Source of the DNA: Myxococcus stipitatus DSM 14675
GTDB lineage: Bacteria > Myxococcota > Myxococcia > Myxococcales > Myxococcaceae
Length of the DNA: 64,000 nucleotides
NCBI RefSeq assembly: GCF_000331735.1
Contig: NC_020126.1
Span: 3,348,001-3,412,000 of the forward strand
Direction of reading: 5' to 3'
Below the pieces are notes generated by a model. The model was given only the letters and a program-made list of their open reading frames with translations. It did not search any database and was not told where the DNA came from. This document shows positions 1-64,000 of this stretch, in pieces (position 1 is the stretch's first letter; each line of letters starts with the position of its first letter). The translations under genes were made by a program, and so were the position numbers.

Positions 1-2
1 CG

Positions 3-821
3 ACGGTGGACCCCATCCGTGAGCGCGAGCGCGAGAAGTACATCAACGTGCCGCTCAACTGGGCGCTGGTCCGCGCCGTGGTGACGAAGACGGACATCCA
101 GCTCATCCTCGTCGACAAGCGCGTGCAGAAGGTGCTGTACGACTACGCGCTGTCGGTGGGCGAGGACAAGGCGTGGCTGGATTCGCTGTTCAGCCCCGTG
201 GGCATCATCCGGCACGCGCGCCGCCACCGGGACCACTTCCACATGCGCTTCCACAATCCGCGCGCCCAGGAGCTGGGGCGGCGGGTGCAGCCGCTCCTGG
301 CGCTCCAGCCCGAGCACAACGTGACGACGCACCGCGTGCGCTCGGGCGACACGCTGGGCGGCATCGCGCTGCGCTACGGGTCGACGGTGACGCTGATTCG
401 CAAGGCGAACCGGATGCGCAACACGTTCCTGCGCGCGGGGCAGCGGCTGTCCGTTCCTCTGCGCGGGCCGTGCACCCACTGCCCGGTGCCGCCGCCCGTG
501 GTGCTGCCGTCGCGCAACCTGCCGCCCGAGCCGAAGGCGCCCCTGGTGGCCGCCGCCCCCAGCGCCGAGCAGTCCCCGGTGGCCTCGAACTGCGTGAAGC
601 CCGCGGCGCCGGTGGACCAGGCCACCACCGCCGCGGCCGCCGCGTCCGGTGCCGTGACGCCGGCCTCCGCGCTCCCCGCTGCTCAGCCCGCGTCGACGCT
701 GGTCGACAGCGCCCCGCCCTCCGCGGCCGCGCTGCCCATCCAACCCGCGCCAGCCGCCATGGACGTGAGCGGGGCCGCCGCGCCGCCAGCGAACATCGTG
801 GTGCCGACTCCTGCTCCGTAG
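3..821 (+). CDS. Murein endopeptidase (M74-like) with LysM domain, 5'-truncated
   Basis: The frame is open to the left edge, so the true start lies outside the window; the first in-window start codon is a GTG at 6. The visible N-terminal part carries RHRDHFHMRFH, which resembles the metal-binding H-x-D-H-F-H signature of penicillin-insensitive murein endopeptidases. A LysM domain follows at about residues 106-150 (THRVRSGDTLGGIALRYG, then a second half ending in LRAGQRLSVP). The last 110 residues are a low-complexity Ala/Pro-rich tail. The likely role is cutting peptidoglycan cross-links in the envelope, with LysM holding the enzyme on the glycan. The next gene downstream is convergent, 34 bp away. 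Family membership is good for LysM and moderate for the endopeptidase part, because half of that domain is not visible. Confidence 0.75.
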   Translation, partial: TVDPIREREREKYINVPLNWALVRAVVTKTDIQLILVDKRVQKVLYDYALSVGEDKAWLDSLFSPVGIIRHARRHRDHFHMRFHNPRAQELGRRVQPLLALQPEHNVTTHRVRSGDTLGGIALRYGSTVTLIRKANRMRNTFLRAGQRLSVPLRGPCTHCPVPPPVVLPSRNLPPEPKAPLVAAAPSAEQSPVASNCVKPAAPVDQATTAAAAASGAVTPASALPAAQPASTLVDSAPPSAAALPIQPAPAAMDVSGAAAPPANIVVPTPAP

Positions 822-855
822 CGCCCGCGCGCGGACCGCGAGCCGCCCACCCGCG

Positions 856-2619
856 CTAGAGGGGCATCCTCAGGCCCAGGTCCAGCGCGGGGAGGACTCG
901 CACGTCGTTCTTGTCATCGACGCGCATGAAGACGACGGGCACCCGGCCGCCGATGAGCAACGCCAGCTCCGGCATGAGGTACACGCCGAAGGAGGCCACG
1001 GGCACCGCGGCCGGGCCCACCGTCCAGAAGGTCCTCCCCGGAGGGGACTGCACCACGAGCTGCACGCTCGCCTCGAGTCCCAGCGACAGCTCCGTGTGGC
1101 GCCCTCGCTTCTTCCACGCGTAGCCCATCCCCACGCCGGAGATGAACTCGCCGCTGTCGTTGCGGCTGCCCTTGCCCAGCTCGAGCGAGAACGTCAGTCC
1201 TCGCGCCTTGGCTTGCGACACCTCCAGGCGGACCGTCAGCAGGGCTCCGGAGGGCTCGATCACCGTGTGGCGCGCGCCCATCGACATGCTCAGCTCCCGC
1301 TTGATGGTGGGTGACTCCGGGAAGAAGTCCTCGAAAGGGGAGGGCAGCCGGGAGACGTCCCGCCCCGAGGGGGGCGTGGTCACCGCCACGGTGTCGGGGG
1401 CCGCGTTCAACGGCGCCGGAGACAGCGGCTGCTCACCCGGCAGCGCCTCGCCCACCCGGGGCCTCTCCCAGGACGAGGACTTCGACTCCCGACTCACCGC
1501 GCCCGCGAGCAGCGCCGCGGCCGATGACGGCTTGGCCGCGCCTTCCCCGGCGGACTCGAGCGCGCCCTTCGCCAGGCCCGCCAGGGCCTTCTGTCCCACG
1601 GGCTGGAGGTCCGCCCAGCCCACCTTGAGCACCTGTCCCCAGGACGCGTTCACGGTGCCGATGTACTGCTGGCCCCCGCGCCACGCGCGCAGCTCGTACT
1701 CCCCCGGCGGCACCGCGAGCCGAGGCACCGCGCCCAGCCCCAGCTCCGCGAGCACGGGGCCTCGGCCGGTGCGCAGCAGCAGCGCGCGCTCGAAGTCCGG
1801 CGGCAACTCCAGCGCCGTGCCGGGGCTCGGCAGCTGCGTGAGCACCAGCTCGCCCTTGCCCGTCAGCCGGTAGGCATACGCCGGATGCTGCGCGCCGGTG
1901 AGCACGTCCGCCGTCGCGGAGACCGTGTGGAAATAGGCGTACTGATACGCCTCCCCCAGCGTCACCAGCCCATCCCCGGACGCATCCGCCGCGCCCCTCA
2001 GCCCCGAGACCAGGTGGTGCGTGAAGAGGGAGCCGCCGACCTCGCGCGACTCCAACGCCAGCTCGTCCTCCGCGCTGGAGGTGAGCAGCGCATGGCCCGT
2101 GCTGTGGACTTCATCCGTCAGCCGCAGCTCGAACGAGGGCCCGGGACGCCCGCCCTTGAACTGCAGCAGCGCGCCGCTGCGACAGCTGTCGACGATGGCC
2201 AGCCGCACATCCGCGCGGGTGGCCTCCAGCCAGTTGCGCAAGTCCTTGTACGGCAGGCGCTCCGTGCCCAGCTCCAGCGCCACGCCGTCCGAGTGCCCGG
2301 AGAAATAGAAGAGCAGCACCACCCGCGTGTCGGGCGCGCCCCGCAGCGAGTCGACCTTCTTCGCCGCCGTCTCCAAGGCCCGACGCACCGTGGCCAGGTC
2401 CTTGCCCTGCAGGACGATGAGGTCCGAGGCCGCCACGTCTCCCAGCTCCGAGAGGACTCCCGCCAGCTTCGCGGCGTCCGCTTCGGCGTAGCGCAAGGGG
2501 GGCCGGGTTCCGCTGCCCACGTTGTGGCCCACCAGCACGGCGATGCGACGGGTGCCGGCCTGGGCCGGCAAGGTGGCGCACAACACGGCGGCGAGCACGA
2601 AGCAGCGGATGACGGTCAT
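856..2619 (-). CDS. Secreted caspase-fold (peptidase C14) protein
   Basis: 587 residues beginning with a signal peptide (MTVIRCFVLAAVLCATLPAQAG). A caspase p20-like domain follows: RIAVLVGHN opens the core strand, His109 lies in YFSGHSDG and Cys146 in VDSCRSGAL, giving the His/Cys dyad of the family. The middle, about residues 330-430, is a low-complexity linker. The last ~110 residues alternate hydrophobic and polar stretches and could form barrel strands. I chose the ATG at 2619 because it overlaps the anti-sigma stop as ATGA and is followed directly by the signal peptide; the frame stays open further upstream but that part is unrelated sequence. It is the third gene of a coupled ECF sigma/anti-sigma operon, so it is probably an envelope effector or target of that stress circuit. 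The substrate is unknown. Confidence 0.85.
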   Translation of the reverse strand: MTVIRCFVLAAVLCATLPAQAGTRRIAVLVGHNVGSGTRPPLRYAEADAAKLAGVLSELGDVAASDLIVLQGKDLATVRRALETAAKKVDSLRGAPDTRVVLLFYFSGHSDGVALELGTERLPYKDLRNWLEATRADVRLAIVDSCRSGALLQFKGGRPGPSFELRLTDEVHSTGHALLTSSAEDELALESREVGGSLFTHHLVSGLRGAADASGDGLVTLGEAYQYAYFHTVSATADVLTGAQHPAYAYRLTGKGELVLTQLPSPGTALELPPDFERALLLRTGRGPVLAELGLGAVPRLAVPPGEYELRAWRGGQQYIGTVNASWGQVLKVGWADLQPVGQKALAGLAKGALESAGEGAAKPSSAAALLAGAVSRESKSSSWERPRVGEALPGEQPLSPAPLNAAPDTVAVTTPPSGRDVSRLPSPFEDFFPESPTIKRELSMSMGARHTVIEPSGALLTVRLEVSQAKARGLTFSLELGKGSRNDSGEFISGVGMGYAWKKRGRHTELSLGLEASVQLVVQSPPGRTFWTVGPAAVPVASFGVYLMPELALLIGGRVPVVFMRVDDKNDVRVLPALDLGLRMPL

Positions 2620-3368
2620 CACGGCTGGGTCTTCTCGAAGAGGAAGGTGACTTGGGCTCCAGCGGGTACCGCCAGTCGCGTGCGGTCGCGAATGACGTCG
2701 GGCCCCCCGGCCGAGAGCTCCTTGAGCGCTGGTGCCACGGACTCGAAAGTCAGTGGCTGCCGCGAGAAAAAGGCGAACAGTCGCTCGGGGCCAGGGGCGT
2801 TGTCGAGTACCACGCTCCCGGGAATCTCCACGGGCAGGCCATTCGAGGGCAGCAGCCCGCTCTGGGTTCCACCAAAGGGGTAGTACGTATTCACCTGCCC
2901 GGCGCCATCCACCGACACCACCAGGACGAAGGGGAGACCCTCTCCCTCCACCACGAAGCGCACCTGGTCTCCGGGCGCCAGCGCCTCGCCTTCCTCCACC
3001 TTCCACGTGCGCTCGCCGCGGTGCGCGAAGAGCTGGAAGATGGCGCCTCCCTTGGGCGAGAACTCGGGCTCCTCGGGGGGGACCCAGAGGAGCGCCACCG
3101 CGAGCAGCGCGGCGGAGCAGGCGGCCAGCGCGGGCGTCCACCAGCGCAGGCGGCTGCCCCAGGGCGCCGCTCGCGAGGGGAGCGAGTCGGCGCGAGGGAG
3201 CACATAGGCCACGAAGTGCCGCCGGTACGAAGCGAGCTCCTCGGCGCGTGCGCGACAGGTGAGGCACGCGGCCAGGTGGGCCTGGGTGGTGTCGCGCTCC
3301 TGAGGGGGGAGCGCATCCATCGAGAGGGCCTCCAACTTGAGGTTGGAGACATGGGAGGGGGCGTTCAT
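2619..3368 (-). CDS. Transmembrane anti-sigma factor with DUF4384-like periplasmic domain
   Basis: 249 residues. The N-terminus carries a zinc-finger anti-sigma signature (HLAACLTC, an H-x3-C-x2-C arrangement at about residues 30-37). One transmembrane helix follows at about residues 75-97, and then an extracytoplasmic beta-rich domain (VVSVDGAGQVNTYYPFGG) of the DUF4384 kind often linked to caspase-like proteins. It should bind and silence the sigma factor encoded immediately upstream. Its start overlaps the sigma stop by ATGA and its own stop overlaps the caspase start by ATGA, so all three genes are translationally coupled. Confidence 0.85.
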   Translation of the reverse strand: MNAPSHVSNLKLEALSMDALPPQERDTTQAHLAACLTCRARAEELASYRRHFVAYVLPRADSLPSRAAPWGSRLRWWTPALAACSAALLAVALLWVPPEEPEFSPKGGAIFQLFAHRGERTWKVEEGEALAPGDQVRFVVEGEGLPFVLVVSVDGAGQVNTYYPFGGTQSGLLPSNGLPVEIPGSVVLDNAPGPERLFAFFSRQPLTFESVAPALKELSAGGPDVIRDRTRLAVPAGAQVTFLFEKTQP

Positions 3369-3850
3369 GCGGGCGGCCTCCCGGCGAGCGCGTGTGCGTG
3401 CCGGTGGAAGTCAGCGAGGCGGTTGACGACGGTGCGACGGGAGATTCCAAGCACCTGGGCCACCTCGTCCTGCGTCATTCCATCGGCGAGGTGGAGCCAG
3501 GCGACTTCCGCCACTTTCGGGGGGGCTGTGGCGATGAGGCGCCGGGCCAGGTCCCGGTCCTCCAGAAGTCGCTCGGAATCGAGTCCTGGGACATCCGGGA
3601 CGTCGGCGACAGGCAGGGCACGGCGATGCCGGTCCCTCGCCTGGTTGAGGCAGTAGTTGGTGGCGACGCGGTAGATCCACGCCAGCGCATGCTGGGCGTC
3701 CGGCGCACGCTCCAACTGGCGGTGGAGGCGAAGGAAGGTCTCCTGGGTCGCGTCCGCCGCCGCGGCGTCATCACCCAGAATCTGCCGGCACCGGGCGTAG
3801 AGCGACGGCCCGTAGGTGCGGTACAGCGTGTGGAGGCGATCTTCGGACAT
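3365..3850 (-). CDS. ECF-family RNA polymerase sigma factor
   Basis: 161 residues. Region 2 is recognisable (YGPSLYARCRQILGDDAAAA, then DATQETFLRLHRQL), and region 4 carries a helix-turn-helix (MTQDEVAQVLGISRRTVVNRL). The length is typical of ECF sigma factors. I chose the ATG at 3850; a TTG at 3877 would add nine residues (MGWPELENT) with no better ribosome site. It heads the operon with its anti-sigma factor and a caspase-fold protein. The 98-bp divergent gap to the AlkB-like gene must hold its promoter, but I could not identify a confident autoregulatory ECF site. Confidence 0.92.
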   Translation of the reverse strand: MSEDRLHTLYRTYGPSLYARCRQILGDDAAAADATQETFLRLHRQLERAPDAQHALAWIYRVATNYCLNQARDRHRRALPVADVPDVPGLDSERLLEDRDLARRLIATAPPKVAEVAWLHLADGMTQDEVAQVLGISRRTVVNRLADFHRHAHALAGRPPA

Positions 3851-3948
3851 GGTGTTTTCGAGTTCCGGCCAACCCAACGAACACCCGGGGTCCAGGGATT
3901 GCGCAAGGGCTCCAGCGGAACGGGGTGCTGTGGTAGCACGGGGCGCTC

Positions 3949-4830
3949 ATGGCACTCCCCCCCCGCCGAGGCCCGTCGCTGGCCCACAAGGCCCGGCAGC
4001 GCAGCCCTGGCCACCACTACAACGCGAGCTTCCTGTCCTCGGTGGACCGGGCGGACATCCTGACCTGGCTGGGAGGGCTGCACCCGCTCTGGGAGGAGCG
4101 CTACTCCAAGCACTTCCCGCCGCCCCCGGGGCAGCAGCAGCGGCGCCTCCTCCGGCCGGTGTACTGGCTGGGCAACTGGCAGTTCGCTTGTCTGGACTAC
4201 TACCGCCCCCCGAAGGGGGTGCTCAACCGGTGCGTGAAGGCGGAGCCCTTCCCGGCGGTGCTCCAGCGGCAGGTGACGAAGGTGGAGGAGTTGGCGCGGC
4301 GCATGTTCCGAGGCCCGGACCTGCCCAAGGGCTGGCACCTCAACACCTGCCTGGTGAACTTCTACGGCAGCCGCCTGGAGGAGGACCGCTGGGTGGACAC
4401 GGCCCGGGTGGGGGAGCACAAGGACTTCGAGCCGGGGCCCGTGGCCTCGCTGTCCTTTGGCGAGCGGGCGCTCATCCAGTTCGTCACGTCGACCCGCCCG
4501 GGGGAGCGCGACGCGGTGGTGCTGGAGCAGTGGCTGGACGACGGCTCGCTGGAGCTGTTCGGCGGGAAGCAGTGGAAGGAGGAGACGTTCCACCGCGTGC
4601 AGCGGGTGGACACGCGCGAGGGCCATGACCTGGCGCCGAAGCTCCCGGACTTCCGGACGCGCCGCATCAACCTCACGTTCCGCTACGTCCCGGACGTCCA
4701 CGTGACGCCGTTCGCCGCGCTGTCCACGGAGGCGCGCGAGGACGTGCGCGGCTACATGGAGCGGCTCGCGAAGGGCAGCGCCTTCTTCCGCGCGGAGCTC
4801 GCGCGAGAGGCCCGGCCGCCAGCGCCCTGA
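3949..4830 (+). CDS. AlkB-like 2-oxoglutarate/Fe(II)-dependent dioxygenase
   Basis: 293 residues. Iron ligands fit His157 and Asp159 in EHKDFEPGP and His215 in FHRVQRV. The 2-oxoglutarate-binding arginine region is RRINLTFR near residue 240. The sequence around LSFGERALIQF matches the AlkB core. Family members oxidatively demethylate alkylated nucleic-acid bases, or less often proteins; the substrate here cannot be read from sequence. The extra ~80 N-terminal residues are basic and aromatic-rich, which would suit nucleic acid contact (inference). It is transcribed divergently from the ECF operon and converges with the helicase gene 12 bp downstream. Confidence 0.85.
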   Translation: MALPPRRGPSLAHKARQRSPGHHYNASFLSSVDRADILTWLGGLHPLWEERYSKHFPPPPGQQQRRLLRPVYWLGNWQFACLDYYRPPKGVLNRCVKAEPFPAVLQRQVTKVEELARRMFRGPDLPKGWHLNTCLVNFYGSRLEEDRWVDTARVGEHKDFEPGPVASLSFGERALIQFVTSTRPGERDAVVLEQWLDDGSLELFGGKQWKEETFHRVQRVDTREGHDLAPKLPDFRTRRINLTFRYVPDVHVTPFAALSTEAREDVRGYMERLAKGSAFFRAELAREARPPAP

Positions 4831-4842
4831 CGTCGCGGGCGC

Positions 4843-6096
4843 TCAGTCGCGGCGGGGCTTGCGGTGGGTGCGCGCGTGGCGTCCCTCGGGTTGTCCCGGG
4901 GAGCGCGGCGCGGTGTCCTGCTGCGGCGGGCCCGGGTCCTTCTGCGAGGCGAGGAAGTGCGTCCAGGCCTCCTGGAACACGGGGTCCTCGCGGGGCACGG
5001 GGACGCGGGGAATCTGTCCTCGCATGATGCGCTCGATGCGCTCCACCACGTCCTTGTCGCGCGAGGTGGCGAACGTGGAGGCGACTCCGCTGGCCTGTGC
5101 GCGCGCGGTGCGGCCGATGCGGTGGACGTAGTCCTCGGGAGAGTGGGGCAGGTCGAAGTTGATGACCTGGCCCACGTCTTCCACGTCGAGCCCGCGCGCG
5201 GCGATGTCCGTGGCCACGAGGCAGCGGTAGGTCCCCTTGCGGAAGCCCTCGAGCGCCTGTCGGCGCTGGTTCTGCGTGCGGTCCGCGTGCAGCACCGCGC
5301 TCTTGTGGCCCGCGCGCTGGAGGGTGCGGAGGACCTTGTCGGCGCGCTCCTTCGACTTCGCGAAGACGAGCGCCGTGGTGGAGTCCTGGGCGAGCAGGGA
5401 GAGCAGGAGCGCGGACTTCTCCTCCGGCTTGACGATGTAGAGGCGCTGCTCGGCGCGCTCGGCGGGGGTGCCGCTGCGAGTGACGGCCACTCGCACGGGA
5501 CGGACCAACTGCTCGCGGGCGAAGCGCCCCACGTCCGCGCCCAGCGTCGCGGAGAAGAGCAGCGTCTGTCGCTTGCGAGGCAGCGCGGAGAGGATGCGCT
5601 GGAGCTGCGGCAGGAAGCCCATGTCGAGCATCCGGTCCGCTTCGTCGAGGACCAGGGCCTCGAGCTTGGGGAAGCGGGCGGCTCCGGTGTCGAGCAGGTC
5701 GACCAGTCGGCCCGGGGTGGCGAGGACGAAGGTGGGCTGGGCCTGGAGGGCCTCGACCTGGGCGCCCATGTCCTCGCCGCCGATGATGACGGTCTGCGTG
5801 AGGCCTCGGGCCTCGGCGAAGACCTGGACGGGTTCGGAGATCTGCTGCACGAGCTCGCGGGTGGGGGCGAGCACCAGTGCGAGGGTGCCCTTCTTGCTCG
5901 CGAAGCGCTCCACGAGGGGGAGCACGTAGGCGGCCGTCTTTCCGGTGCCCGTGGCCGCGCAGCCGATGACGTCCTTGCCGGCGAGGGCGGGGGGGATGGC
6001 CTGGGACTGGATGGGCGTGGGCTGGGTGAAGCGCACCCGGCGCAGCGCGCCGAGGGTGGCTTGAGACAGTCCGAGCCGTTCGAAGGAATCACTCAC
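4843..6096 (-). CDS. DEAD-box RNA helicase
   Basis: 417 residues from the GTG chosen at 6096. The Q motif (FTQPTPIQSQAIPPAL), motif I (ATGTGKT), motif II (DEAD), motif III (SAT) and motif VI (HRIGRTARAQ) are all present. A short basic tail of about 45 residues ends the protein. I chose this start because it leads into SDSFERLGLSQ, the usual beginning of DEAD-box cores. The frame is open to a start at 6219, but that would overlap the divergent PIN gene and adds 41 unconserved residues. There is no clear Shine-Dalgarno, so the exact start is uncertain. The likely role is RNA unwinding in ribosome assembly or RNA turnover, in the RhlE-like class. Confidence 0.92.
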   Translation of the reverse strand: MSDSFERLGLSQATLGALRRVRFTQPTPIQSQAIPPALAGKDVIGCAATGTGKTAAYVLPLVERFASKKGTLALVLAPTRELVQQISEPVQVFAEARGLTQTVIIGGEDMGAQVEALQAQPTFVLATPGRLVDLLDTGAARFPKLEALVLDEADRMLDMGFLPQLQRILSALPRKRQTLLFSATLGADVGRFAREQLVRPVRVAVTRSGTPAERAEQRLYIVKPEEKSALLLSLLAQDSTTALVFAKSKERADKVLRTLQRAGHKSAVLHADRTQNQRRQALEGFRKGTYRCLVATDIAARGLDVEDVGQVINFDLPHSPEDYVHRIGRTARAQASGVASTFATSRDKDVVERIERIMRGQIPRVPVPREDPVFQEAWTHFLASQKDPGPPQQDTAPRSPGQPEGRHARTHRKPRRD

Positions 6097-6175
6097 GGCT
6101 TGGGGGGTATCACGGCGGACGGTGGGATGGGAAAGAGCCTCGGGGGGCACTGTCGTCCGGTAGGTTGTGGCGTGA

Positions 6176-6637
6176 ATGACTCCCGCGCTGCCGCCCCTGT
6201 CCGTGGTGCTCGACACCAACGTGGTCCTGGACCTCTACGTCTTCGAGGACCCCGCCACGCGGGTGTTGTGGGAGGCGCTGGAGGCGGGGCGGGTGGTGGC
6301 GTGGGTGGAGGAGGGGATGTTGGCGGAGCTGGGCTTCGTGCTCGCCTCGCGGAACTTCCTGCCTGGGCGGCAGGTGGACGCACGGCGGACGGCGCTCGAG
6401 CGCTATCGGGCGCGAGCGCGGTTGCTTCGTGAGGGGGAGGGGGCGCCGGTGGTGGAGTTGCCTCGGTGCAAGGACCGGGATGACCAGCGGTTCCTGGTGC
6501 TGGCCGCGCGGGCGCGGGTGGATTGGTTGGTGAGCAAGGACAAGCGGGTCCTCTCGATGGCGGACCGGCGCGAGCTGCCCTTCACCATCCTCACGCTCCG
6601 GCAGGCGGTGGCGAGGCTCGAAGCCTCGCGTGGCTGA
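6176..6637 (+). CDS. PIN-domain protein (putative toxin-type ribonuclease)
   Basis: 153 residues. The PIN acidic residues are visible in VVLDTNVVLDLY near the N-terminus, in KDRDDQRFLVLA and in LVSKDKRVL, spaced as in the COG1569-type PIN family annotated as toxin components. The expected activity is metal-dependent single-stranded RNA cleavage. No small antitoxin gene is seen on either side: the helicase gene is divergent and an oxidoreductase gene follows 76 bp downstream. It may therefore act alone or serve a housekeeping role. Confidence 0.8.
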   Translation: MTPALPPLSVVLDTNVVLDLYVFEDPATRVLWEALEAGRVVAWVEEGMLAELGFVLASRNFLPGRQVDARRTALERYRARARLLREGEGAPVVELPRCKDRDDQRFLVLAARARVDWLVSKDKRVLSMADRRELPFTILTLRQAVARLEASRG

Positions 6638-6713
6638 GGCGGGCACTGTTCAGTGGGCGGGGTGTGGTGGAGGAGACTCCCGCGAGGACAGGGGGCGCGA
6701 TAGAACGCGCCTC

Positions 6714-7727
6714 ATGAAGGCCTACGAGATTCGCGGGAAGTTCGGGCTGGAGAACCTGGTGGCGTGTGAGCGGCCGGACCCCACGCCAGGACCGTTCCAG
6801 GTGCGGGTGCGGGTGAAGGCCACGAGCCTCAACTTCCGCGACTTGATGATGGTGGAGGGGCGCTACAACCCCTCGCTGAAGCTGCCCTTGATTCCGAACT
6901 CGGATGGCGCGGGTGTGGTGGACGAGGTGGGGCCGGGGGTGACGCGCGTGAAGCTGGGGGACCGGGTGATGGGGGCGTTCTCCCAGGCGTGGCTCGCGGG
7001 AGAGCCCTCGCGCGCGGTGCATCAGAGCGCGTTGGGTGGGCCGCTGGATGGCGCGTTGGCGGACACGATGGTGCTCCGGGAGGAGGGCGTGGTGGCGACG
7101 CCGGACTACCTGTCCGACGAAGAGGCGGCCACGTTGCCTTGCGCGGCGGTGACGGCGTGGAGCGCGTTGGTGACGCACGGCGCGGTGAAGGCGGGGGACG
7201 TGGTGTTGCTGCAGGGGACGGGAGGTGTCTCCATCTTCGCGCTGCAGATCGCGAAGCTGCTGGGGGCGCGCATCATCGTGACGTCGAGTCGCGACGAGAA
7301 GCTGGAGCGGGCGCGTGCGCTGGGGGCGCATGACGTCATCAACTACGTCACGACGCCGGACTGGGAGAAGGTGGCGCGGGGGCTCACGAAGAACGTGGGC
7401 GTGGACCACGTCGTGGAGGTGGGAGGGGCTGGGACGTTCGAGAAGTCACTGCGCGCGGTGCGGCCGGGCGGCACGGTGTCCGTCATTGGCGTGCTGAGTG
7501 GTGGTGCTGCGACGGTGCAGTTGACGCCGATCCTGATGCAGAACCTGCGGGTGCAGGGAGTCGTCGTGGGGCACCGCGAGAGCTTCGAGGCGCTCCTGCG
7601 GGCCTTCACCCAGCATGCGGTGCGTCCCGTGGTGGACCGGGTCTTCCCGTTCGAGGAGGCCGTGGCGGCGTTCCACCACCTCAAGAGTGGAGCGCACTTT
7701 GGGAAGGTCGTGGTGCGAGTGGGCTGA
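6714..7727 (+). CDS. Zinc-free NAD(P)-dependent alcohol dehydrogenase / quinone oxidoreductase-like protein
   Basis: 337 residues of the medium-chain dehydrogenase superfamily. GroES-like N-terminal fold: LVACERPDPTPGPFQVRV, then SLNFRD where zinc enzymes carry a catalytic Cys. Rossmann motif: GTGGVSIFALQIAK. The zinc-ligand Cys/His set is absent, which points to the quinone oxidoreductase/zinc-independent branch. I chose the ATG at 6714 because the protein then begins MKAYEIRGKFGLENL, as is usual. The frame extends upstream to 6630 without conservation. The last 17 codons, the stop and following bases are duplicated just downstream. Substrate unknown. Confidence 0.88.
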   Translation: MKAYEIRGKFGLENLVACERPDPTPGPFQVRVRVKATSLNFRDLMMVEGRYNPSLKLPLIPNSDGAGVVDEVGPGVTRVKLGDRVMGAFSQAWLAGEPSRAVHQSALGGPLDGALADTMVLREEGVVATPDYLSDEEAATLPCAAVTAWSALVTHGAVKAGDVVLLQGTGGVSIFALQIAKLLGARIIVTSSRDEKLERARALGAHDVINYVTTPDWEKVARGLTKNVGVDHVVEVGGAGTFEKSLRAVRPGGTVSVIGVLSGGAATVQLTPILMQNLRVQGVVVGHRESFEALLRAFTQHAVRPVVDRVFPFEEAVAAFHHLKSGAHFGKVVVRVG

Positions 7728-7817
7728 GGGGCCGGCCCGGTGGTGGTGCTCCACTCAAGAGTGGAGCGCACTTCGGGAAGGTCGTGGTGCGAGTGGGCTG
7801 AGGGGCCGGCCCGGTGG
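7681..7817 (+). repeat. Tandem duplication of a gene 3' end (2 x 63 bp)
   Basis: Bases 7681-7743 (the last 15 sense codons and stop of the dehydrogenase gene plus 16 bp) recur at 7755-7817 with one mismatch (cacttt versus cacttc). The copies are 74 bp apart with 11 bp between them. The second copy keeps the stop codon but has no start, so it is non-coding debris. This looks like a recent slippage or unequal-exchange product. Confidence 0.95.
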
Positions 7818-7856
7818 CGAGTTGTGCGCACCGGGACCGGCGGATGCCGTGACGCC

Positions 7857-10433
7857 TCAGGAGCCCGTTTCGGTGGGCCCTGAGTCGGACGGCGTGGAGG
7901 AGCGAGCCACGTAGCTCACCTGCGGCCCGCCACGAGCCGCGCGAGGGCCGCCCCGGTTCGAATTGGGGTGCTGCGGCCGAGCCCCATTGCCGTTCTGCCG
8001 GGGCTCTCGCATCACGTTGCCACTCGGAGCGGAGGCCGGTGCCGTGTTGACGGCGGGACGGCTCTCCACGATGGGTTGTGCTCCTCGACCCGGGCCTCCC
8101 CGGCGCTGCTCATTGCGAGGAGGCCGTGAGTCGTTCTGCCGGGCTGAACCGTTGGGGCCGCCCTGCTCGCCATTTCCGTTGTCGTAATGGCTGTTCGGCT
8201 CCGAGGACTGGCCATGGGCCTGGCGCTCATGTCGCTCGTTGCGACGTCCGCCCACGGGGGGACGAGGCGAACCGTTGCGAGCGTCCTCCGAACCCGCGCG
8301 AGCCGCGCCGTTGCGCGAGGTGCCCTGGTAGGACCGCTGGCCGTTGTTGCGTGGCTCACCGGTGGAGGACTCCGAGGCGCCACTGCGCGCATCGACCGAA
8401 GAAGCGTGCTGCTCGCCGAGATGCGCGTTGTCCGAATGGGATGCCGACCCATCGTTGCGTGCATCGCCCTGGGAGGAACGAGGTCCGCCATTGCGCCGGC
8501 CGCCCTGGGAGGCTCCGCGCGGACCGCCGTTGCGATTGTCACCCTGGCCGGAGCGAGGCCCACCGTTGCGTCGCTCTTCCAGAGAGAAGCCTTGGCCTTC
8601 GTTGGACGCATCGTCCTGGAAGGAGCGAGGCCCACCGTTGCGTCGCTCACCCCGAGAAGGCGCCTGCCCTCCGTGGGTTGCATCACTCTGGAAGTCAGAA
8701 GGGCCGCCGTTGCCCTGCTCACCTTGGGTGGGAGTTTGCCCCCCGTTGATGGAGTCGCCCTGGAAGGAGCGCGGACTTCCGTTGCGCCGCCCACCCTGGC
8801 CTCCGTTGCGAGTGTCGCCCCGGAAGGAACGAGGCCCACCATTGCGAGCATCGCCCTGTGAGGCGCCTTGCTCTCCTCTGGCCGCGTCGCCCTGGAAGGT
8901 GCCGGGACCTCCGTCGCGACGCCCACCCTGAGAGCCGTGGCCCCCGTTGCGAGTATCTCCCTGGAAGGAGCGAGGCCCACCATTGCGAGCATCACCCTGC
9001 GAAGAGCCTTGCCCTCCGTTGCGCGCATCGCCCTGCGAAGAGCCTTGCCCTCCGTTGCGAGCATCACCCTGGAAGGAGCGAGGCCCACCATTGCGAGCAT
9101 CACCCTGCGAAGAGCCTTGCCCTCCGTTGCGAGCATCACCCTGCGAAGAGCCTTGCCCTCCGTTGCGAGCATCACCCTGGAAGGAGCGAGCCCCACCATT
9201 GCGAGCATCGCCCTGGAAGGAGCGAGGCCCACCATTGCGAGCATCACCCTGCGAAGAGCCTTGCCCCCCGCTGCGAGCATCACCCCGAGGCGGCGGCCGC
9301 GCCGTCGCTCCCCGTTGATCTCCACTCGCCGGTGCCGCACCCGTGCGCGAAGCCGACGGCGCTCCACTCCGCTGTGCCGCGGGCGTCGCGGGCCGGTTGT
9401 TGCCCTGGCGCGGAGGAGGACGCCCTCCACCCCGGCGCCCGCCTCGCTGCGGAGGCGACGCGGGCGGCTTGCCTCGCTCACCACCCCCCTGCCGAAGGAC
9501 CAACGCCTCCAGCTCGCGCAGCTCCGCCTCTTCGGCCTCCTCGGGCGTCATCGCGGCCTTGGCCGGCTCGGGAGCCACCACCTCCTCTGGCTGAGCGCGG
9601 AAGTCGCGTCGCGGGCCTCCTTGCGGCCGCACGTCCGGGCGCCCATCCCGCGCACCTCCCTTGCCTCCCTGCCGACGAGGCGCCTCCCGGAAGTTCCCGG
9701 ACGGCACGAACTCCGGCGTGAGCTCCCGCCGCACATACGCGTTCCAGATTTCGCCCGTGTCGCCCGACATCCCGTTCAGCCACGGCGCGAACGCCGCGAG
9801 GAACTCGCGCACGTTGTCCAGGTCTCGACGGAAGTAGAACTCCGCGCGGTTGTTGCGCGCGGCGGCGATGGTCTGCGGGAAGTCGATGATGGTGGGCCCC
9901 GCCCAACTCATCAGGATGTTGTACGGCGACAGGTCCCCATGGATGAGGTCCGCGCACAGCATGCTGATGACCTGCGCTCGCAGGTCCAGGTACATGTTCT
10001 GCGCATCCTCGGGGGTCGCCGGCGGAGCCTCCACCAGGCGCGGCGCCGGATGGCCCTCCGCGTCGACCACCACCTCCATCAGGAGGATGCCCTCGTAGAA
10101 CATCACCGGCGTCGGGACTCGGACGCCCTGGGCGTGCAGCTTGTACAGCGAATCCGATTCGGCGCTCTTCCACGCCTCCTCGGCGGCGGCCTGCCCGAAG
10201 CGGCTGCCCTTCTCCATGGCGCGACGGGTCCGGGAGTTGCGCACTTCGCGCCCTTCCCGATAGCCCGCATTGTTGCGGAAGTTGCGCTCGTGGCGTTCCT
10301 TGTACAGCTTGGCGGCCACCACCTGCCCGGCGTGCTGGACAAGCCACACCTCCGCCTCCTTTCCCGTCTTCAACTGGCCGATGACGGCCTCGATGATTCC
10401 GTCGGCGAGGAGGGTCTCTAGCGAGTCATTCAT
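7857..10433 (-). CDS. RIO1-type atypical serine kinase with long repetitive Gly/Asn/Arg-rich tail
   Basis: 858 residues. Residues 1-250 form a RIO kinase domain: ATP-binding lysine in VVAAKLYKE, catalytic loop LIHGDLSPYNILM, metal-binding IIDFPQ. After about residue 300 the protein becomes low complexity. A block near residue 380 contains 12-residue units of the form GDARNGGxxSxQ, about 28 copies that degenerate toward the C-terminus, encoded by a 36-bp minisatellite. The final part is basic and Gly/Pro/Arg-rich. RIO kinases act in ribosome maturation; an RGG-like tail would suit RNA binding (inference). I chose ATG 10433 because the kinase fold starts just after MNDSLETLLADGI; upstream in-frame ATGs at 10514 and 10622 add unconserved sequence. 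Confidence 0.85.
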   Translation of the reverse strand: MNDSLETLLADGIIEAVIGQLKTGKEAEVWLVQHAGQVVAAKLYKERHERNFRNNAGYREGREVRNSRTRRAMEKGSRFGQAAAEEAWKSAESDSLYKLHAQGVRVPTPVMFYEGILLMEVVVDAEGHPAPRLVEAPPATPEDAQNMYLDLRAQVISMLCADLIHGDLSPYNILMSWAGPTIIDFPQTIAAARNNRAEFYFRRDLDNVREFLAAFAPWLNGMSGDTGEIWNAYVRRELTPEFVPSGNFREAPRRQGGKGGARDGRPDVRPQGGPRRDFRAQPEEVVAPEPAKAAMTPEEAEEAELRELEALVLRQGGGERGKPPASPPQRGGRRGGGRPPPRQGNNRPATPAAQRSGAPSASRTGAAPASGDQRGATARPPPRGDARSGGQGSSQGDARNGGPRSFQGDARNGGARSFQGDARNGGQGSSQGDARNGGQGSSQGDARNGGPRSFQGDARNGGQGSSQGDARNGGQGSSQGDARNGGPRSFQGDTRNGGHGSQGGRRDGGPGTFQGDAARGEQGASQGDARNGGPRSFRGDTRNGGQGGRRNGSPRSFQGDSINGGQTPTQGEQGNGGPSDFQSDATHGGQAPSRGERRNGGPRSFQDDASNEGQGFSLEERRNGGPRSGQGDNRNGGPRGASQGGRRNGGPRSSQGDARNDGSASHSDNAHLGEQHASSVDARSGASESSTGEPRNNGQRSYQGTSRNGAARAGSEDARNGSPRPPVGGRRNERHERQAHGQSSEPNSHYDNGNGEQGGPNGSARQNDSRPPRNEQRRGGPGRGAQPIVESRPAVNTAPASAPSGNVMREPRQNGNGARPQHPNSNRGGPRAARGGPQVSYVARSSTPSDSGPTETGS
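8455..9285 (-). repeat. 36-bp coding minisatellite inside the RIO kinase gene
   Basis: Tandem 36-bp units encode GDARNGGQGSSQ or GDARNGGPRSFQ. Between roughly 8950 and 9285 the copies are almost identical and alternate in a higher-order order of two QGSSQ units and one PRSFQ unit (108-bp period). Toward 8455 they decay with 1-3 codon indels and substitutions. The indels are multiples of three, so the frame is kept. There are no unique spacers, so it is not a CRISPR array. Confidence 0.93.
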
Positions 10434-10888
10434 TCCGAGGCGGAAGTCCTGAGGGGCTCGGGCGGGTGTACGCAGATGCGCGCGGGCGGCCCTGCTCGCT
10501 CCGCGCAATGGCATGTGAACATCGCGGAAGGCCCTCTTGCTACCGCCTTGACGCCGGGAGCTTCCGGAAGACCCAACGCTCGGCCTGCTAACAGTTTGTC
10601 TGTCGGCGTTCCAGGGTATCAATCGGCCAGCGGAGGGGGTGGGTCACGTCTGACCGTGCCCTGGAGGCCCGCGCGGTGTCATTTCCAGGACGCTGGGCGG
10701 ACCTCCGGGACGAAGCCCGCAGCCCTGGCCGGTGGGCAGGCGGGCAGGGGGACTCGGGCGCACTGCGGGCCAGGGCGGGGAGGGGGCAGGGGGCCGAGAG
10801 GTCGGGCAGAGGGCGACTTGTACGCAGGGGACTGCCGACCCGCACCACGAGAGCGCTACGATGCGCGCCGCCCAGGAGGGGCTCACCC
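10434..10888. other. Intergenic region between divergent RIO kinase and H1/EF-hand genes
   Basis: 455 bp with no gene I can support. It must contain both divergent promoters, but no convincing -35/-10 pair stands out; a TTGACG near 10556 has no matching -10. The AGGAGG-like ribosome site at 10873-10879 belongs to the rightward gene. The frame of the kinase gene remains open leftward-to-rightward up to 10622, so an N-terminal extension cannot be excluded. Confidence 0.5.
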
Positions 10889-11563
10889 ATGGCGACGAAG
10901 AAACGCAAGTCGAGTGCTGCGAAGAAGTCATCCCGGCGCGCCTCCACCGCGAAGAAGCCCGCGGCGAAGAAGTCCGCGGCACGAAAGGCCACCGCGAAGA
11001 AGGCCGCGACGCGAAAGAGCGCCGCGAAGAAGGGCTCGGCGAAGAAGAGCCCTGCGACGAAGAAGGGAGCTGCTCGCAAGAGCGCCGCGAAGAAGGGCGC
11101 GGCTCGGAAGAGCACCACCGCGAAGAAGAAGTCCGGCACCAGCGTGCGAGGTGGCAAGAAGGCCGCGAGTGCGTCCACGCCACGCACCGCCAGGCTGCCC
11201 CCTCCTCGGGAGACCCCCGCTCCGGTGGAGGTCTCCATCGTGGCCTGGGCGGAGCCCGTGGAGGAGGACACGCCGTTCGAGGAGCAGGTGGAGACCTCGT
11301 CCGCGGGCCTCCAGCCGCTCGCCCCCGAGCACGCGGCGGTGGACGAGCTGACCAGCTCCGGCAACGAGCTGCTCGACATCTTCCAGCGCTATGACCGCAA
11401 CCGGACCGGCGCCATCGAGCGCGCGGAGTTCGCGCGGCTGCTGGAGGCGCTCGGGCAGAACGTCACGGACGAGGAGCTGGAGATCGCCCTGGACATCGTC
11501 GACACGGACAACACCGGGCGCATCTCCTGGAGCGAGTTCAAGGTCTGGTGGAACAGCCGCTAG
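10889..11563 (+). CDS. Histone-H1-like basic protein fused to a calmodulin-like EF-hand pair
   Basis: 224 residues. Residues 4-95 are a Lys/Ala-rich tail built from AAKK, ARKS and KKSA units, like the C-terminal tail of histone H1 and bacterial H1-like proteins. An acidic linker follows, then two complete EF-hand loops: DRNRTGAIERAE at 169-180 and DTDNTGRISWSE at 205-216, both with canonical Ca2+ ligands at loop positions 1, 3, 5 and 12. The ATG at 10889 is preceded by AGGAGG at good spacing. The architecture suggests a DNA- or polyanion-binding protein whose state depends on calcium (inference). It stands alone between the RIO kinase and a hybrid histidine kinase. Confidence 0.9.
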   Translation: MATKKRKSSAAKKSSRRASTAKKPAAKKSAARKATAKKAATRKSAAKKGSAKKSPATKKGAARKSAAKKGAARKSTTAKKKSGTSVRGGKKAASASTPRTARLPPPRETPAPVEVSIVAWAEPVEEDTPFEEQVETSSAGLQPLAPEHAAVDELTSSGNELLDIFQRYDRNRTGAIERAEFARLLEALGQNVTDEELEIALDIVDTDNTGRISWSEFKVWWNSR

Positions 11564-11638
11564 GGCGGTGACGCCGGGCAGGCGGGCGCGAGGCCTTTCC
11601 GGGGACGGAAGGGCCGTGGTGTGCCGTCATGGCCGGAA

Positions 11639-11662
11639 GGCTCCCTCCTTGGACTGGGAGCC
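11639..11662 (+). terminator. Hairpin downstream of the H1/EF-hand gene
   Basis: A perfect 7-bp inverted repeat (GGCTCCC/GGGAGCC) with a 10-nt loop lies 75 bp after the stop codon. There is no T-run after it, so it would be at most a weak or Rho-assisted terminator. Confidence 0.3.
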
Positions 11663-11766
11663 CAGGGCACACGTCCTCGGGAAGAGCGGCCGGAGTCCCG
11701 TGTTCGGGTGTCGCTGAATGGTGAGGGGACCCGAGCTGACCTACACTCGGGAGGGTAGGGGGAACG

Positions 11767-14544
11767 GTGTCCGACCTGGCGTCACGAGCACACTCCACCG
11801 TCTTCGAGCACGCGCGCGACGCGGTGCTCGTGCTCGATGCTGCGCAAAGAATCCTGGAGGTGAACCGCGCCGCGGAGCGCATCTTCGGGCCGCGCGCGGA
11901 GCTGGTGGGCACGGCGGTGGTGCGCCTGCTCCCTGGCTGGCGTCCGCCCGATGCACGCGGCGCGCAGGACTCGCCTCACGAGACGGAGCTCGCGGGCCAG
12001 CGTCCGGGCGTCGTGGGCGTGGCCTACTACCTGCGGGTGCAGACGCTCGCGCAGGTGGACGCGCGCGGCGAGGTGCTGGGCTGGGTGCTCCAGCTCCAGG
12101 ACATGCGCGGCAGCCTGGAGGTGGAAGCCTCCATCCGCCAGCAGAAGGAGTTCTTCGAAGCGGTCGTGCGCAACAGCCCGGTCGCCATCGTCACCATCTC
12201 CCGCCAGTTCATCGTGCTCTCGTGGAACCCCGCGGCGGAGCGGCTCTTCGGCTACACGCCGCAGGAGGCGCTGGGCAAACACATCTTCGACCTGGTGGCC
12301 ACCGAGGAGTCCATCCTCCCCGACGCGAAGCGGGCCCAGCGCGACGTCAACCAGCGCGGGCGGGTCCACTCCGTCACGCGGCGGCTGCGAAAGGACCGCA
12401 CCATCGTCGACGTGGAGCTGCTCGCGCTGCCCGTGTCCGTGGGGGGCCGGCAGCTGGGCTTCATCGCCATCTACCACGACATCACCGACCTCCAGCGCGC
12501 GCGGCAGGCGGCCGAGGCCGCCAATCAGGCCAAGAGCCTGTTCCTGGCGACGATGAGCCACGAGATCCGCACGCCGATGAACGCCATCATCGGCATGACG
12601 GGGCTGATGCTGGAGACGCACCTGTCGGAGGAGCAGCGCGAGTTCATCTCCACCATCCGCCAGAGTAGCGAGGCCCTGCTGACGCTGCTCAACGACGTGC
12701 TGGACTTCTCCAAGATCGAGGCGGGGCGGCTCGAGGCGGACCTCCACCCGTTCGACCTGCGGCAGTGCGTGGAGTCGGTGTTGGACTTGTTGGCGGTGCG
12801 CGCCAGCGAGAAGGGGCTGGACCTGGGGGCGGACATCTCGCCGCAGGTGCCGCAGGTGGTGATGGGGGATGCGTCGCGGCTGCGTCAGGTGCTGCTCAAC
12901 CTGGTGGGCAACGCGCTCAAGTTCACCGAGTCCGGAGGCGCGGTGGTGTCGGTGGATGGCACGCGCCGCGGCGATGCGCCGGACGCGCCGTGGGTGCTCT
13001 CCTTCGCCGTGCAGGACACGGGGCCCGGCATCCCCGTCACCAAGCAGCAGGGGTTGTTCCAGCCGTTCAATCAGCTGGACGTGGCGGTGACGCGCAAGTT
13101 CGGCGGCACGGGGCTGGGGCTCGCCATCTCCAAGCGGCTGGTGGAGGCGATGGGCGGGCGCATCTGGGTGGAGAGCGAGGGTGTCCCCGGACGCGGCACC
13201 ACGTTCTTCTTCTCCCTGACCTTGCAGGCCGCGCCCCAGACGACGGCGGGCTATCTGCGCGCGGACCAGCCGGCGTTGCAGGGCCGACGTGTGCTCATCG
13301 TCGACGACAACGCCATCAACCGCCGGCTGTTGGGGCGGCAACTGCAGACCTGGGGCGCGGAGCCGGTGGAGGCGGGCTCGGGGATGGAGGCGCTGGCGAA
13401 GCTGCAGCCCGGTGCGCGCTTCGACCTGGTGCTCATCGACCAGCAGATGCCGGGGCTGGACGGGCCGTCGTTGGCGTCCCGCATCAAGGAGCGCGAGGAC
13501 CTCCAGAAAATTCCGTTGCTGCTTTTGACGTCGACAGGACGTCGCGCGGTGCCACCGCCGGGGTTATTCTCCGCGGTCCTCTCTCGCCCCATGAAGGCCT
13601 CCCACCTCCACGACACCTTGGTGTCCTGCTTCTCCCAGGAAGTGGCTCCGGTGAACGCGGAGCCGCCGCCGCAGGGGACGCTCGCGCCGAGAGAGCGTCC
13701 GGGAGACCGCGTCCCGCTGCGCATCCTGCTGGTGGAGGACAACCCCACCAACCAGCGACTGGCGAGCCTGCTGCTGGACCGGCTGGGCTATCAGGTGCAG
13801 GCGGCCTCCAACGGGCGCGAGGCGCTCGAGTGGTCCATGCGTCAGCGGTTCGACGTGGTGCTCATGGACCTGCAGATGCCGGAGATGGACGGGCTGGAGG
13901 CGACGCGCAGGCTTCGTCGGGAGCTGCCGCCGAAGGTGCAGCCGTGGGTCGTCGCGATGACGGCCAACGCGATGGACTCGGACCGGGAGCAGTGCTTCGA
14001 GGCGGGGATGGACGACTTCCTCGCCAAGCCCATCCGCGTGGAGGCGCTGACCGCCGCGCTCGTGCGCTGCCAGACGCCGCGTCCGGTGGGGGGAGTGCAG
14101 GCGCGCCCTTCTCGCGTCGAGCAGGAGGAGGCTCCGCTCGACGAGGACATCGTGCCGCTGTCGGCGCGCATCCCGGGCCTGAATCCCACGGCGCTGGCGC
14201 GGCTGTGGCGGGAGCTGGGGGCCCAGGCGCCGAACATCCTCCCCGAGCTCATCGACACCGCGCTGCTCAGCATGCCGGGGCTGCTGGACGATGCCTTCTC
14301 CGCGCTGCGGCAGGGCGTGCTGGACGACGTGAGCCGGGCGGCGCACACGCTCAAATCCAATGCGGCGTGGTTTGGTGTCTCCGCGCTGGAGGCGGTGTGC
14401 CGGGACATCGAGCTGCGCGCGGACGCGGGAGAGCTCCACGGGTTGCGGGAGCGCCTGGAGCGCTGCCGGGTGGAGCTGGAGACGGCGCGGGAGATGTTGT
14501 CGCGCCTGCGTGACAGCATGGGTGTGAGCGAGTCTCGGAGCTGA
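11767..14544 (+). CDS. Hybrid sensor histidine kinase: PAS-PAS-HisKA-HATPase-REC-REC-Hpt
   Basis: 925 residues, no transmembrane helix, so a cytoplasmic sensor. Two PAS domains (about 10-105 and 130-245) precede the HisKA domain with His265 in MSHEIRTPMNAIIG. The ATPase domain shows DTGPGIP and GGTGLGLAISKRLVE. Receiver 1 has Asp558 (LIDQQMPGLDG) but Arg instead of the conserved Lys (LSRPMKAS). Receiver 2 is canonical with Asp701 (LMDLQMPEMDG) and FLAKPI. A C-terminal Hpt domain carries His860 in AAHTLKSNAAWFG. All parts of a phosphorelay except an output regulator are in one chain; its partner is not in the window. The GTG start at 11767 follows a GAGGG-type ribosome site. Confidence 0.95.
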   Translation: MSDLASRAHSTVFEHARDAVLVLDAAQRILEVNRAAERIFGPRAELVGTAVVRLLPGWRPPDARGAQDSPHETELAGQRPGVVGVAYYLRVQTLAQVDARGEVLGWVLQLQDMRGSLEVEASIRQQKEFFEAVVRNSPVAIVTISRQFIVLSWNPAAERLFGYTPQEALGKHIFDLVATEESILPDAKRAQRDVNQRGRVHSVTRRLRKDRTIVDVELLALPVSVGGRQLGFIAIYHDITDLQRARQAAEAANQAKSLFLATMSHEIRTPMNAIIGMTGLMLETHLSEEQREFISTIRQSSEALLTLLNDVLDFSKIEAGRLEADLHPFDLRQCVESVLDLLAVRASEKGLDLGADISPQVPQVVMGDASRLRQVLLNLVGNALKFTESGGAVVSVDGTRRGDAPDAPWVLSFAVQDTGPGIPVTKQQGLFQPFNQLDVAVTRKFGGTGLGLAISKRLVEAMGGRIWVESEGVPGRGTTFFFSLTLQAAPQTTAGYLRADQPALQGRRVLIVDDNAINRRLLGRQLQTWGAEPVEAGSGMEALAKLQPGARFDLVLIDQQMPGLDGPSLASRIKEREDLQKIPLLLLTSTGRRAVPPPGLFSAVLSRPMKASHLHDTLVSCFSQEVAPVNAEPPPQGTLAPRERPGDRVPLRILLVEDNPTNQRLASLLLDRLGYQVQAASNGREALEWSMRQRFDVVLMDLQMPEMDGLEATRRLRRELPPKVQPWVVAMTANAMDSDREQCFEAGMDDFLAKPIRVEALTAALVRCQTPRPVGGVQARPSRVEQEEAPLDEDIVPLSARIPGLNPTALARLWRELGAQAPNILPELIDTALLSMPGLLDDAFSALRQGVLDDVSRAAHTLKSNAAWFGVSALEAVCRDIELRADAGELHGLRERLERCRVELETAREMLSRLRDSMGVSESRS

Positions 14545-14625
14545 ACCCCTGCCACGATGAGCGTGGTCAGCCGTCCGGATGACGTCTCGTCCCTGGCCGG
14601 CCGCGATACCCCTTTGAGGTGGATG

Positions 14626-15891
14626 ATGAGTGACTCCCGGATTCGAGGGCTGGAGGAAGTGGACCGTCTGTCGGTGCCCCTGCCTCACGGCACGGAGGTG
14701 ACGACGCGCGTGGAGCGGCTCACCACGGGAGGGCGGCGCATCCCTCAGGGCGTGGTGGGGCGCGTGGTGCGCGCCCGGGATGGGGGGCTCGACATCCAGA
14801 TCGTGGGCGTGGGGGAGGTGTGGTTCGCGCGCGAGGAGTTGGTGCCTCGGCGTCCGGGGCAGGTCCAGTTCGCGCGGCGTCGCGAGGCCGCGTGGCAGGC
14901 GCTGGGGCCCTGCGTGGTGCTGGAGACCCGCGTGGGCAGTCATGCCTGGGGCCTGGCGAACGCGCAGTCGGACGTGGACGTGCGAGGTGTCTTCGCGCTG
15001 CCGCTCCCCTGGACACTGGGGTTGGTGGACCCGCCGATGGACCTGGTGAGCGCCGACGGAAGCACCACCTACTGGGAGGTGCGCAAGACGGTGGAGCAGG
15101 CGCTGCGGGCCGACCCGAACACCCTGGAGACCTTGTTCGTCCCGGGCGCGAAGCCGCTGGACGAATTGGGGGAGTGGCTGCTGGCGGAGCGCGAGGCCTT
15201 CGTCTCTCAGGCCATCTTCGGCAGCTTCGGCCGGTACGCGATGAGTCAGCTCGACAAGCTCACGCGCAGCCAGCGGCTCGCCGAGCACCGTGACTTGCTC
15301 CTGGAGTGGCTGTGTGAAGACCCCACGCCGGACCTGGACGAAGTGGCGCAGCGGCTCGCGGCGGTGTCGCCTCGGCAGTCGCCCACGGAGCAGGACGCGC
15401 TGCTGGCGGCGAAGACGTATGTGAAGCAGCTCTACCGCTCGCTCTGGGACCAGGGGCTGCTGACGGCCAACGACTTCGCGGCGCTCACCACCTATGCGCG
15501 GGGAGGGGGCCAGCGTCCGCCGTCGGCTCGCGAGCTGCGGCCGAAGAACGCCTACAACCTGCTGCGCCTGATTGCGACCGCCACGGGATGGCTGCGCCAC
15601 GGCGAGCCCGTGTTCGAGGCGACGGGCGGCTTGAAGGCACGGCTGTTGGACATCAAGGCCGGGCAGGTGCCGCTCGAAGAAGTGCTGCGGGACGCGGAGG
15701 CCATGGCGCCCGAGCTGGAGGCGGCGCGACGGGAGAGCAGGTTGCCGGAGCATCCCGACTATCCGAGGGCGGACCGGCTGTTGCGGCGCGTGGGCGAGGA
15801 AGTGGCGCGGCGCTGGGTGTTGAAGGTGCCGGGCGCGCTGGGACGCGAGGCGCCCGCGGCCCCGGAGACGGAGTGGAGGGACTCGGAATGA
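14626..15891 (+). CDS. DNA polymerase beta-superfamily nucleotidyltransferase (RlaP/COG3541-like)
   Basis: 421 residues. After a ~100-residue N-terminal region, the nucleotidyltransferase signature reads GSHAWGLANAQSDVDVRGV, i.e. G-S followed by D-x-D about ten residues later, as in COG3541 proteins associated with RNA repair. The rest is helical, with no further known domain. I chose ATG 14626 (GAGG seven bases upstream); ATG 14623 and a start at 14557 are in frame. Its stop overlaps the next gene, also a nucleotidyltransferase, as ATGA. The pair probably acts as one functional unit. RNA-end modification is inferred from the family. Confidence 0.82.
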   Translation: MSDSRIRGLEEVDRLSVPLPHGTEVTTRVERLTTGGRRIPQGVVGRVVRARDGGLDIQIVGVGEVWFAREELVPRRPGQVQFARRREAAWQALGPCVVLETRVGSHAWGLANAQSDVDVRGVFALPLPWTLGLVDPPMDLVSADGSTTYWEVRKTVEQALRADPNTLETLFVPGAKPLDELGEWLLAEREAFVSQAIFGSFGRYAMSQLDKLTRSQRLAEHRDLLLEWLCEDPTPDLDEVAQRLAAVSPRQSPTEQDALLAAKTYVKQLYRSLWDQGLLTANDFAALTTYARGGGQRPPSARELRPKNAYNLLRLIATATGWLRHGEPVFEATGGLKARLLDIKAGQVPLEEVLRDAEAMAPELEAARRESRLPEHPDYPRADRLLRRVGEEVARRWVLKVPGALGREAPAAPETEWRDSE

Positions 15892-16679
15892 AGGGCACCC
15901 TGAAGGAGCACGAGCAGCGGGTCGCGGACCGCGTGCTCGACGAGGAGTCCGCGAAGCGAGAGCACCTGGTGGTGGCCTTGTCGGGCGCTCATGCGTATGG
16001 GTTTCCCTCGCCCGACAGCGACCTGGACTTGAAGTCCATCCACGTGGCGCCCACGGCCATGCTCCTGGGCCTGCAACCCCGGCAGCTCAACGCCGAGCGA
16101 CTCCAGGTGGTGGACGGCGTGGAGGTGGACTACTCGTCCAACGAGCTCCAGCCTGTCCTCCAGGGACTCTTGCAAGGCAATGGCAACTACCTGGAGCGGT
16201 TGGTGGGCGCCATCCCGGTGCGAGTGTCTCCGGAGCTGGCGCCCGTCCAGCCGCTGGTGCGCGCGGTGATGTCCCAGCGGATGCACCGGCACTACCGGGG
16301 CTTCGCGCACGGACAGCTTCGGGAGTGGGAGAAGAGTGGCTTCCGCTCCGTGAAGAAGCTGCTCTACGTGCTGCGCACCACGTTGACCGGGACGCACCTG
16401 CTGCGCACCGGTGAGGTGGAGACGGACGTCACCGAGCTGCTGGACGCGAACGGCTTCGCGGAGGCCCACGAGCTGGTGACGCAGAAGCAGCGCGGTGAGA
16501 AGAGCGAGCTGCCGGATGCGCTCAGCGAGAAGTGGCGCGCACAGGTGGCGCGCTCCTTCGAGGTGCTGGATGCGGCGCTGGCGGCGTCCGTGCTGCCGGA
16601 GGAGCCTCCCTCGGGCGCGGTGGAGGCGCTGGAGGCGTGGATGCTGGACCTCCGGCGGCGGCGGTTCGATTCGCGCTGA
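15888..16679 (+). CDS. Second nucleotidyltransferase, coupled to the first
   Basis: 263 residues with the signature SGAHAYGFPSPDSDLDLKS, another G-x9-D-x-D metal-binding motif of the polymerase beta superfamily. It shares the same overall fold type as the preceding protein but is shorter and clearly diverged. The ATGA overlap with the previous stop shows translational coupling. The tandem suggests a heteromeric or sequentially acting pair. Substrate not determinable. Confidence 0.8.
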   Translation: MKGTLKEHEQRVADRVLDEESAKREHLVVALSGAHAYGFPSPDSDLDLKSIHVAPTAMLLGLQPRQLNAERLQVVDGVEVDYSSNELQPVLQGLLQGNGNYLERLVGAIPVRVSPELAPVQPLVRAVMSQRMHRHYRGFAHGQLREWEKSGFRSVKKLLYVLRTTLTGTHLLRTGEVETDVTELLDANGFAEAHELVTQKQRGEKSELPDALSEKWRAQVARSFEVLDAALAASVLPEEPPSGAVEALEAWMLDLRRRRFDSR

Positions 16680-16688
16680 GCGCGAGCG

Positions 16689-17609
16689 TCAGGGGTCGGT
16701 GGGCGACAGGCGTGACCAGGAGCGGTTCTTGACCTTGAGCCAGGCCTGTTGCCGGTGGAGATAGGTGGCGCAGAGCTGGCGCCACGTCCACACCTCGGGC
16801 TTCTTCCACCACTCGGCGGGAGGCTGGAGTCCCTTGTCGCGCAGGTTGCCGATGCCTCGGAAGCCGACGCCGTCGAGTCCGTGCGCGCAGTTGGACTCCA
16901 GCACGAGGACCTTATCCGTCGCGGGATGGTGGTCCACGATGAGGAAGGTGTGGCCGGAGCGCCACGGGGCGCGCCACCCCTGGATGAGCGTCCAGGGATG
17001 CGGCGAGACATCCGGCGACGGCGCGAGGATGGCCATGCCGCTCTCGACGGCGGCGGTGACGGGCGAGAACAAGTCCTCCGAGGAGGCAATCATCATCTGC
17101 CGGTGTCGGCGTGCGTCCCAGGCGAAGCTGTCGCCGTGGACGTCGGCGAAGGCCCTGACGGTGAGCGCCTCGACGAAGGTGCAGCAGTTGTTGAAGCTCG
17201 GGGGGCCCAGGGGGACCCGGATGCCGGGCAGGGTCCAGGGGTAGTACGCCTGGTCGAGGTCGTAGCGGAACTCGCTCACGCCCCCGAGCAGCGACACCAG
17301 CTTCTCCTCGGGCACGGCCATCGGCTCGTCGCTGAACGGCAGCCTCACCGCGGGCGCTGGCTTCTCCTGGTCGGCGAGGGTGGCGTACTGCTGGGCGCGC
17401 CACCGGACGCATATCCACGTGTCCAGTGCGCCGAGGGTGGGGACCTCCAGCCGCGCGTAGTCGCTGTCGGAGCCCGCCGGGCCGGAGCGCTCCTCGAGCA
17501 CGAAGTACGTGCCCGGCTCGACGTAGCCCTCGAACTGGGCGTTCGTGTCGGGGTCCACGAAACCACGCATGCGGATGGGGAGCTTCGCGACACGATAGGT
17601 CTCGGCCAC
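16689..17609 (-). CDS. Putative NlpC/P60-like (papain-fold) protein, function unknown
   Basis: 306 residues without signal peptide or membrane helix. Residues ~20-85 look like an SH3-like beta module (RMRGFVDPDTNAQFEGYVEPG). Later NNCCTFVEALTVRAF supplies a possible nucleophilic Cys at the start of a helix, and GHTFLIVDHH with LVLESN supplies a possible His and polar residue, the order seen in NlpC/P60 peptidases. I do not recognise a specific family. GTG start at 17609 with GGAGG about eight bases upstream. It lies between RNA-repair-type genes but converges on the nucleotidyltransferase pair with only 9 bp between stops, so there is no operon link to them. Confidence 0.55.
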   Translation of the reverse strand: MAETYRVAKLPIRMRGFVDPDTNAQFEGYVEPGTYFVLEERSGPAGSDSDYARLEVPTLGALDTWICVRWRAQQYATLADQEKPAPAVRLPFSDEPMAVPEEKLVSLLGGVSEFRYDLDQAYYPWTLPGIRVPLGPPSFNNCCTFVEALTVRAFADVHGDSFAWDARRHRQMMIASSEDLFSPVTAAVESGMAILAPSPDVSPHPWTLIQGWRAPWRSGHTFLIVDHHPATDKVLVLESNCAHGLDGVGFRGIGNLRDKGLQPPAEWWKKPEVWTWRQLCATYLHRQQAWLKVKNRSWSRLSPTDP

Positions 17610-17740
17610 GCTGTGACCTCCAGAGGTGTTGACTTGCAGTGAAGTCTATCTCACCTCCGGAGAATGCTGGCAGGACGTGCCGAGGATGGCGTGGCGTGTG
17701 TGTCCTTGGTGGTCTCCACTCGCGAGAGAGCCTCTCGGGC

Positions 17741-20700
17741 TCACGCCTCGTCGTCCGCGCGCAGCAGCTCTACTTTGAGCACGGTGTCCTTGGGATGGTT
17801 TGTCCATTCCAGGAAAGAGGAGTGGAACGTCTCCACGGCCTCGGCCAGCGGGCTTCCGGGCTTCCAGGACAGTGCTCCCGAGTCCTGGGACTGCCGAGTG
17901 TCCAAGCCGATGAAGATCACCCGGGGACCTTGGAGTGGGCGCACGCAGAGCCTGCGGTCTCCCTCCAGTCGATACACCAGGGCGGTGAGATGTCCGAGGA
18001 CCCAGCCCATGGCGGCCTCGTGGGCTTCGGGCGTGGGCGCCTCGACGGAGAGCCGCAGCCGGGCCGGAAGGTCTCGTGGGGCGTCGACCGGTTGGAACAG
18101 CGGCTCCCACGCGTGCGGTGAGCTCGAAGCCCTCGCTCCGGTCACGAGCTCCCGAGCGCGGACCAGCTCCTCGCGCACGGTGCGGAACGTGGAGCGCGAC
18201 ACATTGCGCGCCGTGTTTCGCAGGGGCTCGGCGGGCGCGATGACGGGCATCAGGTCGCGCTTCCCATCCGGGCGATACCCAGCCGTCTCCTGAGTCAGGG
18301 CCACGGGCTGGGGCCAGGGCCAGGAGGCGAACGTCTGGAAGAAGTGCGCGAGCAGCTCCGCGTCGGACTTCGCGGCGTCCGGAGCCCCGCGTGTGCAAGC
18401 CCAGGCGGCGAGCACCGTCCAGGACAGTCCACCCATGTAGCCGAGCGCATGCGAGTAGATGCCCCGCGCCTTGGCCCAGCGCTTCACCGCGCGAAGCAGG
18501 TTCCGGAAGCGCTCGTGGGTCGCCTCATCGGTGCCGAGTGCATCGAGGACCCCTTGCGAGTCCGCGACGCCCAGCACGGAGCGAAGCCCGGAGGTGTCGA
18601 GCTGGGGGGCGTGCTGCGCGAGCAACGTCAGGGGCTCACAGGGGGTCACCCCTTCCGGGCGGCTCGCATAGGACACATCGAAGCTCACGCCGCCCAGCGA
18701 CAGCTTCACCAGCGGAATCGCGGCATCGGCCACGAACCGCGCGGAGCTCGCGGCCTCGGGAGCGGAGGTCGCCACCTCGCGCAGCAGGGCGTGTGCGAAG
18801 TCATCGCGAGAGAGGCTCGACGGTCCGATGGCGACCGCGTCCACGTCGCTTCCCGCCTCGTCCGTACCGAGCAGGTACGAGCCGTAGGGATGCAGGGACG
18901 TCCCGATGCGCTCACAGAGTCCATGCAGTCGCGCCACGGCCGAGGTGCGAGCCTCCCGCGACGAAGGCGTGCTCGAGCTGGCGAGCGCCGCGCGAAGGGT
19001 GCTGTCTCCCTTCGTCGACGCGGGGGACTGCTTCAGTGGCGCGCGACCCAGCGGGATTCGCCGGAGGACCTCGAACGGTGTGTCCCCCTTGCGCCGGATG
19101 AGACACACGTCGCCGATGGGGAAGGACAGCGAGCGCCACGTCCGAGCCCAGGCCGCGAGCGTCTGCTCGAGGTCCCCGTCCTTCGAGCGTGGAAGCTGTC
19201 CCACGGAGAGATGGGGGGTGAAGCCGCGCTCGGGAGCGGCGCACTCGGGGACCACCGCCGCGAGCTTCGCGTGCAGCGCGGCCAAGGCACCCCGAGGCGC
19301 GTCATCGGGGCGAAGCCAGGCCGTTGCATTGGCGCGATGCTCGAAGTGTCCGAACGCGGAGAGCGTCACCTCGAAAGGCTTGATGTCCCGGAGGGCTTCC
19401 TCGAAGAGCGCCGCGACGGTGTCGAAGTCCGCTTCGGGGAGGAAGGGGTAGAGCAGCGTGACGTGGGGCATCCACCGCTCGAACTTCGCGTCGTGCTTCT
19501 TGCGCAGGGCCTGGATGGGAGGCCACGCGCTCTCGGGTGGAATGAGCACCACGGCCGTCTGGTGGACGAGTCGCGCGGTGCCCCGGGCGGCATCCGCCTC
19601 GGAGGCGGAGCCCTGGCGCAGCACGCAGCGAATCCCGAAGTGGTCCGAGGCGAAGAGCGGCTGCCCTGACGGACCGGGAGCACCCGGAAGAGGCGCTTCG
19701 CCGAAGAGCTCGATGGCCTGAGGCGCCAGTCGGCCGGAGGCAGACTTCACGAGCACCCGGTCCAACCGCTGAAGCCGACCGGACGTGGTCGTGAGGGCGG
19801 CCAGCGAGTTGAGCTGAGGGTTGTAGGTCTCTCCCAGCTCCAGCGGCCGCAGCGTCGGCCAGGCATCCACGAACCCAGCATGAGCGAAGGAGTCGGCCTC
19901 CGCGGACGACTCGCCGAGATTGAAGTCACCCGCGAGCACGAGGTCGGGAGGGCGACCTTCTTCCGAGGCCCCGAGCGCGAGCGCCCAGTCGAGAATCGCT
20001 TGCACCTGGACCGCGCGAGCCGCGGCTCCCGAGGCATCCCGGTTGCTCGTCAGGTGCGGCGTCGCCACCCACAGCGTCCCGTCCGCCACGCGCAGCTCTC
20101 CCGCGATGAGGCGCTTGTCTCGGGAGAACACCCGCTGGACCAGCGAGGAGAAGGGGACTCGCGACAGGAGCACCTGTCCGTAGGTGGCCACGGTGCTCGC
20201 CTCGGGCCCATCGGACAGCCAGTAGCGCTCGCGAACCCAGGGCTCGGCGAGCAGGGCGCGGAGGAAGGGCGTGGTGACTTCCTGGAGCGCGATGACGTCC
20301 GCGTCCGTCCCACGAAGCAGGGCCAGCGCGGCGGGAATCCGGCGGGCCGTGTCGAGCAGCTCCGCGTCATACAGGTCGAACAACACGTTGAACGTGGCGA
20401 CCGTGAGGTGCTGGAGCGCCGGAGGTTTCGTGCTCGGCGCCACGGCGGTCACCCACGCTTCGGCGCTTGCGTCGAAGCGGTGGGCGGGAAGAGGGGTGAA
20501 GGCCGCGGGAGCGCGGCGTGGAGCGGGGGCGGGCGGGTCCTCGGAGGGCGCGGGGTGACTCAGCCGGTCGATGCGCTCCTTGCGGTCCCACATCACCTCG
20601 CGCCCGCGCTTGAAGTACCAGACGCGGTGCCACGGAAGCTCCCCGTCGGGGACGAAGGCCTCGAAGGGCATCTCCTCCATGGCGTCTCCGTGAGCGTCGT

Positions 20701-20791
20701 AGCCAATCACAAACTCGCGAGCGTCCAGGCGCGGGTCCCACCGGATGCGGTGGTACACCTCGCGGCTCGTCGTGAAGCGTTCGTTGGACAT
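17741..20791 (-). CDS. Multidomain RNA-repair-type protein: MJ1316 - EEP - 2H phosphoesterase - nucleotidyltransferase
   Basis: 1016 residues in four recognisable blocks. (1) Residues 1-80, MJ1316/DUF504 fold (REVYHRIRWDP, then PWHRVWYFKRG), a domain proposed to recognise cyclic-phosphate RNA ends. (2) About 125-400, endonuclease/exonuclease/phosphatase domain: TFNVLFD, ALQEV, GDFN with Asp289, SDHFG. (3) About 410-600, 2H (LigT-like) phosphoesterase with both HxT/S motifs: His443 in HVTLLYP and His527 in HLSVGQL. (4) About 630-960, poly(A)-polymerase/CCA-type nucleotidyltransferase with GSYLLGTDEAGSDVDAVAIG, metal ligands Asp649 and Asp651. The combination could process a damaged 3' end, open a 2',3'-cyclic phosphate and add nucleotides in one chain (inference from domain chemistry). 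Confidence 0.88.
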   Translation of the reverse strand: MSNERFTTSREVYHRIRWDPRLDAREFVIGYDAHGDAMEEMPFEAFVPDGELPWHRVWYFKRGREVMWDRKERIDRLSHPAPSEDPPAPAPRRAPAAFTPLPAHRFDASAEAWVTAVAPSTKPPALQHLTVATFNVLFDLYDAELLDTARRIPAALALLRGTDADVIALQEVTTPFLRALLAEPWVRERYWLSDGPEASTVATYGQVLLSRVPFSSLVQRVFSRDKRLIAGELRVADGTLWVATPHLTSNRDASGAAARAVQVQAILDWALALGASEEGRPPDLVLAGDFNLGESSAEADSFAHAGFVDAWPTLRPLELGETYNPQLNSLAALTTTSGRLQRLDRVLVKSASGRLAPQAIELFGEAPLPGAPGPSGQPLFASDHFGIRCVLRQGSASEADAARGTARLVHQTAVVLIPPESAWPPIQALRKKHDAKFERWMPHVTLLYPFLPEADFDTVAALFEEALRDIKPFEVTLSAFGHFEHRANATAWLRPDDAPRGALAALHAKLAAVVPECAAPERGFTPHLSVGQLPRSKDGDLEQTLAAWARTWRSLSFPIGDVCLIRRKGDTPFEVLRRIPLGRAPLKQSPASTKGDSTLRAALASSSTPSSREARTSAVARLHGLCERIGTSLHPYGSYLLGTDEAGSDVDAVAIGPSSLSRDDFAHALLREVATSAPEAASSARFVADAAIPLVKLSLGGVSFDVSYASRPEGVTPCEPLTLLAQHAPQLDTSGLRSVLGVADSQGVLDALGTDEATHERFRNLLRAVKRWAKARGIYSHALGYMGGLSWTVLAAWACTRGAPDAAKSDAELLAHFFQTFASWPWPQPVALTQETAGYRPDGKRDLMPVIAPAEPLRNTARNVSRSTFRTVREELVRARELVTGARASSSPHAWEPLFQPVDAPRDLPARLRLSVEAPTPEAHEAAMGWVLGHLTALVYRLEGDRRLCVRPLQGPRVIFIGLDTRQSQDSGALSWKPGSPLAEAVETFHSSFLEWTNHPKDTVLKVELLRADDEA

Positions 20792-20920
20792 GGCGGCGAC
20801 TCACGGATGGAGAGGGAAGGGCACCTTACGCCAGCCCGCCCAGCGTCACCGGACGGGCCCCTGCGTGGTGGGCGGCGCACCTGACGCCCCGCCACCAGGG
20901 CGGCTGACATTCCACTCGCG

Positions 20921-22303
20921 TCAGGTCGGGCTGACGCCCGCCACCAGGTAGAAGCGGAACTCCCCCGAGTTGACCCCGTAGGCCGCATCCACACCCACCA
21001 GCGGCAGGACGATGTTTCGCAGGTACAAGCGCAGCCCCGCGCCCAGGCCCTGGGCCAGCGTGGAGCCCCTCAAGCCGCTCTGGCTGTCCGGCAGGTAGCC
21101 GCGCACCACGCGCCCGTTGACGTCCCGCAGGACCCCGTCGTCGGGCAGGTCCCTCCACGCCATCAAGCCCGTGTCGGAGAAGCCCACGCCCCGGAAGGAG
21201 AGCGAGCGGATGGTGAAGAGGGGGAAGTGATACTCGGCGGTGAAGGACAGGCGCGTGTCGCCTCGGAACTGCCGATGCACGAAGCCGCGCAACGAGTTGC
21301 CGCCCAGCACGAGCTCTTGATGAAACGGAAGGTCCACACCCGCCGAGGCCTCCGCGCGCAGCACCAGGTTGTGCTCGTCGAACAGCCGCAGGCCATGACG
21401 GTAGAGCAACCCATAGCGGCGGTAGCGGAAGTCGCTCCAGACGCCGGGATTGGACACCTCGTACGACGCCTCCAGGTTGAGGCCCTCCATCACCGCGTGG
21501 AGGTTCTGCCGCGTGTCGATTCCGACCATCAGCCGCAGCGAGGCATCTCGCTGCGAGGGGCCGATGGAGAACGCGGGCGTGGTGACCTCCTCCTGGGGGT
21601 CCGGTGACTTCGCGTCGACGGACATCAGCCGGTACTTCACCGCCGCGCGCACGCGCTCGAAGAGCATCACCCCGAACTCCGTGGCGATGGAGGCGGAGTT
21701 GATGCGCGTGCGGCGCACCACCTCCGGGTCCTCCTGCCCCGCGCCGGGGTCGTACTCGTCCACGCGGTCGCTGCGCAGCTGCCCCTCCACGCTCAGCCGG
21801 AGCTGCGGCTGTCCGAAGAGGTTCGGGTCCAGGTAGCCCGCGAACACGCCGCTCTCCGCCGTGCTCACCTGCACCGCGGTGCCGAACTTCTTGGACCGGC
21901 CCCAGAGGTTGTTCTCGGCATAGAGCAAGCCGCCGCCCACGTTCGCCGAGGACAGCGCGAAGGTGGGCGCCACCACCCAGGAGGCCTTGTCCTCCACTTC
22001 CAGGATGAGGCGCACGCGGTTGGGGCCCGTGGGCTCGGTGCGCACCTTCACTTCCTGGAACAGGCCGGTCGCCACCAGGCGACGCTCCACCTTGTCCAGC
22101 TCCTCGTAGGAGAGCTCGTCCCCCGGGTCGATGCGGGAGTACGCCTGCACCGTCGACGGGAGCGTCTTCTCCGGGCCCCGCACCACCACTTCATCCACGA
22201 TGTCGCCAGGAGCCTGTGCCGCCGCTCGCCCCGCCAGCAGGGTGAGGGCCAGGCTCGCGCACCACTTCGCCATCCGTCCGCGCATGTCTCTTCGCACTTC
22301 CAT
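20921..22303 (-). CDS. BamA/TamA-like outer-membrane beta-barrel with one POTRA domain
   Basis: 460 residues. A signal peptide ends near AAAQA. One POTRA domain follows (VVVRGPEKTLPSTVQAYSRI ... LVATGLFQEVKV), then a 16-strand-type barrel with a bacterial surface antigen region: VLGGNSLRGF, AEYHFPLF and a C-terminal strand. BamA itself has five POTRA domains, so this is one of the smaller Omp85-like proteins whose substrate is unknown. The ATG at 22285 is an alternative start six codons in. Divergent from the SulP gene. Confidence 0.85.
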   Translation of the reverse strand: MEVRRDMRGRMAKWCASLALTLLAGRAAAQAPGDIVDEVVVRGPEKTLPSTVQAYSRIDPGDELSYEELDKVERRLVATGLFQEVKVRTEPTGPNRVRLILEVEDKASWVVAPTFALSSANVGGGLLYAENNLWGRSKKFGTAVQVSTAESGVFAGYLDPNLFGQPQLRLSVEGQLRSDRVDEYDPGAGQEDPEVVRRTRINSASIATEFGVMLFERVRAAVKYRLMSVDAKSPDPQEEVTTPAFSIGPSQRDASLRLMVGIDTRQNLHAVMEGLNLEASYEVSNPGVWSDFRYRRYGLLYRHGLRLFDEHNLVLRAEASAGVDLPFHQELVLGGNSLRGFVHRQFRGDTRLSFTAEYHFPLFTIRSLSFRGVGFSDTGLMAWRDLPDDGVLRDVNGRVVRGYLPDSQSGLRGSTLAQGLGAGLRLYLRNIVLPLVGVDAAYGVNSGEFRFYLVAGVSPT

Positions 22304-22506
22304 GACCAGGCTGGAGCCCCCGGCCAGGGCTCTCGGAGACCCACCCTACCTTCCCGGAGCGCCGGACGAAGGACTCTTCGCCGGCCCCCCTGTCTCCCCC
22401 CGCTGGGAAGGCAGGGGGAACAGAGGTGCGAGGCGTTCTTCGGGACAATTGCCCGCGAAGTGTGGGCTCACCAACGTTCCAGGACACGACGGAGGGAGAG
22501 TGACGC

Positions 22507-24384
22507 ATGGGGGAGCCCTCGCAGCGGAGCCGCACGCACGCCCTTCCGGGGAGCCGCTTCCTTCCCATCCTGTCCTGGCTCCCACAATGGCGACCCAGCT
22601 CGCTCAAGCGAGACCTCGTGGCCGCCCTCACCGTGACGGCCCTCCAGATTCCAGAGGCCATGGCCTACTCGGAGCTGGCGGGAGTACCTCCCCAGGCGGC
22701 GTTCTACGCGGGCCCCGTGGCCCTGGTGCTCTACGCCTTCTTCGGCTCCTCGCGGCAGCTCGTCGTCGCCATCTCCGCGACGGTGGCCGTGCTCTCCGCG
22801 TCGACCGTGGCGGGCATCGCGCCGGCGGGGAGCGCGCGCTTCATCGCACTCACGGCCGCGCTCGCGATGCTGGCGGGGGTCATCTCCATCCTCGCGGGAG
22901 TGCTCAAGCTCGGGCGCATCGCGCAGTTCTTCTCGGAGTCGGTGCTGACGGGCTTCGTCTTCGGACTCGCGCTTGTCATCGCCATCAAGCAGGCCCCCAA
23001 GCTGCTCGGCCTCGAGGCCGGGAGCGGCAACTTCTTCGAGCGCCTGTGGCACCTGGTGACCCACGTCTCACAGACGCAGCCGCTCACCTTGGTCGTCGGG
23101 GGCGTGAGCCTCGGCATCCTGTGGGTCCTGGGGCGAAGGGTGCCGCGACTGCCCGCGTCCCTCGTGGTGCTCGTCCTGGGGACGGCGGGGGTCGGACTGC
23201 TGGGGCTCCAGACCCATGGCGTGAAGGTGGTGGGCAACATCCCCTCGGGGCTCTCGGGCCCCGCGATTCCCGATGTCGGGCTGGGGGACTTGCTGAAGCT
23301 GCTGCCGGGGGCGTGTGGCATCGCGCTGGTGGCCTTCGCGGAGGCCATCGGTCCCGCGCGAGTCCTGGCGACGAAGCACCGCTACGAAGTGGATGCGAAC
23401 CAGGAGCTCATCGGCCTGGGCGCCTCCAACCTGGGCGCGGGGCTCTTCCGAGGACTCTCCGTCGGATGCAGCCTGTCGAAGTCGGCCGCCAACGACGCCG
23501 CGGGCGCGAGGACGCAGATGCCCAGCCTGCTCGCCGCGGGCCTGCTCGCGCTGGTGGCGCTCTTCTTCACGCCGTTGTTCCGCACGCTGCCGGAGGCCAC
23601 GCTCGCCGCCATCGTGGTCATGGCCACCGTCGGCATGATGGACGTGACGGAGATGCGCCGCCTGTTCAAGCTGCGCCGCACGGACTTCCTGCTCGCCGCG
23701 GGCGCGATGCTGAGCGTGCTGGTGCTGGAGGTCCTCCCCGGGCTGCTCGTCTCGGTGGGCCTCTCCGTGGCGTTCCTCGTGTGGCGGGCGAGCCAGCCGA
23801 GCCTGTCGGAGCTGGGCCGCGCGCCGGGGACCCTGGACTTCGCCGACGTGCGCCGCACCCCCACGCCCGTGACGCTCCCGGGCCTGCTGGTGCTCCGTCC
23901 GAACGAGGGCATCTTCTTCGCCAACGCCACCTCGCTGCGGGACGCCGTCATCCATCACGTCGACGGCGCGAAGTCCGAGGTCCACACGGTGCTGTTGGAC
24001 TTGGAGGTGACCGCGGACCTGGACGTCCCGGGCGCGGACATGCTCGCCGAGCTCGAGGAGTCACTCCAGCATCGAGGTATCACCTTGATGCTCTCCCGCG
24101 TGCTCGCGCCGACGCAGTCGCTGCTGGACCGCACGGGTGTCACCGAGAAGCTCGGCGCGGACAACATCCATCCGCAGACGTTGAATGGTGTCATCGAGTA
24201 TCTCGCCCACCGCACCCCTCATTCTCGTGCGGAGTGGGGGCTCATCCGCGATGGCCTGCATCGCCTGAGCGCGCTCGTGGAGGAGGCTCACACAGCGGCC
24301 GCGGACGCGCAGGAGCGCCGCCGGCTGGAGAAGCTGCGAGGCGCCCTGGCGCGGCTCGAGGAGGACGAGCACCGCCTGCACTGA
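22507..24384 (+). CDS. SulP-family anion transporter with C-terminal STAS domain
   Basis: 625 residues. About 10-12 hydrophobic helices between residues 35 and 430, beginning with the SulP signature region (ALQIPEAMAYSELAGVPPQAAFYAG). A STAS domain spans about 460-570 (LLDLEVTADLDVPGADML). The last 55 residues are a charged helix. The family moves sulfate, bicarbonate or other anions by symport or exchange. Sulfate is attractive because a sulfate-assimilation operon lies 8 kb away and contains no transporter, but that link is inferred. Ribosome site GGAGGGAG just upstream of the ATG. Confidence 0.92.
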   Translation: MGEPSQRSRTHALPGSRFLPILSWLPQWRPSSLKRDLVAALTVTALQIPEAMAYSELAGVPPQAAFYAGPVALVLYAFFGSSRQLVVAISATVAVLSASTVAGIAPAGSARFIALTAALAMLAGVISILAGVLKLGRIAQFFSESVLTGFVFGLALVIAIKQAPKLLGLEAGSGNFFERLWHLVTHVSQTQPLTLVVGGVSLGILWVLGRRVPRLPASLVVLVLGTAGVGLLGLQTHGVKVVGNIPSGLSGPAIPDVGLGDLLKLLPGACGIALVAFAEAIGPARVLATKHRYEVDANQELIGLGASNLGAGLFRGLSVGCSLSKSAANDAAGARTQMPSLLAAGLLALVALFFTPLFRTLPEATLAAIVVMATVGMMDVTEMRRLFKLRRTDFLLAAGAMLSVLVLEVLPGLLVSVGLSVAFLVWRASQPSLSELGRAPGTLDFADVRRTPTPVTLPGLLVLRPNEGIFFANATSLRDAVIHHVDGAKSEVHTVLLDLEVTADLDVPGADMLAELEESLQHRGITLMLSRVLAPTQSLLDRTGVTEKLGADNIHPQTLNGVIEYLAHRTPHSRAEWGLIRDGLHRLSALVEEAHTAAADAQERRRLEKLRGALARLEEDEHRLH

Positions 24385-24453
24385 CCACAAGGCCCGGGAC
24401 TTCTGCTATGCCTTCGTGAAGAAGGCCCCGGCCGGTTCCGGGGGACCGCTCTC

Positions 24454-25185
24454 ATGCCTGGTCTCTTTCGTCTGCTCCGGCGTCGGCGCCTGCTCGGCCG
24501 GCCCTTCCCCTCCGAGTGGCTCGGCCATCTCGACGCACAAGTCCCCTTCTTCGCCACGCTGTCGCCCGCGCTGCGACAGACCTTCCTCGACAAGCTGAAG
24601 GTCTTCGCCTGGGAGAAGGAGTTCATCGGGGCGGGGGGGCTTGAAATCACCGACGAGATTCGCGTGGTGGTGTCCGCGACCGCGGTGCAGCTCGTGGTGC
24701 ACCTGGACCTGGCTTATTACGACCGGCTGCGGGAGATCATCGTCTACCCCGATGCCTTCCTGTTGCCGGACCGCACGGGCGTGGTGCTGGGCGAGGCGAA
24801 GAACTGGGGCAGCGTCATCCTCTCCTGGGCGGCGGTGCTCTCCGGGCTGCGCAATCCCACGGACGGACACGACACGGCCACGCACGAGTTCGCGCATGTC
24901 CTGGACCGGGCGGACGGGGCCTTCGATGGAACCCCCAAGCTGCGCAGCTATTCGCACTACCGGACGTGGGCCTCGGTGATGAGCGAGCACTTCCACGGGC
25001 TCCAGGAGGGCCGGGCCGTGGAGCGCAGGGTCCTGGACGACTACGGGGCCGTCAACGAGGCGGAGTTCTTCGCGGTGGCCTCCGAGGCCTTCTTCGAGCG
25101 GCCGGCTCGGATGCGCGAGAAGACCCCTGATTTGTATGAGGAACTGAAGCGATTCTACGGCTGGGACCCTGCTTCGGGCACTTGA
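24454..25185 (+). CDS. mtfA: MtfA-like zinc metallopeptidase
   Basis: 243 residues, close to the family length. The zinc site is His144/Glu145/His148 in THEFAHVLD, followed by [19 protein letters not shown], which supplies the third ligand, as in MtfA/DUF980 proteins. The N-terminal [22 protein letters not shown] is also typical. E. coli MtfA binds the Mlc repressor and has aminopeptidase activity; whether that applies here is unknown. It follows the SulP gene by 69 bp and precedes coaA by 67 bp on the same strand. Confidence 0.87.
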
Positions 25186-25252
25186 GCCCGAGCATCGCGC
25201 CCCGCGCTGTGGTACGCGCCGTATCCAGCAGCCTCCTGAGGAGAGCCCCTGC

Positions 25253-26203
25253 ATGACCGTGTCCGTTGCGCCCTCGGTGTCCATGTTCGTCGAGTTGGAG
25301 CGCGAGGCCTGGCGCGCGCTTCGTGCCTCCACGCCGATGACACTCACGGCGGAGGACCTCGACGGCCTGCGAGGGTTGGGCGAGCAGATGGACCTGAACG
25401 AAGTGGCGGATGTGTATCTGCCACTGTCCCGACTGCTCAACCTCCAGGTCGCCGCCGCGCAGCGACTGTGGGCCGAGCAGCAGGCCTTCCTCGGCGGCAG
25501 CGCGCGCAAGGTGCCGTTCATCATCGCCATCGCCGGCAGCGTCGCGGTGGGCAAGAGCACCACGGCGCGCATCCTCCAGGCGCTGCTCGCGCGGTGGCCG
25601 GACCATCCTCGCGTGGAGCTGGTCACCACGGATGGCTTCCTCTTCCCCAACGGGGTCCTCACCGAGCGCGGGCTGATGAAGCGCAAGGGGTTCCCGGAGA
25701 GCTATGACCGGCGCGCGCTGGTGCGGATGCTCGCGGAGCTGAAGGCGGGGCGCGCGGAGGTCACCGCGCCGGTCTACTCGCACCTCGTCTACGACGTCGT
25801 TCCCGACGAGGCGAAGGTCATCCGCCAGCCCGACATCCTCATCCTGGAAGGGCTCAACGTCCTCCAGTCCGGGGCGACCGGGCAGCGGATTCCGCACACG
25901 TTCCTGTCGGACTTCTTCGACTTCTCCATCTACGTGGACGCGACGGAGCAGGACATCCGCCGCTGGTACGTGGAGCGGTTCCTCCGGCTCCAGCAGACGG
26001 CGTTCCGCGACGAGCGCAGCTACTTCCGTCGCTTCTCCGAGCTGACCCACGAGCAGGCGGTGTCGATGGCCGAGTCCGTGTGGGGCGACATCAACGGCCC
26101 CAACCTGGCGCAGAACATCGCGCCCACGCGCTCCCGGGCCCGGCTCATCCTGCTCAAGGGGCCGGACCACAAGGTGAAGCGCGTGAGGCTGCGCAAGCTG
26201 TAG
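25253..26203 (+). CDS. coaA: Pantothenate kinase, type I
   Basis: 316 residues, standard for bacterial type I CoaA. The P-loop reads [10 protein letters not shown] near residue 97, followed by [18 protein letters not shown] and YSHLVYDVV, all conserved in the family. It phosphorylates pantothenate with ATP as the first committed step of coenzyme A synthesis. ATG at 25253; its end converges on the GNAT gene with three bases between. Confidence 0.96.
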
Positions 26204-26206
26204 GGC

Positions 26207-26674
26207 TCAGCCTCGGGCGCGGCGGAGCATCTCCACGTGGGGGATGCCGTCCTCGTCGTAGACGCCCCCTTGGGTGACGAAGCCCAGGCTCCCGTAGAAG
26301 GCGATGAGGTACTCCTGCGCGGAGATGCGGATGTCCGCGCGAGGGTAGAGGGCCTCGAGCCGGGCGAGCCCCCGCTCGGTGAGCTCGCGCCCCAGTCCGC
26401 GTCCGCGCGCGCGAGGAGACGTCACCACGCGGCCCAGGCTGGCCTCATCGGGGTGCTTCACCCCGGGCGGGAGGATGCGCAGGTAGGCGGCCAGGAAGGG
26501 ACCTGGGCCCGTGTCCTCGGTCCCGAGGAGGTGGAGGGACCTGGCGTCCAGGCCATCCGCGTCCAGGTAGAGCGAGCGCTGCTCCACGACGAAGACCTCC
26601 TGGCGCAGGGCGAGCAGCGCGTACAGCTCCTCCAACGTCAGCTCCGGGAACGCCTTCCATTGCCAGCTCAGCAT
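26207..26674 (-). CDS. ElaA-like GNAT acetyltransferase
   Basis: 155 residues from the chosen ATG at 26674, which gives the ElaA-type opening (WKAFPELTLEELYALLALRQ, EVFVVEQRSLY). The acetyl-CoA-binding loop is GRVVTSPRARGRGLGREL and the C-terminal YGSLGFVTQGGVYDEDGIPH is typical. Starts at 26716 or 26767 would add unconserved residues. Divergent from the sirtuin gene with about 108 bp between. Confidence 0.88.
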   Translation of the reverse strand: MLSWQWKAFPELTLEELYALLALRQEVFVVEQRSLYLDADGLDARSLHLLGTEDTGPGPFLAAYLRILPPGVKHPDEASLGRVVTSPRARGRGLGRELTERGLARLEALYPRADIRISAQEYLIAFYGSLGFVTQGGVYDEDGIPHVEMLRRARG

Positions 26675-26782
26675 GGAGGGGCGTTTATCACGGCGCCTCG
26701 CCGCCTGGCTGTCCATGGGTGGGCCCTCTGGGGGGCGGGGCGCTGGGCAATGCGGGGAAGGGGCCATTATATGAGGGCCGCC

Positions 26783-27646
26783 ATGACGCTACCGTCGCCG
26801 ACCGCGCTTGTTCCCGGAGACTCCGAGGACGTGGACTCGCTGGCCTCGCTGCTGCGAGGGCGGCGCACCGTGGTGCTCACGGGCGCGGGCTGCAGCACCG
26901 AGTCCGGCATCCCCGACTATCGAGGCCCTGGTACCCGGGCCCGGGCCCGCAATCCCATCCAGCACCGCGAGTTCCTCCAGCGGCCCGAGGTGCGCGCGCG
27001 TTACTGGGCGCGCAGTCTGCTCGGCTGGCCCCGGTTCTCCTCCGCGCGACCCAACGCCGCGCACCAGGCGCTGGCGGAGCTGGAGCGCGCGGGGCATGTA
27101 CCCGGCCTCATCACCCAGAACGTGGACCGGCTGCACCACGCCGCTGGCAGCGCGCGGGTCATCGAGCTGCATGGCGCGCTGGAGCGCGTGCGCTGTCTGG
27201 ACTGCGGAGGGCAGGAGGCGCGAGCCGTGCTCCAGGAGCGCCTGCTCACGCTCAACCCGGACTTCAATCACCAGGTGCTGGAGCTTCGGCCGGACGGAGA
27301 CGCGGAGCTGTCCTCGGAGGCGCTCCAGTCCTTCCGGGTGCCGGCGTGCGTGAGCTGTGGTGGGACGCTGAAGCCCGACGTCGTGTTCTTCGGCGACAAC
27401 GTGCCCGCGCCCACGGTGGCGGAGGCGTTCTCCTTGCTGGAGGCGGGGGACGCGCTGCTGGTGGTGGGCTCGTCGCTGGCCATCTACTCCGGCTACCGCT
27501 TCCTCGTGCGCGCGGCCGAGCGCCATCTCCCCATCGCCATCCTCAACCTGGGCGAGTGCCGCGGCGTGGAGCTGGCGGACCTGCGCATCGAAGCGAGCGC
27601 GGGAGATGTGCTGCCCCGGCTCGCACGAGCGCTGGTGAGCGGCTGA
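26783..27646 (+). CDS. Sir2-family NAD-dependent protein deacylase
   Basis: 287 residues. NAD-binding motifs GAGCSTESGIPDYRG and TQNVDRLH, catalytic His in LHGALERVRCLDC, and a four-Cys zinc site (CLDC and CVSC). PDVVFFGDN and VGSSLAIYSGY complete the fold. The 50-residue insert between the Cys pairs is longer than in minimal sirtuins. I prefer ATG 26783 (GAGGG five bases upstream); ATG 26771 is in frame. Removes acyl groups from lysines; targets unknown. Confidence 0.93.
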   Translation: MTLPSPTALVPGDSEDVDSLASLLRGRRTVVLTGAGCSTESGIPDYRGPGTRARARNPIQHREFLQRPEVRARYWARSLLGWPRFSSARPNAAHQALAELERAGHVPGLITQNVDRLHHAAGSARVIELHGALERVRCLDCGGQEARAVLQERLLTLNPDFNHQVLELRPDGDAELSSEALQSFRVPACVSCGGTLKPDVVFFGDNVPAPTVAEAFSLLEAGDALLVVGSSLAIYSGYRFLVRAAERHLPIAILNLGECRGVELADLRIEASAGDVLPRLARALVSG

Positions 27647-27665
27647 GCGTCACGCGGCCCTTGGC

Positions 27666-28571
27666 TCAGGGCATGCGCACGTGGGCGGTGAGGAAGTCGA
27701 TGAAGGCGCGGATGCGCGCGGGCATGTGCTGCCCTTGGCTCAGGTAGAGCGCGTGGATGGCCTCGGTGTCGCCGGGGTTGTGCTCCTCCAGCACGGGCAC
27801 GAGGCGGCCCGCGTCCAGGTCCTCCTTCACCTGGAACACCGCGAGCCGCGCGAGCCCCACACCCGCCAGCACCATCTGCCGCAGGGCCTCGCCATCACTG
27901 GCCTCGACGCTGCCCACCGGGGCCACGGCGAGCTCCGTGGCGCCATCCATCAGCGGCCAGCTCACGCTCGCCCGCGCGTAGCTGAAGCTGAGCCGGTTGT
28001 GGGTCGCCAGGTCCGTGGGCGACTTGGGCGTGCCGTGCCGCTGGAGGTAGTCCGGTGAGCCCACGATGACCAGCCGCGTCTCACCGAGCTTGCGCGCGGT
28101 GAGCTGCGAGTTCTTGAGCGGCCCGGCGCGAATGGCGATGTCGGTCCGCTCGTCGAGCAGGTCGATGAGCTTGTCGGTCAGGTTGAGCTCCACCGTCACC
28201 GACGGATATCGGGCGAGGAAGGCCGGGAGCAGGGGGATGAGGATGCAGCGACTGAAGGCCGGGTTCGTGTTGATGCGCAGCCTCCCGCTCGGTGCATCGC
28301 TCGCGGCGGCCTGTCGCTCCGCCTCGTCGAGCTCCTCGAGGATGCGCACGCTCCGCTCGTAGAAGCCGCAGCCCTCCGGCGTGAGCTTGAGCGCGCGTGT
28401 CGAGCGGTTGAGCAGGCGGGCCCCCAGCCGCTCCTCCAGCCGGGCCACCAGCTTGCTCACCGCGGAGGGCGTCATCCGGAAGGCGCGCGCGGCGGCGGAG
28501 AAGCCACCCAGCTCCACCACCTTCACGAAGACTTCCATCTCCCCGGAGCGATTGACGTCAAGGCGCGCCAT
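27666..28571 (-). CDS. LysR-type transcriptional regulator
   Basis: 301 residues. N-terminal winged helix-turn-helix (GGFSAAARAFRMTPSAVSKL), then a periplasmic-binding-like effector domain. Divergent from an MFS exporter gene with only 33 bp between the two starts, so it very probably controls that exporter. The 33 bp contain the short AT-rich stretch AATTCATAAGTCC, the best candidate for an operator core. Confidence 0.92.
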   Translation of the reverse strand: MARLDVNRSGEMEVFVKVVELGGFSAAARAFRMTPSAVSKLVARLEERLGARLLNRSTRALKLTPEGCGFYERSVRILEELDEAERQAAASDAPSGRLRINTNPAFSRCILIPLLPAFLARYPSVTVELNLTDKLIDLLDERTDIAIRAGPLKNSQLTARKLGETRLVIVGSPDYLQRHGTPKSPTDLATHNRLSFSYARASVSWPLMDGATELAVAPVGSVEASDGEALRQMVLAGVGLARLAVFQVKEDLDAGRLVPVLEEHNPGDTEAIHALYLSQGQHMPARIRAFIDFLTAHVRMP

Positions 28572-28604
28572 GGTGAACCCAATTCATAAGTCCTAGTCCG
28601 CGCG

Positions 28605-29885
28605 TTGCCCTACCGCACGAGAATCGCGCCGTCCATACAAGGCCCCATCCAACCTCGACCTGGGAGGCCTCGTCACACGCCGTGGGCCTTGTTCGCATTG
28701 ACCGCGGGCGCCTTTGGAATCGGCGTCACGGAGTTCGTCATCATGGGCCTGTTGATGGAGGTGGGCACCGACCTGGGTGTCTCCCTCTCCTCGGCGGGGC
28801 TGCTCATCTCCGGCTACGCCCTGGGCGTCATGGCCGGCGCTCCCGTCCTGACGGTGTTGACGGGCCGCTGGTCCCGCAAGCACGTGCTGCTGGGGCTGAT
28901 GGTCATCTTCACCGTGGGCAACGTGGCCTGCGCGCTCGCGCCCACGTACGGCACGCTGATGGCCGCGCGGGTGCTCACGTCCCTCTCGCACGGGACGTTC
29001 TTCGGCGTGGGCTCCGTCGTGGCCACGGGGCTGGTGCCCGCGGACCGGCGCGCATCCGCCATCGCCATCATGTTCACGGGCCTCACGGTGGCCACCATCC
29101 TCGGCGTGCCGCTGGGCACCTGGCTGGGGCAGTGGCTCGGGTGGCGCGCGACGTTCTGGGCCGTGGCGCTGATTGGCCTCGGCGCGGTGGTGGTGCTCGC
29201 CGTCTTCGTCCCTCGCGACACGGAGGAGCGGAAGTCCTCGGACTGGCGCGCGGACATGCGGGCCCTCGGGCGGCGGCCGGTGTTGCTGGGGCTGGTGACG
29301 ACGGCGCTCGGCTACGCGGGCGTGTTCGCGGTGTTCACCTTCATCGCGCCCATCCTCACGCGGCTCAGCGGCTTCTCGCAGGCGGCGGTGTCACCCATCC
29401 TGCTGGTCTTCGGAGGCGGCATGCTGGTGGGCAACCTGGTGGGAGGAAAGCTCGCGGACCGCCAGTTGCTTCCGGCCATCCTGGGCTCGCTCGCGGTGCT
29501 GTCCCTGGTGTTGTTCGGGATGACCTTCGTGCTGCACAGCCAGGTCCTCGCGGTCATCGCCGTGGGGCTGTTCGGCGCGGCGGCCTTCGCCACCGTTCCA
29601 CCGCTCCAGATGTGGGTGCTGGAGAAGGCACAAGGCGCCGGGCAGAGCCTCGCGTCGAGCCTCAACATCGGCGCCTTCAACCTGGGCAACGCGCTGGGCG
29701 CGTGGTTCGGCGGACTCATCATCGACCGAGGCCCCGGACTGGGGGCCGTCACCTGGGTGGCCGCGCTGGTGCCGCTGTCGGCCATCCTCGTCGTCCTGCT
29801 GTCCCAGCGCCTGGATGCGAGCGACTCCGCGACCTGCTTGCCCGTGTCGAAGGAGCTCGAGTGTCCTTCGCTGGAGGAGGTGTGA
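28605..29885 (+). CDS. MFS transporter, arabinose-efflux/YdhP-like
   Basis: 426 residues with 12 predicted helices. The N-terminal signature AFGIGVTEFVIMGLL and the loop-2/3 motif GRWSRKHVLL mark the AraJ/YdhP branch of drug/proton antiporters. The TTG at 28605 is the only in-frame start upstream of helix 1; it has no clear Shine-Dalgarno, so translation may be inefficient or start differently. Partner of the divergent LysR regulator. Confidence 0.88.
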   Translation: MPYRTRIAPSIQGPIQPRPGRPRHTPWALFALTAGAFGIGVTEFVIMGLLMEVGTDLGVSLSSAGLLISGYALGVMAGAPVLTVLTGRWSRKHVLLGLMVIFTVGNVACALAPTYGTLMAARVLTSLSHGTFFGVGSVVATGLVPADRRASAIAIMFTGLTVATILGVPLGTWLGQWLGWRATFWAVALIGLGAVVVLAVFVPRDTEERKSSDWRADMRALGRRPVLLGLVTTALGYAGVFAVFTFIAPILTRLSGFSQAAVSPILLVFGGGMLVGNLVGGKLADRQLLPAILGSLAVLSLVLFGMTFVLHSQVLAVIAVGLFGAAAFATVPPLQMWVLEKAQGAGQSLASSLNIGAFNLGNALGAWFGGLIIDRGPGLGAVTWVAALVPLSAILVVLLSQRLDASDSATCLPVSKELECPSLEEV

Positions 29886-29973
29886 ATCCTCCCGCGAGGG
29901 ATGGCTTGCGAGGGTTGAAACGCCGCTGACATCATGGCCGCCGCGCGACGCACGCGCCCTGGGAGGCACCGAG

Positions 29974-30588
29974 ATGGGCGACAGTCCCGTGACACTTCAG
30001 GCCGAGGGGATTCAGCGGACCATCGGCTTCATCCTGGAGCTGGACAAGCTGAAGGGGGTGACCCGCAAGGTCAAACCCCTGGGGCTCTCCCGCTACGAGA
30101 ACTCGGCGGAGCACAGCTGGCAGCTCGCCATGCTGGCCCTGTCGCTGTCACACCACGCGCCAGCTGGCATGGACCTGGACCGCGTGGTCCGGATGCTGCT
30201 GGTGCACGACGTCGGCGAAATCGACACCGGCGACACGATGGCGTTCGTGGAGGGCGGGTGGAAGGAGCGCAAGGCCGCCGAGCTCGCCGCGGTGGAGCGC
30301 ATCTTCGGCCTGCTTCCCGCGCCCCACGGCGAGCGGTTCCTCGCGCTGTGGAAGGAGTTCGAGCAGGGCGAGACGGCGGAGGCGCGCTACGCGCACGCCG
30401 TGGACCGCGCGATGCCCGTGCTGCTGAACCTGGCCAATGAAGGGCAGAGCTGGCGGGAGAACGGCATCAGCCACGAGCGGGTGGTGGCGCGCATCGCTCC
30501 GCCCATCAAGGCGGGGTGTCCCGCCCTGTGGGAGTACCTGGAAGGCCGGCTGACGGAGGCCCGTCAGCGCGGCTGGTTCGGCGCCTGA
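29974..30588 (+). CDS. HD-domain hydrolase (YfbR/COG1896-like)
   Basis: 204 residues. Metal ligands are visible as His in ENSAEHSWQLA, His-Asp in LLVHDVGEID and Asp in HAVDRAMPVLLN, the H...HD...D pattern. Related proteins are 5'-deoxynucleotidases or other nucleotide phosphohydrolases. I chose ATG 29974 behind GGGAGG; the frame extends upstream to 29815 into the MFS gene. It converges on cysI with three bases between stops. Confidence 0.88.
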   Translation: MGDSPVTLQAEGIQRTIGFILELDKLKGVTRKVKPLGLSRYENSAEHSWQLAMLALSLSHHAPAGMDLDRVVRMLLVHDVGEIDTGDTMAFVEGGWKERKAAELAAVERIFGLLPAPHGERFLALWKEFEQGETAEARYAHAVDRAMPVLLNLANEGQSWRENGISHERVVARIAPPIKAGCPALWEYLEGRLTEARQRGWFGA

Positions 30589-30591
30589 GCG

Positions 30592-32283
30592 TCAGGCGGC
30601 CTGGGGTGAGCGGCTGGGAGCGGCGGGGACGTGGCCCGCCCTCACCACATAGTCGCCGAAGCCCTCTCCCCGCAGGCGCTCGCGGGCATACGCGGCGAAC
30701 AGCGGGTCGAGCACCGCGAGGAGGGTCGCCTCGTCCACGTTCTCCCGGTAGAGGCGGTTGAGGCGCTGGCCTCGGACGTCCCCGCCCAGGTGGAGGTTGT
30801 AGCGGCCGGGCGCCTTGCCCACGAGGGCAATCTCCGCGAGGTACGGCCGGGCGCACCCGTTGGGGCATCCGGTGATGCGCAGCAGGATGTTCGCGTCCTG
30901 GAGCCCGTGCGCGGTGAGGCGCTCCTCCACGCGCTCCACGAAGGTGGGCAGGTAGCGCTCGGCCTCGGCCATGGCGAGACCGCACGTGGGCAGGGCCACG
31001 CAGGCCAGGGCGTTGCGGCGCAAGGGGCTCGCGTTCTTGAACCCGTCCAGCCGGTGTTCCCGGATGAGCGTCTCAATCCGCTCCCGGGCCTCGGGCTGAA
31101 TGCCCGCGATGACCAGGTTCTGGTTGGGCGTCAGCCGGAAGTCTCCGGTGTGGATGCGGGCAATCTCCCGCAGGCCGGTGAGGTGCGGTGCGTCGGTCCG
31201 GTCCGCCACGCGTCCGCTGTCCAGGTGCAGGGTGACGTGCCACCGGCCGTCATGGCCCTCGCGCCAGCCGAAGCGGTCGCCGTTGTGCTCGAAGGTGAAG
31301 GGCCGCGCGGGCTCCAGGGAGAAGCCCAGGCGGCGCTCCAGCTCCTGCGTGAACCAGGCGGGGCCTCGGTCCTCCAGGACGTACTTCAATCGGGCCCGCT
31401 TGCGATTGCCCCGGTCCCCGAAGTCGCGGTGCATCTTGAGCACCTCCTCGGCCACCCCGAGCATCCGCTCGGGTGGGACGAAGCCGATGACATCCGCGAG
31501 CCGAGGGAAGGTGTTGGCGTCACCGTGCGTGGCGCCGAGTCCCCCGCCTACGCTGACGTTGAAGCCCACCAGCGCGCCGTCCTCGATGATGGCGATGTAG
31601 CCCAGGTCGTGGGCGAAGAGGTCCACGTCGTTCTCGGGGGGCACCGCGACGGCGACCTTGAACTTCCGGGGCAGGTAGGTGGCCCCGTACATGGGCTCCT
31701 CCTCACCACCGGCGACCTTCTCCTCGTCCAGCCAGAGCTCGTAGTACGCGCGTGTCTTCGGCAGCAGGTGCTCGGACAGGCGCACGGCCCAGCTGTAGAC
31801 CACCTCGTGGAGCCGGGTGTCGGCGGGGTTGGGATTGCACAGGACGTTGCGGTTGACGTCGCCGCAGGCGGCGATGGTGTCGATGAGGGAGGCGTTGATG
31901 CGGGCAATGGTCGGCTTGAGGTCTCCCTTGAGGATGCCGTGGAGCTGGAACGCCTGACGGGTGGTGATGCGCAGGCTGCCGTTGGCGTGCTCCCGCGACA
32001 GCCCGTCCATGACGAGCCACTGGGCGGGAGTGCAGACGCCACCGGGCAGGCGGGTGCGCAGCATGAAGCTGTAGTCCGGCTCCAGCTTCTGCTGCCTGCG
32101 CTCCTCTCGCGAGTCCCGGTCGTCCTGCTGGTAGCTGCCGTGGAACTTGATGAGGCTGGTGTCCGTCGAGGAGATGGCGCCCGTCACCGGGTCCGCGAGG
32201 CTCTCCGCCAGCGTCCCGCGCAACAGGCGGCTGTTCGCCTTGATGTGTTCCACCTCGGAAAGAGGCTTGGGTTGGGTGCTCAT
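30592..32283 (-). CDS. cysI: Sulfite reductase hemoprotein subunit
   Basis: 563 residues, matching CysI. The [4Fe-4S]/siroheme ligands are in [17 protein letters not shown] and [10 protein letters not shown]. The N-terminal half has [12 protein letters not shown] and [11 protein letters not shown]. It performs the six-electron reduction of sulfite to sulfide with electrons from CysJ, encoded 29 bp upstream. It is the last gene of the seven-gene operon. The siroheme it needs would come from cobA and the precorrin-2 dehydrogenase gene in the same operon. Confidence 0.96.
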
Positions 32284-32312
32284 GTCTTCGCTCTCGTTTC
32301 GGGGGGATTCAT

Positions 32313-34172
32313 TCAGTAGACGTCGCGCAGGTAGCGGCGCTCATCGCGCAGACTCTTGAGCCAGTCCTCGGCGGCCTCGCGGCTCCGGTCGCCGTGCTGG
32401 GCGACGACGTCGACCAGCGCCTCGTGGACATCGGGGGCCATGCGCTGCGCGTCGCCGCACACGTAGAGGGATGCTCCTCCCTCCAGCCACGCGAAGAGCT
32501 CCTTGCCCTGCTCGCGCAGGCGGTGCTGGACGTAGACCTTCTCCGCGGTGTCGCGGGAGAAGGCGACCGAGAGCCGGTGGAGCGTCTTCTTCTTCAGCGC
32601 CTCCTGCCACTCCGTCTGGTAGAGGAACTGGCTGCGGAAGTGCTGCTCTCCGAAGAAGAGCCAGTTGCGGCCGCGTGCGCCCACCTCGGCGCGCTCCTGG
32701 ACGAAGGCCCGGAAGGGCGCGACGCCCGTGCCGGGACCAATCATCACCACGTCGCGGCTGGAGTCCTCCGGAAGCCGGAAGCGGTCATTGCTCTCCACGA
32801 AGACGCGGACGGTGTCCTCCTCCGTGCCTCGCGTGGCCAGGTGGTACGACGCGTTGCCCAGGTGGCGCTCACCGAAGGCGGTGTAGTCGACCACCGACAC
32901 CGTGAGGTGGGCCTCCGCGCCCACCCGCTTGGGACTGGAGGCAATCGAATACAGCCGAGGCGTCTGCTTGCGCAGCGCGAGGACCAGCTCCTTCGCGCCC
33001 CACCGCGCGGGGTGCTGACGGAGCATGTCGATGACCTGATGGCTCTTCAGCAGCGCGCGGAAGGACTCCACACCCGAGGGGGACAGCAGGGTCTGAAGCG
33101 CGCTGCTCTCCGCGAGCGAGGCGTGGCGCTCCAGGAAGGGACGGCTCAGCCGGGTCAGCTCCAGCTCATCCGTGAGCCAGCGCGACAGGGGCAGCGTCTT
33201 CCCATCGCGCGTCACCGTCTCGGCTCCGTCCAAGCGCTGCTGCGTCAGCACGGCCTCCACCAATTCGGAGGCGTTGGGGGCCCAGACCCCCAGCGAGTCG
33301 CCGGGGAGGTACTCCAGGCCGGAGCCCTCGAGTGAGAGCTCGACGTGGCGGACATCCTTGAGCGCGCCTCGGCCGGTGATGCGTTGGTTGACGAGCACCG
33401 CCGCGCTGAAGGGCGCCTCCTTTCCCACGGTGGGGAGCGAGGGCGCTCCTCGCAGCGGGACGACGGTGGCGACGGCGGGCGCACGAGGCTCGACCGCCTC
33501 CCGCGTGCGGGCGAGCGTCTGGTCCAGCCAGCCCGCGGCGATGGGCTCGAAGTCCAGGTCGCAGTCCGCGCGCTCCGTGAGCCGCGTGGCGCCCAGCTCC
33601 ACCAACCGCGCGTCGAGCACCCGTCCGACTTCGCAGAACTTCGGATAGCTGGAGTCGCCGAGCCCCAGCACCGTGAAGCGCAACCCCTCCAGGCGAGGGG
33701 CCCGCTTGGCGAGCAGGAACTCGTAGAACGCGCGCGAGTCGTCGGGCGGGTCTCCGTCTCCCTGCGTGCTGATGACCACGGCGAGGAACTTCTCTCGCGC
33801 CAGCTCTCGCACCGGGTACTCGCTGGCCCGGAGGAGCCGCACCGGGAGGCCCGCGCCCTCCGCCTGCCGCTTGAGCCGCTCCGCGAGGTGACGGCTGTTG
33901 CCCGTCTGGGTGCCGTAGACGATGGTGAGCGGCGATGTGGGGGCTTCCGGGGCGGGCGCGGGAGGCTCCACCGAGGTGATGGGGACAGCGAGCACGGCGG
34001 CCGTGCCCGTGCGGACGGCGAGGCCCGCGGCATAGCCGCTGAGCCAGTGCAGGGCCGCCGGGTCCAACCCCTCCACGAGGCGCAGCAACTGCGTGCCCTT
34101 CTCCCCACCCAGCACCGCGTCGACGAAGGGCGGCGCGGGTCTTGGGAGGACACCGGGGGATGGGGCGCTCAT
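32313..34172 (-). CDS. cysJ: Sulfite reductase flavoprotein subunit
   Basis: 619 residues. Flavodoxin domain at about 75-215 ([18 protein letters not shown]), FAD/NADPH reductase domain from about 240 on: [40 protein letters not shown]-terminal RYLRDVY. It passes NADPH electrons via FAD and FMN to CysI. The ATG at 34172 overlaps the cysN stop as ATGA. The first ~60 residues resemble the N-terminal extension of CysJ proteins. Confidence 0.96.
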
Positions 34173-35902
34173 GACTTGTTCTCCCGCGTCGAGGCGAGGC
34201 GCTCGGTCCAGCGCTCCACGGATTCGGATTCCTCCAGCTCCCACCAGCCCGTGCCCGCGTCGCGCGTCTCCTCGCGCAGCGTGCGGCGGACCTGGGGCGC
34301 GTGGGCCTGCACCAGCACGAGCAGGCCCGCGCGTGCCAGGGCCTGCGCCACCTCCACGTCGCCGTTGACGGTGGCGACATGCAGGCCCCGGTCGAACAGC
34401 GCGCGCTCCAGCGCGAAGGCGCGCTGCTCGCTGTCGGGCGTGGCGGGGAGCAGGACGACGGCGCCGGACTGGCCCAGGTTCTTCCACCGCTCATCGCGGC
34501 TGACCTGGGACTGCGCGCCGCGCGACGTGGTCTCCGCGGGGCCGAGCACCATGCCCGCGCCCACGGTGTCGTGGGTGAGCGCGTCGATGACGATGAAGGC
34601 GCCCGTGCGGCGGTTCTCCTGGTACGGGTCGCACAGCAGGGGACGCCGGCAGAGCAGGCGCACCCGGCCGATGTCGTTGAGCGAGAGCGACTCCGCGGGG
34701 ACCTCCGCCAGGTCCTCCAGCTCCTTGCGCCACAGCACGCGCTCGATGTTCGCGGGCGCGGTGCGCGTGGCCTGCTTCACCAGGTAGCGGCGCGTCGCGT
34801 CCAGCGGCTGCTCACCGAACCACACCAGCATCGCGTCGAGGTGCTGGAGGGCCAGGGGCGGCTGATTCACGTGGGCCAGCACGTCACCCCGGCTGGCGTC
34901 CACTTCGTCCGTCAGCCGCAGCGTGATGGAGGCCGTGGCGGAGGCCTCCTCGCGAGGACCATCGAAGGTGTCGATGGCCTCCACCCGGGTCTTGCGCCCC
35001 GAGGGCAGCACCTGCACCTCGTCCCCCACGCGCACGGTGCCGGAGGCCACCTGTCCGGCGAGCCCGCGATAGTCCTGGTGGGGACGCAGCACGTACTGGA
35101 CGGGGAAGCGGAAGGGCGCGCCGTCGAGCCGACGTTGATGCGGCAGTGACTCCAGCCAGGACAGCAGCGTTCCGCCGTCGAACCAGGGCGTGCGCGGGCT
35201 GGAGCGGGTGATGTTGTCGCCCCGGCTGGCGCTGACGGGGAACAGCCGCACGCCCTCGAAGCCGAGGGTGAGGGCGAAGTCCGCCAGCTCCGTGCCGATG
35301 CGCTCGAAGGTGGCGCGGTCGTAGCCCACCAGGTCCATCTTGTTCACCACCACCGCGAGGTAGGGGATGCCCAGCAGCGAGGCGATGTACGCATGCCGCC
35401 GCGTCTGCGGCAGCACGCCCAGCCGCGCATCCACCAGGATGACCCCCGCGTCCGCGGTGGACGCGCCCGTGGCCATGTTGCGCGTGTACTGGAGGTGCCC
35501 CGGCGTGTCCGCGATGATGATCTTCCGCCGTGCCGTGGACAGGTACCGGTAGGCCACGTCGATGGTGATGCCCTGCTCCCGCTCCGCACGCAGACCATCG
35601 GTGAAGAGCGAGAAGTCGAGCTCCTCCTCGTCACCCGCGCCCGCGGCGGCCTTCAGGCCCTGCGCGAGCACCTCGGGAGGAACCTCCGTCCGGGCCGCGG
35701 CCCGCTTCGCGCTGGCGCGGCGCACGGCGGAGATCTGGTCCTCGAAGAGTCCGTCGCATTCGTAGAGGAGACGACCGATGAGCGTAGATTTGCCATCGTC
35801 CACGGAGCCCACCACGGCGAGCCTCAGCAGCGCGCGGTTGGAGTGCTCGTCGAGGAGCTGCTGCACGTCGGAGGGGAGTGCGGCTTGGAGTGCGGTGTCC
35901 AT
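34169..35902 (-). CDS. cysN: Sulfate adenylyltransferase subunit 1 with a degenerate APS-kinase tail
   Basis: 577 residues. Residues 1-460 are a CysN GTPase: P-loop GSVDDGKSTLIGRLL, switch DTPGHLQYTRNM, NKMDLVGYD, then EF-Tu-like domains 2 and 3 ending in RTGAFIVIDALTHDTVGAGM. From about residue 467 it reads VSRDERWKNLGQSGAVVLL, which matches the start of CysC, and ALERALFDRGLHVATVNGD matches its second block. The P-loop position holds PATPDSEQR and the rest is cut to ~110 residues instead of ~190. The tail therefore cannot be an active APS kinase. The GTPase part drives APS formation with CysD. Its start overlaps the cysD stop by one base (TGATG). Confidence 0.94.
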   Translation of the reverse strand: MDTALQAALPSDVQQLLDEHSNRALLRLAVVGSVDDGKSTLIGRLLYECDGLFEDQISAVRRASAKRAAARTEVPPEVLAQGLKAAAGAGDEEELDFSLFTDGLRAEREQGITIDVAYRYLSTARRKIIIADTPGHLQYTRNMATGASTADAGVILVDARLGVLPQTRRHAYIASLLGIPYLAVVVNKMDLVGYDRATFERIGTELADFALTLGFEGVRLFPVSASRGDNITRSSPRTPWFDGGTLLSWLESLPHQRRLDGAPFRFPVQYVLRPHQDYRGLAGQVASGTVRVGDEVQVLPSGRKTRVEAIDTFDGPREEASATASITLRLTDEVDASRGDVLAHVNQPPLALQHLDAMLVWFGEQPLDATRRYLVKQATRTAPANIERVLWRKELEDLAEVPAESLSLNDIGRVRLLCRRPLLCDPYQENRRTGAFIVIDALTHDTVGAGMVLGPAETTSRGAQSQVSRDERWKNLGQSGAVVLLPATPDSEQRAFALERALFDRGLHVATVNGDVEVAQALARAGLLVLVQAHAPQVRRTLREETRDAGTGWWELEESESVERWTERLASTRENKS

Positions 35903-36819
35903 CAGAAGTATCCCTCGCGCTTCTTCAGCTCCATGGAGCCTTCTTCGTCGTGGTCGATGAGCCGGCCCTGCCGCTCGGACTGCCGCGCGTGGACCATCTC
36001 GTGGATGACGGCCTCCACCGTGGTGGCGGAGGATTCGATGGCGCCGCTGAGCGGGTAGCAGCCCAGCGTGCGGAAGCGCACCTTGCGCAAGGTGGGGCGC
36101 TCACCGGGACGCAGGCGCATGCGCTCGTCGTCCACCATCAGCAGCGACCCGTTCCGGTCGATGACGGGGCGCTCGGCGGCGAAGTAGAGCGGCACCACGG
36201 GGATGCGCTCGCGCAGGACGTAGTGCCACACGTCCAGCTCCGTCCAGTTGGACAGGGGGAAGACGCGCATGCTCTCGCCCGCGTCCACGCGCCCGTTGTA
36301 GAGGTTCCACAGCTCCGGCCGCTGCCGGCGCGGGTCCCACTGGCCATGCTTGTCGCGGAAGGAGAAGACGCGCTCCTTGGCGCGGGACTTCTCCTCGTCG
36401 CGGCGGGCGCCACCGAACGCCGCGTCGAAGCCGTGCAGCGCGAGCGCCTCCAGCAGCGCCTGCGTCTTCATCGCGTGGGTGTACTTCTGGCTGCCATGGT
36501 CGAAGGGGTTGATGCCCTCGGCGAGCGCCTTGCGGTTCTGGTGGACGATGAGCCGCAGCCCGTGCCGGGCCACGAAGTTGTCCCGGAACGTGTACATGTC
36601 CCGGAACTTCCAGGTGGTGTCGACGTGGAGCAGCGGGAAGGGCAGCGGCGCCGGGTGGAAGGCCTTGCGCGCCAGGTGCAACAGGACCTGTGAGTCCTTG
36701 CCGATGCTGTAGAGCATCACCGGGTTGGCGAACTCCGCCACCGTCTCCCGGAGGATGTGGATGCTCTCCGCTTCCAGCTCCTGGAGATGGGTGGAGCGTG
36801 CGTGGATGGTGTCAGTCAT
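35902..36819 (-). CDS. cysD: Sulfate adenylyltransferase subunit 2
   Basis: 305 residues, the usual CysD length. The PP-loop is [18 protein letters not shown], with [14 protein letters not shown] and [16 protein letters not shown] conserved. Forms APS from ATP and sulfate, powered by GTP hydrolysis on CysN. Its first codons overlap the cobA end by eight bases. Confidence 0.97.
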
Positions 36820-37612
36820 TTCCTGCCTCCGCGAATCGGGGAAGCACTTCCCCCGCGCTTGAATCTCTTCGGGTGGTGAGTGAGTGGAGCCGGGCGCGCA
36901 GCGCGACGACCTCTCCGACGACGAGCAGCGAGGGAGAGCCCAGCCCCGCCTCGCGCGCCTTCTCGGCCACGTCCGACAGGGTGCCCTCCACCACGCGCTG
37001 GTGCTCCCAGGTGCCGGCCTCCACCAGCGCCGCGGGGGTGGACGCCGCGCGGCCCGCGGCGACGAGCGCCGCCGTGGTCTCCTCCAGGCGCTGGCCCGCC
37101 ATGAACATCACCAACGTCTGGGCACGCGCGAGGAAGGGCCAGTCCGGTGTGCCATTCACGCGAAACCCCGTGGCGAACGTCACCTCACCGGACACGTCTC
37201 GATGCGTGACGGGGATGCCCGCGGCCGAGGGCGCGGCGATGCCGGCGGAGAGGCCCGGGACGACTTCATACGGGATGCGCGCGGCCTCCAGCGCCAGGGC
37301 CTCCTCGGCGCCTCGGCCGAAGACGAACGGGTCTCCTCCCTTGAGCCGGACGACGGTGCGGCCCAGCCGCGCCTGGGTGACGAGCAGGGCGTTGATGTCC
37401 TCCTGCCGCACGGACTCTCCGCCCCCCTCCTTGCCCACGTAGATGAGCCGCGCATGTGGACGTGCGTGCTCCAGCACACCGGGGTGGATGAGGCGGTCAT
37501 GCACCACCGTGTGCGCCTCGCGCAGCAGCCGCGCCGCGCGCAGCGTGAGCAGCTCCGGGTCTCCCGGGCCTGCCCCCACCAGGTACACGCACCCTCTTGA
37601 CGACTCCTTCAT
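36812..37612 (-). CDS. cobA: Uroporphyrinogen-III C-methyltransferase
   Basis: 266 residues. SAM-binding motifs [16 protein letters not shown] at the start and [20 protein letters not shown], followed by [15 protein letters not shown]. It methylates uroporphyrinogen III twice to precorrin-2, the siroheme branch point. The ATG at 37612 overlaps the preceding stop as ATGA, which decides the start over one eight codons upstream. Together with the next upstream gene it does the work of a fused CysG. Confidence 0.95.
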
Positions 37613-38265
37613 GTCGGTTCTCCAGATGACTTCCATGTCTTCAGTTCCGAGCGCAGCCGCGTGAAGACGGCTCCGCGCTCACCGCGCGCCCGCAGCGCGC
37701 CCAGCTCTCCGTCCACCAGTCGCTTCAGCAGGTGCTGCCGTCGGGGGCCTCGCGGCAGGTGCCGCCGGAGCCACCCGCTCAGCCGCGCGAGCCAGACATG
37801 GTGGGATGCGATGTGTGCTCCCAGCTCCCGCCGCAGGTGTCGGGCGAGCGCGGGGGCATGGCCTCCGGTGGAGATGGCCAGGGTGATGGGCCCTCTTCGC
37901 TCGACCGAGGGCAGCGTGAAGTCGCACAGCTCCGGCTCATCCGCGGTGTTCACCCACTGGCCCGCGGCGCGTGCCTCGGCCACGAGCTGGTGGTTCACCT
38001 CGGCGTCATCCGTCGCGGCGAGCACCAGCGCGTGGCCTCGGGTGTCTCCCGTGCGATAGGTCCGTGGCTCCCACTCCAGCCGCCCCTCGGAGGCGAGGCG
38101 CTGGAGGGTGTCGGTGAGGGTGGGCGCGATGAGGTGGAGCCGCGCGCCCGCGTCGAGCAGGGCCAGGGCCCGCCCTTCGGCGACGGGGCCGCCGCCCACG
38201 AGCAGGACGCGGCGCCCCTCCAGCCGGAGGCTCACGGGATAGTCGATGGCGGTGACGGTGCTCAT
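37609..38265 (-). CDS. Precorrin-2 dehydrogenase / sirohydrochlorin ferrochelatase (CysG N-terminal type)
   Basis: 218 residues. The NAD-binding Rossmann start is VLLVGGGPVAEGRALALLDAGA, followed by VLAATDDAEVNHQLV, WVNTADEPELCDFTLPS and ISTGGHAPALARHLR, all typical of the Met8/CysG N-terminal enzyme. It oxidises precorrin-2 and inserts iron to yield siroheme for CysI. ATG 38265 lies 14 bp after the cysH stop. C-terminal ~40 residues are more divergent. Confidence 0.93.
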   Translation of the reverse strand: MSTVTAIDYPVSLRLEGRRVLLVGGGPVAEGRALALLDAGARLHLIAPTLTDTLQRLASEGRLEWEPRTYRTGDTRGHALVLAATDDAEVNHQLVAEARAAGQWVNTADEPELCDFTLPSVERRGPITLAISTGGHAPALARHLRRELGAHIASHHVWLARLSGWLRRHLPRGPRRQHLLKRLVDGELGALRARGERGAVFTRLRSELKTWKSSGEPT

Positions 38266-38279
38266 GGGCGGGGGCGGCG

Positions 38280-39026
38280 TCACCGGACGGGGTGGAGGCC
38301 GCATTCGCTGTGCTCGCGCGACTCCCACCACCAGCGGCCCGCGCGCTCGTCTTCGTACGGCTTCACCGCTCGCGTGCAGGGAGCGCAGCCGATGGACGCG
38401 TAGCCCCGGTCGTGCAGCGTGTTGTAGGGGACGCCGTTGTCCCGGACGTAGGCCCACACCTGCTTGCGGCTCCACGCGGCCAGCGGGTTGAGCTTGAGCA
38501 GCCCGCCGTGCTCGGCGTCGTATTCGACGACGGGGACCTTGTTGCGATTGAGCGACTGCTCACGCCGAAGTCCCGTCACCCAGCCGTCGCGGCCCTGCAG
38601 CGCGCGGCGCAGGGGCTCCAGCTTGCGGATGGCGCAGCACTCCTGGCGCGCCTCCAGGCTCCGGCGGAACGAGAAGTAGCCCTGCTCCGACTCCAGGGCC
38701 TCGACGCGCGTCCGGTCCGGGAAGAAGGTCTCCACCGTGACGCCGTAGCGGTTGCGGGTGACCTCGATGATCTCGTACGTCTCGGGAGGGAGCCGGCCCG
38801 TGTCGAGCGTGAAGATGCGAAGGCTGGGGGCGTGCTTGCGGGCCAGGTCGATGAGGACCATGTCTTCCACGCCGAAGCTCGAGGCGATGGCCGCGCGCTC
38901 ACCGAGCTGTTGCTCGACCCAGGCGAGGACCTGCTCCGCGGGCGCGGCCTCGAAGGGCGCGGCCGCTGCGAGCAGGTCCTGGGGCGTACGGGCGAGGGTG
39001 GAAGAGGGAGACGGCTTGGCGGACAC
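38280..39026 (-). CDS. cysH: Assimilatory APS-type reductase (phospho/adenylyl-sulfate reductase)
   Basis: 248 residues from a GTG at 39026 (GGAG seven bases upstream). The PP-loop-like fold shows ASSFGVEDMVLIDL, FTLDTGRLPPETYE and VTGLRREQS. Cys130-Cys131 (ECCAIRK) and Cys214/Cys217 (GCAPC) form the two pairs that bind a [4Fe-4S] cluster in APS reductases; PAPS-specific CysH enzymes lack them. The catalytic Cys242 lies in ECGLH. The enzyme should therefore reduce APS directly to sulfite, which fits the dead APS-kinase tail on CysN. It is the first structural gene after the attenuator leader; an upstream frame extension to 39170 crosses the terminator and is not used. Confidence 0.94.
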   Translation of the reverse strand: MSAKPSPSSTLARTPQDLLAAAAPFEAAPAEQVLAWVEQQLGERAAIASSFGVEDMVLIDLARKHAPSLRIFTLDTGRLPPETYEIIEVTRNRYGVTVETFFPDRTRVEALESEQGYFSFRRSLEARQECCAIRKLEPLRRALQGRDGWVTGLRREQSLNRNKVPVVEYDAEHGGLLKLNPLAAWSRKQVWAYVRDNGVPYNTLHDRGYASIGCAPCTRAVKPYEDERAGRWWWESREHSECGLHPVR

Positions 39027-39049
39027 GATGGACTCCAGGGGATGAAAAA

Positions 39050-39082
39050 CAAAAAGGCCCGCGCCTCTTTCGAGGGCGGGCC
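39050..39082 (-). terminator. Intrinsic terminator / attenuator in the cys leader
   Basis: On the minus strand an 11-bp stem with one bulged base closes a GAAA loop (5' arm GGCCCGCCCTC, 3' arm GAGGCGCGGGCC) and is followed by TTTTTGTTTTTC. It sits 33 nt after the stop of a Cys-rich short ORF and 24 nt before the cysH start, so it terminates before, not after, the operon. Its 5' arm (39074-39081) is exactly complementary over 8 nt to 39138-39145 inside the short ORF, allowing an alternative antiterminator pairing. Confidence 0.85.
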
Positions 39083-39114
39083 GCGCGAGCTGGGGAAGTG
39101 GAGGTCGGGAGACG

Positions 39115-39270
39115 CTATCCACTCCTCGAGGCTCGGAGCCCGCCCGGAGGCGGACACACGACGCACGCACACGCCAGACAGCGGATGGCCTTCACGTCAG
39201 CGCGCGCGAGGGCGAGCGCCGCGAGGGGCGCGGGCTGCATCGCGTGGAGCTGGGTGGAGGCGAGGCGCAT
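39115..39270 (-). CDS. Second Cys-rich leader short ORF (candidate)
   Basis: From ATG 39270 it encodes 51 residues; from ATG 39240, 41 residues. The C-terminal part contains RCLACACVVC, four Cys within ten residues, and ends 33 nt before the terminator stem. Neither start has a Shine-Dalgarno site, and the frame is open further upstream to 39417, so the true start is uncertain. A ribosome stalled at the Cys codons would leave the segment 39138-39145 free to pair with the terminator's 5' arm. It could also be chance coding in GC-rich leader RNA. Confidence 0.5.
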   Translation of the reverse strand: MRLASTQLHAMQPAPLAALALARADVKAIRCLACACVVCPPPGGLRASRSG

Positions 39271-39382
39271 GGACGGGAGCCAGGAAGAGACGGAGTGAGG
39301 ATGAAGGAAGGAGACCCGGACCTCTGGAGGGAGGTGGGTCTGGGTGAGGCGCGTGGGGCTCAGGGAGCTTCCGGTGCGCGCT

Positions 39383-39469
39383 TCAACAGCCCAGGCCCGA
39401 GAGGGCACAACAGGCACACGCCCGGCGGCAGCAGCGGCGAAGCAGCGCGGCCATCGGGGTGGAAGTCAT
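39383..39469 (-). CDS. Poly-cysteine leader peptide of the cys operon (candidate)
   Basis: 28 codons from ATG 39469 (30 if an in-frame GTG at 39475 is used), beginning MTSTPMAALL and continuing RRCCRRACACC, with a final Gly-Cys before TGA. Six of 28 residues are Cys, including two adjacent pairs. The predicted transcription start near 39476 leaves almost no 5' UTR and there is no Shine-Dalgarno, so translation would be leaderless or nearly so. Mycobacterial sulfur operons use leaderless polycysteine short ORFs as cysteine-responsive attenuators; this has the same features in front of cysH. Function is inferred. Confidence 0.65.
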   Translation of the reverse strand: MTSTPMAALLRRCCRRACACCALSGLGC

Positions 39470-39482
39470 CAGCACGGAGCGC

Positions 39483-39512
39483 AAGCTATCGGCTGTTGCC
39501 TCTTGCCGTCAA
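39483..39512 (-). promoter_or_regulatory. Candidate sigma-70-type promoter of the cys operon
   Basis: On the minus strand, -35 TTGACG (39507-39512) and -10 TAGCTT (39483-39488) are separated by 18 bp. The -35 matches consensus at five of six positions; the -10 is weaker. The implied start is near 39476, one base or so from the GTG/ATG of the poly-Cys short ORF. The promoter begins 28 bp after the stop of the upstream oxidase gene. Confidence 0.5.
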
Positions 39513-39539
39513 CCGGCGCTTCCCGCCCGGCAGGTGTAC

Positions 39540-40763
39540 TCAGGTGTCGTGTGTCCCACCCACCGGCCTCATGGAGGTGGGTGTCGCTCCGTGCCGCTGC
39601 GACGTGCGGGGTTCGAGTGAGGCGGGGGCGTCGACGCGCAGCGCGGTGCGGTCCAGGTCGCTGAGCCGGGGCCTTCCGAGCAGGGCGAGCGTGCGGTCGA
39701 GCTCGGAGGTGAGGAGGTCGAGCGCGAGCTCCACGCCTGCCTGTCCATCCGCGGCCAGCCCGTAGAGGAAGGGGCGTCCCACCATGCAGGCGCGTGCGCC
39801 CATGGCGATGGCCTTGGCGATGTCGGAGCCTCGGCGGATGCCGCCATCGAGGATGACCTCCGCGCGTCCCTCCACCGCGTCGACGACTTCCGGGAGGAGG
39901 TCGATGGCGGCGGGGAGGAAGTCGAGCTGTCGGCCTCCGTGGTTCGAGACGATGAGGGCTTCGACGCCGAGCGACACCGCGCGCCGGGCGTCCTCGGGGT
40001 TCGTGATGCCCTTGATGACGAGGGGGCCGGGCCAGTGGGAGCGAAGCCACTCCACGTCCTTCCAGGTCACGGAGGTGTCGAACTGGTGATTGGTGAAGCG
40101 TGCGACGCCCACGGCGTCGGTGCGGGTGAGCGCGGGGTGGCCGACGAAGTTGCCGAAGGTGGCGCGAGGGCTGGAGGACATGCGGAGGACCCAGCCGAGG
40201 TGGCGCAGGACATCCAGCACGTTGGCGAAGTGGATGCGGGGCGGGACGGTGAAGCCGTTGCGCCGGTCCTGTTCGCGGTTGCCCATGACGGGCACGTCGA
40301 CGGTGAGGCAGAGCGCGCGGTAGCCCGCCGCCTTGGCTCGGTCGAGGAGGGATTGGGTGACGCTGCGGTCCTTCCAGATGTAGAGCTGGAACCAGAGGGG
40401 CGTGGACGCGGCGGCGGCGACCTCCTCGATGGTGCCGATGGACATGGTGCTCAAGGTGAACACGGTGCCTCGGCTCGCCGCGGCCTTCGCGGCCAGCTCC
40501 TCGCCTCGGGGCGCGAGCAGTCCCGCGAGGCCCGTGGGCGCCAGGACGATGGGCGTCGCGAGAGGTTCACCCAGCAGCGTGGTGGAGTGGTCGATGGCGC
40601 TGACGTCGACGAGGGCGCGTGACCTGAAGAGGTAGCGGTCGAAGCTCTGGCGGTTGGCGGTGACGGTGTAGCCGTCGTCGGAGAAGCCCTCGATGTAATC
40701 GAAGACGGTCCGGGGCAGCCGCCGCTGTGCTCGCTGACGCAAGTCCTCGATGCTGACAGTCAC
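39540..40763 (-). CDS. FMN-dependent alpha-hydroxy-acid oxidase/dehydrogenase (LldD-like)
   Basis: 407 residues. Core motifs: FDYIEGFSDDGYT, VLAPTGLAGLL, LCLTVDVPVMGNRE, LVIKGI, SNHGGRQLD with the catalytic His, and ILDGGIRRGSDIAKAIAMGA binding the FMN phosphate. The likely substrate is lactate, glycolate, mandelate or a similar 2-hydroxy acid; sequence alone does not decide. GTG start at 40763, overlapping the upstream stop as GTGA, so it is translationally coupled to the ketosynthase-like gene, an odd partner. Confidence 0.92.
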   Translation of the reverse strand: MTVSIEDLRQRAQRRLPRTVFDYIEGFSDDGYTVTANRQSFDRYLFRSRALVDVSAIDHSTTLLGEPLATPIVLAPTGLAGLLAPRGEELAAKAAASRGTVFTLSTMSIGTIEEVAAAASTPLWFQLYIWKDRSVTQSLLDRAKAAGYRALCLTVDVPVMGNREQDRRNGFTVPPRIHFANVLDVLRHLGWVLRMSSSPRATFGNFVGHPALTRTDAVGVARFTNHQFDTSVTWKDVEWLRSHWPGPLVIKGITNPEDARRAVSLGVEALIVSNHGGRQLDFLPAAIDLLPEVVDAVEGRAEVILDGGIRRGSDIAKAIAMGARACMVGRPFLYGLAADGQAGVELALDLLTSELDRTLALLGRPRLSDLDRTALRVDAPASLEPRTSQRHGATPTSMRPVGGTHDT

Positions 40764-41881
40764 GCGTGCTCCGTGGGGTGTGGGCTTCTGGCGAGGATAG
40801 CAGCACGGGTTGGCCCCGGCTCCTGTCGTGAACCCAGGAGCACGGCGCCTCGTGCCTCCCGGTCCGAGGAGGACCATACGAGGATGGGGCCCTGGTGGTA
40901 CCCCTTGGCGAGGCCCATCGCCGCGAGCCCTGACATCAACGGGCCAAGCGCGGCTCCTGTGTCGCCCATGAACTCGACGGGATGATCGACCCGCAGTGGC
41001 TCCGCGAACCGCCGACCGTGCCGGACGTAGGAGACGCCCCACTCCTTGGCCCAGAAGTGCTCCCCATTGAAGCTCCCGTAGACGTGGCGGATCCTCGGTG
41101 TGCTCGAGGCGTCACTTGCGAAGAGCTGGCGAAAGGCCTGGGACAGCCCGTCTCCTCGATAGGGGAGGTCGCTGTAGCGATGGCCCTCTTCCGTGCCTGT
41201 TCCCACCCCGAGGATGTGCGCGAGTGGGGCGCGCTGCTGGCGGCGCGCTTCTCCCGGCGCACCGAGGAGCAGAAACGCCGCTCCCTCTCCGGGGAGAAAC
41301 CCCTCGGTCGCGCGATCAACGAGGAGTCGCTCCTCCTGGTCCAGCCCCGTGAGCCGGCGCAGGTCCAGGTACGTGTCGACGCCCCCCACGAGCGCGGTGC
41401 TGATACGGCCGCCGCGCAATGCCTGGCACGCGCTCGCCAGCGCGACCATTCCACCGGCTCTTCCTTGCTGAAAGACCTGGCTCTGCCGCAGGTCGAACTC
41501 CCTTCCGAGCTGCACCTCCAGATGCGCGAGGAAGGTGTCACCGATGGGGGCCTCCGTGGGCCTCATGGGTTCGGGCAAGGCCAGGAACAACGGGGCGGGC
41601 TCGCCATCTGGGATGACTTGAAGCAGTGCCCGTGTCGCCAACCGGAGCATGCGTCGGTGGCGCGCGGTCAGGCCGGTTCGAGGGAGCCTCGGGTCACTCG
41701 TCAGGGGTGGTAGGAGTTCCTCCGCCAGGAAGCCTGCCCGTAGGGAGCGAAACCGCTTGTCCTGGATGTCTGACTCGCGGATGCGAGAGATGCCCGCGCG
41801 AACCGCCGCGGCGGTGGTCTCCGCCGAAAGACCCACTGGTGTCATCATTCCGGCAGCGAGGATGTCCGCGAGTCCAGCCAT
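40760..41881 (-). CDS. Catalytically dead beta-ketoacyl-synthase-like protein
   Basis: 373 residues with a thiolase-like two-half fold: QGRAGGMVALASACQAL, ISTALVGGVDTYLD, FLPGEGAAFLLLG, then YGSFNGEHFWAKEWG and EFMGDTGAALGPLMSGLAAMG. The nucleophile position that reads A-C-S-S/G in FabF is replaced (QGRAGG), and the GHxxGA His becomes GDTGAA. It therefore cannot condense acyl chains. I recall similar inactive ketosynthase-like proteins being encoded beside type VI effector modules, which fits the toxin/immunity neighbours. Starts three bases after the stop of the next gene upstream. Confidence 0.75.
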   Translation of the reverse strand: MAGLADILAAGMMTPVGLSAETTAAAVRAGISRIRESDIQDKRFRSLRAGFLAEELLPPLTSDPRLPRTGLTARHRRMLRLATRALLQVIPDGEPAPLFLALPEPMRPTEAPIGDTFLAHLEVQLGREFDLRQSQVFQQGRAGGMVALASACQALRGGRISTALVGGVDTYLDLRRLTGLDQEERLLVDRATEGFLPGEGAAFLLLGAPGEARRQQRAPLAHILGVGTGTEEGHRYSDLPYRGDGLSQAFRQLFASDASSTPRIRHVYGSFNGEHFWAKEWGVSYVRHGRRFAEPLRVDHPVEFMGDTGAALGPLMSGLAAMGLAKGYHQGPILVWSSSDREARGAVLLGSRQEPGPTRAAILARSPHPTEHA

Positions 41882-41884
41882 GGG

Positions 41885-42328
41885 TCACTCCGGCTTGAGA
41901 CGCTCCGCCAGGTTGGGGACCCAGGAGGGGTCACTGCGGTGTTTGACGCCTAGGCGCATGCGGGATTGCCAGTCTCGCGACCCGATGGGGGGCATCCAGT
42001 CGGCGACATAGGGCCGAATCAAGGGACCGCTGTCCATGCCGTCCTCTCGCAGCTTCTTGACCTCTCGCCACGAGGCGGCACACGAGTCCCTGAGTTCCTC
42101 CAGGTCGAGCGTCGCGAGGTCGATGTCCATGAGGGCGATGTTGCCAAGACCGTGTTCTCCCAATTCGGTCAGTATTCCGTCCAAGGCGCTGACGATGGCC
42201 TCGTGTAAGGCCAGACGTTCCGCGCCCTGGGCTTTCGGAAGCACGCTCAATGCCGTTTCGTAGGTCTTGAACAGGACCGAGAGGTCCCGCATTGCGAGCA
42301 GCGTGTAGACTTCATGAACGAGATTCAT
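41885..42328 (-). CDS. Hypothetical protein in toxin-immunity cluster
   Basis: 147 residues, not recognised. Largely helical and acidic in its first 100 residues (MNLVHEVYTLLAMRDLSVLF), then a basic tryptophan-containing tail (SRDWQSRMRLGVKHRSDPSW). No signal peptide or membrane helix. ATG at 42328 follows a good GAGGA ribosome site. It lies 32 bp after the immunity gene and 3 bp before the ketosynthase-like gene, so it is probably part of the same module; a second immunity or adaptor protein is possible. Confidence 0.7.
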   Translation of the reverse strand: MNLVHEVYTLLAMRDLSVLFKTYETALSVLPKAQGAERLALHEAIVSALDGILTELGEHGLGNIALMDIDLATLDLEELRDSCAASWREVKKLREDGMDSGPLIRPYVADWMPPIGSRDWQSRMRLGVKHRSDPSWVPNLAERLKPE

Positions 42329-42360
42329 GGATTCCTCGTTGGGTGGTTGGGATTGCAGAC

Positions 42361-42930
42361 TCACCCAACCCACTCTTCAGGGGGCACCAGCTCCAGGCCG
42401 AAACCACCCAGAGCCATCAGCCCATCGGCCACTGACTCGTGCACCACGATGCCAGAGACACACTCCGCCAGTCTGAAGAAGAGGAGGTCTTGGGCCTTCG
42501 AGGGTTCAATGGTCAGACTGTCAAAGTCCATGTCCAGGCGGCCTGTTCCCGATGGGTCCGAGTAGTGCGACTTCGACAGGTCCGCAGCCATCACGGCACC
42601 CAGGACATTGAACGCGACATAGTCCTTGTCGATGATGCCTGTGTCCGCATGTCGGATCTCGACGGGATATGCATCGATGTTATCGACACCCAATTCCTCG
42701 AGCACTTGGAATACGTCCTTCCGGAGCAGCGGCATCGGTGAGGCATACATTGTTTTCTTGACCCCGCTGGTTTCGGGGTCCCAGTCCAACTCGATGGTCG
42801 CGTGCGGCGGGCTGAGAAAGCTGGCGCCAGTGAGCCAACTGTCGATGCCCTCGATGGCGGGGTGTGGCCTGATGGCGAAGGCGGTCTTGTCCTCTGGGAT
42901 CAAGCACTCCAACATGAGGTATCGGGTCAT
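42361..42930 (-). CDS. Imm11/DUF1629-like immunity protein
   Basis: 189 residues. The central NVLGAVMAADLSKSHY and the later DLLFFRLAECVSGIVVHESV resemble the DUF1629 (Imm11) family of immunity proteins found next to polymorphic toxins. Its ATG at 42930 overlaps the toxin stop as ATGA, the classic toxin-then-immunity coupling. It presumably binds and blocks the neighbouring nuclease. Base composition is less GC-rich than the flanks. Confidence 0.72.
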   Translation of the reverse strand: MTRYLMLECLIPEDKTAFAIRPHPAIEGIDSWLTGASFLSPPHATIELDWDPETSGVKKTMYASPMPLLRKDVFQVLEELGVDNIDAYPVEIRHADTGIIDKDYVAFNVLGAVMAADLSKSHYSDPSGTGRLDMDFDSLTIEPSKAQDLLFFRLAECVSGIVVHESVADGLMALGGFGLELVPPEEWVG

Positions 42931-43814
42931 CCTCGGTTTCTCAAGGAGAGCTGGCGCGAGTCGTTGGCGAATGCTCGCGCATGAGGTGAGGTGTAGACCG
43001 GTGGACGCCAACCTGCGGCAGGGCCGGTGAGAAGTCCGGCCAGGCGACTGGAGACCTGGTTGAGGCGATGAACCAGGATATACGGTGGTGGCAATTTCCC
43101 GCCGTTCTTCTTGGCCTTCTGGCACTGGCTGCAGTTGTAGTTCTTGATGGTCGCGAGGTTCGCCTGGATTTTGTCGAGGATCTGCACAACGAAAGAGCTG
43201 TAGCCAGTGGCCTGCGTGTGGTCGTCGTGGAACTGGACGAGGGCCTTCTCCATGACGGCCTGAGTGTAAAGGCTCACGACGGATGCAACCTCTCTGTTGC
43301 CCTCCTTGCTGAGCGCGGAGTATCTGTGTTTCTTGGTGGCGGAGGGCAAGACAGGCATATTCTGGGAGAGTGCATGATGTGTTGGGAGCCAGATGCCGTT
43401 CTCGCGGCCGTTGACCCCATAACCGATATCACTGCTGATGACGCTCCCACCCTTTACATAGTCAATGAGTCTGCTCTGGGGCAGGGAGGCCTCACCGGGG
43501 ATCAGATGATGAGCCGCAACCGAGAATGGCATGCGGACAGAGTTACCGAGATGGTCCAGTGCCAGGTAGACCTCGTAGGGCTCCTGGATGGCTGAGGACG
43601 CGGCCTGCTTGTCGACGCTGATCTTCTTGGGTTCAAACTTGCCGGAGGAGTCGTCCCAGAGTCGGCTGCTCGTGCCATTCTCCATGCGGGTGCCGAGCTT
43701 TGCTGGATCCGTGTCGAGCTCGTTGGTGACTGTCCCTGCCTTGCCATGACTGAATGGACAGTTCCAGTCGTCCACGTCTACGTCCGCGACGGCTACTGGT
43801 TCGCCTATCTCCAT
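42927..43814 (-). CDS. AHH-type nuclease toxin
   Basis: 295 residues from ATG 43814. The toxin domain begins at AAHHLIPGEAS (the AHH motif of HNH/EndoVII-fold nucleases) and continues to GRENGIWLPTHHALSQNMP. A Cys pair, NCSQCQKAKKNGG, follows and could bind zinc. The N-terminal ~90 residues (DDWNCPFSHGK, TRMENG) may be a delivery or trafficking region of the PAAR-adjacent type, but I cannot name it. No secretion apparatus is in the window. The gene is AT-richer than its surroundings, a sign of recent transfer. The frame extends upstream to 43949, but the ATG at 43814 fits better. Confidence 0.78.
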   Translation of the reverse strand: MEIGEPVAVADVDVDDWNCPFSHGKAGTVTNELDTDPAKLGTRMENGTSSRLWDDSSGKFEPKKISVDKQAASSAIQEPYEVYLALDHLGNSVRMPFSVAAHHLIPGEASLPQSRLIDYVKGGSVISSDIGYGVNGRENGIWLPTHHALSQNMPVLPSATKKHRYSALSKEGNREVASVVSLYTQAVMEKALVQFHDDHTQATGYSSFVVQILDKIQANLATIKNYNCSQCQKAKKNGGKLPPPYILVHRLNQVSSRLAGLLTGPAAGWRPPVYTSPHARAFANDSRQLSLRNRG

Positions 43815-44004
43815 GAAGTCGCCCCCGGCTGCCTGGACTCTCAAGAGGCTTGGTTGCGCAGCGGGTCGCGACCCATGACGCAACGAAGGATCAGAGCTTA
43901 CGATCTGGGGTGAACAGTAACCCCACCTCGGCGGGCCGACGAGCGGCACTCCTGCCCCGTCCGGGAACTGTCCGATGACTGACAGTCCGGACTGGAATGG
44001 CGAA

Positions 44005-44035
44005 GGAGCGCGTCCCTTGAAACGGGGCGCGCTCC
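44005..44035 (-). terminator. Hairpin just after the NRPS stop codon
   Basis: A 12-bp stem (one G-U pair) with a 7-nt loop sits 10 nt past the NRPS stop. Read on the minus strand the 3' arm is followed by TTCGCCATTCC, so the T-run is weak. A second small inverted repeat (ACTGTC/GACAGT, 43967-43986) follows. They probably separate the NRPS transcript from the toxin module. Confidence 0.5.
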
Positions 44036-44045
44036 CTTCAGCTCA

Positions 44046-64000
<19,955 letters not shown>

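Follow-up and report, generated by a model that had tools for sequence, protein, structure and literature searches.

The leader of the cysH operon of Myxococcus stipitatus DSM 14675 is best read, on sequence evidence, as a tandem, ribosome-mediated transcription attenuator of the trp type that would sense Cys-tRNA through two same-signal units placed in series; we assign this reading a probability of roughly 0.85. Indeed, this leader of approximately 450 nt carries two ORFs with clustered cysteine codons, one behind the other, with a candidate antiterminator/terminator pair behind each, and as a whole it folds better than its own shuffles (z = -3.2). A previous sequence-only reading had taken a single short ORF for the sensor: this ORF is real, but it is one of two in series, and the second had been missed. 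All coordinates given here are those of the window, i.e. the whole 64-kb stretch of DNA analysed (NC_020126.1, positions 3,348,001 to 3,412,000), in which an Rfam scan at the gathering score returned no match.

The first leader ORF (ORF1; minus strand, 39383-39475) was seen in 30 genomes and aligned in 29 of them. It translates as VLMTSTPMAALLRRCCRRACACCALSGLGC followed by a stop codon, counts 30 codons from the GTG at 39475 or 28 from the ATG at 39469, and includes six cysteine codons. No Shine-Dalgarno sequence is visible ahead of it. The 28-codon, six-cysteine ORF reported earlier at 39475-39383 is recovered as described, on the minus strand. Upstream, a predicted -35 element (TTGACG, 39507-39512, minus strand) and a predicted -10 element (TAGCTT, 39483-39488, minus strand), separated by an 18-nt spacer, would place the transcription start near 39476, one base ahead of the GTG. 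The pair was not picked up by a generic sigma-70 consensus scan, which found no promoter, and its weight therefore rests on conservation: TTGACG, a 17-18 nt spacer and TAnnnT are present in 29 of the 30 genomes with a tandem leader (TTGACG was not found in L041), and the start codon lies 7-14 nt past the -10 element in 25 of the 29 genomes with the promoter. From this spacing, ORF1 is predicted to be near-leaderless, at the very 5' end of the transcript and devoid of Shine-Dalgarno sequence, which lends support to the near-leaderless start proposed before. Four genomes (L012, L013, L014 and L018) display an insertion resembling a doubled -10 region, the ORF1 start codon being located 18-34 nt from the first -10.

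Downstream of the leader, cysH, encoding a (P)APS reductase (38280-39026, minus strand), begins at the GTG at 39026 behind an SD-like GGAG (39036-39033). The rest of the operon (30592-38475, minus strand) was assigned to a siroheme synthase N-part, a uroporphyrinogen-III methyltransferase, cysD, cysN, cysJ and cysI. The position of the ORF ahead of cysH and six sulfur genes is thus confirmed, with the genes now identified, and these seven genes presumably form one transcript.

The second ORF (ORF2; 39115-39270, minus strand; 51 codons) translates as MRLASTQLHAMQPAPLAALALARADVKAIRCLACACVVCPPPGGLRASRSG followed by a stop codon, with four cysteine codons at 39180, 39171, 39165 and 39156. It is internal to the transcript and lies behind a pyrimidine-rich, G-poor stretch (39311-39271) that itself follows the hairpin of the first unit; an in-frame ATG (YCATG) occupies the matching place behind this hairpin in 30 of 30 genomes, and neither a Shine-Dalgarno sequence nor an own promoter was seen for ORF2. 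Three alternative structures, all on the minus strand, make up the putative switch of this second unit. A protector hairpin CCGCC/GGCGG (39140-39153) is overlapped by the antiterminator 5' arm GGGCGGGCTCCGAGC (39131-39145), which lies inside the PGGLRA codons and can pair with the 3' arm GCTCGCGCGGCCCGCCC (39074-39090); the second half of GCTCGCGCGGCCCGCCC is also the 5' arm of terminator 2 (GGCCCGCCCTCGAAAGAGGCGCGGGCC then TTTTTGTTTTT, 39045-39082). Both antiterminator arms were delineated by folding, alignment and shuffles, and terminator 2 by a terminator scan, folding and alignment. The latter ends 18 nt ahead of the cysH GTG, and is the one site returned by an intrinsic terminator scan over 2.5 kb, where 0.6 would be expected by chance.

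Predicted energies range from -31.7 to -42.2 kcal/mol for the antiterminator of unit 2 (17 genomes folded) and from -22 to -36 kcal/mol for the 60-nt terminator windows. Across 30 unit-2 sequences, 99.4% of the alignment cells pair in the terminator, 98.2% in the antiterminator and 98.0% in the protector, versus only 27-60% (30-60% for terminator and antiterminator) in a control in which the partners were slid by 1-3 columns. No pair changed on both sides was found in the protector, antiterminator and terminator arms of this 30-row alignment; however, these arms are nearly invariant within the genus, which makes covariation counts uninformative, and part of the covariation alignments were also misaligned in the inner helix.

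Unit 1 follows the same plan in other letters. Its candidate antiterminator, read from sequences and folding, would pair a 5' arm GGGCCTGGGC (39389-39398, minus strand) with GCCCGGCCC, which reads CCCAGACCC in the window (39336-39344, minus strand; eight of nine positions can pair) and overlaps the hairpin that comes after it. This hairpin 1, a candidate terminator (39312-39341, minus strand; -15.1 kcal/mol), is followed by CCTTCCTTCA, a poor U-tract in the window genome, whereas good U-tracts are found in the genomes around M. xanthus (CGGCCCGGTCTCCTGTCCCAGGAACCGGGCCG TTTTCGTTTC). These hairpins were extracted by a script applied to 32 loci, which left out L046 and L047 and took another hairpin in L007, L011, L017 and L037; in L037, just three of the ten antiterminator arm bases pair.

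The density of cysteine codons is by itself no argument. The window has three places with five cysteines in 12 codons, and when the leader was subjected to 2000 dinucleotide shuffles, 23 of them gave five or more: by composition alone, such a cluster is unremarkable. It is conservation that makes the case. Apart from the leader, the cluster near 57241 was rejected, being out of frame within an ORF of 6626 aa (a single open frame spans 44046-63926 on the minus strand), and the other chance-level cluster, RRCARCCPCRRC, is located at 11528 on the minus strand. Codon choice sets the leaders apart: TGT encodes seven of the ten cysteines in the two cysH leader ORFs of the window genome, and 11 of 14 once the cysK leader of this genome (see below) is added to make three, whereas nine neighbouring ORFs use it for 1 of their 27 (Fisher p = 1.3e-6).

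To evaluate conservation, 96 genomes of the family were searched for cysH; 51 gave a match at 1e-20, and the upstream DNA was examined for 50 of these (L001-L050, the G044 match being left out). Both ORFs are intact in 30 genomes, namely 27 of 27 from the genus, 2 of 2 from g5 and 1 of 1 from g20. In the 29 genomes aligned, cysteine counts vary from 5 to 8 in ORF1 and from 4 to 8 in ORF2, and cysteine columns persist (e.g. column 16 of ORF1 and column 48 of ORF2, 29 of 29 each), some of them mixing TGT and TGC, while the non-cysteine residues drift. Variable columns at codon positions 1, 2 and 3 number 12, 14 and 10 for ORF1 and 26, 22 and 27 for ORF2; variation at position 3 hardly exceeds that at the other two, and the peptides thus look unconserved as proteins. 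The expectation that cysteine-rich ORFs with otherwise changing residues would be retained upstream of cysH is borne out in these 30 genomes, and the idea of a cysteine-codon attenuator of the sulfur operon draws strong support from this comparison.

Beyond these genomes the picture is more heterogeneous. A single Cys leader with a terminator precedes cysH in two g3 genomes (L046 and L047), and a clear Cys leader adjoining cysH is absent from 18 of the 50 upstream regions (for L036, just 39 nt of upstream DNA). The loss of cysteine codons in relatives that keep the operon, a point raised by the sequence-only reading, is not seen within the genus, where 27 of 27 genomes retain them; elsewhere in the family, other genera do show it. 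Three g3 loci (L030, L032 and L035) have no cysteine codon but still possess the promoter, a similar start (ATGACGCTCC in L030 and L035) and the terminator, and apparently represent decayed leaders. In G048, the Cys leader is found one gene further upstream of cysH, before a NirA-like gene (L089). Four g8 genomes (L031, L033, L034 and L040), excluded from the count, carry a weaker frame with three cysteines in ten codons, e.g. MFCPFCPS in L040, directly following the predicted promoter ahead of cysH; this frame is possibly a Cys leader, either reduced or separate.

Several side observations were made in these regions. An inverted repeat (TCCGTTATAACGGA, CCGCTATAGCGG or CCGCCATATTGGCG) is found near the predicted cysH promoter of L019, L020, L022, L030, L032, L035, L042, L046 and L048, that is, in several other genera, mostly without and once with a Cys leader (L046). 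It also lies over the promoter of one cysK leader (L087), and is possibly a repressor site. Upstream of cysH in 41 records of other or unnamed groups (L112-L152), three Cys-rich frames were noticed, none of which resembles the leader by eye. The record titled Comamonas sp. KCTC 72670 (L109) contains a myxobacterial leader and cysH, and its name is probably wrong.

The Cys leader is not unique to the cysH operon, as it recurs before other cysteine and sulfur genes. A covariance model built on unit 2 and applied to 195 genomes of the phylum, together with a broader model, was used, most of their weak matches spanning just the terminator part. From these matches, a single-copy Cys leader (e.g. 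MSLPLPTTGAQCCCCRVACACCCLAGPEHWESA followed by a stop codon) was identified before cysK in seven genomes of the genus; one of the seven genes was tested and scored 410.7 bits against TIGR01139 (cut-off 350.95), and the other six share its protein start. When the 27 genus genomes were searched at the protein level for a second cysK, another Cys leader came to light upstream of it in 11 of 11 carriers, among them the window's own genome (L167; cysK at 432.3 bits, over 350.95). Altogether, 18 genus genomes, including that of the window, have a Cys leader before cysK, the best cysK match of the remaining nine being without one in the 400 nt examined; in one set of 30 cysK loci examined, 15 have the leader. 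Single-copy leaders also precede a NirA-like reductase in G155 and G048 (PRK09567, approximately 255 bits, below the cut-off of 523), a Sulf_transp gene in G155 (PF04143, 43.9 bits over 27), and cysH in two genomes of another family, G114 and G117 (PRK02090, 289.6 and 287.4 bits over 154). Behind these single-copy leaders, a terminator-like hairpin is recognizable by eye.

The model matches L090, L092, L093 and L157-L159 were discarded on inspection, as no fitting Cys leader was present. A DNA pattern combining promoter, cysteine pair and terminator arm, applied to the whole genome of the window, gave seven matches, the cysK leader being the sole plausible one among them, and ten in the reversed control. 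Between the cysK-a leaders (GACGGG/CCCGTC/ACGGGCC) and unit 2 (GGCGGG/CCCGCC/GCGGGCC), one position is changed in all three arms, a difference read by eye between two loci; this joint change is the best single hint that a three-way pairing matters.

The antiterminators were further compared with shuffled tails in 35 of the 38 defined leaders, two unit-1 leaders and one cysK leader being left out of the parsing. The mean z-score is -2.5, and 26 of the 35 leaders, which are related and hence not independent, fall below -1.65. This category includes all 12 unit-2 leaders and 10 of the 11 other single-copy leaders, whereas only four of nine unit-1 leaders and none of the three cysK-a leaders reach it; support is thus good for unit 2 and for most single copies, and weaker for unit 1. 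The window's own unit-1 antiterminator (L001) has a z-score of -2.1. The three cysK-a leaders yield minimum free energy z-scores of -0.6 to 0.3, yet their arm-to-arm duplexes reach -2.2 to -2.7. In 35 of 35 leaders, 61-74 nt separate the last cysteine codon from the terminator arm.

Concerning the origin of the tandem, units 1 and 2 of the g20 genome (L041) agree at 124 of 162 aligned columns (77% identity), and the unit-2 model finds unit 1 of this genome at 3.2e-21. In general, this model detects unit 1 below an E-value of 1e-3 in just three genomes (G080, G060 and G074). The single leader of g3 resembles ORF1 at its start and unit 2 at its end. A tandem duplication of one attenuator explains both the identity of the L041 units and this g3 leader. 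ORF2 of L041 contains 15 cysteines derived from an expanded TGC triplet repeat, which suggests that sensor strength can be changed by repeat slippage.

Taken together, these features point to the following mechanism. Transcription would start within a few bases of ORF1, which would allow the first ribosome to load at the 5' end. With ample Cys-tRNA, the ribosome translating each ORF would pass the cysteine codons and reach the stop codon; as the stop codon sits in the antiterminator, the latter would be blocked, the terminator would form and transcription would end. When Cys-tRNA is scarce, the ribosome would stall at the cysteine codons and cover the protector arm, the next segment would pair with the terminator 5' arm, and RNA polymerase would continue into cysH-I. 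Since the two units are arranged in series, polymerase would have to pass both, provided that the weaker hairpin of unit 1 also works in the window genome, and such a gate should multiply repression or sharpen the response.

Four other explanations were considered. In one of them, a Cys-rich ORF would simply have arisen by chance in GC-rich DNA; the two other places of the window with comparable clusters agree with this, but retention in 30 genomes and repetition ahead of other cysteine genes already contradict it, and we give it practically no credit. Nearly as improbable is a role of the ORF1 and ORF2 peptides as proteins, e.g. as small metal-binding or redox peptides. The CxC and CC spacings are like those of metal-binding motifs, and both ORFs are kept in 30 genomes; against such a role, length, cysteine number and non-cysteine residues vary with little third-position excess, the TGC repeat of L041 yields 15 cysteines, and those single copies that are confirmed precede sulfur genes and come with a terminator.

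The remaining two alternatives concern the way in which the leader works, and neither is considered likely. One retains unit 2 (ORF2 and terminator 2) as the sole regulator in the window genome, ORF1 being a decaying copy or a ribosome entry site. The weak U-tract of hairpin 1 in this genome, the minority of parsed genomes in which the unit-1 antiterminator surpasses its shuffles and the rare recognition of unit 1 by the unit-2 model all fit this view; however, the ORF1 frame with at least five cysteine codons is retained in 29 of 29 aligned genomes, its promoter spacing is also kept, terminator 1 is strong in the genomes around M. xanthus, and the L001 unit-1 antiterminator does stand out from its shuffles. 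This is the less unlikely of the two. The other, somewhat more doubtful, invokes translation or Rho attenuation of the kind suggested for mycobacteria: translation of ORF1 would govern either Rho or the ribosome site of cysH, and the hairpins would be incidental. The stretch at 39311-39271 resembles a Rho loading site, and the poly-Cys ORFs of mycobacteria are termed translation attenuation in PMC13236596. Yet cysH is preceded by a conserved intrinsic terminator and an antiterminator that exclude each other, hairpins resembling terminators are seen by eye behind the single-copy leaders, and the cysH ribosome site is located behind the terminator, outside it. The tandem trp-type attenuator remains the preferred reading.

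Extending this reading to the phylum, we lean, with some reserve, towards a Myxococcota cysteine regulon (cysH operon, cysK, NirA-like reductase, sulfur importer) under near-leaderless poly-Cys attenuators, one of which would have been duplicated in Myxococcus and near relatives into a series gate, transcription of the operon then requiring agreement between two independent ribosome readings of the same tRNA. Cysteine control in myxobacteria would thereby gain a concrete, testable mechanism, and the cysH leader would provide a natural instance of two attenuators for one amino acid within a single leader. As the duplication is still readable in one genome, the logic of attenuators in series (steeper response or lower leak) becomes measurable, and the apparent stages of decay in related genera allow both gain and loss to be traced. 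It would also extend near-leaderless poly-Cys sensing outside the actinobacteria, here with intrinsic terminators.

Among the matches listed from the open-licence literature, none concerned a cysteine attenuator in myxobacteria, which does not establish its absence from print. The trp, his and leu attenuators combine a leader peptide rich in codons for the end product with protector, antiterminator and terminator arms upstream of the biosynthetic operon. The cysH leader resembles them in its clustered cysteine codons ahead of cysteine-making genes and, for unit 2, in the terminator before the first gene; an antiterminator sharing an arm with the terminator is likewise found in unit 2, and in part in unit 1. 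It differs in that cysteine would be sensed, the first ORF is predicted to be near-leaderless and two units stand in series. The trp type is summarized in PMC3641672, which also presents the Salmonella mgtCBR leader, with two short ORFs and two attenuators responding to ATP and proline without intrinsic terminators, and calls these tandem attenuators a singular example. The cysH leader shares with mgtCBR the two short ORFs and two attenuators, but here both units carry clustered cysteine codons, i.e. codons for the same amino acid. In the Rhodobacterales (alphaproteobacteria), uORFC-8-2 is described in PMC8632094 as a leader ORF with two cysteine codons and an intrinsic terminator, upstream of cysS. 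Compared by description, both systems place cysteine codons of a leader ORF before an intrinsic terminator, although the elements reported here precede cysH, cysK, NirA-like and Sulf_transp genes rather than cysS.

The closest precedent for ORF1 comes from the mycobacteria, in which leaderless polycysteine ORFs at the head of cysteine and sulfur operons have reportedly been characterized by Canestrari et al. 2020. With these and other actinobacterial leaders, the myxobacterial element has in common a short, Cys-rich ORF heading a cysteine or sulfur operon, predicted to be near-leaderless in the case of ORF1, ORF2 being internal. No conserved terminator is described for the actinobacterial cys leader peptides in PMC1262725, and the mechanism proposed here thus differs from that precedent. 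The mycobacterial-type mechanism first suggested for this leader consequently gives way to classic transcription attenuation, made likelier by the conserved antiterminator and terminator before cysH. Unlike the actinobacterial leaders, those of the myxobacteria appear to combine near-leaderless cysteine sensing with intrinsic terminators, antiterminators and tandem copies, and this in another phylum.
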